Assembly (NCBI RefSeq): GCF_041154745.1
Contig: NZ_AP031573.1
Span: 4,960,001 to 5,024,000 of the forward strand
Direction: 5' to 3'
DNA: 64,000 nt
From: Flavobacterium sp. CFS9
Lineage (GTDB): Bacteria; Bacteroidota; Bacteroidia; Flavobacteriales; Flavobacteriaceae
The notes below the pieces were generated by a model, which saw only the letters and a list, made by a program, of their open reading frames with translations, ran no database searches and had not been told where the DNA came from. The position numbers and the translations under genes were made by a program. Of this stretch, positions 1-64,000 are shown one piece after another. How positions within the stretch are numbered: the stretch's first letter is position 1; every line of letters begins with the position of its first letter.

Positions 1-251
1 TAAGCTATGTCTTTAATATTTTAAGATTTATACTACAATAGTATTAAAAATCAAGACATCTTTTATATGTAAGAAATATTTTATAAAAAGATTAACTTTT
101 TTGCCCATAAAAAGTAGATTATCCACTATTAATCATCAATTATTACTCGGAAACTCCACCCCTCTGCAATCAAAAATCGTTACTCAAAATAAAATGCTCC
201 AGCTTCGACTCCGCTCAGCCGGACATGCGGTTACACTAAACAACTTGTAAC

Positions 252-767
252 TCATAACTCATAACTCAACAATCGCACATTCAGTTTTAGTTCCTCCTGT
301 TGCAGTACCCAGAGTTTAAGTACGTAGGGCTCCTGCACATCCAAGCCATTTTTGGTAATATCGTTTTTGGCATTGTTTCTAATAACCTGCAAAACTGTCT
401 GCTCCTCTTTTGCTGCTAAAAATTCTGCAAGCTGCAAAGTGATCAGAGCAGCCTCGTATTTTTTTTGATGACTCTCGAGTCTTTTGGATGTAACCAGTTG
501 TTTATGTTTATTGGTCGACAGTTGTTTTTCTAAAAACTTTTTTGTTTTTACTTTCTGAGTTTCGATATGCTCAAAATTATGCTGATCCCGCCCGTCAAAT
601 TGTCTGGAAAAGGCAAGCATTTCACTCAGTTTTAGTTTAGCCGCCACAGGCAGATCACGTTTTCCTGATAGATACATTGCCCAGTTGCTGCGTGTAACTT
701 GCAATAACATGGCCATATCTTCTTGTTTGATCCCCAAAAGTTCTACAATTTGCTTCTCTTTTTTCAT
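252..767 (-). CDS. Small HTH (XRE-like) transcriptional regulator
   Basis: This is a 171-residue protein. Residues 8-50 look like a Cro/C1-type helix-turn-helix: an IKQEDMAMLLQV recognition segment followed by a TRSNWAMYLSGKRDLP turn, typical of XRE regulators. The rest (about 60-171) is Lys/Gln/Glu-rich, probably helical or coiled coil, with no recognisable sensor domain. The start has a GAGGGATGAAAAAA context. About 35 bp upstream of the start lies a dense array of TTGTGACAAA boxes (803-924), which makes autoregulation attractive; that is inference. It is the last gene of a minus-strand run but is separated from the preceding gene by about 300 bp, so it probably has its own promoter. The HTH call is fairly safe and the target is unknown. 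Confidence 0.7.
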   Translation of the reverse strand: MKKEKQIVELLGIKQEDMAMLLQVTRSNWAMYLSGKRDLPVAAKLKLSEMLAFSRQFDGRDQHNFEHIETQKVKTKKFLEKQLSTNKHKQLVTSKRLESHQKKYEAALITLQLAEFLAAKEEQTVLQVIRNNAKNDITKNGLDVQEPYVLKLWVLQQEELKLNVRLLSYEL

Positions 768-802
768 CCCTCTTTCTTTAACTAAGTTAGCGCACTTTAC
801 TC

Positions 803-924
803 TTGTGACAAAATATTTTTTTATTCCAAATTTGTCACAAAAGTTGTGACAAATTTAATTTTATTTTTTGTTTTGTCACAACTTCTGTGACAAAATCATT
901 TTTATTTTTTGTTTTGTCACAAAA
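803..924. promoter_or_regulatory. Array of six TTGTGACAAA boxes (candidate operator)
   Basis: Six copies of TTGTGACAAA or its reverse complement occur in about 120 bp, starting near 803 (+), 831 (-), 844 (+), 872 (-), 886 (+, first base changed) and 912 (-). Boxes 831-840/844-853 form a perfect inverted repeat with a 3-bp spacer; 871-880/886-895 form one with a 5-bp spacer. The array ends about 35 bp from the start of the minus-strand HTH gene, where an operator would be expected. The repeats are seen directly; the binding role is inferred. Confidence 0.6.
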
Positions 925-951
925 AAATACAAAAAGGAAACACGTTTCTTT

Positions 952-1031
952 CACATAGTATACTATGCGCTTTTAAATAAAGTGAAACGTCCTTTAAACG
1001 CAAACCAAACTATGTTGCTATGTGTTTAAAA
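952..1031. repeat. Dispersed intergenic repeat, copy 1
   Basis: This AT-rich segment starts with CACATAG, has AAGTGAAACG in its middle and ends with CTATGTTGCTATGTGTTT. A diverged copy in the opposite orientation lies at 48785-48885 and a shorter one at 21171-21227. All copies are intergenic, and the ends are inverted (CACATAG against CTATGTG). It looks like a small palindromic interspersed element; it contains no gene. Confidence 0.55.
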
Positions 1032-1063
1032 AAATTAGACTCCACATTTTTTTAAATACTGTC

Positions 1064-1375
1064 CTACAACTCCGCAGCCAGCAACTGACTCAGCTCACTT
1101 AAAAATTCAAGTTCATCCATAGGAAACAGCTGCAAAACGGTTTCGAGAATAAGCCCCACATTAATCGTTTCATTTTTTTCTGTCTCCTGAAACTTAGGTG
1201 CATGTTCATCCAGCGCCACTATGCACAACTTAAGCATATTGGTAATCACGCAACCCAGCTCATAATAATTGACAAACTTCAGTTGAGCCGTATTGCTTTG
1301 TGTTTGATCTTCGCCCGGCTTTAAAGTGTGGAAATAACGCGCCGTTAGCTTTTTATTAATCCACCACAATTTCAT
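1064..1375 (-). CDS. Hypothetical protein, 103 aa, overlapping the hexosaminidase 3' end
   Basis: The 103-residue product belongs to no family I recognise. It begins MKLWWINKKLTARYF, has a central helical stretch (YYELGCVITNMLKLC) and a Leu/Glu-rich C-terminus, so it is probably a small soluble helical protein. Its start overlaps the last 20 bp of the upstream GH20 gene, suggesting translational coupling. No signal peptide or membrane segment is visible. A later start at the internal Met (MLKLCIV) is possible but would drop a plausible N-terminus. Composition looks coding (varied, acidic C-terminus), but the function is unknown and the gene call is moderate. Confidence 0.5.
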   Translation of the reverse strand: MKLWWINKKLTARYFHTLKPGEDQTQSNTAQLKFVNYYELGCVITNMLKLCIVALDEHAPKFQETEKNETINVGLILETVLQLFPMDELEFLSELSQLLAAEL

Positions 1376-3677
1376 CTACAAACAGCCAAGAACTCGAACC
1401 TGTTGGGCTCTTTTTTAAATTCGTAGCGATTACTTTTACAAACCTAACCTCTTGTTTTTCAAAATTGATTTTAAAGTCTTTCAGCTCTGAATTCACATTT
1501 ACAGCAAACGGGCGATTTATTTTTCCAACTTCGTTATAATTAGTACCGTCCTTAGAGACTAAAACGGTTACTTGTATTGGAAAATAAATTCCGGCTCCCT
1601 GACTTTCTAAAGTCCCAACAGTTACTTTTTCGATACTTTGTTCTTTTTCGAGATCAATCACAATTTCCATGTCCTTAACTAGCCATGCCTGCCATTGACC
1701 ATCATGAAAGTTTTTAGACCCTCTGATGGTATTGACCATTCCGAGAGGTCCGTCTCCTTTGTAACTGTCATTATAAGGGGTTACATAATTGACCTTATGC
1801 CCCACTGCTTTATGGAATACAATCGTATCGGTAAATACTCTTCCAACCGGTTTATTATCCTGAAACAAAGACGCTTTTAGAATGGTAGTTTGGTTAACCG
1901 GGATAGGATTTGCATATTTTATGGCCTTATCACCTATATTTTTGTTTCCTAAAACATAACGAATGTCGGAATTTGGAAATTCATTTTTAAGAGCAACATT
2001 AATTACTTTATTATTTAAATCAGCCGAAGCCGAAGAAGTAACCAAATAAGCGCTTTTGGCGTAATTGATCCCTATATAATCGTAACGTTTCAACAACGAA
2101 GGCAATCTGGAGGTAAAATTATTCCAATTGCGATTTTCTTTGGTGCTCCACAACACTTCAGAGAGAGCCGCCAATCTCGGGAAGATCATATACTCGGAAG
2201 CTTTTGGATTGGTGATAAATTCTGCCCATAAATTGGCCTGCCCGCCTAAAACACGGCTGGCTTCCTGTGGAGTCATGCTATCGACAACGGGGTCAAACCC
2301 GTACACTTTGTTTAACGGATTAAAAGCATCAAAAGCCAAAGGTTCTTCGTTTTGTGGGCCCTGATAAAAATTAAAATAACAAGGCGATTCGGGCGACATA
2401 ATTACGTCATGACCTTGCTTTGCGGCTTCAGTCCCTCCTACTGTTCCTCTCCAGCTCATTACTGTAGCTTCGGGAGCTAAACCGCCTTCGAGTATTTCAT
2501 CCCAGCCAATTATCTTTTTACCTTTAGAATTGATGTATTGCTCCATTCTCTTCACAAAATAACTTTGCAGTTCGTGAGCGTCTTTCAATCCATTGTCTTT
2601 CATCCTTTTTTGACAATTCGGGCATTTGTCCCAATTGGTTTTAGTGGCCTCATCACCTCCAATATGAATGTATTTTGATGGAAAAATGGCAATAACCTCC
2701 TCTATTACATTTTGCAAAAACTCAAAAGTAATTTCTTTCCCGGCACAATAAATATCTGTAATCGGCCATAATCCACCCGACGGAACTCCTATTCTCTGAT
2801 TGAAACAAGCCAGTTCAGGATAAGCCGCAATCGCAGAGCTCACGTGTGCCGGCATTTCGATTTCGGGAATGATTTCTATATTTTTTGCTGCGGCATATTT
2901 TACAATTTCCTTTAATTCTTCCTGAGTCAGAAAGCCGCCATACGTTCCTTTTTCGTCCGGATTGGTTAGCTGTCTTGCATTCCAGGGTGCATTTTCCTGA
3001 TCGACTCTCCAGGCACCAATCTCAGTAAGTTTTGGGTATTTCTTGATTTCAATTCTCCACCCCTGATCGTCCACCAAATGCAAATGCAGCACATTCATTT
3101 TTAGCATTGCCAGCCGATCGATGGTCTCTAATATGTAGTTTTTATCAAAAAAATGACGTGATAAGTCCAGCATTAACCCTCTCCATTGAAAACGGGGTTC
3201 ATCAGTAATCGTAAGATTTGGGATCTCCCATTTCACTGCTTTAATTCTGCTTTTACTTTCAATCCCTTCGGGAAGCAATTGTCGGATGCTTTCTAAACCA
3301 TAAATAAAACCTGCATTTCCCTTAGCTCTAATGGTGATGCTTTTTTGATTGACTTCTAAAACGTAAGCTTCTGTATTTAAAGTTGCATCCTCTTTAAATT
3401 GAATATAATTACTTTTAGGAATGGTATTTGAAATTTCAGGACGAAATCCTGCTGCGGTTTTAAATTTGTTAATTAGAACCATCACCATTTCTTTCTGAAC
3501 CTCATCCTTTACCACAAATTGGGTTGCGGCAGAAAACTGAAAATTACCTTGTCTAATAACCAATTGCTTTGGTTTCGGAATGATTTGAATCTCTTTTTCT
3601 CTATTTGCTTTCTGGCTGTAAGCACTACTGAAAATGATCAAAAAAAATGCGACAACAACTGGTTTTAGTATTCTCAT
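1356..3677 (-). CDS. Beta-N-acetylhexosaminidase, glycoside hydrolase family 20
   Basis: This exported enzyme is predicted to remove terminal beta-linked GlcNAc/GalNAc from glycans or chitin oligomers. Residues 1-21 form a signal peptide ending SSAYSQ. Residues about 30-150 match the GH20 N-terminal alpha/beta domain (IIPKPKQL, AGFIYGLESIRQLLP). The TIM-barrel catalytic domain runs from about 160 to 520, starting with WRGLMLDLSRHFF and including LHLHLVDDQGWR and HIGGDEA, where Asp342-Glu343 is the catalytic pair of substrate-assisted catalysis. The C-terminal 130 residues look like an F5/8-type C (discoidin) carbohydrate-binding domain. At 773 residues the length is normal for Bacteroidota GH20 enzymes. 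The gene stands alone rather than in a polysaccharide-utilisation locus, and a small hypothetical gene overlaps its 3' end. Confidence 0.93.
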   Translation of the reverse strand: MRILKPVVVAFFLIIFSSAYSQKANREKEIQIIPKPKQLVIRQGNFQFSAATQFVVKDEVQKEMVMVLINKFKTAAGFRPEISNTIPKSNYIQFKEDATLNTEAYVLEVNQKSITIRAKGNAGFIYGLESIRQLLPEGIESKSRIKAVKWEIPNLTITDEPRFQWRGLMLDLSRHFFDKNYILETIDRLAMLKMNVLHLHLVDDQGWRIEIKKYPKLTEIGAWRVDQENAPWNARQLTNPDEKGTYGGFLTQEELKEIVKYAAAKNIEIIPEIEMPAHVSSAIAAYPELACFNQRIGVPSGGLWPITDIYCAGKEITFEFLQNVIEEVIAIFPSKYIHIGGDEATKTNWDKCPNCQKRMKDNGLKDAHELQSYFVKRMEQYINSKGKKIIGWDEILEGGLAPEATVMSWRGTVGGTEAAKQGHDVIMSPESPCYFNFYQGPQNEEPLAFDAFNPLNKVYGFDPVVDSMTPQEASRVLGGQANLWAEFITNPKASEYMIFPRLAALSEVLWSTKENRNWNNFTSRLPSLLKRYDYIGINYAKSAYLVTSSASADLNNKVINVALKNEFPNSDIRYVLGNKNIGDKAIKYANPIPVNQTTILKASLFQDNKPVGRVFTDTIVFHKAVGHKVNYVTPYNDSYKGDGPLGMVNTIRGSKNFHDGQWQAWLVKDMEIVIDLEKEQSIEKVTVGTLESQGAGIYFPIQVTVLVSKDGTNYNEVGKINRPFAVNVNSELKDFKINFEKQEVRFVKVIATNLKKSPTGSSSWLFVDEIVVD

Positions 3678-3771
3678 TCCTTATTTTTTTAAAAATGGCT
3701 AAATTTCAAGAAAAAATCTTAGTAAAATAGGCTGTTTCTATACTACATGCCCCCACTAACCTATATTGTTT

Positions 3772-4230
3772 TTAAGAACGTGGTTTCGGTAAGTTCCTGT
3801 CGTACATCACAATTGTTCCGGCTACAGCTACATTTAAACTCTTTACTGATTTAAACTTCACTAAATGATGGCATTTTTCCATCGATTTTTTGGATAACCC
3901 GTGATCTTCAGCTCCCAAAAGATAAACACAGCGTCTTGGATGTTCGAAGGTTTCTAAATCAGCCGCTTTATCAGCTAATTCAACACCTACTAACCGCGCT
4001 CCTTTTGGCAAGTTTTCAAAAAAAGCTTCAAAAGTATCATAATGAAAATACGGAATTGCTTTTACCGCATCGTGGGTATCGCAAGCTTGTTTGGCATATC
4101 GATTGCCTATGGTGAATATAAAAGTAGCGCCCAAATTCTGAGCCGATCGCCATAAAACACCCAAATTTTCAGGAGTTTTACCATTTTGTATTCCTATACC
4201 AAAGTATTCGTTTGTAAAATTGTCATTCAT
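3772..4230 (-). CDS. SpoU/TrmH-family RNA methyltransferase
   Basis: This 152-residue protein fits a minimal SPOUT (trefoil-knot) RNA 2'-O-methyltransferase acting on tRNA or rRNA with SAM. The three family motifs are visible: an N-terminal NLGVLWRSAQNLGA (motif 1, Asn-x-Gly plus Arg), YLLGAEDHGLS (motif 2) and SLNVAVAGTIVMYDR (motif 3) at the C-terminus, which together form the knot. There is no extra N-terminal substrate-binding domain, so it resembles TrmL-size enzymes more than RlmB; the exact substrate nucleotide cannot be assigned. It lies 94 bp upstream of the hexosaminidase gene on the same strand and is probably transcribed separately. The family call is confident, the specificity open. 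Confidence 0.88.
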   Translation of the reverse strand: MNDNFTNEYFGIGIQNGKTPENLGVLWRSAQNLGATFIFTIGNRYAKQACDTHDAVKAIPYFHYDTFEAFFENLPKGARLVGVELADKAADLETFEHPRRCVYLLGAEDHGLSKKSMEKCHHLVKFKSVKSLNVAVAGTIVMYDRNLPKPRS

Positions 4231-4363
4231 AAGGGCAAAAATACAAACTATGTGAAATTAAAAAAAAAGTTCTTTTTTTACACCTATAATCTATGTTTCT
4301 ATGTGCAAATTGTTTTTTTTTGTTAATTGTACCCAACGACTTAATTTTAAAGAACAAATATTT

Positions 4364-4939
4364 ATGAATACCCTGAGGCTTTTATTTATTTTTTGCTTCC
4401 TGACAATATCAAAGAAATGTTATACCCAAGATTTATTATTAAAAGATCTGGACAATGATACTATAAAAGATGAGATACTCTTTGATAGAAAAAATAGTCA
4501 AATAATCTGTAAACTATCCTCACAGAATTCATTACCCATTAAAAGCAAAAAATTAGATGATTTAAATGATGCATCAGGAATTGAACTAACAAAAAATGGT
4601 TTTCAATTCTATAATCATTCCATGCGATCCGGGTATTATTGTCAATTCAGATATAACACCACACAAAATAAAATTGAACTAATTGGAATGAGTAGATATA
4701 ATGATGGTAATGCGGCGCAAGATGGCAGTGGGGAATCCAGTGTAAATTTATTGACACATCAATATATTGGCGAATGGATTCGCGTTGACCTTAAATTAAA
4801 AAAACGTATAAAAATTCCAACAATTAAGAAACCCTATACAACAAATAAAGTTTATCTACAGCAGTTCAGTGTTAAGCAGCCTGATGATTTTGTTGAGTTT
4901 TGCGATAACATTAGAAATAAAATGGTGCATAGAATATAA
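4364..4939 (+). CDS. Secreted hypothetical protein
   Basis: I prefer the ATG at 4364 to the in-frame upstream start at 4301, because it begins directly with a signal peptide (MNTLRLLFIFCFLTISKKCYTQ). The mature protein, about 170 residues, starts with LLKDLDNDTIKDEILFD, a DxDxDxxxD-like calcium-binding or FG-GAP-like segment, followed by a beta-rich region. This resembles small secreted proteins that begin with a single VCBS/FG-GAP-type motif. No enzyme motifs are visible. It stands alone, followed by a rho-independent terminator at about 5000-5031. The function is unknown. Confidence 0.6.
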   Translation: MNTLRLLFIFCFLTISKKCYTQDLLLKDLDNDTIKDEILFDRKNSQIICKLSSQNSLPIKSKKLDDLNDASGIELTKNGFQFYNHSMRSGYYCQFRYNTTQNKIELIGMSRYNDGNAAQDGSGESSVNLLTHQYIGEWIRVDLKLKKRIKIPTIKKPYTTNKVYLQQFSVKQPDDFVEFCDNIRNKMVHRI

Positions 4940-4999
4940 ATTGGTTTTTCAGTCTCAGTTTTCAGTCTCAGTTTTCGGTTTTGAAACGAATATAGATTA

Positions 5000-5031
5000 T
5001 CCTCAACGGTAAAATTGTTGGGATTTTTTTT
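5000..5031 (+). terminator. Rho-independent terminator
   Basis: A TCCTCAAC/GTTGGGA stem with one bulged T is followed by eight T residues on the plus strand. It lies about 60 bp after the secreted hypothetical gene. Confidence 0.55.
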
Positions 5032-5160
5032 ATTCTAAAAGCATTGCTTTTACTGGTCTTAAAAGAATACCTTCGCTTGTTTTAATTATTTTTCAATATT
5101 AATTTATTGTTTATCAATAAATATTTATTATTTTTACATTGAATTTTTAAACCAAATAGT

Positions 5161-5715
5161 ATGGAAATTAAAATTAGTACCCAAACCATTCTGAAAGTAT
5201 TACACGTGCTTTCGTGGATTATTTTTGTTGGATTATGTATCGAAGCCGGAGGAATACTTACCAAAACAATTGCCACATTAACGCTCGATCCTGCTGATGC
5301 CGCTAAATTTTGGAGATCGGTTGATCTAACCGAAGTGTATCAGTTTAATCAGAGCCGATACATCACCCTTAGCAGTGTTATCATTATTGTTGCTCTATTA
5401 AAAGCAATATTGTTTTACTGCATTATAAAAATTTTCCTGAACAAGAACCTCAACATTGCAGCCCCCTTCAATAACCTGTTCAGAAATTTTATTCTTACAC
5501 TGGCTTATTTGTCCTTTGGCATTGGTTTCTTTTCGTCCTGGGGAATCGAATTGGTAAATTCTTTATCCGATAGCGGTCTTAAGCTGCAAGACATTCAACA
5601 ATTGCAAATTGCAGGTGCCGACGTTTGGCTATTTATGGGAGTAATATTGCTTGTTGTTGCTTATATCTTCAAAAAGGGAATTGAATTACAGGACGAAAAC
5701 GAATTAACAATATAA
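5161..5715 (+). CDS. DUF2975 family membrane protein
   Basis: This 184-residue integral membrane protein has four predicted transmembrane segments: about 10-32 (VLHVLSWIIFVGLCIEAGG), 68-92, 110-132 and 150-172. Length, topology and the immediately following small HTH gene are the signature of the DUF2975/HTH pair common in Bacteroidota and Firmicutes. The pair's biochemical role is unknown; a membrane-linked control of the partner regulator is usually assumed. Only 3 bp separate the stop from the HTH start, so the two genes are co-transcribed. Confidence 0.78.
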   Translation: MEIKISTQTILKVLHVLSWIIFVGLCIEAGGILTKTIATLTLDPADAAKFWRSVDLTEVYQFNQSRYITLSSVIIIVALLKAILFYCIIKIFLNKNLNIAAPFNNLFRNFILTLAYLSFGIGFFSSWGIELVNSLSDSGLKLQDIQQLQIAGADVWLFMGVILLVVAYIFKKGIELQDENELTI

Positions 5716-5718
5716 ATT

Positions 5719-5922
5719 ATGGCAATCATTGTAAACCTCGATGTGATGATGGCAAAACGAAAAATGTCATTGAATGAACTTTCCGAAAAAGTAGACCTAA
5801 CCTTATCCAATCTTTCGATATTGAAAACCGGAAAAGCAAAAGCCATAAGATTCAGCACCTTAGAAGCCATTTGTAAAGTACTAGATTGCCAGCCTGGGGA
5901 TATCTTGGAGTTTAAAGAATGA
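5719..5922 (+). CDS. Cro/C1-type HTH regulator (HTH_26-like), partner of the DUF2975 protein
   Basis: This 67-residue protein is essentially only a DNA-binding domain: MSLNELSEKVDLTLSNLSILK is the helix-turn-helix and IRFSTLEAICKVLDCQPGDIL is the family-typical C-terminal half of the five-helix XRE fold. It resembles YozG-like regulators, which nearly always follow a DUF2975 gene, as here at 3-bp spacing. It probably autoregulates the pair; no operator was identified. Confidence 0.85.
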   Translation: MAIIVNLDVMMAKRKMSLNELSEKVDLTLSNLSILKTGKAKAIRFSTLEAICKVLDCQPGDILEFKE

Positions 5923-6057
5923 AAAACACCTTGAGTGGTGAAAACTCTTAAGCAATTAGCCTAAAAAAAATCAAGGGAAGATTTATAAATTTTACAAATT
6001 TCATCCAAAATTTTGCAACAGCTATCTGCCAAAATAAGACCACCTTTGCAATTGATT

Positions 6058-6462
6058 ATGAGAAAAGCACTTCTACTACTTCTTTCTGTTTTTTATCTGG
6101 TACTGTCGTCAGGCTTTACCACAGTAACTCATTTTTGCAAAGGCGTGCCACAGGAAACCAATCTGTTTGGGGATATTCCTGTTGGTAAAGTCTGTCCAAA
6201 ATGCGTAGCAAAAAAACAGCAAAAAAGTAAAGACTGCTGTAAACATAAAGCACAGTTTCATAAAGCGACCGAAAAAATACAGCAAACTGCTCCCGGTGAT
6301 TTAGTTCCTAAATTCTTAGGAATTGCAGTACCTTTTCATTTTTACGAAACGGTTTTCAGCTCTTATCCTTCTAAGGGAAAGAAAGCGGAATGCTCTTTCT
6401 TCTCCTTTATTCCTATTCGGAATAATCCCCTTTATATTTTCTACTGCGTTTACCGTATTTGA
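6058..6462 (+). CDS. HYC_CC_PP-like exported Cys/His-rich protein, probable metal-related
   Basis: The ATG at 6058 begins a clear signal peptide (MRKALLLLLSVFYLVLSSGF); an upstream TTG at 6013 would only add a short tail. The roughly 134-residue product carries THFCKG, CPKC and DCCKHK motifs, the pattern of the small HYC_CC_PP family found beside copper and heavy-metal efflux genes in Bacteroidota. The C-terminus is aromatic and Pro-rich (SFIPIRNNPLYIFYC). It lies 74 bp before the TolC gene and heads the RND efflux operon, so a periplasmic metal-binding or sensing role is likely but unproven. Confidence 0.7.
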   Translation: MRKALLLLLSVFYLVLSSGFTTVTHFCKGVPQETNLFGDIPVGKVCPKCVAKKQQKSKDCCKHKAQFHKATEKIQQTAPGDLVPKFLGIAVPFHFYETVFSSYPSKGKKAECSFFSFIPIRNNPLYIFYCVYRI

Positions 6463-6536
6463 TTTTAAACAATTGATCGAACTGTAGCATTTAAAGATGC
6501 TACGCGATTTCTATTGTTTAATTTTAAATACATACT

Positions 6537-7922
6537 ATGAAAATGCAATATTTTGCGTTGGCTATGTTCTGTATGCTGTCCGGAAATCTCCGGGCACAAA
6601 CGGTAACACTATCCAATGCTCTGGAACGCTCTATTCAAAATTTTGAAAAAATAAAAGCCAAAGAAGCCATCGTTAATGCTTCGAAAGAAAACACTACCTA
6701 TCAAAAAAGTCAGTACTTACCTGACTTCACTTTAATGGCGCAGCAAAGTTACGGTACGATCAACGCTCAAAACGGTACATTGTACAGTTATGGCGGACTG
6801 GGCAGTGCCGCTACCTCAATGCCGTTGCAAGATCAAAACTGGAATGCCGCTTTTGGATCGCTGTATCTGGCTAATGTTAATTGGAATCTTTTCACTTTTG
6901 GTAAAATTAAAACGCAGGTTGCCATTGCCAAAGCCGATGAGAATGTCGCACAAAAAGATCTGGAACAGGTAAAATTTCAGCACCAGGTAAAAGTGGGTGC
7001 TGCTTACTTAAACCTCCTGGCCGCTCAGCGCATTAAATTTGTACAGGATAAAAATCTAGAACGTGCCCAAGTAGTCGAAACTACAACCAAAAGCCGTGCA
7101 GAGAGCGGTCTGATTCCCGAGGTCGATTATTCTTTGGCAAAAGCTGAAGTGGCCAATGCCAAATCGGCTGTGATAAAGGCCTATGATATGGAACTGGATC
7201 ACTCTAAATCACTTGCCGTGATGCTGGGGGAAGAATATCAGGTGTATCAGCTCGATAGTGTGTTTACCACTAAAACACCCGTTATTCTTTCGGAATCGAT
7301 CTCGGAAACCAGTCTGCATCCTATACTGGAATGGCGAAAAAGTGATATTTTGAAAAGTGAGCAGCAGGAAAAACTACAAGCTACAATGGCTTTACCTAAC
7401 CTTTCTGCCTTTGGTGTAATACAAGGACGCGGTTCGGGTTTTGACTGGAATTATGTACAGGACAATACTGCCTTTTCGAGATCCTATGCCGATGGTGTTG
7501 GAATCGATCGCAGCAATTATATGGTTGGAATCAATTTAAGTTGGAATCTTACCAACATCTACCGTCAATCATCTAAAAAGCGCGAGCAAAAATTCGTTAC
7601 CCAATCGCTTCAAAACGAATATGAATACATGAATCAGGAATTGATTGCTCAACAAAAACTGGCCAATGACAAACTGAAAAATGCCTTCGAGAATTTTGAA
7701 GAAACCAAAACGCAGGTAATCGCTGCTACCGATGCTTATCGTCAGCACACTGCTTTGTATGATAATGGTCTTACTACAATTGTCGATTTAACGCAATCTT
7801 TCTACACCCTTAACCGTGCAGAAATCGATTATGAAATTGCCCAAAACAACATTTGGCAGGCCTTATGGATTAAAGCTGCTGCTACAGGCAATCTGAACAT
7901 TTTACTCAACGCGATACACTAA
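6537..7922 (+). CDS. TolC-family outer membrane efflux protein
   Basis: This 461-residue protein is the predicted outer-membrane channel of the adjoining RND pump. Residues 1-20 form a signal peptide (FALAMFCMLSGNLRAQ). Two OEP repeats follow, each with long coiled-coil helices: one around VKVGAAYLNLLAAQRIKFVQDKN and its continuation (140-230), the second around 360-450 including AYRQHTALYDNGLTTIVDL, the family's characteristic late motif. Length and order match CusC/TolC proteins. The next gene starts 10 bp downstream, so the whole run to 12610 is one operon. The substrate is inferred to be copper/silver or a similar metal from the neighbours. Confidence 0.9.
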   Translation: MKMQYFALAMFCMLSGNLRAQTVTLSNALERSIQNFEKIKAKEAIVNASKENTTYQKSQYLPDFTLMAQQSYGTINAQNGTLYSYGGLGSAATSMPLQDQNWNAAFGSLYLANVNWNLFTFGKIKTQVAIAKADENVAQKDLEQVKFQHQVKVGAAYLNLLAAQRIKFVQDKNLERAQVVETTTKSRAESGLIPEVDYSLAKAEVANAKSAVIKAYDMELDHSKSLAVMLGEEYQVYQLDSVFTTKTPVILSESISETSLHPILEWRKSDILKSEQQEKLQATMALPNLSAFGVIQGRGSGFDWNYVQDNTAFSRSYADGVGIDRSNYMVGINLSWNLTNIYRQSSKKREQKFVTQSLQNEYEYMNQELIAQQKLANDKLKNAFENFEETKTQVIAATDAYRQHTALYDNGLTTIVDLTQSFYTLNRAEIDYEIAQNNIWQALWIKAAATGNLNILLNAIH

Positions 7923-7932
7923 ACCCGAAATT

Positions 7933-10900
7933 ATGAATTTAATACGTTTTGCCTTGCGCAAGCCCATCTCTATTATGGTGATGGTGCTGGGGCTTTTATT
8001 CTTCGGGATTAAAGCTTCAAAAGAAATAAAGGTCGACATCTTACCTGATATGAATCTTCCTGTGGTATACATTGCCCATTCCTTTAATGGCTATACCCCT
8101 CAGCAAATGGAAGGTTACTTTACAAAAATGTATGTGAATATGATGCTGTTTACAAGCGGTATCGAAAGCATTGAAACCAAAAACACTCAAGGACTTACCT
8201 TAATGAAAATTAATTTTTATGAAGGTACAGACATGGGGCAGGCTATCGCCGAAATCAATGCCCTTTCGAATCGTTCACAGGTATTTTTACCACCGGGAGC
8301 TCCACCTCCGTTTATCATTCGTTTTGATGCTTCCTCCCAGCCTGTTGGTCAGCTGGTCTTTAAAAGTAAAACCAAAACCAACAACGAGCTACAGGATATC
8401 GCCAACTTTACGGCGCGTCCGTTCCTTATTAAAATACCCGGTTTAACAACTGCTCCGCCATTTGGAGGAAGTCCGAGAACCATCGAAATAAATATCGATC
8501 CGAATAAACTGCGAACACATCAGTTGACTCCTGAACAGATTGTAGAATCGATTAGCCGAAATAACATTACATCGCCTTCGGGTAATATTTATGTGAATGA
8601 TATCAATTATCTGACACCTACCAACAATACCATCAAAGAGGTGTCTGATTTTGGAAACATTCCTATTTTTAAAAACGGAGTCGATAATGTCTACATCCGA
8701 GATGTGGCTACTGTAAAAGACGGTGCCGATATTACTACCGGTTATGCGCTTATTAACGGTACGAGATCGGTATACATTAACATTGCAAAATCCGGTAATG
8801 CTTCTACCTGGGATGTGGTAAAGAATCTTAAAAAAGCGATTCCTACTATTCAGAAGAATTTACCGGACGACGTAACCATTTCATACGAATTCGATCAGTC
8901 TGTCTATGTAATCAATGCTGTAAAAAGTTTAATTACAGAAGGTGTTTTAGGAGCAATGTTAACGGGATTGATGGTACTTTTATTTTTAGGTGACCGAAGA
9001 GCCGCTTTAATCGTAGTGCTAACCATTCCGATTTCTATTATTTCAGGAGTATTATTCCTTAAATTATTTGGACAAAGTATCAACATCATGTCCTTATCCG
9101 GACTGGCATTGGCTATCGGAATTTTGGTGGATGAGAGTACCGTTACGATCGAGAATATTCACCAGCATTTAGCGATGGGCAAAACGAAAGCCAAAGCCAT
9201 TTTAGATGCTTGTAAAGAAATTGCATTTCCAAAACTATTGATTCTGCTGTGTATTCTTGCGGTTTTTGCACCTGCCTTCATGATGACCGGAATTCCCGGA
9301 TCATTGTTCATGCCTTTGGCTCTGGCAATTGGTTTTTCTATGTTACTGTCTTTTATACTGTCACAAACGTTTGTTCCGGTAATGGCCAACTGGTTAATGA
9401 AAAACAAAGAAAACCACGATCATACGGAAGACAAATTCGACGGATTCAAAAATCGTTTTGTACAGTTTTTACAATCGATCATGGGCAAACGCAAGCCTAT
9501 TTTAATTATCAGCTTTGTTCTCGTAGCAGTTGGTGCATTTTTAATGTACAGCAGTACCGGTAAAGACGTATTGCCTACTGTAAATTCAAGTCAGTTTCAA
9601 GTGCGCATTAAAGCGCCTGAAGGTACCCGTATCGAAAAAACAGAGCTTAAAATAAAACAGGTTCTGGGTGAACTGGAAACTCTTATTGGTAAAGATCATA
9701 TTGCCATATCATCGGTATTTATTGGTCAGCACCCCTCCTCTTTTGCCGTGAGTCCCATTTATTTGTACAATGCAGGTCCGCACGAAGCTTTGATGCAGAT
9801 TGCACTGAAAGATTTTGACGGAAACACCAATGAGCTGAAAGAGATCATCCGCAAACACATGAAGGAAAAGATGCCTGAATTGCACTTCTCTTTCGAGCCT
9901 ATCGAACTTACAGAGAAGATCCTGAGTCAGGGAACGAATACTCCGATTGAAATTCGCTTTTCGGGAATGATGAAAAAGATGAACGTCATGTATGCCAACA
10001 AGCTTTTGGCTAAGCTAAAAGAAATCGATTATTTAAGAGATCAGCAAATTCCGCAATCTTTAAACTATCCGGCTTACGAAATCAATATTGACCGAGTAAG
10101 AGCGGCTCAGCTGGGCATCGACGCACAGGACATCGCGCGTTCTTTGGTTCCTGTAACAGCCTCTTCCCGTTACACCAGCAAGAACATGTGGGTTGGCGGA
10201 ATGATGGGAATTGCTTACGATGTACAGGTACAAACACCGCAAAACATTCTAAACAGCAGAGACGAGCTGATGAATGTCCCATTAGGAAAAAACTCCGATC
10301 GACCTGTGCTGGGCGATGTGGCAACCATTACGCCTACAAAGGTAGTGGGTGAAAGTTACAATTTGGGAACGATGGGTTACACACCCGTCACAGCAAACAT
10401 TCATAATAGTGATTTAGGACGCGCACAAAAAGACGTACAGGCTGCTATCAATTCTCTTGGTGAACTACCAAAAGGAGTCAACATACAGGTATCCGGAATG
10501 GTTCCGGTATTGGAAGAAACTATGAATAGTCTGGCCACAGGGTTACTAATTGCAGTAATTGTTATTTTCTTAATGCTGACGGCAAACTTCCAATCGTTTA
10601 AAGTGTCCTTAGTGATTCTGACTACTGTTCCTTTTGTAATTCTGGGCTCTTTGATTTTAATGAAGCTTACCGGTTCTACCCTGAATTTACAGTCTTATAT
10701 GGGAATTATTATGTCTGTCGGAGTTTCTATTGCGAATGCCGTTTTGCTGATTAGTAATGCTGAGTCTCTGCGTTTAGAAAGTGGTGATGCCCTTAGTTCG
10801 GCTATTCAGGCTGCAAGTTTGCGTATACGCCCGATCATAATGACCACACTGGCTATGATTGCAGGTATGCTTCCAATGGCTATCGGACACGGAGAAGGCG

Positions 10901-11079
10901 GTGATCAGGTGGCACCATTAGGAAGAGCTGTAATTGGCGGATTAATCGCGTCTTCGTTTAGTGTATTGATCCTCTTACCACTGGTATTTGTGTGGATTCA
11001 AAACAAAACTACTACCCAATCACCGTCCTTAGATCCTGAAGACGAAAACAGCATTCATTATATAACGTTAGAAAAATAA
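7933..11079 (+). CDS. RND efflux transporter permease (AcrB/CusA superfamily)
   Basis: This 1048-residue proton-driven inner-membrane pump extrudes substrate through the adaptor and TolC partner. The N-terminal helix (ISIMVMVLGLLFFGIKASKE) and the VDILPDMNLPVVYI motif are diagnostic. Both porter/TM halves are present: a TM cluster at about 340-500 with SLSGLALAIGILVDESTVTIENI in TM4, and a second at 870-1030 with SYMGIIMSVGVSIANAVLLI. The TM4 relay reads GILVDEST rather than the GAMVDAA usual for heavy-metal CusA/CzcA pumps or the DD pair of drug pumps, so specificity is not settled by motif. Context (Cys-rich proteins, CopA, HMA protein) favours metal export. It lies 10 bp after the TolC gene and 3 bp before the adaptor gene. 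Confidence 0.93.
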   Translation: MNLIRFALRKPISIMVMVLGLLFFGIKASKEIKVDILPDMNLPVVYIAHSFNGYTPQQMEGYFTKMYVNMMLFTSGIESIETKNTQGLTLMKINFYEGTDMGQAIAEINALSNRSQVFLPPGAPPPFIIRFDASSQPVGQLVFKSKTKTNNELQDIANFTARPFLIKIPGLTTAPPFGGSPRTIEINIDPNKLRTHQLTPEQIVESISRNNITSPSGNIYVNDINYLTPTNNTIKEVSDFGNIPIFKNGVDNVYIRDVATVKDGADITTGYALINGTRSVYINIAKSGNASTWDVVKNLKKAIPTIQKNLPDDVTISYEFDQSVYVINAVKSLITEGVLGAMLTGLMVLLFLGDRRAALIVVLTIPISIISGVLFLKLFGQSINIMSLSGLALAIGILVDESTVTIENIHQHLAMGKTKAKAILDACKEIAFPKLLILLCILAVFAPAFMMTGIPGSLFMPLALAIGFSMLLSFILSQTFVPVMANWLMKNKENHDHTEDKFDGFKNRFVQFLQSIMGKRKPILIISFVLVAVGAFLMYSSTGKDVLPTVNSSQFQVRIKAPEGTRIEKTELKIKQVLGELETLIGKDHIAISSVFIGQHPSSFAVSPIYLYNAGPHEALMQIALKDFDGNTNELKEIIRKHMKEKMPELHFSFEPIELTEKILSQGTNTPIEIRFSGMMKKMNVMYANKLLAKLKEIDYLRDQQIPQSLNYPAYEINIDRVRAAQLGIDAQDIARSLVPVTASSRYTSKNMWVGGMMGIAYDVQVQTPQNILNSRDELMNVPLGKNSDRPVLGDVATITPTKVVGESYNLGTMGYTPVTANIHNSDLGRAQKDVQAAINSLGELPKGVNIQVSGMVPVLEETMNSLATGLLIAVIVIFLMLTANFQSFKVSLVILTTVPFVILGSLILMKLTGSTLNLQSYMGIIMSVGVSIANAVLLISNAESLRLESGDALSSAIQAASLRIRPIIMTTLAMIAGMLPMAIGHGEGGDQVAPLGRAVIGGLIASSFSVLILLPLVFVWIQNKTTTQSPSLDPEDENSIHYITLEK

Positions 11080-11082
11080 ACC

Positions 11083-12171
11083 ATGAAATTAGTCTATTAT
11101 ATCCTTATCGGAATTGCATTTGCATCTTGTAATTCAGAAAACAAAAAAGAAGAAAAACCGGCAGCGATGCCCATGATGATGATGCAGAATTTTGAAACAG
11201 TTTCGCTGAAAAAGAGTAATCCGTTGGTTCCTCTGAAACTTGCCGGAGAATTGGTTTCCGACAAAGAAACGGCGATTTATGCCAAAGTAAACAGCTACGT
11301 AAAAAAGCTGTATGTCGACATTGGTTCTCCGGTAACAACGGGGCAAGTCATTATGGTTCTGGAGGCTCCCGAAATTCAGGCACAGCTGGCGGCAGCAAAA
11401 TCCAAATGGAAAGCACAGGAAGCGATCTACATTGCTACAAAATCGAATTATGACCGCATGTTTAAAGCCAATGAAACTAAAGGTGCTATTGCGAAAGACG
11501 CGTTAGACCAGATCACAGCCAGAAAACTATCCGATCAGTCACAATTGGAAGCTGCAAAATCGGCGTATCAGGAAATACAAGCCATGAATGATTATCTGAT
11601 CATACGAGCGCCTTTTAACGGTATTGTTGCTGAAAGAAATGTAGATCCGGGCTCTTATGTCGGGCCAATGGGTAAAGGTTCCGACAAGCCTTTACTGGTA
11701 CTTCAGGACAATAAAAAACTGCGTGTTTCACTTTCTATTCCGGAAGCGAATACTCCTTATTTAAACTTAGGTGATTCGATACATTTTAAGGTTACTTCGC
11801 TTCCGCAGAAGAAATATATGGCTAAAATTTCGCGTAAATCGGGAGTGTTAGATTTCAAATTACGCTCTGAACGCATCGAAGCCGATATTATGAAAATACA
11901 TCCCGAACTAAAACCCCTGATGGTGGTGGAAGCGATGCTTTCGCTGCAAGCTAATGAAGCTACCTTTTTTATTCCCAAAACAGCTTTGGTAGAAAGTAAT
12001 ATGGGGATGTATGTCATTCAGGTAATCGAAGGGAAAACCAAAAACATTCCTGTTGCTAAGGGACGCGCACTGATGGATCAGATTGAAGTTTTTGGTGCAC
12101 TAAAGGAAGGTGACAACATTTTAATGAAAGCCACCGAAGAAATAACAGAAGGAACAAAAATTAAAAAATAG
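11083..12171 (+). CDS. RND efflux periplasmic adaptor (membrane fusion protein), lipoprotein
   Basis: This 362-residue protein has a lipobox near residues 13-16 (AFASC), so it should be anchored to the inner membrane facing the periplasm. A Met-rich run (MPMMMMQNF, about 29-37) follows the anchor and could bind Cu(I). Biotinyl-lipoyl halves occur at about 60-95 (VKKLYVDIGSPVTTGQVIMVLEAPE) and 170-190 (IRAPFNGIVAERNVDPGSYV), flanking a short alpha-hairpin. A beta-barrel and membrane-proximal domain fill the C-terminus. It links the RND pump to TolC and is encoded 3 bp after the pump. The Met run supports a copper/silver role. Confidence 0.9.
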   Translation: MKLVYYILIGIAFASCNSENKKEEKPAAMPMMMMQNFETVSLKKSNPLVPLKLAGELVSDKETAIYAKVNSYVKKLYVDIGSPVTTGQVIMVLEAPEIQAQLAAAKSKWKAQEAIYIATKSNYDRMFKANETKGAIAKDALDQITARKLSDQSQLEAAKSAYQEIQAMNDYLIIRAPFNGIVAERNVDPGSYVGPMGKGSDKPLLVLQDNKKLRVSLSIPEANTPYLNLGDSIHFKVTSLPQKKYMAKISRKSGVLDFKLRSERIEADIMKIHPELKPLMVVEAMLSLQANEATFFIPKTALVESNMGMYVIQVIEGKTKNIPVAKGRALMDQIEVFGALKEGDNILMKATEEITEGTKIKK

Positions 12172-12175
12172 AATC

Positions 12176-12610
12176 ATGAGAACACTTGCCCGCTATTTCC
12201 TAATTGCTGCAATGGCAGTAGTGATGATCTCCTGTAAAGATCAGAAAAACAAACCGCAAAATGAAGTTCCGGTCCAACAGGAATTAACCGTGAAAGATAC
12301 TACTGCAATTTCAAAAGGAACTCCTGTACCCAATGATGAAGTCTGCATGGTAAATGATCTGCACATGGGGAAAAAACAAATTGAAGTTCCGTTCGACGGA
12401 AAAATGTACTACGGCTGCTGCAACATGTGTGTAGAACGCATTCCAAACGATAAAAACGTTCGCCAGGCAACTGATCCGCATACCGGAGTAAAAGTTGATA
12501 AAGCTTCGGCTTACATCATTTCGCTGAACCAACAGGGCAATGTAGCGTATTTTGAATCGGAAGAGAATTATCAGAATTTCATTCAGGCGAACAAAGAATT
12601 GAAAAAATAA
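12176..12610 (+). CDS. Cys-rich lipoprotein of the metal-efflux operon, TRASH/YHS-like
   Basis: This 144-residue lipoprotein has signal and lipobox MAVVMISC (Cys at about residue 21). After a flexible Lys/Gln/Pro linker, residues 58-90 contain VCMVNDLHMGKKQIEVPF and YYGCCNMCVERIP: one Cys, about 30 residues, then a CCxxC cluster, like TRASH/YHS treble-clef metal-binding modules. The C-terminal AYFESEENYQNFIQ also resembles the end of YHS/NosL-type domains. It is the last gene of the efflux operon, 4 bp after the adaptor and before a strong terminator. A role in delivering or sensing periplasmic Cu/Ag is inferred. Confidence 0.7.
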   Translation: MRTLARYFLIAAMAVVMISCKDQKNKPQNEVPVQQELTVKDTTAISKGTPVPNDEVCMVNDLHMGKKQIEVPFDGKMYYGCCNMCVERIPNDKNVRQATDPHTGVKVDKASAYIISLNQQGNVAYFESEENYQNFIQANKELKK

Positions 12611-12651
12611 TACCTGAAAAACGAATTCACTTTTCGAGTGAACATATCCAG

Positions 12652-12692
12652 AGGGCTGTCCGAATTATCTTCGGACAGCCCTTGTTTTTTTT
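12652..12692 (+). terminator. Strong rho-independent terminator of the RND efflux operon
   Basis: A perfect 13-bp stem (AGGGCTGTCCGAA and its complement) with a 5-nt loop is followed by a T-rich tract at 12683-12692. It starts about 40 bp after the last operon gene. Confidence 0.9.
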
Positions 12693-12925
12693 AACTAAAA
12701 ATTGCTTAACTATTTCTTTTAAAAATTAATATAACTCCTTTCAGAATTAAATCTTACAATTCATTTTTTATTAGTAGTTTTTAAACCAATAAAATAATAG
12801 AAAACAAATTATTACTAATTATCATCTTAACTATTAATTTAATACAAATAAAGCCTCCACATAATAGCCTTTAAATTCTTTTACCTAAAGTGTTACTTTC
12901 AAAATAAATAATGCCTGCTACAAAA

Positions 12926-12958
12926 GAAATAAGCCCGATAAAACATCGGGCTTATTTC
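12926..12958 (-). terminator. Rho-independent terminator after the CopZ-like gene
   Basis: A perfect 14-bp stem (GAAATAAGCCCGAT) with an AAAAC loop lies about 58 bp downstream of the minus-strand HMA gene. The minus-strand flank is T-rich (CTTTTG). The 235 bp between this and the preceding terminator are AT-rich, with no feature I can see. Confidence 0.7.
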
Positions 12959-13015
12959 AAATTCTGTAACGATAAGCATTAACTTTTCGGTTCTAAAACC
13001 TGAAGTTTATAAAAA

Positions 13016-13237
13016 TTAAATATCTAAAGGTTCTGCTTTAAAACCTTTTGCTTTAACAATAGCTATTATTTCTTCGGCAGTAGCACCATCCGATTGAACG
13101 GTAAGTATTTTATCTGCATTGGTGGTGTCTACATTCCATTCACATATCCCTGCTGCATTGTCCAGATCTGCTTGTACTTTAGAAACACATCCACCGCAGT
13201 TAAGGTTGGTTTTAAATTGAAAATCTTTCTTTTCCAT
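13016..13237 (-). CDS. Heavy-metal-associated (HMA) domain protein, CopZ-like copper chaperone
   Basis: This 73-residue cytosolic protein is a single ferredoxin-like HMA domain. NCGGC at residues 13-17 is the Cys-x-x-Cys Cu(I) site; the family more often has MTCxxC, so the preceding residue is unusual. The betaalphabeta order is visible: FKTNLNCGGCVSKVQADL, then WNVDT and KILTVQSDG, then TAEEIIAIVKAKGFKAEPL. It lies between the efflux operon and the CopA ATPase, and probably passes copper to one of them. It is transcribed separately from copA: a 430-bp gap and copA's own terminator lie between. Confidence 0.85.
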   Translation of the reverse strand: MEKKDFQFKTNLNCGGCVSKVQADLDNAAGICEWNVDTTNADKILTVQSDGATAEEIIAIVKAKGFKAEPLDI

Positions 13238-13614
13238 TATATTGATGTTTTAATTGTTATTTTATACTACAAATTTCCGTCAATTTAACCGCAATCATCA
13301 TACACTATTCTGTATTAGATTTATGAAATTTACTGATTACAGTATCTTATTTTAATTTAAGCTGTTAGTTGGCAGGTATTAAAAAAACAAAGGGCAGGTG
13401 TAGTAAATTTGTTAAAAACGGTACACGGATTAAACTGATTCACCAGGCGAAAACGCTGATCAAAACGGATTTTTTTATTTACGGGCGTGAAAATTGCTAT
13501 TGTCCCTTCAGGGCAATATTTACTTTAATTTAACTCATACATAGTGCTTCGCACTATGCTGATGCTTTGGCTCTTTCAGAACAAAACTCCTCATAATACT
13601 TTATAAACAAAAAA
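13238..13614. other. Intergenic region with two small hairpins
   Basis: No gene is visible. Perfect small hairpins occur at 13498-13517 (ATTGTCCC-type arms around TTCA) and 13540-13558 (CATAGTGC, loop TTC). Neither has a T tract, so neither looks like a terminator. The part nearest 13237 should contain the promoter of the HMA gene. Confidence 0.4.
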
Positions 13615-13646
13615 AACGGCAGCCCAAAATTTTTGGAACTGCCGTT
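13615..13646 (-). terminator. Rho-independent terminator of copA
   Basis: AACGGCAG/CTGCCGTT arms enclose an inner CCAAAA/TTTTGG pairing. On the minus strand they are followed by a run of about nine T residues. It lies 20 bp after the copA stop. Confidence 0.85.
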
Positions 13647-13666
13647 GGACAAACGCATCAAGAGTT

Positions 13667-16087
13667 TTACTTTTTCCATTTCAGACGTAAGCTGTTGCTC
13701 ACGACACTCACACTGCTCAAAGCCATAGCAGCACCTGCAATCATAGGGTTTAACAAAAATCCATTTATCGGATAAAGTACACCTGCAGCAAGCGGAATAC
13801 CGATTAGATTGTAAATAAATGCCCAAAACAAGTTCTGTTTGATTGTTGTAACTGTTTGTTTAGACAGACGAATCGCCTGTGGTATTTTGGTCAGATCAGA
13901 TGAGATAATGGTCATTTTTGCTACGTCCATTGCGATATCACTTCCTTTACCCATTGCGATACTGACATCGGCAGTGGCCAGAGCTGTACTGTCATTGATA
14001 CCATCACCCACCATCGCTACTGTTTTACCTTGCTGCTGTAGTTCTTTTATAAAATCGGCTTTGTGCTGTGGCAGAACTTCTGCTTTATAATGTTTGATTC
14101 CCGTTTGTGCCGCAATCGCTTTTGCAGTCGCTTCGTTATCTCCCGTCAGCATATACAGTTCAATATTCATCTCCTGCAATTCTTTGATCGCCTGAACCGA
14201 TGTCTCTTTGATTTTGTCGGATATGGCAATAACTGAAAGTGCCTGTTTGCTATTGGTAAACCAAATCACTGTTTTGGATTCCTTACCCCATTCTTCTGCC
14301 TGAATCAATAGTGATTCTGCAATGACAATGCTATTTTCTGCCAGTAGCTTTTTGTTTCCCACATAATAGGTTTCATTCTCATAAACCGCTTTTGCACCTT
14401 TACCGGTAATACTGTCAAAATTGGATAAAACTACACTTGATACACCTTCCAGACTTTTCACTACCGCTTCTGCTAATGGATGTTCTGATTGTTTTTCGAT
14501 ACTTAACAGGATATCTTTGGTAGTATCTACGTCTTTTAACCATTTTATACCGGTCACTTGTGGCCTTCCTTCGGTAATGGTTCCCGTTTTATCGAGTACA
14601 ATAGCCGTTACTTTTCTGGCCAGTTCTAAACTTTCAGCATCTTTGATTAAGATTCCGTTCTCGGCACCTTTACCTACACCTACCATAATGGCAGTTGGCG
14701 TAGCAAGACCCAAAGCACATGGACAGGCAATAACCAATACGGTAACCGCAGCCATCAATCCTTGTACAACTGCATTATCTCTGCCCAAAATCATCCAGGC
14801 AACGAATGTGAGAAGTGCAATACCGATCACAATCGGAACAAATATTCCTGCAATTTTATCGACCAATTTCTGCACCGGGGCTTTACTTCCCTGAGCATCC
14901 TGTACCATCTTAATAATTTGGGCCAGCATGGTTTCTTTACCTACTTTAACCGCTTTAAACTGAAAACTTCCTTTTTGATTGATGGTTCCGGCAAATACCT
15001 TTTCGTTTTCTTTTTTCAGTACAGGAACCGGTTCGCCGCTTAACATACTTTCGTCTACATAAGAATGCCCCGAGATAACCATACCGTCAACGGCAATCTT
15101 CTCACCCGGCTTTACCAAAATAACAGCGTCTACATTTACCTCTTCAATAGCCACCTGCTTTTCTGTCCCGTCAGGTTGAATAACTACCACCGTTTTAGGC
15201 TGAAGTCCCATTAGTTTTTTAATCGCCGATGACGTATTTCCTTTTGCTTTTTCTTCTAATAATTTACCCAGCAGAATAAACGCAATCACTACAGCCGCCG
15301 CTTCAAAGTACACGTGTGCATGCAATCCGCGCTCGTGCCAGAAATCCATAAATAACATATTAAAAACGCTAAACAAGTAAGCAATTCCGGTACTTAAAGC
15401 TACCAGCGTATCCATATTGGCCGAACGATGTTTGGCCTGTTTCCATGCATTTACAAAGAAGTCTTTCCCCAACCAAAGAATTACCGGCGTTGAGAAAAGC
15501 CACATGATCTCATTGGCATAAGGAATATTCATGAAGAACATCCCTATCACCACCACAGGCAATGACAACAGCACAGCCCAGATGGTTTTATTTTTTAATT
15601 TTCTGAAATTTTCTGCATGAATAGTCTCTAAAGACTCTTGTTGTTTCGCTTCATCCAAAATAAGCAAGTCGTAACCAACACCCTGAACCGCTTTTTGCAA
15701 TTTAGAAGCATCTGTAAGGTTCGGAAGATATTCAACAGTAAGGTTTCCTGTGGCAAAGTTCACCGAAGCATCCACTACTCCCAGTTCATAGGTTACAATA
15801 CTTTCTGCACTGCTGGCACAAGAGGCACAGGTCATTCCCAGAACCGGGAACGTATTTTTTACGGTTGGCACACCATATCCCAGGTCTTTAATGGCTTTCA
15901 CCGCATTACCAACAGTTTCGTTACCTTTAACCGTTATAGCAGCCCTGCGGTTGTTAACTTCTACCTTGTGGGTTTCAATTCCTTTAACCTCTGCTAATCC
16001 TTTCTCTACGATTAAGGCACAGTGCTCGCTATTTACATCTTCTAACGGAATGTAGATTGTTTCCTTATTATTATCAATTGTTCCCAT
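13667..16087 (-). CDS. copA: Copper-translocating P-type ATPase (CopA type, P1B)
   Basis: This 806-residue inner-membrane ATPase exports Cu(I) from the cytosol. Residues 80-145 form an HMA domain with GMTCASC (84-90). Residues 8-72 have the same fold pattern but read SEHC where CxxC is expected, so the first HMA domain is degenerate. Then come eight TM helices, the actuator SGEP (350-353), the CPC transport motif (ACPCALGLATPTAI, Cys455/Cys457), the phosphorylated Asp in DKTGTITEG (Asp499), the P1B-specific SEHPLAEAV and hinge GDGINDSTAL. All are intact. CPC plus the neighbouring CopZ-like and CxxC regulator genes make Cu(I) the likely substrate. The gene has its own terminator, and a short palindrome lies just upstream of the start. 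Confidence 0.95.
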   Translation of the reverse strand: MGTIDNNKETIYIPLEDVNSEHCALIVEKGLAEVKGIETHKVEVNNRRAAITVKGNETVGNAVKAIKDLGYGVPTVKNTFPVLGMTCASCASSAESIVTYELGVVDASVNFATGNLTVEYLPNLTDASKLQKAVQGVGYDLLILDEAKQQESLETIHAENFRKLKNKTIWAVLLSLPVVVIGMFFMNIPYANEIMWLFSTPVILWLGKDFFVNAWKQAKHRSANMDTLVALSTGIAYLFSVFNMLFMDFWHERGLHAHVYFEAAAVVIAFILLGKLLEEKAKGNTSSAIKKLMGLQPKTVVVIQPDGTEKQVAIEEVNVDAVILVKPGEKIAVDGMVISGHSYVDESMLSGEPVPVLKKENEKVFAGTINQKGSFQFKAVKVGKETMLAQIIKMVQDAQGSKAPVQKLVDKIAGIFVPIVIGIALLTFVAWMILGRDNAVVQGLMAAVTVLVIACPCALGLATPTAIMVGVGKGAENGILIKDAESLELARKVTAIVLDKTGTITEGRPQVTGIKWLKDVDTTKDILLSIEKQSEHPLAEAVVKSLEGVSSVVLSNFDSITGKGAKAVYENETYYVGNKKLLAENSIVIAESLLIQAEEWGKESKTVIWFTNSKQALSVIAISDKIKETSVQAIKELQEMNIELYMLTGDNEATAKAIAAQTGIKHYKAEVLPQHKADFIKELQQQGKTVAMVGDGINDSTALATADVSIAMGKGSDIAMDVAKMTIISSDLTKIPQAIRLSKQTVTTIKQNLFWAFIYNLIGIPLAAGVLYPINGFLLNPMIAGAAMALSSVSVVSNSLRLKWKK

Positions 16088-16107
16088 AATTCAGTTGTTC
16101 TTTTATA

Positions 16108-16124
16108 CTTGCAAAGTTGGCAAG
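16108..16124. promoter_or_regulatory. Short palindrome upstream of copA (candidate operator)
   Basis: CTTGC-(7 bp)-GCAAG is an inverted repeat centred about 29 bp before the copA start. It lies in the position expected for a copper-responsive regulator site. The AraC-type regulator encoded just upstream is the obvious candidate. The pairing is seen; binding is inferred. Confidence 0.35.
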
Positions 16125-16171
16125 AATACCAATGAATTTTATTGTGGAATTATGGATTTGATTTGTAATAT

Positions 16172-16738
16172 TTACTTCACCTCATCCAAAGGCTTTCTTT
16201 TTTCAGCCCGAATTTGCTTGAAATAACTTGGAGTCAAGCCGGTTACTTTTTTAAACTGATTGCTCAGATAAGCAACACTGGAATAGTTCAGGCGTAAAGC
16301 GATCTCGCTAAGTGACAACTCATCGTACACCAAAAGTTCTTTTATTTTTTCAATTTTTTGCGCGATAAAATACTTTTCTATCGTAGTCCCTTCCACTTCA
16401 GAAAATAAATTGGAAAGGTAATTATAGTCGTGGTTGATCTTTTCGCTAAGGATATCGGACAGATTGTTCTTGGTATCGTTATCCTGATGATGGACCAAAT
16501 CAATAATGATGTTTTTTATCTTTTCGATGATTCTGCTTTTTTTATCGTCGATCACTTCAAATCCAAGAGGAACCAATTCCTGCTCCAGTAAAGTTCTTTC
16601 TGCAGCACTCAATTCTTTTGCCAGTGTAACTTCGCCAAGCTTGATATTGGTAAATTCAAGGTCCAATTTTTCAAGTTCGTTCTGAACCACCATGATACAG
16701 CGGTTGCAAACCATATTTTTAACGAATAATGTACTCAT
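16172..16738 (-). CDS. AraC-family regulator with N-terminal HMA-like CxxC domain
   Basis: This 188-residue protein combines an unusual sensor with an AraC DNA-binding domain. Residues 1-65 start VKNMVCNRCIMVV, with Cys11-x-x-Cys14 placed as in HMA domains, and continue with a betaalphabetabetaalphabeta-like pattern ending PLGFEVIDD. Residues about 95-180 contain the double HTH: ISEKINHDYNYLSNLFSE, then LSLSEIALRLNYSSVAYLSNQFKKVTGLTPSYFKQIR, which fits the AraC consensus well. It lies 84 bp upstream of copA on the same strand and faces the copper genes, so a copper-responsive activator is the natural reading. Length is short for AraC proteins because the usual cupin domain is replaced. Confidence 0.85.
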   Translation of the reverse strand: MSTLFVKNMVCNRCIMVVQNELEKLDLEFTNIKLGEVTLAKELSAAERTLLEQELVPLGFEVIDDKKSRIIEKIKNIIIDLVHHQDNDTKNNLSDILSEKINHDYNYLSNLFSEVEGTTIEKYFIAQKIEKIKELLVYDELSLSEIALRLNYSSVAYLSNQFKKVTGLTPSYFKQIRAEKRKPLDEVK

Positions 16739-17279
16739 ATCCCTATTTGATCTGATTTATTGATTCAAGATGTAGTCACAAATTTACCACTAAATTTCAA
16801 TTAATCCCCCATCAGCAGATTATTCAGAGGAAACAAAAAGTAATTAATTTCTTTTTTTAGTAAAGAAACTACAGCCAAAAAACAAGGGCTTCTTTTTCTG
16901 TTTTACTAAAATAAACAGGTGTTTTTACTTGTAAGCACTCGTGTTTTTATTTTTAATTTTATGTTATCATTTTACCATTACGCACTTAAACTGTAGCTTT
17001 AACCATTGACCTGACCATTATCAATAAAAATTATCTTTTAATACCAGCTGAAACCTGTTGCCCTTACCTTAAGTATGGGTAAAGCAAAGTATCCTTTATA
17101 CTCTGAAGAGATTGATTTAAAGATAAAAATCACACTCCAAAATAATTATTGATAACCCAAAAGAACTTTAGAATTTACTTTCTTTTTTAGCAAATTCAGA
17201 TCCCCAGCACAAGCCTTTTGCCAGTACAAAAAGGCTAGCTCGCCCAGAGTAACATAAACCAAAAAATAAACCAAAATCC
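16739..17279. other. Divergent intergenic region
   Basis: This stretch of about 540 bp separates the copper regulator from the plus-strand caspase cluster and must carry both promoters. On the minus strand TAAATTTG (16779-16786) fits the Bacteroidota -7 consensus TAnnTTTG about 40 bp from the regulator start, but no correctly spaced -33 TTTG is obvious. I see no gene, repeat or strong hairpin in the rest. Confidence 0.4.
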
Positions 17280-18713
17280 ATGACAAATCTTGAAAAAATC
17301 TATTATGTAAACGCCGGACCGGGCGGAACCTTTCAAAAATCCGGAAACTATTATACGACACCTGCCGATGTCGACAACCTATTCAAACATCTTGAAGATC
17401 ACGACATCGAAAGACTGCTTGTATATTTCCATGGCGGACTGGTGAATGAAGCCAGTGGAATGGAATCGGCCGAAGTTATGCGTGCCAATTTCGTTGATGC
17501 TCCTTCCAAAACACATGCGATTACCTTTGTATGGGAAACAGGACTTTGGGAAATCATAGTCGAAAATCTTAGTGCCAAAAGCTCAGACAATCAATTCCAG
17601 AAAGTACTCAACTATGTCATTAAAATTGTAGGCAAAAAACTGGGCGTTGGTTCGCGTGGTGGCGGTGAAACAATGGATAACCTGACTATTGAAGCAGAAA
17701 AACGAAAAGAGTATCCGTTTGCTCAACTAAACAATCCCTCTGGAAATAGCCGTAGCGGAAACCTTTTGTTTGATGCCGAAGATGAAGAAACCTTTTTGGC
17801 CAAACTTGAGCAGGAAAGTAATACCTTGATCCGCGCAGAAGATGAGATGGCGACAGAAGAAATTGAAGTTGCAGACCCGGATTCCAATGCTGAAGATTCA
17901 AAAGGATTGTTGCTGACGATAGGTAAACTGGTAGCTCAAATTGCGTTTGCAGTACTAAAACGTTACGCGCAAGAAACCCATCACGATTTTTACCCAACCA
18001 TTGTAGAAGAGACCTTTAGAAAGATTTCGATCGACCGAGTAGGCAAATGGGGCTGGTCTGAAATGAAAGAAAAAGCCCAAAAAATGTTTGCTGATAATCA
18101 GGGACGTTCAGGTGACGATTTACATGCCGGGACCTATTTTCTTTCCTTATTAGAAAAACATTACCAAAACAGACAAACTGCAGGTAAAAAATTCGCTATT
18201 GAACTCGTAGGACATAGTGCGGGTTCTATCGCAATTTGCAACATGCTGGCCACAACATCCGAAAATTTTAAGGACTTAAAATACAACAATGTTATTTTTC
18301 TGGCGCCCGCCTGCAGAACCGACCTCTTCATTGCAAAAGGAATTCCTGCTAAACAAAAAGGAATTTATAAAAAATTCAAGATGTTTACCATGCGGGAAGA
18401 AAATGAGAAAAAAGATTATTGTGTTAAATACCTGTACACCTACTCCCTGCTCTACCTTGTATCGGGCTTATTCGAAAACGAAACGGATGCAAAGATAATG
18501 GGACTTCATGAACAGTTTAAGGCTGATAAACGCTATGAAAATTTCGCCGAATTGAAAACAATCAATAGCTTTATTTTTAGCAACAAACTCGCACTATCAG
18601 ATGATCTCATCAATACGGATAACAGCATGTGGACTGATTCTTTCCGCCACGGTGATTTTGACAACAACCCTGCCACTCTAAAATCAATTCTTTCCACTAT
18701 CAATATCGTTTAA
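17280..18713 (+). CDS. Alpha/beta-hydrolase-like protein, first gene of the caspase cluster
   Basis: This 477-residue soluble protein has no signal peptide. LLVYFHGGL (47-54) fits a beta-strand plus oxyanion HGG loop; ELVGHSAGSIAICNML places a GHSAG nucleophile elbow at 311-315 (Ser313); RHGDFDNN places a His (457) near the C-terminus. Together these fit the Ser-His triad of an alpha/beta hydrolase (lipase, esterase or peptidase). Residues about 100-240 form a large insertion rich in Glu/Asp, poorly ordered in appearance. The caspase gene begins 2 bp after its stop, so the two are co-expressed. An effector role is inferred. The substrate is unknown. Confidence 0.7.
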   Translation: MTNLEKIYYVNAGPGGTFQKSGNYYTTPADVDNLFKHLEDHDIERLLVYFHGGLVNEASGMESAEVMRANFVDAPSKTHAITFVWETGLWEIIVENLSAKSSDNQFQKVLNYVIKIVGKKLGVGSRGGGETMDNLTIEAEKRKEYPFAQLNNPSGNSRSGNLLFDAEDEETFLAKLEQESNTLIRAEDEMATEEIEVADPDSNAEDSKGLLLTIGKLVAQIAFAVLKRYAQETHHDFYPTIVEETFRKISIDRVGKWGWSEMKEKAQKMFADNQGRSGDDLHAGTYFLSLLEKHYQNRQTAGKKFAIELVGHSAGSIAICNMLATTSENFKDLKYNNVIFLAPACRTDLFIAKGIPAKQKGIYKKFKMFTMREENEKKDYCVKYLYTYSLLYLVSGLFENETDAKIMGLHEQFKADKRYENFAELKTINSFIFSNKLALSDDLINTDNSMWTDSFRHGDFDNNPATLKSILSTINIV

Positions 18714-18715
18714 TT

Positions 18716-19762
18716 ATGAATTATGCTATTGTAATAGGAATCGACCACTATGAGAAAAAACCGCTGTCAGGTGCTGTAGCGGATGCTAAAGCTTTCGCCA
18801 ACTGGCTGGAAACAAAAGGTGGGGTACTAAAAGATAACCTCAAACTGTTTGTATCAGACAGCGAAGACCTGCTCGTTAGCGGTCCCGAAATTGACATAGC
18901 CATCAATAAAATGAATACCGTTGCCAGAAAAAACAATGAAAAAAACAGATTGTATTTTTATTTCTCCGGACATGGTATAGGCGTCACTTTTGAGAATACG
19001 GCATTGTGCCTCCGTCTCTGGCCGGCACTAATCAACCATTGCATTTCAGGTATGGATTACCGTACCTGGTTTACTAATGCAGGTGCGTTTGATGAGATCC
19101 TTATTTTCTTTGATTGCTGTCGTGAACACGATACGCTGATTAAAGGAAATTCCCCTACTGGCCCCTGGAATCTCCCGGTGGGTAATAGAAATCCACAAGT
19201 CCTTATTTGTAATTCTACCGCCTATGGCAAACTGAGCTATGAGATAGTTATTGATCCGGTAACAGACAATCCATCAGACGATGTTACAACCGACGAACAA
19301 CCAAAAGAATCAGAGTCTGACAAAAAAAGAGGAGCTTTTACCACTTTTCTTATTGACAGTCTCAATGGTGATGCCGACAGTGATGCAACCGGGCAAATTA
19401 CGGCAATGAATCTTATGAATCATATCCGGAACAATTTCAAGAGCCATGCCGAAAAGTTCAAAAAAATACAGGATGCCTCAGCCGATTCTCTAAATGGCGG
19501 GGATCAGATTCTAATTTGTAACGTTCCTGTAAAACTGCCAAAGTACAATTGCGAAATTACTTTTGAGCGTAACTCTAATGTCACACTCTACGGTCCGAAC
19601 CTCGAAAAAGTCTGGCACGGTGATGTTATCATAGGACAGGTTTTACAGCTAAAAGGACTAGCTAAAGGTTTTTATCAGCTCAAAGACAATACCGATACTG
19701 CAGCACCACCCAAAACTTTTATCAATTACTCTCCAAAAACCATCAGTTATGAACGATTTTGA
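18716..19762 (+). CDS. Caspase-like cysteine protease (peptidase C14 family)
   Basis: Residues 1-200 of this 348-residue protein match the caspase/metacaspase p20 fold: YAIVIGIDHYEKKPLSGAVADA at the start, LYFYFSGHGIG with the catalytic His86, and ILIFFDCCREHD with the catalytic Cys135 (second Cys of DCC). A second block, RGAFTTFLIDSLNGD, fits the p10-like part. An acidic Asp/Glu-rich loop (about 180-205) separates them and could be a processing site. Residues about 275-348 form an extra beta-rich domain resembling the N-terminus of the next protein (KGFYQLK against KGIYQLK). It overlaps the next gene by 14 bp. Bacterial C14 proteases are often effectors of conflict systems. Confidence 0.85.
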   Translation: MNYAIVIGIDHYEKKPLSGAVADAKAFANWLETKGGVLKDNLKLFVSDSEDLLVSGPEIDIAINKMNTVARKNNEKNRLYFYFSGHGIGVTFENTALCLRLWPALINHCISGMDYRTWFTNAGAFDEILIFFDCCREHDTLIKGNSPTGPWNLPVGNRNPQVLICNSTAYGKLSYEIVIDPVTDNPSDDVTTDEQPKESESDKKRGAFTTFLIDSLNGDADSDATGQITAMNLMNHIRNNFKSHAEKFKKIQDASADSLNGGDQILICNVPVKLPKYNCEITFERNSNVTLYGPNLEKVWHGDVIIGQVLQLKGLAKGFYQLKDNTDTAAPPKTFINYSPKTISYERF

Positions 19763-21152
19763 TCCTAAATACTCCATTCGTATTTCTTTCAAACAGCCTC
19801 TGGAAGGCTTACAGCTTGTACTTGTTGATGGAACACTGAACAAAATTGTAGAGGAAGAGACGCAACAACTTGAACTTTCACTGGTAAAAGGAATTTACCA
19901 ATTAAAAGCTTCTTTTATAGACTACTTCGAAGAATACTTTCTCAACGTGAGTCAGGACGAGCATTTTGTTCTGGATTATCATTATCCAATGACTTCTCCC
20001 AGTATGGAATTTGCAACAACTCATGAATATTTTTCGAACCCAGCTGAAATGTGGAGCCGAAAATGTACCTATAACGACAAAAATCAAATCCCAAATTTCT
20101 TTTTCTTTGCTGCGGCTTATGACAGGGATTTTCCAAATAAAGAACAAACCGTCACAAACCTTTTAACAAACTTTTCTCTCTATGATCCTAACGGTAAACT
20201 GTATATTCGTTTCAGGGATAAAAATTCGTTTATCGATCCGGATGCAGCTGTAATGGTTTTTTCTGCCCAACTCAACAATGGAATGTATTTCCTTCAATAT
20301 GAAAAAGAAAAGGAACGCAGGATTTTCCCCTTTTATATCTATGACCGGTTCCAAACCCAGTTTTTACTGCGTTACAAACAAACACCCGATTTTTCCAACA
20401 GTTTTTTCTACTATGACAATAAGTTTGGATTTAACCGAACGGACCACCAATACCTGTTGCTGGACAAGATACAATATGCTTACAAGGACTACAGCAACTA
20501 TAAACTGCTAACCCCTTCGGACCGCTCTGCTATAAAAAAGCACCCTTATTTGGTTGCCTTGCTCATCATTCTTCATATAGCCACTGAAAACCAACAGGAT
20601 AGTAAAGAATTTACTGGTTCCCAAATACTATTTCTACCCGATATTGCAATACTCACAGCCTTAAAAGACAGCAAGCAACAAATCAATTCAGACGAATTAC
20701 CGATCGTTTCAGCGATAATGGCCAAGTGTATGGTAACTGCCGGAAAAAAAATGGAATTCAGACCCGGATCTATAATGGATCGTGTGCTGGACACTTTAAG
20801 TTTTGATATCTTCTGGAACAATTTTTCAGCTGTAGAAGACCTCTCGCTTATGGAAAAATTATATAACGATTTGCTCGACAAATCAAAACTTTATGGTAAA
20901 AACCTCAAAAGAAAAGCGGCACAAATCATTACCAATTCAATAGCACCAGAATTATTAAAGGAAGAGCACCTCAACAGTTTATTAGGAAACACTCCTACTG
21001 ACACATCAGAGAGTGATACCAAATTTATAGAGGCTATCAATAGTGTTGGCAACGTATCGCAAATCTCCAACAAACTCAATCTTCCTCCCACAACTGTTCT
21101 CCGCAACTATGAAAAGTATGATGATATTTACAAAAAAATGAATCTGAAATAA
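19749..21152 (+). CDS. Unrecognised protein of the caspase cluster
   Basis: I do not recognise this 467-residue protein. Residues 1-75 look like the C-terminal domain of the upstream caspase: both have a YxxxIxF strand, a Lys-containing loop and a KGxYQLK segment. The centre (80-250) is rich in aromatic residues and beta-like (NGMYFLQYEKEKERRIFPF). From about 255 it becomes helical. The last 30 residues (NVSQISNKLNLPPTTVLRNY) resemble a helix-turn-helix, though this could be a protein-interaction helix pair. The start overlaps the caspase gene by 14 bp, so translation is probably coupled and the product may be the caspase's partner or substrate. Confidence 0.65.
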   Translation: MNDFDPKYSIRISFKQPLEGLQLVLVDGTLNKIVEEETQQLELSLVKGIYQLKASFIDYFEEYFLNVSQDEHFVLDYHYPMTSPSMEFATTHEYFSNPAEMWSRKCTYNDKNQIPNFFFFAAAYDRDFPNKEQTVTNLLTNFSLYDPNGKLYIRFRDKNSFIDPDAAVMVFSAQLNNGMYFLQYEKEKERRIFPFYIYDRFQTQFLLRYKQTPDFSNSFFYYDNKFGFNRTDHQYLLLDKIQYAYKDYSNYKLLTPSDRSAIKKHPYLVALLIILHIATENQQDSKEFTGSQILFLPDIAILTALKDSKQQINSDELPIVSAIMAKCMVTAGKKMEFRPGSIMDRVLDTLSFDIFWNNFSAVEDLSLMEKLYNDLLDKSKLYGKNLKRKAAQIITNSIAPELLKEEHLNSLLGNTPTDTSESDTKFIEAINSVGNVSQISNKLNLPPTTVLRNYEKYDDIYKKMNLK

Positions 21153-21170
21153 TCTAAAAACTAATTACTC

Positions 21171-21227
21171 TATAGAAACATAGCATGTTTTTGCAAATGC
21201 AAAGCCTATGTTTCTGTGGGCTAAAAC
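21171..21227. repeat. Dispersed intergenic repeat, short copy
   Basis: An AGAAACATAG / CTATGTTTCT inverted repeat encloses TTGCAAATGCAAAG, which also resembles the end of the repeats at 952-1031 and 48785-48885. It fills most of the 117-bp gap inside the caspase cluster and could attenuate or end transcription between its third and fourth genes. Confidence 0.45.
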
Positions 21228-21269
21228 GAATTATACTCAACAAATTAATAAACTAAAACCACATTCATA

Positions 21270-21815
21270 ATGACTGATGACGAAATTATAGAAAAGAAAA
21301 ACGAACTTATGGAAGAACACTGGACAGAAAACCTCCACCAGTCCTTACAAGATTTTCATCCTGATGTAGCCCAAAAAATAGTCGATTCAATGGATGATAA
21401 TGAGATCTATGTAAAAGTAAATCACAGAAGGTTTCAGGAAGATTATATTGCCAATTACTTAGCTTTTTTATGGGACATTAGTAAAGAAGCCTTCTGGAAA
21501 CATATCATCATCTCACTGGATCCTGAAATTGGCATCTTATGGGGTAGTTCTATGCCACACTTTGAAAAAATGTGCAGAAACAGAATTCCCGAAGATGTAT
21601 TGGAAGCAGTTATACTTTTTTTGATTCACGATAAAAGTAAATTCGCGCAGGATACTGAAGCAATAGGGTGCGTTCTAAGAGCTCAGGCAAAAAGATTTAA
21701 CCGCTTGGATGAAATAAAAAATTATGTTCGCTCTCTAAACCTACCGGAAGAAACTGAAATCATCAATCAAATCGAACAATTAATAGAAACTGAACCTGGC
21801 TATTCTTTTTACTAA
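21270..21815 (+). CDS. Unknown protein, tandem paralogue 1 of the caspase cluster
   Basis: This 181-residue, acidic, apparently all-helical cytosolic protein has no signal peptide or membrane segment. It is a clear paralogue of the next gene along its whole length: shared blocks include EHWTE, LQDFHPDVA, KIVDSMD, RIPED and DTEAIGC. Trp, His and Tyr are frequent (LWDISKEAFWKH). I recognise no family. Its downstream neighbour starts 37 bp later. Tandem duplicates of this sort in conflict loci may be immunity or specificity proteins, but this is inference. Confidence 0.65.
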   Translation: MTDDEIIEKKNELMEEHWTENLHQSLQDFHPDVAQKIVDSMDDNEIYVKVNHRRFQEDYIANYLAFLWDISKEAFWKHIIISLDPEIGILWGSSMPHFEKMCRNRIPEDVLEAVILFLIHDKSKFAQDTEAIGCVLRAQAKRFNRLDEIKNYVRSLNLPEETEIINQIEQLIETEPGYSFY

Positions 21816-21852
21816 AGCTATACAGCCAGACTAACAAACACTTTATTTCATA

Positions 21853-22398
21853 ATGACAGATAACGAAATTATAAAAAAGAAAGAGGAACTAATGTCGGAG
21901 CACTGGACCGAAGATTTACACCGCTCTTTACAAGACTTTCATCCTGATGTAGCCCGAAAAATAGTCGATTCGATGGACCATCATGACATCTATATAAAAG
22001 TCAATCTAAGACACTGCCAGGAAGATTATATAGCAGATTACTTAGAATACTTATGGGATATTAGCGAAGATGCCTACTGGAGACATATCAGTATTTCATT
22101 AGATACTGAAGTGGGGCTATTGTGGAGCGATAATATGTCACATTTAAAAAGATTGTGCACCACCAGAATTCCGGAAGATATATTGATGGCGGTTATTCTT
22201 TTTTTGATTGATGATGAAAGAAACATCTATCAGGATACAGAGGCAATTGGCTGTATCTTAAAAGCTCAGGCAGAAAAGTTTGACCGATTAGAAGAAATAC
22301 TCTCTTACATTAAATGCCTAAACCTAAAAGACGAAAGCGACATCATAAATCAGGTCGAAGAATTAATTAAAAAAGAATTCAATTACTATTTTTTCTAA
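21853..22398 (+). CDS. Unknown protein, tandem paralogue 2 of the caspase cluster
   Basis: This second copy, also 181 residues, keeps the same start (MTDNEIIKKKEELM) and helical plan as its neighbour, with changes spread along the length rather than focused, so the duplication is not very recent. The stop codon overlaps the ATG of the next gene (TAATG), so it is translationally coupled to the membrane-associated protein. I cannot assign a function. Confidence 0.65.
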   Translation: MTDNEIIKKKEELMSEHWTEDLHRSLQDFHPDVARKIVDSMDHHDIYIKVNLRHCQEDYIADYLEYLWDISEDAYWRHISISLDTEVGLLWSDNMSHLKRLCTTRIPEDILMAVILFLIDDERNIYQDTEAIGCILKAQAEKFDRLEEILSYIKCLNLKDESDIINQVEELIKKEFNYYFF

Positions 22399-23483
22399 TG
22401 AACTATAACCATTTTACCATAAGCTATATTACAGCACTGCAAAAAAATCTGCAAATTGAAATCGTCGATGATGACGCTTTATTCTTCCCCGATTTCATTC
22501 GAACTGAAGATTTAGAAAATTTAAAAACGGAATTACAGGAAATCTGGGAACACTCAGAGTCTTCCATTACCATATTAAAAAACAAAGAAGATGCAAAAAT
22601 CCAACTTGGACTTTTTGGATCGGTTACTGATTTTGATTTAGCGTTAAAAACCGGTTACTTATTAGGTGATCGTGTTGTAGTTATAGACTACATTTTTGAA
22701 AGAATTATCAATAAGAAACCCTTAAACGAAATTAATATCCCTTATCTGGGCAGCATAAGCTCTAATCTGGTTTTGGCCCTTGAACTGGCTAAGAAAGGAC
22801 GCTTTGTTATCATTCCAAATCCTTTTAGCTGGAATGAAGATTCAAAAAAAATTATCGCCGAGACTGCCGGAAAAACAATGATGTCTGTTGAGCTAATGAG
22901 CTTGCTGAATATGTTATCCATCACCAAAATTTGTAAACTCCATCCTTATACCATAGCGGAGTCTGTTGAAAATTACGAAAGCATCATATCAAACCAGATA
23001 AGTCATACCGATGCGATGGACAAAACAACTGAAGAGTATGCATATCAAGGGATTCTGGGAGGTTTATTAACTGAAAAATTAATCAATGAAGCCGAATTCC
23101 AAACGCTATTAGACATCCCCTTAACCGAATATGCAGAAGTTATAGCGCTACAACAGAATTTTTATACCGAATACCTGAAAAGAATAACATTTGGAGGAGC
23201 GCTAAAGGCAGAAAATAATATTGAAGAATTAAAAAATGAGGTTTTAAATTTAATCGAAGAACGGAACAAAAATGTTTATAAAAAAATAATAGAAAAAGCA
23301 GGAATAATGACCGGAATTGGAGGTGCCGCGCTATCGCTATTGCCAATAATGATTGCTGTCTCTGCTCCGGTAGTATCAACAGGTACTGTTCTGGCAGCAT
23401 CCGGTACATTCGCCGCTTTATTTAAAAGCAAAGAACTTGAAGGAACTCCTGTAATCAATGTTTTTACGAAACTAATTACCTAA
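22398..23483 (+). CDS. Unknown protein with hydrophobic C-terminal hairpin, last gene of the caspase cluster
   Basis: This 361-residue protein has a soluble N-terminal part of about 295 residues. It starts with a short beta/alpha region (LQIEIVDDDALFFPDF) and continues as a helical domain. A coiled-coil-like stretch (ENNIEELKNEVLNLIEERNK) precedes two hydrophobic segments at about 303-341 (GIGGAALSLLPIMIAVSAP and VLAASGTFAALF), which could insert in a membrane. The layout (sensor or regulatory domain plus C-terminal membrane hairpin) suits a pore-forming or membrane-targeting effector. It shares the TAATG junction with the preceding gene. I do not recognise the family. Confidence 0.6.
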   Translation: MNYNHFTISYITALQKNLQIEIVDDDALFFPDFIRTEDLENLKTELQEIWEHSESSITILKNKEDAKIQLGLFGSVTDFDLALKTGYLLGDRVVVIDYIFERIINKKPLNEINIPYLGSISSNLVLALELAKKGRFVIIPNPFSWNEDSKKIIAETAGKTMMSVELMSLLNMLSITKICKLHPYTIAESVENYESIISNQISHTDAMDKTTEEYAYQGILGGLLTEKLINEAEFQTLLDIPLTEYAEVIALQQNFYTEYLKRITFGGALKAENNIEELKNEVLNLIEERNKNVYKKIIEKAGIMTGIGGAALSLLPIMIAVSAPVVSTGTVLAASGTFAALFKSKELEGTPVINVFTKLIT

Positions 23484-23827
23484 ATCTACTGAGTGATACG
23501 TGCTAAAATACTCTTCACCACATGAAAACATAAGGTATTTTAGAAAACCCATAATCTATATTTCTCCTATGTTTATGAAGGTATTGATTAAAAAGATTGA
23601 AAAATTGGTATAATCTGCCATATCTGCGTTTGAAAAAAACATTTAATACAGAGACGTTTATGGCGCTTATAATTTCTGAAAACAAAAAATACGCAAAGTC
23701 AGAAACATTTACTCAGCCTTTCAATTCAACTCTTCGGAGAGTAGGAAAATAATAAACCAAATGAATACGATTGTCATTTGGTTTATTATTTTAAGTATTA
23801 AAGAGTCCCCTATTTATAGAAAATCCA
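23484..23827. other. Intergenic region after the caspase cluster
   Basis: About 340 bp separate the cluster from the transposase gene. Apart from the strong hairpin at 23746-23792, I see no gene. A fragment resembling the CTATGTTTCT repeat occurs near 23549-23576. The left end of the IS element should lie in this region, but I could not match it to a right end. Confidence 0.35.
23746..23792. terminator. Long perfect hairpin between caspase cluster and IS1 transposase
   Basis: A 19-bp perfect stem (AAAATAATAAACCAAATGA and complement) with a 9-nt loop lies about 260 bp after the last cluster gene and about 35 bp beyond the minus-strand transposase stop. T-rich arms suit a bidirectional terminator between the convergent genes. 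It could alternatively be part of the insertion element. Confidence 0.6.
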
Positions 23828-24505
23828 TCAAACCCAAAAATAAATCTTCAAGACAGCTGTGAAAACTGCTATACTTTTACTAAAGCAAATTGTCCTGCGG
23901 TTGAGTCTTTTCAGATGAGTTCTAAGTGTCAAATTTTTCCTCTCAATATGATTTGTCCCAAAACGTTTTACCGAATGCAATTTCTGATCAATCAGATACC
24001 TGTAATTTTTGAGTCTGTCCGTAAATATTTTCTTTGCTTCTGATAATTTTAAAGTATCCAAAACTCGATTAAATGTTTTATTCGTTCTCTTTCCAAGATT
24101 AAAACTTACCACTGTTCCAGAATTCTTTTCCAAAGCATACACCAGCCAAATGTAATTTTTCTTGTACCTGATATAAGTACAAAGTTCGTCTACTTCATAA
24201 GTTTTACCTTTACTGATAATTGGTTTGCTAATACTTCTGGCAATTGAAACAATCCTTTTTAATAATGTTGTGGTGGATATTTTCAATATTCTTGCGGTGC
24301 TTCTTATTCCTAAACCTTCTTTGGTTAATTGAATGATACTTGTATTTATAGCTACCTTATAAGCTTGATAAGTATAATTTTCAACTCTGGTTTTCCCACA
24401 TACTTTACAAATATATCTTTGACTGCCAGACTTTGTCTTTCCATACTTTATCATGTTTGGAATGTCGCCAACACATCTGAAACATCTAGTCTGATTTGAA
24501 CTCAT
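23828..24505 (-). CDS. IS1-family transposase
   Basis: This 225-residue single-frame transposase starts with two CxxC pairs (CFRCVGDI and CKVCGKTRVE), the InsA-like zinc finger. An HTH segment follows (LGIRSTARILKISTTTLLKRI). The catalytic part has the DDE-type motif TYEVDELCTY and the characteristic IS1 C-terminus IERKNLTLRTHLKRLNRRT. All key motifs look intact and there is no frameshift, so it may still be active. Terminal inverted repeats and a target duplication could not be found by eye, so the element's exact limits are open. It lies between the caspase cluster and an RHS toxin locus, both typical cargo neighbourhoods for mobile DNA. Confidence 0.88.
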   Translation of the reverse strand: MSSNQTRCFRCVGDIPNMIKYGKTKSGSQRYICKVCGKTRVENYTYQAYKVAINTSIIQLTKEGLGIRSTARILKISTTTLLKRIVSIARSISKPIISKGKTYEVDELCTYIRYKKNYIWLVYALEKNSGTVVSFNLGKRTNKTFNRVLDTLKLSEAKKIFTDRLKNYRYLIDQKLHSVKRFGTNHIERKNLTLRTHLKRLNRRTICFSKSIAVFTAVLKIYFWV

Positions 24506-24538
24506 TTTTTTCGATTTAAGACATTATAAAATAAAAAA

Positions 24539-24554
24539 ACAGCCCGAAGGCTGT
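24539..24554 (-). terminator. Rho-independent terminator of the RHS/immunity operon
   Basis: An ACAGCC/GGCTGT stem with a TTCG tetraloop on the minus strand is followed by a run of seven T residues. It lies about 155 bp after the putative immunity gene and just upstream of the transposase gene. Confidence 0.8.
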
Positions 24555-24707
24555 CTTAATTTTTATGCGATATTAATATAATTCATTGATAATATGTAAA
24601 TGTTAGATGCAATAATTGACCACCAACATATCTGATACATTACCTATTTATCAGATAATTAAATCGTTATTTTAGAGAAACATCTAATATAGAAGATTAC
24701 CTATTAT

Positions 24708-25154
24708 TCAAGATATTTCTAAAGAGTTAATATTAACTATCTCATATAATTTTTGATTAATAATTGTCTCTTTCAATTTACTTTTAATTTCTTGTGATAA
24801 ATCTGAAAAACTCAATGGCTTAACAGGAAAAGCAACTAAATGATAATTGGTATCTTTAAAATTATTTAAGACTGTTTTGTCAAAAGCATATAAACCTTTT
24901 CGCGCCATTGTTATAAAATCATTTAAATACCTCTCGTCAGGTTTTGATTTTAAAATTTTATCTAAATCCTCATTTAATTTAATTTCAGATATATCAGGTA
25001 AATTTCTAAAATATAAAACTAATATTTCATAATTTTTAGATTTTTCAATAGATTTCGGCAATTTCCCACCACCAGAAGCAACAAATGCTATGTTATTCGC
25101 ATCGCTAAAAAACCAATCTATGTCTAAAGATTGTTGTTCAATTTCACTAATCAT
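24708..25154 (-). CDS. Putative immunity protein of the RHS deaminase toxin
   Basis: This 148-residue cytosolic protein has no signal peptide. Its start is 11 bp after the stop of the RHS gene, the usual place of the cognate immunity gene of a polymorphic toxin. It begins ISEIEQQSLDIDWFFSD, continues with FVASGGGKLP and has a helical C-terminus. I do not recognise a named immunity family, so the assignment rests on position, size and the toxin-like end of the upstream gene. The terminator at 24539 lies downstream. Confidence 0.6.
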   Translation of the reverse strand: MISEIEQQSLDIDWFFSDANNIAFVASGGGKLPKSIEKSKNYEILVLYFRNLPDISEIKLNEDLDKILKSKPDERYLNDFITMARKGLYAFDKTVLNNFKDTNYHLVAFPVKPLSFSDLSQEIKSKLKETIINQKLYEIVNINSLEIS

Positions 25155-25165
25155 ATTATCTAATT

Positions 25166-28100
25166 TTATTTTTTTTCAAAAGTCGCTTTACAATTATCAC
25201 ACATATCTATAATTTGCCCTGTTCGTGGACGAATTGCATTTGTAAAATTAATTTGATTTGGTAATGCACTTGGATTATCTATTAACAAACTATTTCCTGC
25301 ATGAAATTCTGAACAACATCCAACAGTATTTCCAGTTGCTGTTTTTGTTCCTATACCGCCTAATTTTTCAACAATGCCCTCTAATTGAGGTGCAATTACT
25401 GATGGAGGTGCTCCACTAATAGTAATCATTGTTTGACCATTTAATTCAGCACCTACGACAGTAGCAGGAGTTTGTCGAGACGCTGCTAACTCCGCTGCTG
25501 TGGCATTAACAGAATTAGTTAGCGTACTCATAGTTGAAGCTTTTTGTATTGAGTTAATCGTAGCATTTATACCTTTTGCTCCAATAACAGCTCCAGCAAT
25601 TTCGCCAATAACTTCCCCCCTTTGCTGTCCATTTCCATTAATAAGGTTATTTACTCCTTTATCAATAGATTTGCTAACTGCCTGTGATGTCCCAAAAGAA
25701 TTAGTTCCAATTGCATTATCAACTCTCAGCATAGATAATGGATTATTGCCCACAGCTCCCGCAACAGCCATATTTGCAATTCCTTTTACAGTACTAACAG
25801 GGTGAGTTACTGCATTGACCAATCCTTTAGCACTATTATACAGTCCACTTGCAACTCCATTGACATGAGCAGGAACTCCATTTGGTTTTGCATAAGCATG
25901 AGCATTCCAGACTGCCTGAAACCATGCTCCTTCTAGTCCTTCAAGCTCACGATGACTAATTACTTTATTTTCTGCAAAATTATAAGGAGATTGATAACTG
26001 TAGTTTTCCGCTAGTGGGTCAATTGACATAAACCTACCAATAGTCATATCATAATTTCTATACTTAAAGCTGTCCCAGTTCAATGATAGCTCATCTTGAC
26101 GCTCTTGACCTTGGAACTTATATTTATAATCAGGCTGCAGATTATCCATATTATACCCTTTGTGCTTCAGCCCAAAAGGATAATAGTTACTTTCTTCAAC
26201 AATTCTAAGAACATTATTTACAGGATTTCTATCATAACTCAATCTTACGTTACCCAAATGATCTCTATAATGATAAACATATTTTTGATATACATTATCA
26301 TAATACCCTCCCTCTGTAGGAAAAAATTGCAACGTTGGTCGTGATACAACATTTTGTTCACCTGCTAAGCTGGAACGATTATTCTCTACTGGAGGATCGA
26401 TTACCGGGTCGGTACCATCAATAGGAGGATCAGTGTCTCCCGGATCTTCAGGTGCCGGACCACCATAGTCGACATAGTTGTACTGAAAACCATCCAGATA
26501 ATCTGTTTTCGTGACAGTTTCGTTCGCACTAACAATTTTCTCCAGTTTTTGACCCGCTGCGTTGTAAATATACTCAATTGACCCACTTGTTCCAAATGTA
26601 ATTTTCTTAGGTAAATTGAGCTGATTGTATTGAATCTCAGTGATGCTTTTGTTTTTATCGGTAATCATATTGCCATTGGCATCATAAGTAAAATCATCAC
26701 CGGTTTTGTTTCCGTCCTTAAAACCTTCGTTGTCATTTCCGGCTGGACTGTCGGTTACTTTCGTTAACTGATTCGAGTTTTGATCCAAATAACCATAAGT
26801 CAAATCATCAATTTGGAAAACTATCGAAGGTGCATCACTAGCCCCATAACGCTGCAGGGAGGTAATGTTTCCGTTTTTGTCGTAACTCAAACTTTCATTA
26901 TAGGCGCCCGATGCCGGAATCGCATCATTGGGTTTGCTATAAATGGCACTGGTCAAACGGTTCAGATTGTCGTACTGATACCCATAGGAGCGCTTGGTCA
27001 CATCGGTATTGGTCTTCCAGGTAGTTTCTGAAATATTTCCGTTATACAAGGCTTGAACCTGTGAGTTGCCCGGCTGTTTGTCATAATTTATTTTAAAAGC
27101 GAACAGATCTTTAGGATCTGTGTCCTGCTGTAGCTCTTCGACATTGTTGATTCCGGTAAGCCAGCCTCTAATATTGTAACTGTAATGTACTTTCTGTAAA
27201 GGGCTTGTTACGTTGTTCCCTACATTCTTAACGATCAATTGCCCCAGATCATCATAACTATTGTTTGCTAAAACTTCAACGGTTCCGCCATTGATCTGAT
27301 GGGTATGGGTTAGCAAACGATCCTGAGGCGAATAGGTAAATTCTTCTTTTACTGTCAGTTCCGTATCTCCAGACTTACGTTTGTGTTTGGTAATACTGTA
27401 AAGCACCTTTCCGGTAAAATCAAGTTTACTATCGGTAGTAGTGTAACCGCTCAGATGATTCTGAATTCGGGTGCTTATAGCTCGGGCTTTGGTATCGTAA
27501 AAGGTGGTAGTGGTTTCTCCTAATGTTTCTGAGGAGGTAGTCAGGGCTCTTGTCCAGCTTCCGGTCACTAAACCTTTGGTATTATCTAAAACAGCCTGAT
27601 CTTCGACAGAAGCAGGTCTAACCGGAGCATTAGGATAATCATAGTCATCGTAATAAGTAACCGTTAAAAGTTTAAAATTTACCGGAGCATTATTATTGCT
27701 ATAGTATATCGTTATATTGTCGCCTATAGTTCCTATATAGCCTCTGCTTTCATACAGAACAGTAGCCGTATTCTGTTCATCCTGCAACGATTTTCTATTG
27801 GCGGATCCCGGAGGTACACCGCTCCAACCTGTATAAACAGGTCTGCCAAAACCATCGTATTTGGTAATGAGCCAGCCTTCAGCGGTTTCATCTTTAAAAG
27901 GCGAAAAAGCCGGCCCCGTCGCGACGGGACGATCGAGTTTGTCATAGACAATATACTCCCATTGTTTTCCGGGTAGTTTTTTTTCCACCAGACGATTGCG
28001 ATGATCGTATTTGTACTGATAACACAAGCCGTTTAAAACATCATTGCTAACAACACCTGTTACTTTTGGCGGCAGTACATAGCTCAGATTGCCATACCTG

Positions 28101-28894
28101 TCATAAACATAGTAAGTGTCATGTTTATCACCTGAATTGTAAGTTCTTTTAAGGATGACCTGCCCTTCTTTGTTTTTAAATTCTACTGTGGAGCCTGATG
28201 ATTCACTTGGATTTGCTGTTGTATTTTCATCATAGGTTATGGTTTTATACAATTGATTGGCTGCATAATTGCCCTCATCTGAAAAAGCAGTGCTAAACAG
28301 TCCCAATCCCGCATCCCAGGTTGCAGTGGCTGTAAATAATCTTACTTCATCAGCAGTGTTGGTCTGATAATCCATTTTGATTTCGTGTCCGCTATCCATA
28401 GCCCAAGCATCCCCTGGAGCTGCTTGTCTTAATACTCTGTTCAGAGGAGAGGCTTCCAGTTTTTTCTGAGAAAATGGATTAGCTGTATTATCATACGTCT
28501 GGGTACCGTAAAAACCTGTTAACGCATTGATAGCAACAGCAGGATCTATTCGGGTATAATTATCCCCTCCGTTCTGGGAAGCATAAGGCAAATATTCTTT
28601 GACTTGTCTTCCAAAAACATCATACTCCACAGGAGTAATGATATCTTTTCCACCTTCTCCCTGACCAATAGCAATGGTTTGTACCGGACGTCCGAGTCCG
28701 TCAAAATAGGTTATGCTTTGATTTTTCTCGTCTTTGGTCAGCGCATTTAGACCTGCAGTCTGAACCGGTTTCTTTGGCGTTACTGTATAAATATAGTTAT
28801 CATCACTAAAAGTCTGGGCTTTTGCGCCAAAACCGATAAGGAATACTAAAATTAACAGCGGTATATATTTTTTCATTAGGTTGTAATTTCTCAT
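25166..28894 (-). CDS. RHS-repeat protein with DUF6443-like N-terminus and deaminase-like toxin tip
   Basis: This secreted 1242-residue protein is a likely polymorphic toxin. A signal peptide is visible (IPLLILVFLIGFGAKAQ); a start at 28876 is also possible. The N-terminal region (ITYFDGLGRPVQTIAIG) fits DUF6443, followed by YD/RHS repeats and the core motif YRDHLGNVRLSY, then GRFMSIDPLAENY, after which the toxin domain is variable. The last 60 residues contain GCCSEFHAGNSLL (Cys1194-Ser-Glu1196) and RPRTGQIIDMCDNC (Cys1232, Cys1235). This is the CxE ... CxxC zinc-site pattern of YwqJ-like nucleotide/nucleic-acid deaminases, with Ser replacing the usual Ala. The immunity gene follows. A 30-bp gap links it to the DUF5977 protein upstream. 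Confidence 0.85.
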   Translation of the reverse strand: MRNYNLMKKYIPLLILVFLIGFGAKAQTFSDDNYIYTVTPKKPVQTAGLNALTKDEKNQSITYFDGLGRPVQTIAIGQGEGGKDIITPVEYDVFGRQVKEYLPYASQNGGDNYTRIDPAVAINALTGFYGTQTYDNTANPFSQKKLEASPLNRVLRQAAPGDAWAMDSGHEIKMDYQTNTADEVRLFTATATWDAGLGLFSTAFSDEGNYAANQLYKTITYDENTTANPSESSGSTVEFKNKEGQVILKRTYNSGDKHDTYYVYDRYGNLSYVLPPKVTGVVSNDVLNGLCYQYKYDHRNRLVEKKLPGKQWEYIVYDKLDRPVATGPAFSPFKDETAEGWLITKYDGFGRPVYTGWSGVPPGSANRKSLQDEQNTATVLYESRGYIGTIGDNITIYYSNNNAPVNFKLLTVTYYDDYDYPNAPVRPASVEDQAVLDNTKGLVTGSWTRALTTSSETLGETTTTFYDTKARAISTRIQNHLSGYTTTDSKLDFTGKVLYSITKHKRKSGDTELTVKEEFTYSPQDRLLTHTHQINGGTVEVLANNSYDDLGQLIVKNVGNNVTSPLQKVHYSYNIRGWLTGINNVEELQQDTDPKDLFAFKINYDKQPGNSQVQALYNGNISETTWKTNTDVTKRSYGYQYDNLNRLTSAIYSKPNDAIPASGAYNESLSYDKNGNITSLQRYGASDAPSIVFQIDDLTYGYLDQNSNQLTKVTDSPAGNDNEGFKDGNKTGDDFTYDANGNMITDKNKSITEIQYNQLNLPKKITFGTSGSIEYIYNAAGQKLEKIVSANETVTKTDYLDGFQYNYVDYGGPAPEDPGDTDPPIDGTDPVIDPPVENNRSSLAGEQNVVSRPTLQFFPTEGGYYDNVYQKYVYHYRDHLGNVRLSYDRNPVNNVLRIVEESNYYPFGLKHKGYNMDNLQPDYKYKFQGQERQDELSLNWDSFKYRNYDMTIGRFMSIDPLAENYSYQSPYNFAENKVISHRELEGLEGAWFQAVWNAHAYAKPNGVPAHVNGVASGLYNSAKGLVNAVTHPVSTVKGIANMAVAGAVGNNPLSMLRVDNAIGTNSFGTSQAVSKSIDKGVNNLINGNGQQRGEVIGEIAGAVIGAKGINATINSIQKASTMSTLTNSVNATAAELAASRQTPATVVGAELNGQTMITISGAPPSVIAPQLEGIVEKLGGIGTKTATGNTVGCCSEFHAGNSLLIDNPSALPNQINFTNAIRPRTGQIIDMCDNCKATFEKK

Positions 28895-28924
28895 TAAAAA
28901 ATAAATCTAAATATTCACTTTACA

Positions 28925-31900
28925 TTAGTGATTGTCATACGTACAGGTTCCATGGGTATTGGCGTAATTCTGACCGTTAGTATTTATATCACTAGACGCC
29001 ATAAAATTAGCATTCCTCTGGCTCGCAGTAGAGAAGTATGTACCAAAAGGAACTGTATAGGTTACTGTTGATCCTATAGATCCTGTTCCACAATTGTTTC
29101 GGATAAAATCCTCACTTCTTTGTTCATTATAAAAACCACAGACCCCATTGGCATTGGCATAATTCTGTCCGTTTTGAGCCACATCATTCTGGGCTTTCAT
29201 ATTGGCATCTGCCTGTGATGATTCTGACCAATGAGTACCAGCAGCCACGGTATAGGTAACAGCCGAACCCCATTGACCTGCGGGACAATTATTTTTTGTA
29301 AAAATGCCACTGGTGGCTGTATTGTAAAAACGACAAGTCCCATTATTATTGGCATGGGCCTGACCAAATACATCACATCTTTGATTAGCCCTGTAATCTG
29401 CATCAAACTGCGACTCTCTCGATGTAATTCGTCCCGCCGGAAGTGAATAATCTGAAGAAGACCCTACACTGCCTGCAGGGCAATTGTCTTTAGCATATGA
29501 TTTAGTAATGGCTGCACTGTAAAAGGTGCAATACCCTTTAGCATTAGCATTGGCCAGTCCATTATTGTTCACATCCTGTTGTGCCAAATCATCTGCAGCT
29601 GCCTGTGACTCTCTCGAGAAGTGTCTTCCAGCAGGAACGATGTAGACCTCTGTTGAACCCTCTCCACCCGACGGACAATTATTTTTGGTGAATGAACCAC
29701 TTTTTTCAGTATTGGCGAAAGTACAATACCCATTAGTATTGGCATTGGTCCTACCATTTGCATTAAATAAAGTCAATCCTTTTGAATCAGCATGAGCTTG
29801 TGAATCTGTTGAAGTTTCGGCACCTGCGATCTGACTAAAAAACACGCTTGACCCTACTCCACCGGGAGCACAATTATCCTTAGTAAAGGAACCGCTAAAG
29901 GCGATACTGCTGAATGTACAATACCCATTCGTATTAGCATAAACCTCACCTTTTGCGTTGAATAAAGCCAATCCTTTTGCATCTGCATCAGCTTGTGAAA
30001 GTGTTGAAGTTTTAGCACCTTCAACCTGGCTATAAGGTACACTTGATCCTACTCCACCGGTATCACAATTAATTCTGGTAAATGAACCGCTTAAAGCAAT
30101 ACTTCTGTACGTACACTCTCCTTTACTATTGGCATTGATCTGACCGTTTGTATTGAATAAGGCCAGTCCTTTTGAATCGGCATGAGCCTGAGAAATATCT
30201 GAAGTCTCCGCTCCTGCCACCTGACTAAAAGGTACAGTTGATCCTACTCCACCCGCATCACAATTATCTTTGGTAAAGGATCCGCTTAGAGCAATACTTT
30301 TAAATGTACAATATCCTTTAGCATTGGCGTTGATCTGACCGTTTGTATTGAATAAGCCTAGTCCTTTTGAATCGGCATGGGCCTGAGAAATTGTTGAGGT
30401 TTCCGCGCCTTCAGCCTGACTAAAAAACACATCTGATCCGACACCACCAGCCGGACAATTAGTTTTTCTGAACAAACCGCTTCGGGCAATACTTCTGTAC
30501 GTGCACTCTCCTTTGCTATTAGCATTGGCCTGTCCGTTTGCATTTATATCTGCCAATGCTTTTCTATTGGCATCTTCCTGTGAAATCGTTGAAGTATATA
30601 CCCCGGCAGCTACTACATATTCTATTGGTGAACTACTACCTCCAACAGGACAGTCATTTTTTGTAAATACTTGGCTCTGTCTCGTGTTTTCATAGATAAT
30701 CTGCCCTTTATAATTGTAACGATATACTTGTAAAATGTTTTTATCCTTATCCCTGACCGATTTTAATCTGTTAAGTTCATCATACTCATAATAACTTACC
30801 AATCCCTTTGGATCGGTCATGCTGCTTATTCCTATTAAAGGCATATAAGTGTAGGTCGTTACCATACTTTTGTCCAGTGCCGAATCATTACGCAATGCAC
30901 TTAGTGCTGTTATTAAAGAAGCTTCATTTCCTGTCCTGGAGGATGCATTTTCTATGGCTGTAATTAAATTGGCAGGAATAACAACAGGTTTGATGCTCTC
31001 TATTTTTGCCACCACCTGACTTCTGTTATACCCCCACACTACCGTTATATTAGCATCTGTCGTCATCAAAGCGGGAGTTGTATTGTCTGTAGTTACGGAC
31101 CCTATAAAATTCACATTTCCACTTAAGTCATAACCATAAAATTTTCTCTTTTCTACAGGATTGACATTTATTCCTTTTGAAAAAGATACGGGCTTAAATA
31201 AATTACTTAAAACAGACTTAAATTCATATTTATAAGAGTCGCTTACTTCTCCGTTTTTCTTGTTTACGATTTGCACTACCGGTGAAACAAAATTTTTATT
31301 GACCATAGCCTGAGAAACAGCATCCGCAAAATCATAAGGATAGAAGATTTCATTTACTACTTTAGTCTTAGTATCATATGTAGTTGTGACCTTTTTTTGC
31401 TTATAATGATCATTATATTCTATTTCAACCGCTCGGTCTACAGGCTCATCTTTATAATATTCCGTTGTTTTTTTGTTGTAAATAAATTTATCACTATCAA
31501 ACTCTTTGTATACATTAAAATAGTAAAAATCTTTAACTGTATGTCCTGGTCCAATCTCTTGATTGGCACTCTTAGCCACCTTAGAATCAATTTTTAAACT
31601 TTTAGGATAATTAGGATTATTTAGGATCGTCAATGGCGCACGATCTAAGTTTATGCCAGTATCAAAATAGAGATTGGTTTCTTCAGAAAGTTTTTTACCG
31701 GTTGTGGTAATCGTATTATTGGAATAGATTAATTTACTTTTTTCAGAACCTACAGACAAATCCTGTCCTGCCGGCTGAGAGGGAAAAGTGGTCGATATTA
31801 TTGACGGCGTATTAAACTGCGTCATTTTGTACCCTTGAGGGTAAATCATTTTCTTAACCCCATAACTTCCAGCTCCGGGTAAATAAGTATAGGAAACAGT

Positions 31901-34105
31901 ATTATTTGCAGCCGATCCAAAATTTCCGCCGCAATTGCTGCATAAAAACTTTTCGGGTATTAAACTTTTAATTTTTACTACACACTCTTTTACAGAAAGA
32001 TATCCCACCGGAGAACTGTTATTCATGCCAAGATTATAAGGTCTTGAACTTGCATTTAAAACATTTTCATTTAGGGGAATTTCTGCATAAGGGAACTGGA
32101 TATCTGTCCTAGTTGGCGCCGTCTCTTTTGATGCATAAGTGGTAAATAAATCAACATTGCCGTTAAACTGAATTCCACTTCCTAATCCGGCAGTATCTGT
32201 ATAATCATAGTATTTTGTCACGGGTTCCCCTATGGCGGGATAGTCTGTTGTTGAACTCACTCTTATCCCCCCTACAGGAACAGTACCTCCATCGCTGGTG
32301 TGTTGTGCAACAACAGCATCATAAAAATTTAAGTTTATTTCTGCCTCCAGATTTTGTGTTCTATTGTAGTCCGTTCGAATTTTAAATTCATAGGTCCCAG
32401 CCGGAATAATAAACTTACCACTGCTGTCCTTAGTTACTGCACAATTATTAAAACTCAAACAATTGCTATCAATTTGTGACAATTCGTTTAATTGCAAAGA
32501 TACAATCGGGATGTCTTTCCCCTCTTGTGTACGGGTTCTGGGAACTAATGTATAATAAGGCGTAGTCGGATCAAAACCAACTGGTAGCTCTGCAGAAGTC
32601 CTGCGAATACTCATATCTATAAAATTTACGTTCCCAATATAATGACTTAAGGTTGCTACGACATTACTATCAAAAGTTTTAGTAAAAACACTTTCTTTAA
32701 CAGGATTGGCATTTTCTGAAAAATCGGATTTAAACTGTAATTTAATCCCAACATTGGGTTCGTTATTCGAACTCTCGTTTTTAATCGCTAAATTTTGCTC
32801 ATACTGTACCTCAGTTCTTCCTCCTGTTGGATAATAAATCGTTTTCAAAGCGCCCTTTTGGGTTTCGAAAAAATTGGGCTTTTTATTCGCATTATAGTTT
32901 GTTCCCTCCACTAAAAAAGGAGTATTGTTATTTGCTCCGTTGGAAAATCCCCAATAATCCAAATTGTTAGGATAATCGTAAATAGTATTAGCAAAATCCG
33001 GTAGGTCTGCATTATAATAGTCAAAACCGTGAAAGAATATGTTATTTTTAATAATATTGTCCAGTACATTTCTCCTGCCTGAATAACTAAAACTGTAAGA
33101 ACTTACCGTTTTATCATTCATATCTTTTACAATGATTTTATTGTAAACTTCATAATTGTTCAATTTTATATAATTGAAACTAATCTTAAAATTTTTAGTA
33201 TCAATCGATTTTAAAATCTTTCTTTTTATAATGTCGTTAGTACACCCTTGGTTGTTTACATCAGCCACAGGAGGAGTACGTTTTTTAATTTGAAGACTTG
33301 CATAAAAATTGTAAGTCATAAAGTCATTGTCATCGTAAACAAAGTTGATTTGCTCGCCATTATTTACAATAATCTTTGATAATTGCCAACTTGAGGTATA
33401 AGTCGGAAGACCTTCCTCAAGAAAAGCATTGTATCCCCTAAAAGGCGTATTGACCTCCTTCTGTTCAAAAAAATACTGATTTGCACTGGCATCTGTTAAA
33501 ATGAAGCCTTCAATAATTTGATCATTGTTTGCATTTCTTAGTATTTGAATTTTATTGTCATGTTTTGATAAAAAAGCCGGGGTTCCGTCTATGCCGATTT
33601 TAAACGAAAAACGAATCCCATTTACACTTACATTGTATTTATCGGCCTCTCCGTCATAAAAGTTTGAAGCCATTTTATTGGCTTCGTGATCCATAATCAC
33701 ATCATTATTAATGTAATTGTTTATGATTTGTTTCGTCGCTGCATTATTAAATCCTCTTGGATGTTCGTCCGGTAAACCTCTTACTTCTCTGCTCACGACA
33801 CCTCCCACACTTAATTGCCACCCCAATCCCATTATCGATGGTGTTTCTTCTAATCGGTTTCCGCTATAATTGTAACTCAATTGAATAGGCAGACTAAGTT
33901 CTCCTACATTTCCGGTAAAAAGTTCAATATTTTTTTGCAATCTACCATAAAATAGATTTACAGGTATTTCTCCAAAGGTTCCCAATCGTGCCGCTTCAGG
34001 AGAAACCGGAAACGTTAACAAATCGGGATTTAAGGTACTTTGCTGGCTATAAGCCGCATTCCAAAAAACAAAAATTAACAAAAATCGGGTTATTACTTTC
34101 TTCAT
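28925..34105 (-). CDS. Very large secreted protein with C-terminal DUF5977-type repeats
   Basis: This 1726-residue protein has a signal peptide (FLLIFVFWNAAYSQ). The N-terminal 1100 residues contain motifs of the Bacteroidota RHS-associated type (LSYNYSGNRLEETPSIMGLGWQLSVGGV, then YYEYDELNRLKSVRDKDKN) but lack a compact RHS core. The last 586 residues are nine tandem units of 63-65 residues, each with a central NC..GG.GS, an ASQ..AD block and a C-terminal NANxxGxC. These match DUF5977. It sits 30 bp before the RHS toxin gene and probably belongs to the same secretion or display assembly. There is no T9SS tail, so the repeats are the exposed end. Confidence 0.8.
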   Translation of the reverse strand: MKKVITRFLLIFVFWNAAYSQQSTLNPDLLTFPVSPEAARLGTFGEIPVNLFYGRLQKNIELFTGNVGELSLPIQLSYNYSGNRLEETPSIMGLGWQLSVGGVVSREVRGLPDEHPRGFNNAATKQIINNYINNDVIMDHEANKMASNFYDGEADKYNVSVNGIRFSFKIGIDGTPAFLSKHDNKIQILRNANNDQIIEGFILTDASANQYFFEQKEVNTPFRGYNAFLEEGLPTYTSSWQLSKIIVNNGEQINFVYDDNDFMTYNFYASLQIKKRTPPVADVNNQGCTNDIIKRKILKSIDTKNFKISFNYIKLNNYEVYNKIIVKDMNDKTVSSYSFSYSGRRNVLDNIIKNNIFFHGFDYYNADLPDFANTIYDYPNNLDYWGFSNGANNNTPFLVEGTNYNANKKPNFFETQKGALKTIYYPTGGRTEVQYEQNLAIKNESSNNEPNVGIKLQFKSDFSENANPVKESVFTKTFDSNVVATLSHYIGNVNFIDMSIRRTSAELPVGFDPTTPYYTLVPRTRTQEGKDIPIVSLQLNELSQIDSNCLSFNNCAVTKDSSGKFIIPAGTYEFKIRTDYNRTQNLEAEINLNFYDAVVAQHTSDGGTVPVGGIRVSSTTDYPAIGEPVTKYYDYTDTAGLGSGIQFNGNVDLFTTYASKETAPTRTDIQFPYAEIPLNENVLNASSRPYNLGMNNSSPVGYLSVKECVVKIKSLIPEKFLCSNCGGNFGSAANNTVSYTYLPGAGSYGVKKMIYPQGYKMTQFNTPSIISTTFPSQPAGQDLSVGSEKSKLIYSNNTITTTGKKLSEETNLYFDTGINLDRAPLTILNNPNYPKSLKIDSKVAKSANQEIGPGHTVKDFYYFNVYKEFDSDKFIYNKKTTEYYKDEPVDRAVEIEYNDHYKQKKVTTTYDTKTKVVNEIFYPYDFADAVSQAMVNKNFVSPVVQIVNKKNGEVSDSYKYEFKSVLSNLFKPVSFSKGINVNPVEKRKFYGYDLSGNVNFIGSVTTDNTTPALMTTDANITVVWGYNRSQVVAKIESIKPVVIPANLITAIENASSRTGNEASLITALSALRNDSALDKSMVTTYTYMPLIGISSMTDPKGLVSYYEYDELNRLKSVRDKDKNILQVYRYNYKGQIIYENTRQSQVFTKNDCPVGGSSSPIEYVVAAGVYTSTISQEDANRKALADINANGQANANSKGECTYRSIARSGLFRKTNCPAGGVGSDVFFSQAEGAETSTISQAHADSKGLGLFNTNGQINANAKGYCTFKSIALSGSFTKDNCDAGGVGSTVPFSQVAGAETSDISQAHADSKGLALFNTNGQINANSKGECTYRSIALSGSFTRINCDTGGVGSSVPYSQVEGAKTSTLSQADADAKGLALFNAKGEVYANTNGYCTFSSIAFSGSFTKDNCAPGGVGSSVFFSQIAGAETSTDSQAHADSKGLTLFNANGRTNANTNGYCTFANTEKSGSFTKNNCPSGGEGSTEVYIVPAGRHFSRESQAAADDLAQQDVNNNGLANANAKGYCTFYSAAITKSYAKDNCPAGSVGSSSDYSLPAGRITSRESQFDADYRANQRCDVFGQAHANNNGTCRFYNTATSGIFTKNNCPAGQWGSAVTYTVAAGTHWSESSQADANMKAQNDVAQNGQNYANANGVCGFYNEQRSEDFIRNNCGTGSIGSTVTYTVPFGTYFSTASQRNANFMASSDINTNGQNYANTHGTCTYDNH
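28928..30685. repeat. Nine tandem ~195-bp coding repeats (DUF5977-type)
   Basis: The translated units are 63-65 residues, with conserved Cys near position 14 and another near the end of each unit. The central units (2-5) are closest to each other; the outer units are more diverged. The array is inside the 1726-residue gene and in frame. Confidence 0.85.
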
Positions 34106-34161
34106 AATTTTAAACTATTAAACTGACACTGGCAGTTAAACAAATTATTTCCTTGTGTTTT

Positions 34162-35826
34162 TTAATTAACAGATTTAATCACTTTTACAGATTCCGTTTT
34201 CACATCGGTTCTGATTTTAATAATGTAGATTCCTTCTGAGTATCCGCTCAAATTGACCGGTACGGTTCTGCTGTTGATGTCAAATTCCTGTAAAGTACGT
34301 CCGGTGATATCGATCACAGTAGCAGTACCTTCTTTAAAATCGTACCCTATAATCACATTGGTGTAAGTGGATGCAGGATTCGGAATGGCTTCGATACTAG
34401 ACTTTACTTTATCTACTTTTGTTTTGTCTTTGAGCTTTACTACCCAAAAATCATTGCCTCCCATACTGCCGTTTTTATCTCTCGATGCGGCCGAATTGGA
34501 GGTTCCTGCCATCAGATAGCCTCCGTCTCTGGTCTCGATTAACTTCCTAAGGATATCTTCTCCGGCACTGCCTACGGTTTTGTTCCAGATTTCTTCTCCT
34601 TTATCGTCAATTTTCATCGCAATATAATCGTTGATGCCTTCTTTTTCTTTACTGACGGAGTTAAGTGCTTTGGCAACGATCCCTTCACGCGGGCGCCTGC
34701 TTTCGCTTTGTGCATAACCGCCTATGAGATAGCTTTGATCTTTATTTTCTACCAGAGAGGTCAGGATGTCTGTTTTTCCAAAGTCATAGGTTTTGCTCCA
34801 TACCACCCCTCCGTCTTTATCGAGTTTCAGTATCCAGTAATCGGTTCCGTTTCCGACTATACCGCCCATAGTGGTTAACGCATTTTTACTGTTGGAATTT
34901 CCTCCGGCAATATAACCGCCATCAGCTGTCTGGTGAATGACATAAGGCTGATCGTCTCCTTCGGCTCCATAAGTACTTTGCCATTGGATTTCTCCTGTAT
35001 CATTTATTTTAAGAACCCAAAAATCTCCAATTCCTTTATTGTTCTCGGTTTTATCCCCTGAAACAGGCGAGTTGGAATAACCTGCCAGTATGTATCCATT
35101 ATCTGTGGTTTGCTCCATACTCCTCAACACATCGGTATAGGCTCCTCCGTAAGTCTTTTGCCATTCGACATCGCCCTGTTTGTCCAGTTTAACAATCCAG
35201 TAGTCCATATTACCTCGGCATTTCTCTGATTTGTTAAACTGATCTGCTTTTTTGGTTGCCTGAGGGGTTCCGTTTGTCCCGGTAAGTACATTCCCTGAAT
35301 AATCGGAACTCGAAGATCCTCCTAACATATAACCTCCGTCTTTGGTTTGAAAAGCGCATAAGAGTTCGTCTTTTCCTTTACCGCCAATGGTTCTTTGCCA
35401 TTGTTCACTGCCCGAAGCATCTAATTTGATGACCCAAAAGTCAGTAAGTCCTTTGCATTTTTCATTCTTTTGAAAACCTCTTCCCGAATCTGAAGTTCCT
35501 GCCAGAATAAAACCTCCGTCTCTGGTGTTTTTAATGCTCTGCAGTAAATCAAATCCGCTTCCGCCTATGCTTTTCTGCCAGACCAGATCTCCTTTTTCAC
35601 TCATTTTCCAGATCCAGTAATCCAGATCCCCATGATTATCATCGTCTTTATTTCCGGTTTTATTTGACAGAGAGCTGCCCGCGAGAATAAAACCGTAATC
35701 GGCCGTAGGCTGTGCATCAAACAAATAATCAGCGTGCTGCCCCCCATATGATTTTTCCCAGAGGATGTCCTGAGAATACATAAAGAAGGGGAAGATCAAA
35801 AAAAGTAACAGGTAACGTTTTTTCAT
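34162..35826 (-). CDS. Secreted repeat protein with T9SS C-terminal sorting domain
   Basis: I start it at the ATG at 35826; the upstream in-frame start is a TTG that only adds 10 residues before the signal peptide (RYLLLFLIFPFFMYSQ). The 554-residue product consists of about nine beta-propeller-like units of roughly 45-70 residues, each with a DGGYxLAG(T/S)S core and a WQ(K/R)(T/S)xGG segment. The last 80 residues (IEAIPNPASTYTNVIIGY to VIKSVN) form a type A T9SS sorting domain, so it should cross the outer membrane by T9SS. It lies 56 bp upstream of the large RHS-associated gene on the same strand and may be co-expressed with it. Confidence 0.85.
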   Translation of the reverse strand: MKKRYLLLFLIFPFFMYSQDILWEKSYGGQHADYLFDAQPTADYGFILAGSSLSNKTGNKDDDNHGDLDYWIWKMSEKGDLVWQKSIGGSGFDLLQSIKNTRDGGFILAGTSDSGRGFQKNEKCKGLTDFWVIKLDASGSEQWQRTIGGKGKDELLCAFQTKDGGYMLGGSSSSDYSGNVLTGTNGTPQATKKADQFNKSEKCRGNMDYWIVKLDKQGDVEWQKTYGGAYTDVLRSMEQTTDNGYILAGYSNSPVSGDKTENNKGIGDFWVLKINDTGEIQWQSTYGAEGDDQPYVIHQTADGGYIAGGNSNSKNALTTMGGIVGNGTDYWILKLDKDGGVVWSKTYDFGKTDILTSLVENKDQSYLIGGYAQSESRRPREGIVAKALNSVSKEKEGINDYIAMKIDDKGEEIWNKTVGSAGEDILRKLIETRDGGYLMAGTSNSAASRDKNGSMGGNDFWVVKLKDKTKVDKVKSSIEAIPNPASTYTNVIIGYDFKEGTATVIDITGRTLQEFDINSRTVPVNLSGYSEGIYIIKIRTDVKTESVKVIKSVN

Positions 35827-36239
35827 AAATATTCTATTCTGGTTTAGTCTTTTCAAACATTGTATTACTGGGCCAAAACTAATACTCTATTGATTACAAT
35901 CTTTACGGCTTTCCACATTGCACTGATTTTTGTGCAAAATTTATCCCAATAAACCTAACTATTCTCAACAAAACCGATATCTGACAGCATAATGCAATAA
36001 ATATGCACAACCAGGTAATACCCGGTAATCTAACAAGAAAAATTTTACGAGTTAAATTCGAAGTTCAAAACAACAGGAAAATTTTATAGTCCTTTAAGAT
36101 CATTTTATTCTACAAAAAAAGTGCAATGATTAAAAAATCACTGCACTTTATAAACCTTAACGCTCTGCGGCACTACGCTATCTTGTAAATCGACTGTATA
36201 TGCTTAATGCATTTCCTTCATGTCGAAATTAGATTCAAT
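35827..36239. other. Intergenic region
   Basis: About 410 bp upstream of the T9SS protein gene. It should contain its promoter and, at 36118-36149, the terminator of the following gene on the minus strand. I see nothing else. Confidence 0.4.
36118..36149 (-). terminator. Rho-independent terminator
   Basis: A 14-bp stem with one A-C mismatch (AAAGTGCAATGATT) and a 4-nt loop is followed on the minus strand by a run of T residues. It lies about 90 bp after the 516-residue gene. Confidence 0.7.
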
Positions 36240-37790
36240 TTATTCTTTATGATGCGGACAGCCCGAAGCGTCTCCGGAAGATCCATTTTTATACGTTCCC
36301 GGGAATTGTTCTTCTATTAATCGTTTCTGATCGGCTGATACGTCTTCCATTTTACGGAGTGTATTAACTTGTATGTGCGGCCAGCTTGTTGTGCCTCCGT
36401 CATCTCCAAAATCAAACTCGAAAAATATGACTTGTTCGTATTGCAGCTGAAGGATTTCCTTTTCGTTTTCGACAACGGTTTCAATCCACATTCTCATGTT
36501 CATTTCGACTGTAGGCACAAAACGATTGACAAACGGAACATTTAATATTCCTCCCTGTGCTCCGGTTTTATTCTTAGATGACATTTCAATCAGTACATGG
36601 TTTTTTAACACATCGCTTTTCAGCGTATCACGAAGACGTAAATCTGGTCGTACTGAATACGGATATAAAGGATGAGCTAATATTCTCTGGGTGTAGATTT
36701 TATTCTCACCTTCATCGTTTTTATCATCCAGTGTCTCAAATACCCAAGGCGGTGGAGGTGCATCCAGATTTATGGGCTCATTACTCGAATCTGCTCCTCC
36801 CATTGTTTGCGAAATGGAAAGATGTTTATAGTCCCAGTCTGCGAATCCTTCCGGATACTGTGGTGCACCTTTAATCAAATAACCTGATTTACCACGCTTT
36901 AAATCTCCCAGTAATGTAATGGTACTTCCATGCGGAATTACCCCGCTTCTCGAAATAGAATAATCGGGTATAAAATAAGCTCCGGTTTGCCCTGCTCCAA
37001 CTTTTAGTTCTTTTGCAGCAATAATCTCGTAGTATTTTCTTCCGTTTAAGTTTTCCTGTGTTACATATTCTTTCTCTCCCTGATCGTTCTTGATCAAAAA
37101 CAGAGTTTCATCCTGATAACCGCTTTTGTATAAATCTTTATTTGGATTGCTGGGTGATACGGCATGAATACCACGGTCATCTTTAATTGTTTTTTCAGTT
37201 GCCGCATAGTTAAAGATATCACTCAGCCACAAGTACATTCCATTCTCCTCATGAATTGGAGTATATTGCAAAGCATCCTGACCTGCTACACGGTTTACAC
37301 TTTTAATGCTTTGTTCGTACTTCACCGCTCCGCAAAATTGCTCATTTGCACCGCCACGGTTTCGAACACCTCCCGGTACCAGATTAAAAGTAAGTTTTTC
37401 GATATACTCCTCGCACTCGAAACTGTATTTTCCTGGAATAGTGCCTGCGTTGGTACCCGGTGAAGGCATGATGGTAGTGTGTATACCACTGCCAATCATT
37501 TTTCTCTGGCTCTGATCGTCACTGTCATTGTTGTTGTAACTAACCCAGGTACCTTCTAATACCTGTAAAATGCCATAATCTACATTTTTTACAATTTTCT
37601 GAAGGTCTTCTTCATAAAAAGGTCTGATTGGATCTTCAATCTGAACTTTTTGATACCCGAACATCAATTGATGCAACACTCCTTTCTCTTCCTGGACTGC
37701 TTCAAATAAGGCTTCATTTGCCTGTTGAGCAAAACCAGTGGTCAGCTGATTTAAATCTCCACCTTCTTCAAGGTTTTTACGTTTTAACAT
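36240..37790 (-). CDS. Uncharacterised 516-aa protein, possibly heme-binding
   Basis: The cytosolic 516-residue protein has no signal peptide. The segment starting ILQVLEGTWVSY (about 93) and continuing with GIHTTIMPSPGTN, EKLTFNLVPGGVRNRGG and GAVKYEQSI resembles lipocalin/nitrobindin-like barrels used by some heme-binding proteins. A second block around 390-480 (HPLYPYSVRPDLRLRD, then VPTVEMNMRMWIETV) also looks like a beta-barrel. The C-terminus ends CPHHKE, a possible metal or heme ligand cluster. I recognise these signatures only loosely; no enzymatic motif is certain. The gene is monocistronic, with its own terminator. Confidence 0.5.
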   Translation of the reverse strand: MLKRKNLEEGGDLNQLTTGFAQQANEALFEAVQEEKGVLHQLMFGYQKVQIEDPIRPFYEEDLQKIVKNVDYGILQVLEGTWVSYNNNDSDDQSQRKMIGSGIHTTIMPSPGTNAGTIPGKYSFECEEYIEKLTFNLVPGGVRNRGGANEQFCGAVKYEQSIKSVNRVAGQDALQYTPIHEENGMYLWLSDIFNYAATEKTIKDDRGIHAVSPSNPNKDLYKSGYQDETLFLIKNDQGEKEYVTQENLNGRKYYEIIAAKELKVGAGQTGAYFIPDYSISRSGVIPHGSTITLLGDLKRGKSGYLIKGAPQYPEGFADWDYKHLSISQTMGGADSSNEPINLDAPPPPWVFETLDDKNDEGENKIYTQRILAHPLYPYSVRPDLRLRDTLKSDVLKNHVLIEMSSKNKTGAQGGILNVPFVNRFVPTVEMNMRMWIETVVENEKEILQLQYEQVIFFEFDFGDDGGTTSWPHIQVNTLRKMEDVSADQKRLIEEQFPGTYKNGSSGDASGCPHHKE

Positions 37791-37895
37791 GGTAAACTAT
37801 TTTTTAGCGTTAATAACTTGTGTATCCAAAGTAACCCAATTTATGGTGATTACGTACCAGTATTAATACCCGTTTTATAGTGTAAAAACCAAAAA

Positions 37896-37927
37896 AAACC
37901 TCCAAAATCAAATGACTTTGGAGGTTT
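37896..37927 (-). terminator. Rho-independent terminator
   Basis: AAACCTCCAAA/TTTGGAGGTTT arms enclose an inner TCA/TGA pairing, followed on the minus strand by about eight T residues. It lies 30 bp after the 149-residue gene. Confidence 0.85.
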
Positions 37928-37956
37928 CTATTTTTTAGGAATAAATCCTGATAATT

Positions 37957-38406
37957 TTAGTTCATGATATCATTGAACTCGTGTAATGATTTCAATGTGC
38001 TTTCGTAGAATAAGATTGCAGCAATTAAATTTCCTTTATCAGAGTAAGGCATCATTTTTCTTTGAAACTCTACAGTAGTATCTAAAAATACTGTTGTTCC
38101 TTCTGCCTGACCGTCTAACACTTTTTTGTGCTCACTATCGTCCGGAATACCTAAATCTGCCATAGTAACACCAGGTTTTGTAACCAAAGCGATATAAGGA
38201 AGTGTTTTTACTAAAACTTTAATACGCTCGATGTACAATTCCAAAAGCTCTCCTTTTTGCATACCGCTCAATTCTTTTTGATCATGGTATTTGCGGATAA
38301 TAGCTGTTGTACTGATTATACTTCTTGGAGCATTTTTTGCCTGTGCCGAAATAGCTCCAGTTGCAAAAAAGAAAAAGAAACTTACTAGAATTATTTTACT
38401 TTTCAT
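37957..38406 (-). CDS. Secreted hypothetical protein, 149 aa
   Basis: A signal peptide (MKSKIILVSFFFFFATGAISAQ) precedes about 125 residues that look all-helical. LLELYIERIKVLVKTLPYIAL is one amphipathic helix, and VEFQRKMMPYSDKGNLIAAILFYESTLKSLHEF another. It has no Cys and no recognisable motif. It is a single gene with its own terminator. The function is unknown. Confidence 0.6.
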   Translation of the reverse strand: MKSKIILVSFFFFFATGAISAQAKNAPRSIISTTAIIRKYHDQKELSGMQKGELLELYIERIKVLVKTLPYIALVTKPGVTMADLGIPDDSEHKKVLDGQAEGTTVFLDTTVEFQRKMMPYSDKGNLIAAILFYESTLKSLHEFNDIMN

Positions 38407-38622
38407 TTTACTAATGTAATTGGTTGTTTGAGGAACACAAAAGTATACAAATTAACTTAAGCCGCAACTTTAATGATTCCTTTTTTTTAAAAAAAATTAA
38501 CATTTTATTTTATGTCAATCTATAAGACAATTCTGAGGTACTGGAGAGCACATTTCAGGAATTAAGTGATGGTTCGTTTTTTACAGAAATCCTGCTATTT
38601 CAAAGTAAATCCTTACTTCGGC

Positions 38623-39258
38623 TTACGATTTGATAACTCTGAAACGTCCCGGATACTTGATCCAGATGCTTTTTTTATTACCGTAGTAGTCCATAAAATC
38701 TTCACAAACAAAAACGGCATGTGCAGTAGACCACGCCACAACTCCGCAGTATTCACTTCCGGATTGTCGTTTTAACTTCAGTACTTGTTTGCCTTCTTTG
38801 AATCCTAAATATTTATAAATGGTAGGAGTATATACTGAACCATCTTCTAAGTCTTCTAATGCTTTCTCAAAAGTATCGACCTTATCAATAATTTGCTTAT
38901 ACTTAGCCATTACGGCATAGGTTAGTATGGCGTAATCGGTAATTTGCTCACTTTCGGGATTGTCTTTGATATAGATGAAACCGGCAGATATTTTAGCTTT
39001 ACTGATTTCGTCCTCTTGCAGATTGAATGATGCATTATTTTTTAAAGTGATTTTATGAATGTTATCACCTGTCTTTTCGTTTTCAAAAAGATTGTCTAAT
39101 CCATAGACATTTAAAGAAGCCTTAATAAAGGCAATCGACGAACAATTGGTCCGTTCTCCCTGTTTAAAACTTTCGAATATTTTATCTGAGCTTAACTGTG
39201 AATAAGAATTTGAACAGGCAAATATTAAAAATAAAAATAGTGAAGTAACAGCTTTCAT
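38623..39258 (-). CDS. Secreted protein with possible papain-like Cys/His signature
   Basis: The 211-residue product has a signal peptide (SLFLFLIFACSNSYSQ; the Cys could also be a lipobox). After it, RTNCSSIAFIKASLNVYG (Cys about 39) resembles the NCxSxA-helix that carries the nucleophile in calpain/papain-like folds. The C-terminal half has YCGVVAWSTAHAVFV (His about 182), followed by an aromatic strand (SIWIKYPGRFRV), placed like the catalytic His. This reading is from motif shape only. It could equally be a binding protein. The gene is monocistronic on the minus strand. Confidence 0.5.
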   Translation of the reverse strand: MKAVTSLFLFLIFACSNSYSQLSSDKIFESFKQGERTNCSSIAFIKASLNVYGLDNLFENEKTGDNIHKITLKNNASFNLQEDEISKAKISAGFIYIKDNPESEQITDYAILTYAVMAKYKQIIDKVDTFEKALEDLEDGSVYTPTIYKYLGFKEGKQVLKLKRQSGSEYCGVVAWSTAHAVFVCEDFMDYYGNKKSIWIKYPGRFRVIKS

Positions 39259-39685
39259 TGTCTTAGTATTTTATAATTAATCCCAATTCATTTTTGGGCA
39301 TATATTGATTCTACAAATCTATAAAAATCAACGTAAAATTGTTTTTTACTTCTCAGTTTTTATCAAAAATTGTTGCGAATACTCTAAGTAAATCCATTTG
39401 AAAGGGTTACGATTGCATTAACTTGAAACTTTTCTGTTTTCTAAAAAATGAAGCAGACCTGTTTTTAGCTTCTGATGGACTTTAACTCTAAACCGGTTCT
39501 TTTTTCCAATTGCAAATACTTCTCTTAGTTTTTTATCAAAAATAATTCTCGCCATTTTTTCGTACACAAGTATAAACACCTGTTTTTAAACACATTAAAA
39601 CAAAAATAGCATTTTTTAACTAACTTTATAATAGCTAAATCTAACTAATCAGTTGAATAGAACTCAACACTAACAAACTATAATT
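39259..39685. other. Intergenic region, divergent
   Basis: About 430 bp between divergent genes, very AT-rich. It should contain both promoters; I see no repeat, RNA gene or hairpin that stands out. Confidence 0.35.
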
Positions 39686-40474
39686 ATGGCAACAACAGTA
39701 GTACCTCCTGACAAAAAAAGCAATTATGAAAAGTTGTTTGCATCCTGTATCATAAAAGAAGCTAAATATCCTGAAATTGATACATTGGTAGCCAAAATAG
39801 TTTCAAGCAAAAGCAGATATCAATCTGTTGGCGATCCTTTAAATATTCCGTGGTACATGATTTCTATTATACATTGTATGGAAGGAAGTCTGAACTTTAC
39901 TACTCATTTGCACAATGGCGACACACTAAATAATTATACAACTCACGTTCCTGCGGGTCGTCCGATAACCGGAAAACCTCCATTTACATGGGAAGCAAGC
40001 GCCAAAGATGCCTTAATTTACGACAAGCTAAATTCATGGACGGACTGGAGCATTGCCGGAATTCTTTACAGACTTGAACTGTTTAACGGATTAGGGTATT
40101 ACAAACAGGGAATTAACTCTCCTTACTTATGGAGTTATTCGAATCAGTACACTAAAGGTAAATATGTTCAGGACGGTAAATACGATCCAAATGCGGTTTC
40201 AAAACAATGCGGTGCCGCTGTTTTACTGCGCCGTATGATGGAACAGCATTTAATTACACTGCCTAACACTCATATTGTAGAACAAATCATCGCGCAGGGA
40301 AATAAAACGATGTACTATTCCGGAAAGGTTACAAACGAAGCTACCGAGCTCCAAAAACTCCTTAATAGTGCCGGAAGTGTTCTTAGAATTGACGGAAAAG
40401 CGGGAGAAAGAACTTCAACCGAATATTTTAAATTTAGCAAAACTTATTTAAAAGGAGATCCGAGAAGATTTTAA
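39686..40474 (+). CDS. Lysozyme-like protein
   Basis: This 262-residue protein has no signal peptide. IPWYMISIIHCMEGSLNFTTH places a Glu (about 68) after a hydrophobic helix, followed by LHNGDTLNNYTTHVPAGRP and FTWEASAKDALI. This is the pattern of a lysozyme-like family known in bacteria with peptidoglycan-binding domains, where the Glu is the putative catalytic acid. WSYSNQYTKGKYVQDGKYDP is a second family-typical block. The last 50 residues (ELQKLLNSAGSVLRIDGKAGERT) look like a peptidoglycan-binding-domain type of repeat. It lacks a holin or phage neighbours, so it is probably not an endolysin of an intact prophage. Confidence 0.65.
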   Translation: MATTVVPPDKKSNYEKLFASCIIKEAKYPEIDTLVAKIVSSKSRYQSVGDPLNIPWYMISIIHCMEGSLNFTTHLHNGDTLNNYTTHVPAGRPITGKPPFTWEASAKDALIYDKLNSWTDWSIAGILYRLELFNGLGYYKQGINSPYLWSYSNQYTKGKYVQDGKYDPNAVSKQCGAAVLLRRMMEQHLITLPNTHIVEQIIAQGNKTMYYSGKVTNEATELQKLLNSAGSVLRIDGKAGERTSTEYFKFSKTYLKGDPRRF

Positions 40475-40892
40475 ACGGTCAGACAAATTTAATAGATCTG
40501 TTTTAGGTTTTACTTTTTAAAATACGACTATGATTCCGAATGTTTTTTCAAAATATTCTTGTTTCTTAAAACCTTCCATTTCTAAACTAACTTTTGTCGA
40601 AAAACGGTTATGACAACACATAACTTGTTCATTTTATCTTCGAAAAAAACTATAAAAAACTACGTAACACTATTGTTCGCTGCAATTGCTACAAATATAT
40701 CGCTCCTCCGGAGCTTTTTGATAACGGAAAATTACAATTGCTATAACTATATTGCTATACCTATTTTGCTCCTCCGGAGCAGTTATAGAATTTCTTTAGA
40801 TAGAGATTTTTAATCTACACAAAAATTTAGAGATGAATTACTTTTGAAACAGCTCCTTTTTTTATCTTCATCTAAAACTAACCGCAAAAAAA
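40475..40892. other. Intergenic region with GCTCCTCCGGAGC palindromes
   Basis: About 420 bp, without a convincing gene; the short open frame at 40610-40813 covers the palindromes and looks non-coding. The palindromes are described separately. Confidence 0.4.
40702..40788. repeat. Paired GCTCCTCCGGAGC palindromes
   Basis: GCTCCTCCGGAGC occurs at 40702-40714 and 40768-40780. Each copy is preceded by a related CAATTGCTA...ATAT sequence, so the whole unit of about 65 bp is repeated. The second copy is further enclosed by CTATAACT (40741-40748) / AGTTATAG (40781-40788). It resembles a REP-type intergenic element. Confidence 0.55.
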
Positions 40893-40924
40893 ACATCTGA
40901 CATAACTATTTATATGCCAGATGT
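40893..40924 (-). terminator. Rho-independent terminator of the FecA-type receptor operon
   Basis: ACATCTG/CAGATGT arms with an inner CATA/TATG pairing are followed on the minus strand by a run of eight T residues. It lies about 30 bp after the DUF4249 gene. Confidence 0.85.
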
Positions 40925-40952
40925 AGTCACAAATCAACCTTCAATTAAAATT

Positions 40953-41828
40953 TTACTTTACCAAATAGGTAATATTATCATTCTCTTTTACCACATAAGT
41001 AGCAGTATCTGCTTCGCAAAGCCTGAAATAACCAAAGGCAAAATTATTGGCATTCGTAGTGTTTACGATATTACCCCTGATATTTTCGGGAGGAATAGAA
41101 AAAGGGCTTCCTCCGGATATTTCTAAGATAAGTCTCATATAGTTGTAAAAATTCTTGGAAATACCACGGTTTATAATCGAAAGACTTATTCCGGGTTTCA
41201 AATCAGGATCTGAAAATCGCGGATATATTTCATTTCCATTAAATAATTCATCATCGAACAACGTATAGGATGGAAGACGAAGAATACTACTTTTATAATC
41301 TGTAAGGTAAAAGTTCACCTGATCTGCCGGATCTTTAAAATAAAATGATATCTCATACAAATCATCTCCGGCAACATCCGGAACTCGCTTCTGCTCTATT
41401 CTGTCAATAGGCGTCACTGAGATCAACTTTTCGGCAGCCGTGAAAGTCTGCCCTTCTGCCTCAACAGAAAGTACATAATCCATATTGATCACGGGCACAA
41501 AATTAGTACATACATAAGATCCCGGTTCAGTTTCATTAAAAGTAAAAACATCTCCTTTACTATTGGTCACTTTTACTTTTGCTCCCGAAACTTTTGGCGT
41601 TTTGTTATCGTAATAAGGGGCCGTTTTACTCACCTTGATTATCTGCTCATTACCGGATGTTCCTTTTTTCCAGATAATTTCAGCGTCTACTACTATTCTT
41701 GTTTCACCGGTTTCTAAATCAAGTTTTACCACGTCATCACAAGAAGAGAAAAACAGTACCAAAACAAGACTCAAAACAGCTAGTGTTTTCTTTTTTATCG
41801 TTTTTATATCAATCCTTTGCATATTCAT
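40953..41828 (-). CDS. DUF4249 family lipoprotein
   Basis: This 291-residue lipoprotein has a signal and lipobox (VLSLVLVLFFSSC, Cys about 30) and continues DDVVKLDLETGETRIVVDAEI, the typical DUF4249 start. The rest is beta-rich and contains the family-typical VTNSKGDVFTFNETEPGSYVC. Members usually follow a TonB-dependent receptor, as here, where the start ATG overlaps the receptor's stop (TAATG). It is presumed to be a surface-exposed partner of the receptor, like SusD in other systems. The biochemical role is unknown. The operon terminator follows. Confidence 0.85.
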   Translation of the reverse strand: MNMQRIDIKTIKKKTLAVLSLVLVLFFSSCDDVVKLDLETGETRIVVDAEIIWKKGTSGNEQIIKVSKTAPYYDNKTPKVSGAKVKVTNSKGDVFTFNETEPGSYVCTNFVPVINMDYVLSVEAEGQTFTAAEKLISVTPIDRIEQKRVPDVAGDDLYEISFYFKDPADQVNFYLTDYKSSILRLPSYTLFDDELFNGNEIYPRFSDPDLKPGISLSIINRGISKNFYNYMRLILEISGGSPFSIPPENIRGNIVNTTNANNFAFGYFRLCEADTATYVVKENDNITYLVK

Positions 41829-44440
41829 TAAAATTTAAAATTATAAGAAACTCCAGGTACTATCCCGAAAATAGAAAGTCTTTTAGTCTCATTCATTCCC
41901 GAATCTTCATTTGTTGCAAAAGTCATCGCAGCCGCATTTTTTCGGTTGTAAATATTATAAAGACTAAATACCCAATAGCTCTGCCATCCCTTCTTTTTGT
42001 CCGGTTTTGGCGTATAAGTAGCTGCCACATCCAAATGATGGAAAAGCGGCAATCTGTTTTCATTCCTTAAGGAGAAGTTTGGAACATTAATACCTCCAAA
42101 CTCATAATACCCATTTGCATACGTTACCGGCTGACCTGACTGCAAACTGAAATTTGCATTAAAAGACCACTTTTTATTGTATTCATAGTTCCCCACAATA
42201 CTCAAATTGTGTAGTTTATCATACCCTGATAAATACCACTTACCATTTGCAATTCCTGGCTCTTCGGGTGTTCTGCCGGGTGTTTTTTGTTCGGCTCTTG
42301 ATAAAGTATACGAAACCCAGCCTGTAAATGGTCCTGTATTTTTTCGCAGCATTAATTCCATACCGTATGATCTTGCTTTACCGTTCAAAATCACCTGCTC
42401 TATGTTGTTATTGGCCAAAATATCGGCTCCATCAATATAATCAATACGATTTTTGATTTTTTTATAGAACAACTCTCCTTCGAAAGAGTATTCATTGTCT
42501 TTAAAATTCTGAAAATAACCTACGGCATACTGATCCAACAACTGCGGTTTGGTAAAAGGGCCGCTTGGTGTCCAAATCGTTGTTGGCAAAGGAAACTGCG
42601 TATTCGATAACATGTGAATATACTGCGCCATTCGGTTGTAACTCGCTTTTACTGAAGTAGTCTCATTAAAAGCATACGATACGGCAGCACGCGGTTCGAA
42701 ATTATCAAACTTACTGATGGTTTCTCCTCTTTTATAAGTTATACTTCCCGTTGGAGTTCCTTCTTCATAAATTTTATACAACGGATTGTAAACTACTGCT
42801 TTCCCTCCTTCATAGGTATTGATTTCTTCCCCTCCTAAACGGTAAAACATACTGTAACGAAACCCGTAGCGAAGGTTCAGTTTTTCGGTAATCTGATGTT
42901 CAAAATCCAGATAAACAGAAGATTCAAAAGCATACTTTTTATCCAGTTGTTTGTAATTAAACTGTGAAGTACTGTTCGTAGGCTTTACGGTTCCGGGATT
43001 AAAATCGTAATACTGACCGTCTATTCCGTAATTCAACTTTAATTTTTCTGATACAGTCTGGCTCCACCCATATTTAAGTCCATAAGTCTGAATGTTATTG
43101 TTCCATTTAAAACCTTCTCTATCCAGATCCAGATTAAACTTATAATCACTGAAGTAAACGGATAAGTTGGTATTTAAATTCTCCGAAAACTTATGTTTCC
43201 AGCTTAAAATCCCCATTGTATTTCCATAAGTGCTGTTAAAAAGGTTATTCAGATCAAAAAGGTCGTTTCCAAAATACCCTGAAAAAGACAGTGTATTATT
43301 GGCTCCTAAACGATAATTGAACTTAGCATTCAAATCATAAAACATAACAGAATTTTTACTATCAGCCAGTTTCATGAATAAATGGGCATACGACGCACGT
43401 CCTGCAACAATAAAAGATCCTTTTTCTTTTTGAATAGGTCCTTGTACCAACAAACGACTTGAGATCAAACCAATACCTCCGTTAACTTTGTAGTTTTCAA
43501 AATCGCCCGTTTGTTGTGTGATATCCAGAACAGAAGAAACACGTCCACCATATTTAGAAGGAATTCCTCCTTTATATAAATCTAATCCACTTACAATATC
43601 AGGATTGAAAATCGAGAAAAAACCAAACATATGAGAATCAGCATAAACCGGACCTCCATCTACCAAAATCAGGTTCTGATCGGCTGCACCACCGCGGACA
43701 TTAAAACCCGATGAAAGTTCTCCGGCGTTGGTCACTCCGGGTAATGTCAATATCGATTTTAAAGGATCTGCTTCTCCCATAGCCACAGGAATTCGTTTGA
43801 TCTCGGCCATCGAAAGTTTGTTTACACTCATTTGAGTATTTTTAACATCAGCAGCCTTATTGGTGGTTACTACTACCTGCTCCAGCTCGTGACTGTCTGA
43901 ATCCATATAAAAATTGATTTTTGAATCGTCTGAAATTACAATTTGTTTTTCAGTGTTTTTCAAACCCAGATAGCTGATCGATACCGTGTAATTTCCTTTG
44001 TCCAGTGTTATAGAGAATTTCCCTTCTGCGTCAGTTGTAGCACCGGTAGAAAGTTCTTTGATGAAAATATTTGCTCCAATAACCGGCTGCTTATTCTCGT
44101 CAAAAACCTGACCGCTCAGTTTATTTTTTTTTTTAGGTGCTTTGGTTGCCTTTTGCTTTACAAAAATATTATTGCCAACGATAGAAAACTGCACCGCTGC
44201 ACTTTTATTAAGCTCATTAACCAATTCTTTTATGCTGATGTTTTTATACGTCTTTGTTTCGGTGAAATACTTTTGACTGGTATTGATTTGATCTGTATGG
44301 GCAAATTTGAAATCACTCTGGCTTTCAATTTGTTTAAAGAATTCTTTTAGTGTTACTGATTTATCAACAGTTATGGTAACGTTTTGAGAAAACACTCCCC
44401 AGCTGAATAAAAAAAAGCACGCTGAAATTATATGCTTCAT
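41828..44440 (-). CDS. TonB-dependent outer-membrane receptor, FecA-type with STN domain
   Basis: This 870-residue outer-membrane receptor has a signal peptide (ISACFFLFSWGVFSQ). Residues about 20-105 form an STN (secretin/TonB short N-terminal) domain (FKQIESQSDFKFAHTDQI), which relays to an anti-sigma factor. A carboxypeptidase-regulatory-like domain follows (105-190, LSGQVFDENKQPVIGANIF), then the plug (SGFNVRGGAADQNLILVDGGPVYAD) and a C-terminal beta-barrel ending in VPGVSYNFKF. The FecR and ECF sigma genes upstream make it the sensor of a cell-surface signalling system. The ligand is not clear; iron chelates and other nutrients are possible. The 5' end takes part in a 286-bp tandem duplication. 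Confidence 0.92.
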   Translation of the reverse strand: MKHIISACFFLFSWGVFSQNVTITVDKSVTLKEFFKQIESQSDFKFAHTDQINTSQKYFTETKTYKNISIKELVNELNKSAAVQFSIVGNNIFVKQKATKAPKKKNKLSGQVFDENKQPVIGANIFIKELSTGATTDAEGKFSITLDKGNYTVSISYLGLKNTEKQIVISDDSKINFYMDSDSHELEQVVVTTNKAADVKNTQMSVNKLSMAEIKRIPVAMGEADPLKSILTLPGVTNAGELSSGFNVRGGAADQNLILVDGGPVYADSHMFGFFSIFNPDIVSGLDLYKGGIPSKYGGRVSSVLDITQQTGDFENYKVNGGIGLISSRLLVQGPIQKEKGSFIVAGRASYAHLFMKLADSKNSVMFYDLNAKFNYRLGANNTLSFSGYFGNDLFDLNNLFNSTYGNTMGILSWKHKFSENLNTNLSVYFSDYKFNLDLDREGFKWNNNIQTYGLKYGWSQTVSEKLKLNYGIDGQYYDFNPGTVKPTNSTSQFNYKQLDKKYAFESSVYLDFEHQITEKLNLRYGFRYSMFYRLGGEEINTYEGGKAVVYNPLYKIYEEGTPTGSITYKRGETISKFDNFEPRAAVSYAFNETTSVKASYNRMAQYIHMLSNTQFPLPTTIWTPSGPFTKPQLLDQYAVGYFQNFKDNEYSFEGELFYKKIKNRIDYIDGADILANNNIEQVILNGKARSYGMELMLRKNTGPFTGWVSYTLSRAEQKTPGRTPEEPGIANGKWYLSGYDKLHNLSIVGNYEYNKKWSFNANFSLQSGQPVTYANGYYEFGGINVPNFSLRNENRLPLFHHLDVAATYTPKPDKKKGWQSYWVFSLYNIYNRKNAAAMTFATNEDSGMNETKRLSIFGIVPGVSYNFKF

Positions 44441-44985
44441 GAAATTTTGTATTTTTGAAATTATTAAATGAGATAGTTTCCTGCTATCCTGATCATGAGG
44501 AGGATGTTTAGTTTCGCGGCTAGTGCATCCTTTTTCTTTTCTATTGAAAAGTAATTACTTTTAATTCTTCATTTATTTCAAAGTTTAGGTTATACATTTT
44601 AGATATTAATTGAATCGTTCTTTTAAAATCTTCTTTTTTATTAATTCGTATGGTAATACGATGGTCATAATATTCCTTTGGGAATTTCAATGTATAACAA
44701 AAACATGCTGAAATGATATGTTTCATAAAATTTTGTATTTTTGAACATTATTAAACTGGATAATTCTTGTTATCCTGACCATGAGAAGGATGTTTAGTTT
44801 CGCGGCTAGTGCATCCTTTTTCTTTTCTATTGAAAAGTAACTTCTTTCAATTTTTCATTTATTTCAAAATTTAGGTTATACATTTCGGATATTAACTGGA
44901 TAATTATTTCAAAATCTTCTTTTTTATTGATTCTCAATGTAATGTGCTGATCGTAATATTCCTTTGGAAATTTCACCGTGTAACC
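44414..44985. repeat. 286-bp tandem duplication spanning the fecR/receptor junction
   Basis: Copy A (about 44414-44699) and copy B (about 44700-44985) align without indels over most of their length at a constant offset of 286 bp: receptor ATG 44440 against 44726, fecR-type stop 44541 against 44827. Each copy contains the fecR 3' end, the 100-bp spacer and the first receptor codons. Copies differ at many positions, so the event is not recent. The spacer part (GTTTCGCGGCTAGTGCATCC) is the best conserved. Confidence 0.85.
44541..44726 (-). pseudogene. Chimeric 61-codon frame created by the tandem duplication
   Basis: The first 9 residues (MKHIISACF) are those of the TonB receptor start. The remaining 52 (from YTLKFPKEYYD to LKVITFQ) are those of the C-terminus of the FecR protein. 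It thus fuses a receptor start to a FecR tail and keeps a complete reading frame. It has the receptor's translation start context, so it could be translated, but the product lacks the signal peptide's core and the FecR membrane segment. I read it as a by-product of the duplication, although the open frame has been retained despite divergence. Confidence 0.65.
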
Positions 44986-45669
44986 ATAGTTTGCTTTAAT
45001 GTAGGTCGCAAGAACGGCTAGCTTTTCATTTTCAAAATCGGTAAATCTTTCAAATTCAGATACCTCAACCGTATTATTGGCATAGGTAAATTTTTCACCG
45101 GGTACGAGTATCCATTTTTGAGTCTGATCTTTTACGCTCATCTCGACGCTTCCTTCAAAAAGGGCTACCGAGACTTCCTTCCGGGTATATCCTTTTACTA
45201 AAAAAGAAGTTCCCAAAACAGTAGTTGTCGTCTCATTGCAAAAAACCTGAAAGGGATGTTTCTTATCCTTTGTTACATGAAAGTGCGCTTCTCCTTTAAT
45301 TTCAATTTTACGATTAGTTTTAAAATTATCGGCATACTCGATTCTGGAACCAGGGCTTAACTCCACCTTAGAACTGTCCGGTAAAAAAATCGTTTTCACA
45401 ATTGAAGTGGTATTTTCAATTACATTTGAAGCCAATTCAATCTTCTGCTGATGCTGTTCTTTATCAAAGAAAAGTCCCACTCCGACAAATGCAAAAAGTA
45501 AAACGGCTGCAGCAGCAGCATAATGCCATGCTTTAAATCTTTGTTTTTTTGGAGGGAAAGCTTTAGATTGAAATACTTCCCAGGAAGCTTCTTTCTCTGC
45601 ATCAGAATGTGAAATGGGAATATCATCCCAGATCTTATTTAATTCTTCTTCTACTTTTTTATCATTCAT
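44827..45669 (-). CDS. FecR-family anti-sigma regulator
   Basis: This 280-residue inner-membrane protein relays the signal from the outer-membrane receptor to the ECF sigma factor. A short cytoplasmic part (EEELNKIWDDIPIS) is followed by one TM helix at about 47-67 (YAAAAAVLLFAFVGVGLFF). The periplasmic part has the FecR core (TIFLPDSSKVELSPGSRIEY, then GEAHFHVTKDKKHPFQVF, then VLGTSFLVKGY) and a C-terminal DUF4974-type domain (NYGYTVKFPKEYYDQ), which contacts the receptor's STN domain. It starts 12 bp after a small gene. Its 3' end is duplicated downstream. Confidence 0.92.
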   Translation of the reverse strand: MNDKKVEEELNKIWDDIPISHSDAEKEASWEVFQSKAFPPKKQRFKAWHYAAAAAVLLFAFVGVGLFFDKEQHQQKIELASNVIENTTSIVKTIFLPDSSKVELSPGSRIEYADNFKTNRKIEIKGEAHFHVTKDKKHPFQVFCNETTTTVLGTSFLVKGYTRKEVSVALFEGSVEMSVKDQTQKWILVPGEKFTYANNTVEVSEFERFTDFENEKLAVLATYIKANYGYTVKFPKEYYDQHITLRINKKEDFEIIIQLISEMYNLNFEINEKLKEVTFQ

Positions 45670-45681
45670 ATCTTTGGGGCA

Positions 45682-45891
45682 TTAAAGTTTCTGACAATAA
45701 AATCCTTGCTTATTAAAAACACCATACACCATATCCTTAATCTCCCTGTTGGTTTCGATTGTCAGAACATGATTTTTGTCTTCTACGTCAAAATTCATGA
45801 TACAATCAGAAATAACAAATTGAAGGAGCGCTACAACAAATTTTGCTTCTTCCTTTGTGGTAACGTCCGTTTTATAAGTTTCAATATTCAT
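45682..45891 (-). CDS. Small protein with HMA-like fold pattern lacking CxxC
   Basis: This 69-residue protein sits between the sigma factor and FecR genes (gaps of 46 and 12 bp). The pattern beta (IETYKTDV), alpha (EEAKFVVALLQFV), beta (CIMNFDVED), beta (HVLTIETN), alpha (IKDMVYGVFNKQGF), beta (YCQKL) is ferredoxin-like, as in HMA proteins, but no CxxC metal site is present. Similar small proteins are frequent in Bacteroidota; their role is unknown. A regulatory function in the signalling locus is possible. Confidence 0.65.
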   Translation of the reverse strand: MNIETYKTDVTTKEEAKFVVALLQFVISDCIMNFDVEDKNHVLTIETNREIKDMVYGVFNKQGFYCQKL

Positions 45892-45937
45892 TTTATGTTC
45901 TCATTTTTATAGATAACAAACGAGAACAAAAAAGTTC

Positions 45938-46459
45938 CTAATGATTTTCGACTTTTTTTCGAATAAATTTACTGGCGAGGTAAATATGATTGGCTATGGT
46001 CTTTTCAGAAAGATCCGTCAAAGCTGCAATCTCCTTATAGCTAAGGTTTTCCAGTTTATGTAAAGTGTAGATTTTTTGTTGTTGTTCAGGAAGCTCATTT
46101 ATTAAATTATTTAATATTTCCTGTCTTTCCTCAAAAATTTCATGATCGTTATCCTCTTTTTCCATCACAACATGTGAAGGCTCAAGCTGTACTATTTTAT
46201 TTTCTCTGTTGAGATGATTAAGGATGATGTTTTTGCAGATCACAAATAATTGTTTGTCGAATAAAACATCTTCGTGAAGTAATTCTCTTTTATTGTATAA
46301 CCGTAAAAAAGTCTCCTGAACAAAATCCTGTGGGGTAAGTACTGTAAAATTAAAGCGTTTGGCAATGTTTATCAGTTTATCGTAGTAATTAAGGTATGCT
46401 TCCCTGAAAGCGGCCTCATTCCCTTTTTTTAAACTTAAAATAAACTTCCTGTTATCCAT
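45938..46459 (-). CDS. ECF-type RNA polymerase sigma factor
   Basis: This 173-residue sigma-70 family protein has region 2 at about 10-80 (FREAYLNYYDKLINIAKRF, then TPQDFVQETFLRLYNKR) and region 4 at about 115-170 (LINELPEQQQKIYTLHKLENLSYKEIAAL, then SEKTIANHIYLASKFIRK). It lacks regions 1 and 3, as ECF factors do. It heads the FecR/TonB-receptor operon and should direct transcription of the receptor genes on ligand signalling. No dedicated promoter was recognised. Confidence 0.9.
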   Translation of the reverse strand: MDNRKFILSLKKGNEAAFREAYLNYYDKLINIAKRFNFTVLTPQDFVQETFLRLYNKRELLHEDVLFDKQLFVICKNIILNHLNRENKIVQLEPSHVVMEKEDNDHEIFEERQEILNNLINELPEQQQKIYTLHKLENLSYKEIAALTDLSEKTIANHIYLASKFIRKKVENH

Positions 46460-46848
46460 AACGCAAATATGATAATTAGTCTAAACTCGATGTCTAAAAT
46501 AATATTGTGGTGTCAAGCGAATCACTTAAGACTTTTTTAATCTTTTTCTTAAGCAATCTTAAGGTACAAAGAACAGCAATTTTCTTGTAAAAGTTTTTAA
46601 CAGAAAAAGAAATTAATCCTAAAGAAATGCTAATTTACGATCTTTTATTTTAATCTTATTTTTCTTATAATAAAAATATAACCGCAGACAAACCCTGCAA
46701 AATCAGGATTTTATAATCCTGACAAACATATTATTCTTTCTCAAAATTATACTTTTAACAAACGTGGCGCCCACACTTGTTAAAAATAAAAAAGCAGCGA
46801 CAAAACTTTTTGCCGCTGCTTTTAATGCAATTCAACCTTCACTAGCTG
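46460..46848. other. Intergenic region with terminator
   Basis: About 390 bp upstream of the sigma gene. AT-rich; apart from the hairpin at 46790-46823 I see no feature. The sigma operon's promoter should lie near 46470-46560. Confidence 0.4.
46790..46823 (-). terminator. Rho-independent terminator after the phosphatase gene
   Basis: AAAGCAGCG/CGCTGCTTT arms with a 14-nt loop are followed on the minus strand by TTTTATTTTT. It lies about 25 bp after the phosphatase stop. Confidence 0.85.
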
Positions 46849-48675
46849 TTATTTGATTAGAAGTGCTTCGAGTATTTTAGAATAGATTTCTGTGTTTTGA
46901 TAGACTCCCATAAAATTTGCTGCTCCGGGTCCGTATGCAAAAACCGGAACAGGTACTGCTGTGTGATCGTTTGTACTAAAACTTCCCTGTACATACCCTT
47001 TTTCGATGCTGCCATCAATTAAGGAAAGTCCCCCGGTTTCGTGATCTGCTGTTACGATTAAAAGTGTTTCCTGATTCTGATCGACAAATTCCATGGCTTG
47101 TCCTACCAGTTTATCAAAATCAAGCATTTCACGAACCACGTATTCCAGGTCATTTTTATGTCCGCCATAATCAATTTGTGCACCTTCAGCCATTACAAAA
47201 AAAGGATTTTTTGTTTTTGAAAAAACGGTTGTCGTCTTCGCTAAAGATTTCGCTAAAAAATCACCTCTTCCCTCTTTCATCGAAACGACCGAAGCATCAT
47301 CTACCACTACAAATCGTGAATTTTTAATAGTGTCCAGACTTTTAAACTGATCTGAAAAAGTATAGCCTTTCTCCGTCAGTATTTTAGACAAATCTCTACC
47401 GTCTTTTCTGTTTTTAAATTCTTTTGCTCCTCCTCCAATCAAAATATCACACGGATTAGAAAGAAAATCTGCTGCGATTGGTTCGCTTAAAGTTCTTTCG
47501 GATTGATGTGCGTAAAAAGCCGCGGGAGTAGCATCTGTAATATTTCCAGCGGAAATAATAGCGGTTTTATATTTTTTCTTTGCCAGTTGCTGCGTGATTA
47601 GTTCCAGCCCTTTTCCGTTTTCATCTACACTGATAAATCGGTTATTGGTCTTATGACCTGTTGCCATTGCCGTAGCTCCTGCAGCCGAATCGGTGATATA
47701 GCTGTCTGACGATTTAGTAACCGACAATCCCTGAGTGGGAATATTAAAAAGGTTCAATTGTCCTTTATTGGCTGTGTAACCAGCATAGATTTGGGTAAGC
47801 CCCATTCCGTCGCCAATAAGCAGAATTACATTTTTTGGACGGCTGTTTTTAGAAAATAAAGCTGTATTCTTAGGTTTATAAGCCTGATAAAATGATGTGT
47901 TCTGGTAAAAAGTAGTTTTTATTTTCTGAATAAACTGCGCCAATGCCGGCACATTATCAGTACCTATATAATCGACTTTTAAATTCATTAAAGTCATCCA
48001 GGTGTTGACATTATCCTGTGTCGACCAGAACCTGATTTTTTTATTCTGAGCATGAACTTTCTTAATGAACGACTGCACTTTTTCTAAATCAGCCTGTGTC
48101 ATTACTCCTTTTCCGTTCCAAACGGTGAACTCCTTCAAATCTTCGCTAATCATTTCGACACGTGACAATTGTTCTGAAGAATAATTTTCATTTATTCTTC
48201 CGTCAAAATAGATAAATTCGGGATATTGATTCCAGTTTGATGGTGCAGGTCTGTTTCCTGAGATGACTATTTTTAGATTTTTGTTCGAAATCAAATCCGG
48301 ATAGGTTTTTAGCTGCTGTACAATTATTTTAAGCGTGGTATCAGCATCAGATTTAATGTCGATCATCAAAATTACAGGCTTACTATCAGGGTAAATTTTA
48401 CCTTCTAAGTTCTTTATCTTCTTCGACAAAGGATCCAAATAAAGGTTTCGCAAGGTATTGTACGTTTTGATTTCTTCTGAAGTATGTGCGACCAAAAGCT
48501 CATTATTCCTTAGAAAAACATCTGCTTCAATAACTCCGGCTTCATTGGAATAGGCTTCATAAAAAGGCAGTTTGCCTGCATAATCATTGTGCGAATGAAT
48601 ATTAGCCGAACTGTATTCCTGTGCCTGCGCCGACAGAAAAAAATGAAGGCAAAAAAGTAGTAGTATTTTTTTCAT
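46849..48675 (-). CDS. Exported fusion: phosphodiesterase-like domain plus alkaline phosphatase
   Basis: I start it at 48675, where the signal peptide begins (KILLLFCLHFFLSAQAQ); the longer frame lacks a convincing start. Residues about 20-270 form a PI-PLC/GDPD-like TIM barrel: NIHSHNDYAG, then VIEADVFLRNNELLVAH, then KPVILMIDIKSD. Residues about 285-608 form alkaline phosphatase: NVILLIGDGMG (metal-binding Asp), TDSAAGATAMATGH (Ser nucleophile) and TADHETGG (metal-binding Asp/His). The 608-residue fusion could release inorganic phosphate from glycerophosphodiesters or similar in two steps. The gene is alone, with a terminator. The exact substrates are inferred. Confidence 0.88.
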   Translation of the reverse strand: MKKILLLFCLHFFLSAQAQEYSSANIHSHNDYAGKLPFYEAYSNEAGVIEADVFLRNNELLVAHTSEEIKTYNTLRNLYLDPLSKKIKNLEGKIYPDSKPVILMIDIKSDADTTLKIIVQQLKTYPDLISNKNLKIVISGNRPAPSNWNQYPEFIYFDGRINENYSSEQLSRVEMISEDLKEFTVWNGKGVMTQADLEKVQSFIKKVHAQNKKIRFWSTQDNVNTWMTLMNLKVDYIGTDNVPALAQFIQKIKTTFYQNTSFYQAYKPKNTALFSKNSRPKNVILLIGDGMGLTQIYAGYTANKGQLNLFNIPTQGLSVTKSSDSYITDSAAGATAMATGHKTNNRFISVDENGKGLELITQQLAKKKYKTAIISAGNITDATPAAFYAHQSERTLSEPIAADFLSNPCDILIGGGAKEFKNRKDGRDLSKILTEKGYTFSDQFKSLDTIKNSRFVVVDDASVVSMKEGRGDFLAKSLAKTTTVFSKTKNPFFVMAEGAQIDYGGHKNDLEYVVREMLDFDKLVGQAMEFVDQNQETLLIVTADHETGGLSLIDGSIEKGYVQGSFSTNDHTAVPVPVFAYGPGAANFMGVYQNTEIYSKILEALLIK

Positions 48676-49084
48676 TACAAATAAAATTGATTCAATTCTA
48701 AAATGGTCCTCAACGATTTGAAGATTAGCCACAGATTAAAAAGATTTTCACAGATTTATTTAAGCTGTTGAGTGCAATTATTTTTAAACACATAAAAACA
48801 TAGACTTTGCAAACTTAAAAAGGCGTTTCACTTATTTTAAATGCACATAGACCACTATGTCTTAGCAATATGTTTCTATGTGTTAAATAATAACCCAAAG
48901 GGTTTCTTTGCTAAATTGTGTATAAAAATTGATCTTTAAAATCAGTGACAGAAAGTATATTCTTGTTATGTATTTAGCATAGTCATAATCTGCAGATTGC
49001 CTGCATTTTTATTTACAACTGCAAGCTCCACAACTAAGCTTGCAGTGTAAAAAAAAAAATAAACAAACAAAATGAAACTACTAA
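48676..49084. other. Intergenic region with dispersed repeat and hairpin
   Basis: About 410 bp between the phosphatase and SusD genes. It contains the dispersed repeat at 48785-48885 and a perfect 10-bp hairpin at 49018-49046 (ACTGCAAGCT) about 40 bp after the susD stop. The hairpin has no clean T tract on the minus strand, so its terminator role is uncertain. Confidence 0.45.
48785..48885. repeat. Dispersed intergenic repeat, copy 2
   Basis: This copy is in the opposite orientation to that at 952-1031. Its reverse complement shares ATTTAAAATAAGTGAAACG and the CTATGTTTTTATGTGTTT end. A second CACATAG/CTATGTG pairing is visible inside. It carries no gene. Confidence 0.55.
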
Positions 49085-50620
49085 TTACCAGCCCTTATTC
49101 TGAAAAAGGGCACCTTTGCTCACTGCAATCTCATCCGGCGGTATTGGCCACACGTGATGAATAGCAGGATTGAAATTACGGGCAGGATAAATCACTGTTC
49201 CGTTATAATGGTGTAAAGGTTGTGCATAAGTCGCCTGAGCATCGCCCCAGCGTACTAAATCGAAATGACGGTCTGTCCATTCTCCTGCCAGCTCACAACG
49301 TCTTTCTCTTTTTAAATCGGCTAGTGTGGCTCCTCCAATACTTGGTAAACCAGCACGATTGCGAATCATGTTTATCTCGGTGTCGGCACTCAATCCTTTC
49401 ATTAATTTTGCCTCAGCCAACATCAGGATCACATCGGCATAACGTAAAAGAGGCAAGTTTAAAGCGGTAGAAGGTTTGTCTCCGTTTGCATTTACATAAC
49501 GAATATCAATTCCGCCCGAAGTTGTTTTTGGATAACCGAATGGCTCCATGTATTTTTTAAATTGATAACCGGTTCTGTTACTTGAACTGACAATATATTT
49601 TCCTTCATTGAAAGTGGCTAATTCGCCAAAGTACATAAACTTGTCTCCTTTTTGAAGAATTGTAGCACTTCGTCTTTTATCCGCAGGGTCATAAGCATCA
49701 AATAATTCTTTGGTAGGATAAAAATTCCCCCATCCATTGTAAACTCCCCAGCCTTTATCTTCCAGACATACTCCCGGAAAAATAGATCCTAAGCTGGTGT
49801 TTTCGGCGCTTGAAGTTACTGACCAAATGTACTCTGACGACCAGTTGTTTTTAATTTTAAAAACATCTTCGAAATTATCCAGCAATTTGTGTTTTCCGCT
49901 GTTGACAATCATATTGGCATACTTAATCGCATTGTCCCAGTCTTTTGCATACAAATAGGTACGCACCAGATATCCCCATGCCGCTGTTTTGTGGGCACGT
50001 CCGTAATTGTCTGAACTAAGTTCACTGAAATAAGGCAATAACTCGGCAGCCTTAATTAGATCGGCAGCGATATAAGCATAGTTTTCGGCTACGTTCTTAG
50101 CACGCGGCACATATACATTTGTTGGATTTTCTCTGTCCTGAATCGGGATCCCGGCACGATCATCTCCATAGTGATACGCTAGTTCCAAATGCATCACGGC
50201 ATGATTAAAGTAAGCTTCTCCCAACATCATGTTTTTGGTTTTATCGTCTAAACTGATTTTCGGAATATTGCGAATCACATCATTACAGCGTTTCATCACT
50301 TCATAATGAAGTCTCCAAATATCTTTAGTGTCTGATTCTGCCCCGTCTACAATAAAATTCTTGATTCGTTCTGCATTTTGTCTTGGCTTCGTTCCAATGT
50401 CATCACTTGCATTGTTCAGCCAAAAAAATCCACGACCGTACATATTATCATCCGAATAGAGTGCATAAATTGCATTTACTCCCGCTTTGGCGTCGGCAGG
50501 TGTTTTCCAGAAATTACCACTTGAAGGGGCTCCCTGAGGTACTAAATCAAGTTCATTTTCGCAAGCCGACATGCCTATTAAAAGCACCAGACTCCATAAT
50601 AAAAGACCTAAATTTTTCAT
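49085..50620 (-). CDS. SusD/RagB-family nutrient-binding lipoprotein
   Basis: This 511-residue outer-membrane lipoprotein is the lid of the SusC-type transporter. The ATG at 50620 starts a signal and lipobox (LLLWSLVLLIGMSAC). The mature part has SusD hallmarks: GNFWKTPADAKAGVNAIYALY near the N-terminus, TPR-like helices with EAYFNHAVMHLELAYHYGD, and the C-terminal LLRYADVILMLAEA, then IRNRAGLP and LKRERRCELAGEWTDRHFDLVRWG. It begins 22 bp after susC and has the typical susC-susD order. No glycosidase or peptidase gene follows, so the imported substrate cannot be told. Confidence 0.95.
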   Translation of the reverse strand: MKNLGLLLWSLVLLIGMSACENELDLVPQGAPSSGNFWKTPADAKAGVNAIYALYSDDNMYGRGFFWLNNASDDIGTKPRQNAERIKNFIVDGAESDTKDIWRLHYEVMKRCNDVIRNIPKISLDDKTKNMMLGEAYFNHAVMHLELAYHYGDDRAGIPIQDRENPTNVYVPRAKNVAENYAYIAADLIKAAELLPYFSELSSDNYGRAHKTAAWGYLVRTYLYAKDWDNAIKYANMIVNSGKHKLLDNFEDVFKIKNNWSSEYIWSVTSSAENTSLGSIFPGVCLEDKGWGVYNGWGNFYPTKELFDAYDPADKRRSATILQKGDKFMYFGELATFNEGKYIVSSSNRTGYQFKKYMEPFGYPKTTSGGIDIRYVNANGDKPSTALNLPLLRYADVILMLAEAKLMKGLSADTEINMIRNRAGLPSIGGATLADLKRERRCELAGEWTDRHFDLVRWGDAQATYAQPLHHYNGTVIYPARNFNPAIHHVWPIPPDEIAVSKGALFQNKGW

Positions 50621-50642
50621 TTTATTTGTGTTATATTTTTTT

Positions 50643-53600
50643 TTAAAAAGTTGCGTTGACACCTGTCATATAAATACGGGATAGTGGATATTTTCCTAAG
50701 TCTAAACCGAAATTCTTAAGTCCCACTTCCGGATCCATTCCTGAATAATTGGTAATGGTAAATAGGTTTTGCCCGGAGATAAAAAATCTAAGTTTAGCTT
50801 TTCCATGCAGCCATTGTTCTTTCACTGTATATCCGATCGAAACGTTTCTTAATCTCAGGAAAGAAGCATCTTCAATATAAAAATCAGAGATTCTTCCAAA
50901 ATTATTATTGTTGTCAGTTGAGGAAAGAACCGGAATATTAGTATTGGTATTCGTTGGTGACCATGCATTTTTAGAATCGGCTAATAAATTGTACCCCGGG
51001 AAAGAAGCATTCAGACCTGTATATTTTACCGCATTAAAAACTTTGTTTCCGGTTGTTCCGCTAAGGAAGATGTTCATATCAAATCCTTTGTATCTGAAAT
51101 TGGTGTTTAAACTGAAGGTCGTTTTCGGAAAAGGACTTCCAAGCACTACTCTGTCACTGTTATTGATCACACCATCTCCGTTTACATCTTTAAATTTAAT
51201 GTCTCCGGCAACTGCATTCGGCTGATACACTACTCCTTTATCATTTACATAAGCTTTTGCTTCGGCATTACTTTGAAATAATCCGTCTGTCGAGTACCCG
51301 TAAAATGCTCCAACAGGGCTTCCAACCTGATAGATATTAGCCAAAGGCAAACTACGAACACGGCTAAGGTTTAAAGGCTCTAAGGAAGTCAAATCGTCTT
51401 TAATCGAAACAATTTTATTGCTTAAAAAAGCGGCGTTTGCTGTTACATCAAATTTGAATTCGCCACGCGTTTTTTGATAGGTTAAACTGGCTTCAATTCC
51501 TCTATTTTCAACATTACCCGAATTTACGATTCTTCCTAACGGCGTTCCTGAAACTCCAGGAAGCTGATCACGAACCAACATGTCTTTATTGGTTTTAATA
51601 TAAGCATCTACAGATCCTGACAAAGCATTGTTAAACATGCTGAAATCCAATCCTACGTTGCTTTGTTCCGAACTTTCCCATCTTAGATTAGGATTCGACA
51701 ATTCGCTCTCTGAATAACCGTAAGAGATTACCGGACTGTTTCCGATTAAAGCTTGTGTCTGCGTTAATGGCACACTAAACTGGTAAGGTCCAAGATTTCC
51801 TAAGTTTCCAATTTGTCCCCAGCTTGCACGTAATTTTAAGTTGCTTACTAACGGATCTATGCTTTTCATGAATCCCTCTTCAGAAATCAACCATCCGGCA
51901 GAAACAGAAGGATATACTTTCCAACGGTTGTCTGAAGTTAGTTTTGAAGTACCGTCACGGCGTATAATTCCTGAAATCAAATATTTTTGATTAAAGTCGT
52001 AATTCAGCCTTCCTACATAAGAAGAAATGATTTCTTCGGACATCCCTGCTTCTACCTGCTGTACTAACTTAGCATTTAACAAATAACGCTGTGATGGATC
52101 TTCATTATCAAAACCAGTTCCCTGCACAGTATAAAAATCTCTTTTAGTTTGTTGGTACGTATATCCGGCCAATGCTTTAAAATTGTGTTTTCCTAATGAT
52201 TTTTCGTAAGAAAGCGTCTGCTCACTTAACAAATCAGTTGTGGTAGAAGAAGATTTTGTTAATCGGTTAAAATCAAATATTTTACCCGGCTCTGTTATTT
52301 TTACCGCAAAATCGGTTGCATTGTTCTGAATTCTGGTATATCCCCAGTTCGATTTGAATTTTAAACCCGATACGATTTCCCATTCTGCATAAGGATTAAT
52401 TAAAACAGTCGAGATCGGATTACGGTTGTCCAGTCTTTTTAAATAAGCCACCGGATTGATTACGTCTCCATAAGAACCTATATATTTTTCAGGAACACCT
52501 CCGAACTTTCCTGAACCGTCTTCTCTGTAGATCGTAGCATTTGGCGGATAAAAAATCGCTGCTAAAATGGCTCCTGTATAACCACTTGTTGTATTCGCAG
52601 CCTGACCATCTGTTAGGGAGTATGACAGGTTTTCACCCACTGTAAAATTTGGCGCCAGTTTAAAAGAAGAATTGGCTCTTGCTGTATAACGGGTTCCGTA
52701 GGTATTTAACAATATTCCTTCGTTTTTGCGATAACTTCCTGAGATAAAGAAATTAGACTTCTCGGTTTTACCATTTACGGAAATAGACAAATCCTGAATT
52801 TCGCCGGTACGGAAAATTTCATCCATCCAATTGGTCTTTGTAGTTCTGGCTGTTGGTTCAAAAGCCGGATCAAAAGCCGGAATTCTCGGCATCCCTGCAT
52901 TGTCTCTGGCGGTGTTCATCGCATCTGCATATTCAGCCGCATTTAAAACGTCTAACTTTTTAGCTACGTTTTGAAAGCCTCCCTGGTAATTTACGTTGAT
53001 GTTAATACGTTCCGAAACTCCTTTTTTAGAGGTAATTAAAATAACTCCTCCCGAAGCCCTTGCTCCGTAAATGGCTGCCGAAGCAGCATCTTTTAAAACA
53101 CTTATCGAAGCAATATCATTTGGATTTAAGGTGTTTAAAGAACCGCTGTAAATAATCCCGTCTAAAACGATCAGTGGTGTTTCGGCGTTCAAAGATCCTA
53201 TACCTCTGATATTAATCGTAGGTTCGGCAGTTGGATCACCACCATTATTAATTACGGTAACACCCGCCACTGTTCCTTGTAATAATTCTGCGGCACTATT
53301 GTAAGTTCTGCTTGAGGTTTCTTTCATCGAAACGGTTCCTACAGATCCTAAAACTTCATTCTTTTTAACACTTCCGTATCCCATTACAACCACTTCCTGC
53401 AGTTGTTTCATATCGGCCGCTAATTTTACTTTTATGTTTTTATCTGCTTGTGTTACTTTTATTTCCTGCGTAACATAACCTACATAAGAAAAAACAAGTA
53501 CTGCTGCAGACGAATTGATTTCAATTTTAAAAGTTCCGTCAAAATCTGTTGTAGCTGCTGCATCCGAATCTTTGTCCTTGATTCCGACACCCGGTAACGG

Positions 53601-54032
53601 CATTCCGTCATCACCGCCAAAAACAGTTCCTGAAATGCTTATTTTACCCTGACCAATGTCCGAAACTTTTATGTTTTTCTTGATCACAATATTGTTGCTG
53701 ACAATTTCGTATCTCAATAACAGATTGCTGCATATTTTATCCAAAGCCTGTTCTAAGGGTACATTATTAAGTTTTAAGCTAATCTTTTGGTTGGTATTGA
53801 CCTGATTGGTTTCGTACATAAAATGCACGTCGATTTGTTTTTCAATTTTTTGAAAAACACTCTTTATGCTTTCGTTTTCTACTTTTAAGGTTACTCTTTT
53901 ACCGATATCAAAAGGGGCCGCTTTTACGGTTAATCCGATAAAAAATAGAGCCACGAAAAGCAGTCCCTTCGTTAGTACCGATTTTTTAATGCTCTGCGCC
54001 TTTACGACATACCGCATTTGCTTTTTATTCAT
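50643..54032 (-). CDS. SusC/RagA-family TonB-linked outer-membrane transporter with STN domain
   Basis: This 1129-residue transporter has a signal peptide with long N-region (GLLFVALFFIGLTVKAA). An STN domain occupies about 45-115 (FQKIEKQIDVHFMYETNQ), as in transporters controlled by an ECF sigma/anti-sigma pair. A carboxypeptidase-regulatory-like domain (ISGTVFGGDDGMPLPGVGI) and the SusC-specific plug start (VVVMGYGSVKKNEVLGSV, then NIRGIGSLNAETPLIVLDGI) follow. The beta-barrel ends KYPLSRIYMTGVNATF. With SusD it imports a glycan or peptide. The sigma and FecR genes directly upstream probably control it. Confidence 0.95.
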   Translation of the reverse strand: MNKKQMRYVVKAQSIKKSVLTKGLLFVALFFIGLTVKAAPFDIGKRVTLKVENESIKSVFQKIEKQIDVHFMYETNQVNTNQKISLKLNNVPLEQALDKICSNLLLRYEIVSNNIVIKKNIKVSDIGQGKISISGTVFGGDDGMPLPGVGIKDKDSDAAATTDFDGTFKIEINSSAAVLVFSYVGYVTQEIKVTQADKNIKVKLAADMKQLQEVVVMGYGSVKKNEVLGSVGTVSMKETSSRTYNSAAELLQGTVAGVTVINNGGDPTAEPTINIRGIGSLNAETPLIVLDGIIYSGSLNTLNPNDIASISVLKDAASAAIYGARASGGVILITSKKGVSERININVNYQGGFQNVAKKLDVLNAAEYADAMNTARDNAGMPRIPAFDPAFEPTARTTKTNWMDEIFRTGEIQDLSISVNGKTEKSNFFISGSYRKNEGILLNTYGTRYTARANSSFKLAPNFTVGENLSYSLTDGQAANTTSGYTGAILAAIFYPPNATIYREDGSGKFGGVPEKYIGSYGDVINPVAYLKRLDNRNPISTVLINPYAEWEIVSGLKFKSNWGYTRIQNNATDFAVKITEPGKIFDFNRLTKSSSTTTDLLSEQTLSYEKSLGKHNFKALAGYTYQQTKRDFYTVQGTGFDNEDPSQRYLLNAKLVQQVEAGMSEEIISSYVGRLNYDFNQKYLISGIIRRDGTSKLTSDNRWKVYPSVSAGWLISEEGFMKSIDPLVSNLKLRASWGQIGNLGNLGPYQFSVPLTQTQALIGNSPVISYGYSESELSNPNLRWESSEQSNVGLDFSMFNNALSGSVDAYIKTNKDMLVRDQLPGVSGTPLGRIVNSGNVENRGIEASLTYQKTRGEFKFDVTANAAFLSNKIVSIKDDLTSLEPLNLSRVRSLPLANIYQVGSPVGAFYGYSTDGLFQSNAEAKAYVNDKGVVYQPNAVAGDIKFKDVNGDGVINNSDRVVLGSPFPKTTFSLNTNFRYKGFDMNIFLSGTTGNKVFNAVKYTGLNASFPGYNLLADSKNAWSPTNTNTNIPVLSSTDNNNNFGRISDFYIEDASFLRLRNVSIGYTVKEQWLHGKAKLRFFISGQNLFTITNYSGMDPEVGLKNFGLDLGKYPLSRIYMTGVNATF

Positions 54033-54220
54033 GATTGTGTTTTTTTTAATTGTTTTTGATTGTGGAACGGTTTTCTACGTAGATTTTTTAATTTGACTTT
54101 TAACTGAATTGTATTCCAGCAAATTGAAACGGGAATTAGAGCCTTTAAAAATTCTCTTAACTCCACTAACCCGCATTGCGCTATGCGAACTATTTTTCTC
54201 TCGGCTGTATTTTTTTAAAT

Positions 54221-55141
54221 TTAACGGATGACATAAGTCCCCGATTCTATTTTATAATCTGCATTAATAATATTGCACACCAAAGTAACAACCTGTCCTA
54301 CAGGAAGTTCTTTAAAATAAGCACTGATTTTTAAATGGTTTAAATTCTTGTTTCCGATCTGGACAGTTACGTTGTAATTTCGATTGATCGTTGCGATGAC
54401 TTCCGGTAAAGGGGCATCTTCAAAAACAATAATGTGTTTCCGCCATAGCGAAATTGAATTCATTGGGATATCCTTAAACGCCTGGAGTTTGTTACTGTGC
54501 GATTTAAAAACCACTTTTTGTCCGGGAGTTACATATACATTTTCTTCAGTCACGGTTGATTTGACATTCACTCTTCCCGTCAGCACCGAAACCTCCTGAG
54601 TAGTCTGATCCGGATAGGCCTGCACGTTAAAACTTGTTCCCAGTACTTTGGTGTCCATTTTATCGGTATGAATGATGAAGGGATGCTTTTTATCTTTGGC
54701 TACGTCAAAAAAGGCTTCTCCCCTTAAATAGATTTCTCTGGTATCTCCTTTAAAAGTGTCAGGATATTTTACGTGACTTCCGGCATTAAGCCATATTTGA
54801 GTTCCATCACTTAAAACTATTTTAGCGTGCTCCCCTGCCTTTGTTGCATATTGTCTGGTAATAGTTTTCAGCGAGGATAAATAAACGAAACAAGACAAGC
54901 TGAGCACAAATAACAAAGAAGCTGCTACCGTCCAATTTCTATACGGAAGAGAAATAACCTTATTTCTTTTTTTTATATTCTGAATCTCCTTTTTTAACTT
55001 CGAACGGTCTGATGTAATCAATGCTATCGTGTCGAATATTTCTTCGGGATGGTCGTACCAGTTATTCCATAATTCTTCCCCATTTAAAGAAGGCTTACCT
55101 TCTAAAAAAAGTTTTACATCTTGATGTGATTTTTCAGGCAT
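54221..55141 (-). CDS. FecR-family anti-sigma regulator of the SusCD locus
   Basis: This 306-residue protein has a cytoplasmic N-terminal part of about 68 residues, including GEELWNNWYDHPEEIFD, then one TM helix at about 70-90 (TVAASLLFVLSLSCFVYLS). The periplasmic FecR domain has the usual blocks (KIVLSDGTQIWLNAGSHVKYP, then RGEAFFDVAKDKKHPFIIHT, then VLGTSFNVQAYP) and a C-terminal DUF4974-type domain (DAPLPEVIATINRNYNVTV). It is encoded 188 bp upstream of susC and 114 bp after the sigma gene, and should transmit the state of the STN domain of SusC. Confidence 0.93.
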   Translation of the reverse strand: MPEKSHQDVKLFLEGKPSLNGEELWNNWYDHPEEIFDTIALITSDRSKLKKEIQNIKKRNKVISLPYRNWTVAASLLFVLSLSCFVYLSSLKTITRQYATKAGEHAKIVLSDGTQIWLNAGSHVKYPDTFKGDTREIYLRGEAFFDVAKDKKHPFIIHTDKMDTKVLGTSFNVQAYPDQTTQEVSVLTGRVNVKSTVTEENVYVTPGQKVVFKSHSNKLQAFKDIPMNSISLWRKHIIVFEDAPLPEVIATINRNYNVTVQIGNKNLNHLKISAYFKELPVGQVVTLVCNIINADYKIESGTYVIR

Positions 55142-55255
55142 TATAGTGTGTTTATCTCTTTTATAGTATGTCTTAGAAACAATAATTTCGGGTAGGTCCG
55201 GAAGGTTACGCTTTTGTTAAGAAAAAATGCGTAACCTTAAATTAGCGATCTGCTA

Positions 55256-55813
55256 TTAATTAAATTCGCCCAGATAGTTTCGCATAAACCTTAATGCATA
55301 CGCAATGTGGTACTTTACAGTTTCGTGCGAAACATTAAGTTCTTCGGCTATTTCTTTATTGGTATAATGTTTAATTCTGCTGAGAATAAAAACTTCTTTG
55401 GATTTTTTAGGAAGTAATAATGCAGCCTTATCAACTGCTTCCTGCAGTTCTTCATAATAAATAGAATCTTCGGTAGTGTTGCTGCCGTCACAATCATTGG
55501 TATTTCTGTCTATTACCTCTCTAACATACTGATCGGTGATGGTATGCAATTTTATGTAATCTAAAGTGGTATATCGAACGGAGGTGTAGATATAAGCTGA
55601 AAATTTCTTTTGAATAACCAAGTCCTTTCGCCTTTCCCAAATCGTTGTGAAAACTTCCTGAACAATCTCTTCAGAAACCGGAATCGACTTCATCCTCACA
55701 TAAACAAACCGAACTAATACATCCCGATATCGGAAATACAATTCATCAAACGCTTTATCTTTTCCTTGTCTCAATAACTCAACAAGCTCCTCATCTGTAA
55801 ACTTCTTATACAT
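55256..55813 (-). CDS. ECF-type RNA polymerase sigma-70 factor (Bacteroidetes type)
   Basis: This 185-residue sigma factor has region 2 at about 20-90 (DELYFRYRDVLVRFVYVRM, then EEIVQEVFTTIWERR) and region 4 at about 130-180 (LPKKSKEVFILSRIKHYTNKEIAEEL, then NVSHETVKYHIAYALRFMR), with the linker of the Bacteroidetes family-1 ECF type. It is presumed to be held by the next-encoded FecR and to activate susCD. It probably has its own promoter in the 760-bp region upstream. Confidence 0.92.
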   Translation of the reverse strand: MYKKFTDEELVELLRQGKDKAFDELYFRYRDVLVRFVYVRMKSIPVSEEIVQEVFTTIWERRKDLVIQKKFSAYIYTSVRYTTLDYIKLHTITDQYVREVIDRNTNDCDGSNTTEDSIYYEELQEAVDKAALLLPKKSKEVFILSRIKHYTNKEIAEELNVSHETVKYHIAYALRFMRNYLGEFN

Positions 55814-56574
55814 GAGGTATCGTTTTTAAATAATTTGGCGAATGAAGTATTCGAAATAAGACTTTCGATCCAATCTTTATACTGCGATATATTCTGACTT
55901 TAAAAAATGACATATACTACAATTGTGTTGTTTATAATATGTCTTCAAAATTAAAGATGAGGGTAGGTCTGGAAGGTTACGTTTACATTAATAAACGAAC
56001 CTCATTATACAACATTATATTAACATCTAATGTTTTATGTTACGTCAATATTCATAGGATATTTAATTAGGTATCCCCTTTGTAAAATCTCACTTGTTAA
56101 AGGAAAGAATACTTCAAGTAATTGTGAATTTGATGCAGTGTTTTTTGCCATTGGCGGAGAAATTTCTCTCGATATTTTGATAACAGAAAGTCAACAGAAC
56201 AGTTAAGTTGTACTACACCTCCTACAGCTATCATATTTCTGCTGTAAAATCGTTCAAAACATCAATAAACATAAGTCCTAGCCATTTTTTTGGCTAACTA
56301 TGATTTATCTCATTAATTATTAGGGTTTCCAACACTAAAAGCACCTTTCATGACAATAAAAAACCGTCTCATGACATATTTTTCAGTTTCGGTGCCTAAG
56401 ATTCTTAGTTTTAACCTGTTTTACGAGATAAAATCAGGTATAAATACGTGTTTTTCAACTAATTATTAGTTATACATTAGTTTTCAAAGAAAACTCTTTA
56501 TTCTAAACCATAGCGCTGAACAACGATAATATCAAAAACAAATATAAACACTAACCTATTAAAACAAGTAAATT
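55814..56574. other. Long intergenic region, divergent
   Basis: About 760 bp separate the sigma gene from the tail-collar gene. I see no gene, no tRNA-like cloverleaf and no strong hairpin. AGGTCTGGAAGGTTACG (about 55965) closely matches GTCCGGAAGGTTACG near 55195, downstream of the sigma gene, so a short sequence is repeated on either side of this gene. Confidence 0.4.
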
Positions 56575-57129
56575 ATGGAAGAATACATTGGAATTGTAAA
56601 GCTTTTTGCAGGAAATTTTGCGCCTAGAGGCTGGGCCTTCTGCAACGGACAAATCATGTCAATTGCACAAAATACTGCATTGTTCGCAATCCTTGGGACC
56701 ACTTATGGTGGTAATGGTCAAACGACTTTTGCATTGCCAAATCTTCAGGGCACAACAGCAATCGGAGCCGGAACCGGAGGTGGAGGAACTTATGTTTTAG
56801 GACAAAGTGCCGGTACACCAAACGTTTCTATTTTAACAAGCAACCTTCCTGCTCACGTTCACGCAGGACCAGGTAAAATTTCAGTTACTGCTACAAATGC
56901 ATCAGACTCTACACCGGTAGCCGGAGCATCAATAGCCATACCTGGAGCTCTTGTATCCAGAGTGTTCACACCAACACTAGGTTTCGCAACAGCGACTCCA
57001 AGTGTCGATTTATTAAGCAATGTAACCACTGGACCAACTGGTAGTAACATTCCGATATCGATCATGCAGCCTTATTTAGCATTGTCTTATATCATTTGTT
57101 TAGAAGGAATTTTCCCTTCCAGAAATTAA
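56575..57129 (+). CDS. Phage tail-collar domain protein (microcystin-dependent-protein type)
   Basis: The 184-residue protein matches the tail-collar family: EEYIGIVKLFAGNFAPRGWAFCNGQ at the N-terminus, LFAILGTTYGGNGQTTFALPN, then GQSAGTPNVSILTSNLPAHVH, with a conserved ending SYIICLEGIFPSRN. Members occur in phage tails but also, as chromosomal singletons or small clusters, in many Bacteroidota as proteins of unknown role. There are no other phage genes nearby, so I do not call a prophage. It converges on the methyltransferase-like gene with 1 bp between stops. Confidence 0.85.
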   Translation: MEEYIGIVKLFAGNFAPRGWAFCNGQIMSIAQNTALFAILGTTYGGNGQTTFALPNLQGTTAIGAGTGGGGTYVLGQSAGTPNVSILTSNLPAHVHAGPGKISVTATNASDSTPVAGASIAIPGALVSRVFTPTLGFATATPSVDLLSNVTTGPTGSNIPISIMQPYLALSYIICLEGIFPSRN

Positions 57130-57130
57130 G

Positions 57131-58150
57131 CTATTTAACAGCATTTTTTACATTATAAGACCATTTGGGTATATCACTGAAATCGTATAGAAACTGAATT
57201 TCAGAATATTCAGTAAGATTATACATAGAAGCAATGCAAAAAGGGTTTGTTATATAAGACTCTGCATTTTTTAATTCGATGTCTTCAAATATCCTGATTT
57301 CAGTAAAAATACACACATCAGGGTGATTGCTAAAATCAGCCGGCAAATTATAAAAGTCGCTTTTAAATACTAAATCCTGACTTGTATTGCCAAAAAGTTC
57401 TTTGCTTATTGTAAATAATCTATCTACAAATACACTATGAGGATAGGGCTGCATTTCGTTGCGGCCCTTAACCTCAGTTTTAGCATTTTTGAGAGACGGC
57501 TCATAATCAAGAAAACTATAAGTCAAATCAATTTTAATTTCCTGTGGAATTAAAATCCCATGTGAAGGCAACTGCGAAACAATGTTTCGCGTAATAGCCA
57601 CTTGCGGCTCTCGGGTTAGAGCATAATGCATGGTTTCAGAAATAGCCAAATCAATTACAAAATCCTGAGGTTTGGTATAGGTAATGGCATCCGTTTCGAT
57701 CAACTGCAAGACATAATTGTTTAGACCGGTAACCGATAAAATATGGTGTACAGATGCTATGGAAGCAGTATTGATATCTAATAAAATGGCCTTAATTCTA
57801 TCTTTATTAAACAATGGTAGTAAAGGAAGAATTAATGTTGCATAGGGACCACAACCCGCATAAAGAATATTAATACTTCTCTCCGGAAAATCATTACACA
57901 ATTTTGTCAAGGCCTTATAAATGCCTTTTATGAAATAAACGGTGCGTAAATAGTCATCAACACAGTCTGCCGCACCGGAACTGGACAAGGCAACACCTCC
58001 TTTCACAGCAACTTCGTTGTTTTCAAAATGGTCGACCGTTGCTATTTTTTCATAAAAATCTGAAAGGTTTCGCGCACATCTTGTGTGCTCATCAATAGTA
58101 TTTGACGCAATGATAGATTGAACAATAATCGTAAGCTCTTGTTTATACAT
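57131..58150 (-). CDS. SAM-dependent methyltransferase-like protein
   Basis: I start it at the ATG at 58150; the upstream TTG adds only three residues. The 339-residue product has a class I SAM-binding motif at about 117-131 (INILYAGCGPYATLIL), an acidic loop at the end of the next strand (KAILLDINTASI), a third motif (IETDAITYTKP) and ISETMHYAL, in the position of the catalytic loop of protein arginine-type methyltransferases. The C-terminal part is beta-rich, as the PRMT barrel would be. Its substrate is unknown; the convergent tail-collar gene is a possible functional partner, but there is no direct evidence. Confidence 0.6.
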   Translation of the reverse strand: MYKQELTIIVQSIIASNTIDEHTRCARNLSDFYEKIATVDHFENNEVAVKGGVALSSSGAADCVDDYLRTVYFIKGIYKALTKLCNDFPERSINILYAGCGPYATLILPLLPLFNKDRIKAILLDINTASIASVHHILSVTGLNNYVLQLIETDAITYTKPQDFVIDLAISETMHYALTREPQVAITRNIVSQLPSHGILIPQEIKIDLTYSFLDYEPSLKNAKTEVKGRNEMQPYPHSVFVDRLFTISKELFGNTSQDLVFKSDFYNLPADFSNHPDVCIFTEIRIFEDIELKNAESYITNPFCIASMYNLTEYSEIQFLYDFSDIPKWSYNVKNAVK

Positions 58151-58237
58151 GATACTCAATTTTGGTGAAAGCTTTAAAAGCCGGAACTGAAAAACAAATG
58201 TAAGAATACAAAATGATAAATCTAATATCAGTTAATT

Positions 58238-61200
58238 ATGAAAAAACTCTACCTATTACTCATTCTACTGTTTTTTACGCTGCAGCAGTTAACTGCCCAA
58301 ACCGTAGAAACGTTTGAAGCTCAGACAATAAATCTGTCCAATTTTACCAGTAATGGCAAAATATTTAACTTAACCAATACTTATATCGCTTTTCAGGTGG
58401 TTAGTTCTCCCGGCTATGGCTATAATGGTTCAAACAATTACATACAAGTTGCGGATGGTACTGCATCACAAAGCTTGGGGCAAACCGGATACATAACCGC
58501 TGCTACAGGAAGTTTTAAGATGAATAGTTTATGGATTTACCTGACAGGTGATTCTACTCAGAGTCCTAATGTTACTTCTAATGGCGCACCTGGTTCTGTT
58601 ACCTTAACGGGAAAACTTGGCGGTGTGACTCAATTCACTATTGTAAAAAACACTGCGGGAACCAATATAGGTTATACCTTGCCCGGAAATGGTTTTATCC
58701 CCGTTAATTTTGCTACCGACGGAGCGGCTAATTACACCAATATCAACATTGACCAGCTTGAAGTTCAATTAAGCGGTAATTATGATTATTTTGCCATTGA
58801 CAACTTTACCTGGGTTGACGGGGTAAGTTTACCAACAGTTACTACAACTACAGCTACCAATGTTGGTTCTACGAAAGCAACAATTGGAGGAAATGTAACT
58901 GCAAATGGCGGAGATGCCAGCGTAGAAAGAGGAATAGTTTGGGCGACCACTGCAAACCCTACTATCGCAAACAATAAATTTCAAATTGGAACCGGAACGG
59001 GAATTTTTAGCAATACCGTAACAGGGCTTACTCCCGGTTCGACAATTTATTACAGGGCTTATGCAAAGAATACTGCCGGGACAGCTTATGGTGCCGAATC
59101 AACATTTGTCACAGCGGCTGCTTTAAGCACTTCTTCTACCTCAAAAACAGACGTGGCTTGTAACGGAGGAACTACCGGAGCTGCCAGTGTTACCGTAATT
59201 GGCGGAGTTACTCCCTATACCTACTCATGGTCTCCTTCAGGAGGTACAGGATCATCGGCAACAGGACTGTCTGCAAATGCATACACCGTTACCATTACCG
59301 ACGCTGAATTGACACAAATTACCAGAAACTTTTCGATCACGCAGCCAACGGCACTAAATGGGCTGCCTACAACAACGGCTGTTTCCTGTTTTGGAGGATC
59401 TAACGGTACCGCAACAGTAACTCCGACTGGAGGTGCACCAGGATACACCTACTTATGGTCTACCGGAGCTACAACACAAACTATAACAGGCCGTATAGCC
59501 GGAACATATAGCGTTACTATTACAGATGCCAATGGATGTCCTAAAACTATAAACAATATTGTTATAGGTCAGCCTGCTGCGGCTCTTGACGGAACTGCTA
59601 CTACCACAGCCGCTTCTTGTTTTGCAGGATCTAACGGTACAGCAACAGTAACTCCATCAGGAGGTACTCCTGGATATACCTACTCATGGTCACCATCGGG
59701 AGGTACAGCTGCAACGGCTACCGGACTTGCTGCCGGAACTTATAGTGTTACGATTACAGATGCTAACGCATGTTCAAAAACGGTATCGGGTATTATTGTT
59801 GGACAGCCATCATCAGCTCTTGACGGAACTACCACTACAACTGCTGCTTCTTGTTTCGGAGGATCTAACGGTACAGCAACAGTAACTCCATCAGGAGGTA
59901 CTCCTGGATATACCTATTCATGGTCGCCAACAGGAGGTACCGCAGCCACTGCAACAGGACTTGCCGCAGGAAACTATAGTGTTACCATTACTGATGCTAA
60001 TGGATGTACTAAAACGATAACGGGTATTGCCGTAGGTCAGCCAGCTGCTGCTCTTAACGGAACTCCTAGTACAACGGCTGTTTCCTGTTTTGGAGGAGCT
60101 AACGGTACGGCTACTATAACACCATCAGGCGGTACTGCAGGATATACTTATTCATGGTCTCCATCAGGAGGTACTGCAGCCACTGCAACAGGACTTACCG
60201 CAGGAAACTATAATGTTACCATTACAGATGCGAATGGATGTACTAAAACGATAACAGGTATTGCCGTAGGTCAGCCAGCTGCTGCTCTCGATGGAACTCC
60301 TAGTACAACAGCTGTTTCTTGTTTTGGAGGATCTAACGGTACAGCTACTATAACAGCATCAGGAGGTACTGCAGGATACACCTACTTATGGTCTACCGGA
60401 GCTACAACTGCTACTATAACTGGCCGTATAGCCGGAACATACAGTGTTACTATTACAGATGCCAATGGATGCCCTAAAACTATAAACAATATTGTTATAG
60501 GTCAGCCTGCTGCGGCTCTTGACGGAACTGCTACTACCACACCCGCTTCTTGTTTTACAGGATCTAACGGTACAGCAACAGTAACTCCAAGCGGAGGTAC
60601 ACCTGGATATACCTATTCATGGTCGCCATCAGGAGGTACAGCAGCAACGGCTACCGGACTTGCTGCCGGAACTTATAGTGTTACTATTACAGATGCTAAC
60701 GCATGTTCAAAAACGGTATCGGGTATTGTTGTTGGACAGCCATCATCGGCTCTTGACGGAACTACCACCACAACCGCTGCTTCTTGTTTCGGAGGATCTA
60801 ACGGTACAGCAACAGTAACTCCAAACGGGGGTACACCTGGATATACCTATTCATGGTCGCCAACAGGAGGTACCGCAGCCACTGCAACAGGACTTGCTGC
60901 GGGGAACTATAGTGTTACCATTACAGATGCTAATGGATGTAGCAAAACGATAACAGGTATTGCCGTAGGTCAGCCAGCCGCTGCTCTTGACGGAACCCCA
61001 AATGCAACAGCTGTTTCTTGTTTTGGAGGATCTAACGGTACGGCTACTATAACAGCATCAGGCGGTACTGCGGGATATACTTATTTATGGTCTAATGGAG
61101 CTACAACAGCTTCTATTACCGGACTTATCGCAGGAACCTATAGTGTTACTATTACAGACGCCAACGCCTGTACAAAAATAATCAACAATATTGCGGTAGG

Positions 61201-64000
61201 CCAGCCTGCAGCTGCTCTGGACGGAACGATAGCTACAACAGCTGTTTCTTGTGTCGGAGGAGCCAACGGTACTGCAACAGTAACTCCATCAGGAGGTACT
61301 GCAGGATATACGTATGCATGGTCTAACGGATCAACAACTCAGACCATAAACGGGCTTATCGCAGGTACTTACAGTGTTACCATTACGGATGCTAATGCTT
61401 GTACTAAAACTATAAATAATATTGTTGTAGGACAGCCAGCCGCAGCTCTTGACGGTACTGCAACTACAACTGCTGTTTCTTGTTTTGGAGGAGCAAATGG
61501 TACTGCAACAGTAACCCCAACCGGAGGTACTGCAGGGTACACTTATTCATGGGCTCCAACAGGAGGTACAGCCGCAACAGCAACAGGGCTTGCTGCAGGA
61601 ACTTATAGTGTGACCATTACAGATGCTAACGCTTGTCAAAAAACAATAACCGGTATTGTGGTAGGACAACCGGCTGCGGCTCTTGACGGGACTGCAACTA
61701 CAACTGCTGTTTCTTGTTTCGGAGGTGTTAATGGTACTGCAACAGTAACGGCAACAGGAGGTACTGCAGGATACACTTATTCATGGGCTCCAACAGGAGG
61801 TACAGCTGCAACAGCAACGGGACTTCCAGCGGGAACTTATAGTGTTACCATCACAGATGCTAACGCTTGTACAAAAATCATAAATAATATTGTTATTGGA
61901 CAGCCAACTGCTCTTAACGGAACTGCTACTACCACAGCTGTTTCTTGTTTTGGACAAGCTGACGGTACTGCAACTGTTACTCCAACCGGAGGTACAGCTG
62001 GTTATACCTACTTATGGTCTAATGGAGCAACTACACAAACCATAACTGGTCTTGTTGCCGGAAACTATAATGTTGTCATTACCGATGCTAACTCGTGTAC
62101 AAAAACAATAAATAATGTTACAGTATTTCAACCAACTGCCATAACAGTTGTCCCTTCACAAACCAATGTGAGTTGTAACGGAGGACAAAACGGACAGGCC
62201 TCAGCGACCGTAAGTGGTGGAGGCGGAAGCTATACCTATTCATGGTCTCCATCGGGAGGTACGGCAGCAACAGCAACCGGACTTGCCGCAGGAACTTATA
62301 CCCTAACCATCACAGATGGCAACGGCTGTACTAAAACACAAGTCTATAACATCTTAGAGCCAGCTGCAATCGCAACTACAATTACAGGGACAAATGTTAG
62401 CTGTAATGGAGGAAGCAATGGTACAGCTACTGTTACTGCAACAGGAGGAACAGGCGGTTATACTTATGTTTGGTCTCCAACCGGAGGAAACTCAGCAACA
62501 GCAAGTGGTTTACCTTCCGGAAATTATTCAGTAGTAGTTACTGATGCAAATGGATGTACGAAAACTGCTAATATTGTTATCAACGAACCGGCTCTATTAA
62601 ACGCCGCAGTTGCAACCCAAACAAACATTTCCTGCAATGGAGCAAGCGATGGAGCGATTACTACTACTATAACAGGTGGTACAACTGCATACACCTATTT
62701 ATGGTCGAATGGAGCTACAACTAAAGACATCAGCGGATTAACAGCAGGAACATATACCCTAACAGTTACAGATGCTAATGGCTGTACTGCATCACTAGCA
62801 GTAACTTTAACCACTACTCCTGATGTAACACCACCAGTACCAAACGTGGCTACACTTCCTGTAATTACAAGTGCTTGTGCTGTTTTATCGGCTCAGATTC
62901 CAGTTCCAACTGCAACTGATAACTGCAGCGGTACCATTACGGCAACAACAACAAATCCGTTAACTTATAACACACCAGGAACTTATACAATAACCTGGAC
63001 TTATACGGATGCTGCCGGAAATACAAGTACACAAACGCAGACTATAAAAGTTCTTCCTTCATCTATTCAGGCTGTAACTTTTAGCAATGCTACGGTAACA
63101 TACAACAAAAACCCACAAGCATTACAAGTTGCGAATTTACCAGCAGGAGCCACTGTTGCTTATACAATAACCCCTGGAGGCTCAGGAAATTCAGCTACAA
63201 ATGCGGGTACGTATACGGTAACTGCAGTAGTAAGTCCTTCGGCAAGCGAGCCTAATTGTTCTCCAATTACGCTTACTGCACAGCTTACTATTCAAAAAGC
63301 AGCGCAACAAATTACTTTTGCAGCTTTAGGAGTAAAAACTCTTGGGACTGTAAATACTTTCACACTAGGCGCTACTGCCAGTTCAGGTTTAGCAGTGAAC
63401 TATTCTTTCACCTACAAAACAGCTTTACCTGCTGCTACTGTTGCACCTTTAACCGGGGTAGTTACTATGTTAAGACCGGGAGAAGTAACAATTGTAGCCG
63501 CTCAGGCCGGTGATGCGAATTATTTACCTGCTCCAGATGTTACACAGCTTTTGGTGATCAAAAACAACGACATCACCGTTACTCAAATTACTGTTGGTAC
63601 TAAAGTTTATCCAAATCCGGCTAAAACTATTAATTACCTGATGGCATGTGGTGAGAACAATGTAAATGTAGCATTGACTAATACAACCAATGCAACCTTT
63701 AATCCAGCGGCTAATTTTACAATCAATACCCCTAAACCTGGAATTTATACGCAAAACGTAACAATTACTTCTGAAGACGGAAGCGCCAACGCTACTTATG
63801 CTATAACGGTAGAAAAACCATTTGGATTCTATGATATTGTACACCAAAAATTCAATAATGTACTTATCGTAAACAACAACCCTCAGACTAATGGAGGTTA
63901 CGAATTTGTTTCTTACCAATGGTTTAAAAATGGACAAGTAATTGGAACTAATCAATACTTTTCAGCAGGTGAATCTCAATCCAATACATTGGATTTAACA
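58238..64000 (+). CDS. Giant secreted adhesin with SprB-like repeats (runs off window)
   Basis: The frame is open from the ATG at 58238 to the window end, 1921 codons with no stop, and lacks its C-terminus here. A signal peptide (KLYLLLILLFFTLQQLTAQ) is followed by a beta-sandwich domain (about 20-200) and a fibronectin-type III-like domain (about 205-300, with GLTPGSTIYYRAYAKNTAGT). Then come 16 SprB-like repeats of about 77 residues (about 305-1525), each with SCFGGxNGTATVTPxGG, TYSW and GTYSVTITDANGCxKT. An HYR-like domain (about 1530-1610) and beta-sandwich/MBG-like domains follow. SprB is a T9SS-exported gliding adhesin; this protein probably carries a T9SS tail beyond the window. Confidence 0.9.
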   Translation, partial: MKKLYLLLILLFFTLQQLTAQTVETFEAQTINLSNFTSNGKIFNLTNTYIAFQVVSSPGYGYNGSNNYIQVADGTASQSLGQTGYITAATGSFKMNSLWIYLTGDSTQSPNVTSNGAPGSVTLTGKLGGVTQFTIVKNTAGTNIGYTLPGNGFIPVNFATDGAANYTNINIDQLEVQLSGNYDYFAIDNFTWVDGVSLPTVTTTTATNVGSTKATIGGNVTANGGDASVERGIVWATTANPTIANNKFQIGTGTGIFSNTVTGLTPGSTIYYRAYAKNTAGTAYGAESTFVTAAALSTSSTSKTDVACNGGTTGAASVTVIGGVTPYTYSWSPSGGTGSSATGLSANAYTVTITDAELTQITRNFSITQPTALNGLPTTTAVSCFGGSNGTATVTPTGGAPGYTYLWSTGATTQTITGRIAGTYSVTITDANGCPKTINNIVIGQPAAALDGTATTTAASCFAGSNGTATVTPSGGTPGYTYSWSPSGGTAATATGLAAGTYSVTITDANACSKTVSGIIVGQPSSALDGTTTTTAASCFGGSNGTATVTPSGGTPGYTYSWSPTGGTAATATGLAAGNYSVTITDANGCTKTITGIAVGQPAAALNGTPSTTAVSCFGGANGTATITPSGGTAGYTYSWSPSGGTAATATGLTAGNYNVTITDANGCTKTITGIAVGQPAAALDGTPSTTAVSCFGGSNGTATITASGGTAGYTYLWSTGATTATITGRIAGTYSVTITDANGCPKTINNIVIGQPAAALDGTATTTPASCFTGSNGTATVTPSGGTPGYTYSWSPSGGTAATATGLAAGTYSVTITDANACSKTVSGIVVGQPSSALDGTTTTTAASCFGGSNGTATVTPNGGTPGYTYSWSPTGGTAATATGLAAGNYSVTITDANGCSKTITGIAVGQPAAALDGTPNATAVSCFGGSNGTATITASGGTAGYTYLWSNGATTASITGLIAGTYSVTITDANACTKIINNIAVGQPAAALDGTIATTAVSCVGGANGTATVTPSGGTAGYTYAWSNGSTTQTINGLIAGTYSVTITDANACTKTINNIVVGQPAAALDGTATTTAVSCFGGANGTATVTPTGGTAGYTYSWAPTGGTAATATGLAAGTYSVTITDANACQKTITGIVVGQPAAALDGTATTTAVSCFGGVNGTATVTATGGTAGYTYSWAPTGGTAATATGLPAGTYSVTITDANACTKIINNIVIGQPTALNGTATTTAVSCFGQADGTATVTPTGGTAGYTYLWSNGATTQTITGLVAGNYNVVITDANSCTKTINNVTVFQPTAITVVPSQTNVSCNGGQNGQASATVSGGGGSYTYSWSPSGGTAATATGLAAGTYTLTITDGNGCTKTQVYNILEPAAIATTITGTNVSCNGGSNGTATVTATGGTGGYTYVWSPTGGNSATASGLPSGNYSVVVTDANGCTKTANIVINEPALLNAAVATQTNISCNGASDGAITTTITGGTTAYTYLWSNGATTKDISGLTAGTYTLTVTDANGCTASLAVTLTTTPDVTPPVPNVATLPVITSACAVLSAQIPVPTATDNCSGTITATTTNPLTYNTPGTYTITWTYTDAAGNTSTQTQTIKVLPSSIQAVTFSNATVTYNKNPQALQVANLPAGATVAYTITPGGSGNSATNAGTYTVTAVVSPSASEPNCSPITLTAQLTIQKAAQQITFAALGVKTLGTVNTFTLGATASSGLAVNYSFTYKTALPAATVAPLTGVVTMLRPGEVTIVAAQAGDANYLPAPDVTQLLVIKNNDITVTQITVGTKVYPNPAKTINYLMACGENNVNVALTNTTNATFNPAANFTINTPKPGIYTQNVTITSEDGSANATYAITVEKPFGFYDIVHQKFNNVLIVNNNPQTNGGYEFVSYQWFKNGQVIGTNQYFSAGESQSNTLDLT
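59150..62815. repeat. Sixteen tandem ~230-bp SprB-like coding repeats
   Basis: Units of about 75-78 codons lie head to tail and in frame. Units 2-4 and 6-8 are almost identical in order and sequence at an offset of 933 bp (for example CCGTATAGCC at 59491 and 60424), so a block of four units was duplicated as a whole. The last four units are clearly more diverged. Confidence 0.88.

Follow-up and report, generated by a model that had tools for sequence, protein, structure and literature searches.

A conserved hydrolase-caspase-partner gene trio in Flavobacterium sp. CFS9 as a candidate proteolytic switch

The window, a 64,000-nucleotide stretch of the single-contig 5.37-Mb genome of Flavobacterium sp. 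CFS9, contains a run of six open reading frames that all lie on the forward (+) strand, to which the coordinates below refer. The spacings of 2, -14, 117, 37 and -1 bp given in the earlier note were reproduced when recomputed from the ORF list, and the IS1 transposase and RHS locus that it placed after the cluster are both present (DDE_Tnp_IS1, 6e-24; DUF6443 and RHS_repeat matches). Genes 3-6 have no match at the curated cut-offs of Pfam and NCBIfam, in agreement with the statement that four of the proteins belong to no recognized family, and PHROGs gave no match at E 0.01 for any of the six genes. An Rfam scan returned no match, and predicted terminators and promoters were uninformative, with counts below those in shuffled sequences.

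The six genes had been put forward as a single system. Scanning contigs with the gene 3 alignment gave eight loci, and in all eight the hydrolase, the caspase and gene 3 follow one another in this order, whereas genes 4-6 are missing from seven; the one locus that has them, L003, is the nearest relative and shares the flanks of the window. The six-gene system was rejected on this count, and the conserved unit is genes 1-3 alone (17280-21152), i.e. an alpha/beta-hydrolase, a caspase and a 467-aa partner. The flanks of the trio loci fall into six sets, with L004-L006 grouped and the window grouped with L003, and because every locus keeps the same gene order across six or more distinct chromosomal settings, the trio is more than a chance arrangement. 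Genes 4-6 are neighbours and not parts of the system. Genes 4 (21270..21815) and 5 (21853..22398) are 181-aa tandem paralogues, and gene 6 (22398..23483) encodes a 361-aa protein in which one of two hydrophobic segments described earlier was found (residues 303-321, mean 2.03), the second falling below the threshold of 1.6. The 70 homologues of gene 6 include Vibrio, Arcobacter and Desulfobacteraceae names, and gene 3 shows no such spread; the plasmid search gave no match for gene 4 or gene 6, and genes 4-6 yielded no functional assignment.

Co-occurrence of the hydrolase, caspase and 467-aa genes, which had been proposed as a check, extends to a wider set. Hydrolase queries added 12 separate loci in which the hydrolase is full-length, and 11 of these carry a caspase and a partner; eight of the third proteins match the gene 3 core profile, and those of L016, L030 and L032 match the third protein of L018. 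The exception, L050, has neither a caspase nor a partner as a neighbour. The gene 3 HMM used for this set was re-trained on its own matches, and before re-training it gave 1.1e-16 for L014, 3.4e-16 for L015 and 2.7e-4 for L025. Seven of the 12 loci are on rhizobial plasmids (L014, L015, L016, L018, L029, L030 and L032, with L016 and L032 from the same species, S. meliloti) and five are in sampled Bacteroidota genomes (L025 and L047-L050). The plasmid set comprised the 11 records except H8 and, at its listed position, H11; L024 is the L006 contig and L046 the L010 contig, each counted once, and the weak hydrolase matches L052 and L053 (7.7e-18 and 3.6e-5), with no caspase among the ORFs shown, stand outside the 12.

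Gene 1 (17280..18713) encodes a 477-aa protein that is a member of the alpha/beta-hydrolase superfamily by its nucleophile elbow, late His and fold. The residues picked out in the earlier reading are invariant throughout a 44-row alignment (44/44): the HGG motif (residues 51-53; 17430..17438), which we take to be the oxyanion-side motif, the GHSAG nucleophile elbow (residues 311-315, with Ser313; 18210..18224) and His457 (18648..18650), the likely catalytic His. Foldseek by itself gave nothing for gene 1 at E<=0.001, and a DUF900 match lies under the Pfam cut-off. The substrate is most likely a lipid, judging from fold neighbours and from the relevant part of PMC8195603, where such hydrolases are read as lipid-cleaving, and gene 1 is a candidate pro-lipase/esterase.

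Gene 2 (18716..19762) encodes a C14 caspase (Peptidase_C14, 6e-16) with a C-terminal beta-rich domain, and gave the sole clear PADLOC (2023) model match among the genes of the system (PDLC02987, 1.5e-20). The expected catalytic residues, His86 (18971..18973) and Cys135, are invariant in 17/17 aligned caspases, and such a His-Cys dyad within a C14 domain predicts an active caspase-fold protease. Equally invariant are Asp133 (19112..19120 for Asp133 to Cys135) and Glu176 (19241..19243), both predicted to line the S1 pocket, as well as Asp23. Asp133 and Cys135 align to the D and C of MALT1 'LDMCR', Glu176 to the E of MALT1 'EAFE' and Asp23 to an Asp of metacaspase-1. Against solved structures, the profile of the His-Cys half matched the MALT1 paracaspase only (10/10 rows at E<=0.05, best 2.7e-5), while metacaspases score above MALT1 when the whole-length caspase profile is used. 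The MALT1 S1 pocket is described in the pertinent section of PMC4357240 as Asp365, Asp462 and Glu500, and we take the residues aligned with Asp133 and Glu176 to be Asp462 and Glu500. The acidic residues D133, E176 and D23 at these positions predict basic P1 specificity; the cleavage consensus of MALT1 is Phi-X-P/S-R↓G/A in the corresponding text of PMC6125328, and metacaspases likewise cut after Arg or Lys according to the same section of PMC4357240. A possible self-cleavage site is Arg205-Gly206 at the p20/p10 boundary (19328..19333), with R ahead of G-x-F in 18/20 aligned caspases; the G-x-F-T at this boundary may be kept for structure alone.

Between its HGG and GHSAG motifs the hydrolase contains an extra insert of ~130 residues (about residues 108-235; 17601..17984). 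The two motifs are 256 residues apart in gene 1 and 239-280 in the low-motif and locus hydrolases printed, compared with 117-133 in seven fused hydrolases. The insert holds three loops that are putative cleavage sites: SRG in loop 1 (residues 125-127; 17652..17660), with R/K in 41/44 and G in 42/44 rows; SRSG in loop 2 (residues 157-160; 17748..17759), with R/K in 39/44 followed by G in 33/44 or S in 9/44; and SKG in loop 3 (residues 207-209; 17898..17906), with R/K in 43/44 and G in 40/44. The model of gene 1 is confident apart from these loops (pLDDT 62 for the block at loop 1, <50 at residues 154-161 for loop 2 and <50 at 202-208 for loop 3), where the low values may be due solely to sequence variability. 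The motifs resemble paracaspase cleavage sites, as judged from their residues; the loops contain Lys as well as Arg, whereas MALT1 prefers Arg.

The recurrence of the motifs was compared with several controls. The pattern [SAGT][RK]G occurs 2.80 times per hydrolase within the HGG-GHSAG span, compared with 0.66 times when the residues are shuffled and 0.22 times elsewhere in the protein, counted in 134 of 141 rows; the seven left out (P0081, P0085, L016, L018, L025, L030 and L032) have no exact anchors, and L016, L018, L025 and L030 were viewed separately. Among 26 diverse representatives chosen at under 50% identity, 24 have a basic-then-small residue pair at all three loops, and small-[RK]-small is found at the three loops in 22, 20 and 19 of them, compared with 0-2 of 26 at five control points within the insert and a mean of 2.1 (maximum 12) over 57 other positions; these counts are not independent, as the hydrolase rows are related. 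The loose pattern [RK][GAST] reaches up to 21/26 at one control position, and the case for the loops therefore draws on the stricter patterns and on their joint occurrence at three loops.

The insert may form a gate of the hydrolase that would be opened by cutting. Counting against such a gate, the hydrolases of L031 and L045, which are fused to a caspase in the same polypeptide, have no insert. The strict motif is absent from three hydrolases (P0132, P0082 and L050). In P0082 the pattern is lost at all three loops, with the basic residues gone, and L050, from a genome in which caspase matches are only weak (2.1e-9), keeps basic-small dipeptides at all three; because these dipeptides are retained, L050 is no clean control, neither for nor against a gate.

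Gene 3 (19749..21152) overlaps gene 2 by 14 bp and encodes the 467-aa partner, for which a large protein collection contains 33 homologues at E<=1e-3; its nearest named relatives are Flavobacterium. In an AF2 model (mean pLDDT 73.8), two beta-sandwiches are followed by helices, by a stretch of poor prediction and by a helix-turn-helix-like tail. Profile comparison links the N-terminal sandwich (residues 1-80; 19749..19988) to the domain at the C-terminal end of the caspase (49 columns, hhalign probability 93.9), and fold searches found just common beta-sandwiches, matching residues 4-81. The second sandwich (about residues 110-225) and the helices (about 230-306) together occupy 20076..20666. 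The tail (about residues 420-465; 21006..21143) consists of helices of moderate confidence with a conserved 'KLNLPPTxVLRNY', and weak HTH Pfam matches, under the cut-off, occur in the homologues from L048 and L049. Two other matches to gene 3 were rejected: a T9SS sorting tail, which is internal and under both cut-offs (Pfam and NCBIfam), and one in G631 that covers 67 residues next to an apparent TonB-dependent receptor.

The C-terminus of the partner varies between species. It carries trypsin and PLD domains in Mesorhizobium (L014), trypsin and Endonuclease_NS (NucA) in R. gallicum (L029) and pYEATS in S. meliloti, R. leguminosarum and Ensifer, and the tail of the P0033 partner has a hydrophobic segment and an extra domain. 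L025 joins the caspase and a gene-3-like part in one polypeptide, which, like the hydrolase-caspase fusions of L031 and L045, speaks for a link between the genes. Papain domains are present in L017 and L026 (Pfam) and in L033 (annotation), L034 and L051 lying outside the scan. Nuclease, trypsin and pYEATS domains on partner homologues are as expected for a conflict system. They also bear on a different account of the trio, in which the main targets of the caspase are the partner or other cell proteins, the hydrolase is an independent second effector or a regulator and the (R/K)G loops are flexible docking or hinge segments. These partner domains could be freed by cutting, and the L014 partner has GRG between its HTH-like region and its trypsin domain; however, [SAGTP][RK]G is absent from the partners of the window, L008, L009, L010, L016 and L048, whereas the hydrolases have the pattern at three loops, and we consider that account fairly unlikely.

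Because of the observations on the trio, the caspase and the partner, we favour a reading in which partner and caspase together sense and cut and the hydrolase is a pro-enzyme, so that genes 1-3 would form a proteolytic switch in which the partner turns on the caspase, the caspase cuts the insert loops and the freed hydrolase attacks a cellular ester. We would put the chances of this at about even, if slightly short of it. From the conserved order of the three genes, their catalytic residues, the insert with its loop motifs and the acidic S1-pocket positions, we infer the following course. The partner, linked to the caspase via their related beta-sandwich domains, would sense or relay a trigger and switch the caspase on. 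The caspase, basic-specific and paracaspase-like, would then cut the three exposed insert loops between an Arg/Lys and the Gly or other small residue that follows it, which would remove or open the gate and free the hydrolase. The ester attacked would most likely be a membrane lipid, with cell arrest or death as the outcome, and in other bacteria the same trio would operate with a partner extended by trypsin-nuclease or pYEATS domains.

A role in defence is suggested by the sporadic distribution of the trio, its plasmid copies and the swapped nuclease domains, and is weakened by the scanned neighbours, which are mostly ordinary genes. In overlapping genome draws the hydrolase was found in 4/247, 5/395 and 10/375 genomes, the window's own included, and the partner in 1/249 for the family, 1/299 for the genus and 3/395 for the phylum (two full matches and one rejected short match). 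The neighbour scans cover selections of flanking proteins: Pfam found mostly ordinary genes (PriA, RlmN, an AcrB-type pump, two-component regulators), PADLOC matched 1 of 10 (RmrA models, best 1.4e-16, L010), and the neighbours scanned are mostly not defence genes. A phage or viral origin was rejected, as viral contigs gave no match for gene 3 or the hydrolase and the phage records searched contained no hydrolase homologue; the plasmids searched with gene 3 gave no match. The trio might instead be a stress-response or cell-remodelling module (e.g. for regulated lipid turnover) with no anti-phage or anti-rival role, which would suit neighbours that are mostly housekeeping or regulatory and the lack of homologues in the phage records and viral contigs searched. 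We judge this to be unlikely, as the distribution is sporadic, the surroundings differ, there are copies on plasmids and nuclease and trypsin domains are swapped on the partner. The proposed proteolytic switch is a candidate cell-suicide or defence switch.

The cluster had been called undescribed, and this would hold for the trio, on which no paper was found in the main texts of the open-access literature searched, where caspase cutting of such a hydrolase was likewise not found. It does not hold for the pairing of a caspase with a neighbouring alpha/beta-hydrolase: in the VMAP ternary systems the caspase is always accompanied by an adjoining alpha/beta-hydrolase gene, the authors suggesting joint action, and a related hydrolase is reported in GAP1-N1 systems (Kaur 2020, PMC7159879, relevant text). 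The likeness is one of gene pairing. The VMAP caspase sits with VMAP beside MoxR and vWA, whereas the trio has no NTPase, vWA or VMAP and includes another kind of beta-sandwich partner as its third protein; Pfam found neither a MoxR ATPase nor a vWA protein among the six genes and three neighbours. Alternatively, the trio might be a simplified branch of the conflict systems centred on an NTPase that are already in print (VMAP or others), its NTPase being encoded at another site; the pairing reported in PMC7159879 and an AAA_16/TPR-like protein upstream in L018, under the Pfam cut-off, would favour this. Pfam finds no NTPase domain in the trio, and we regard this origin as decidedly improbable. 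A VMAP-C search matched 0/21 genomes (including G000), the control genomes giving no match either. The relevant text of Kaur 2020 gives no mechanism for the caspase and alpha/beta-hydrolase pairing; what is known is the pairing and what would be new is the cleavage mechanism proposed here, which the three loop motifs make a specific and cheaply testable idea.

The same paper describes, in its System 3, NucA-trypsin systems in which trypsin and a NucA-type nuclease go together; these are fused likewise in the R. gallicum partner L029. This fusion belongs to the partner of another species, that of the window ending after its HTH-like tail. MALT1 is like gene 2 in having a caspase fold, aligned acidic S1 residues and, as expected for gene 2, a basic cleavage preference, and the Ig-like domain that follows its caspase fold may have a counterpart in the C-terminal beta-rich domain of gene 2. 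It differs in being eukaryotic and of low similarity, matched best by the half profile, the whole-length profile being nearer to metacaspases. If the proteolytic switch is correct, it would resemble human MALT1 in its cleavage logic, and the trio could serve as a small system for studying such cleavage.

The nearest tested precedent for the mechanism is Canu, in which, according to the relevant text of PMC12799240, CanA/CanB activate CanC, a pro-nuclease gated by insertions that contain conserved glycines, and changing either predicted CanC cut site abolishes defence. Canu and the trio both have three genes, which encode a caspase, an accessory protein and an enzyme whose disordered insertions include conserved glycines. 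The Canu caspase has a C-terminal beta-sandwich/Ig-like domain, to which the C-terminal domain of gene 2, related to the gene 3 sandwich by profile comparison, may correspond. The effectors differ, being an MBL-fold pro-nuclease in Canu and an alpha/beta-hydrolase in the trio, and Pfam matched none of the six genes to MBL. The proteolytic switch, if true, would take the protease-gated pro-enzymes of bacterial immunity beyond nucleases (Canu, Hachiman, AVAST) to lipases. It is possible, with the balance tilted somewhat against it, that the trio represents a new class of conflict effector, an insert-locked pro-lipase with three basic-small loops that is opened by a MALT1-like caspase and a modular beta-sandwich sensor, and would be the membrane-attacking counterpart of Canu.

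Two 181-aa paralogues, which match no family at the curated cut-offs of Pfam or NCBIfam, lie in tandem downstream of the hydrolase-caspase-partner trio (window 21270–22398); among the eight loci fetched with the partner gene, only L003, the nearest relative, has these paralogues, there together with the gene for the 361-aa protein. In the window this protein (22398–23483) carries a hydrophobic segment at its C terminus. It has no match in Pfam, and its 70 homologues bear names including Vibrio, Arcobacter, and Desulfobacteraceae; the 361-aa proteins are an independent family of their own. An IS1-type transposase (23828–24505) separates the 361-aa gene from a 148-aa gene (24708–25154). Because in L003 the 361-aa gene is followed directly by a 148-aa ORF, with zero ORFs intervening, the IS1 copy in the window may be a recent insertion. 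The 148-aa gene adjoins a minus-strand region (25166–34105) that encodes an RHS-type protein (DUF6443 and RHS_repeat), for which it may encode an immunity partner. Next to the RHS-type protein is another of 1726 aa, in which DUF5977 is repeated nine times.

Elsewhere hydrolases occur in fusions. A single polypeptide combines amidase_2, a hydrolase of the trio's type, and a caspase on a cyanobacterial plasmid (L031:6933–9917) and in a sampled Bacteroidota genome (L045:7656–10499). On the minus strand of L026 (6245–10507), a PLAT protein and a pYEATS protein come after a papain-hydrolase fusion; this set is possibly a cousin of the trio system lacking the caspase.

In Rhizobium leguminosarum, a hydrolase-caspase-pYEATS trio lies immediately downstream of an 1184-aa AAA_16/TPR-like protein (L018:1309–4863; match below the Pfam cut-off), possibly an NTPase sensor. 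The partner protein of R. gallicum (L029:8367–12125) has a trypsin and a NucA-type endonuclease behind the conserved core, which connects the trio with the NucA-trypsin systems already published (Kaur et al. 2020, System 3).
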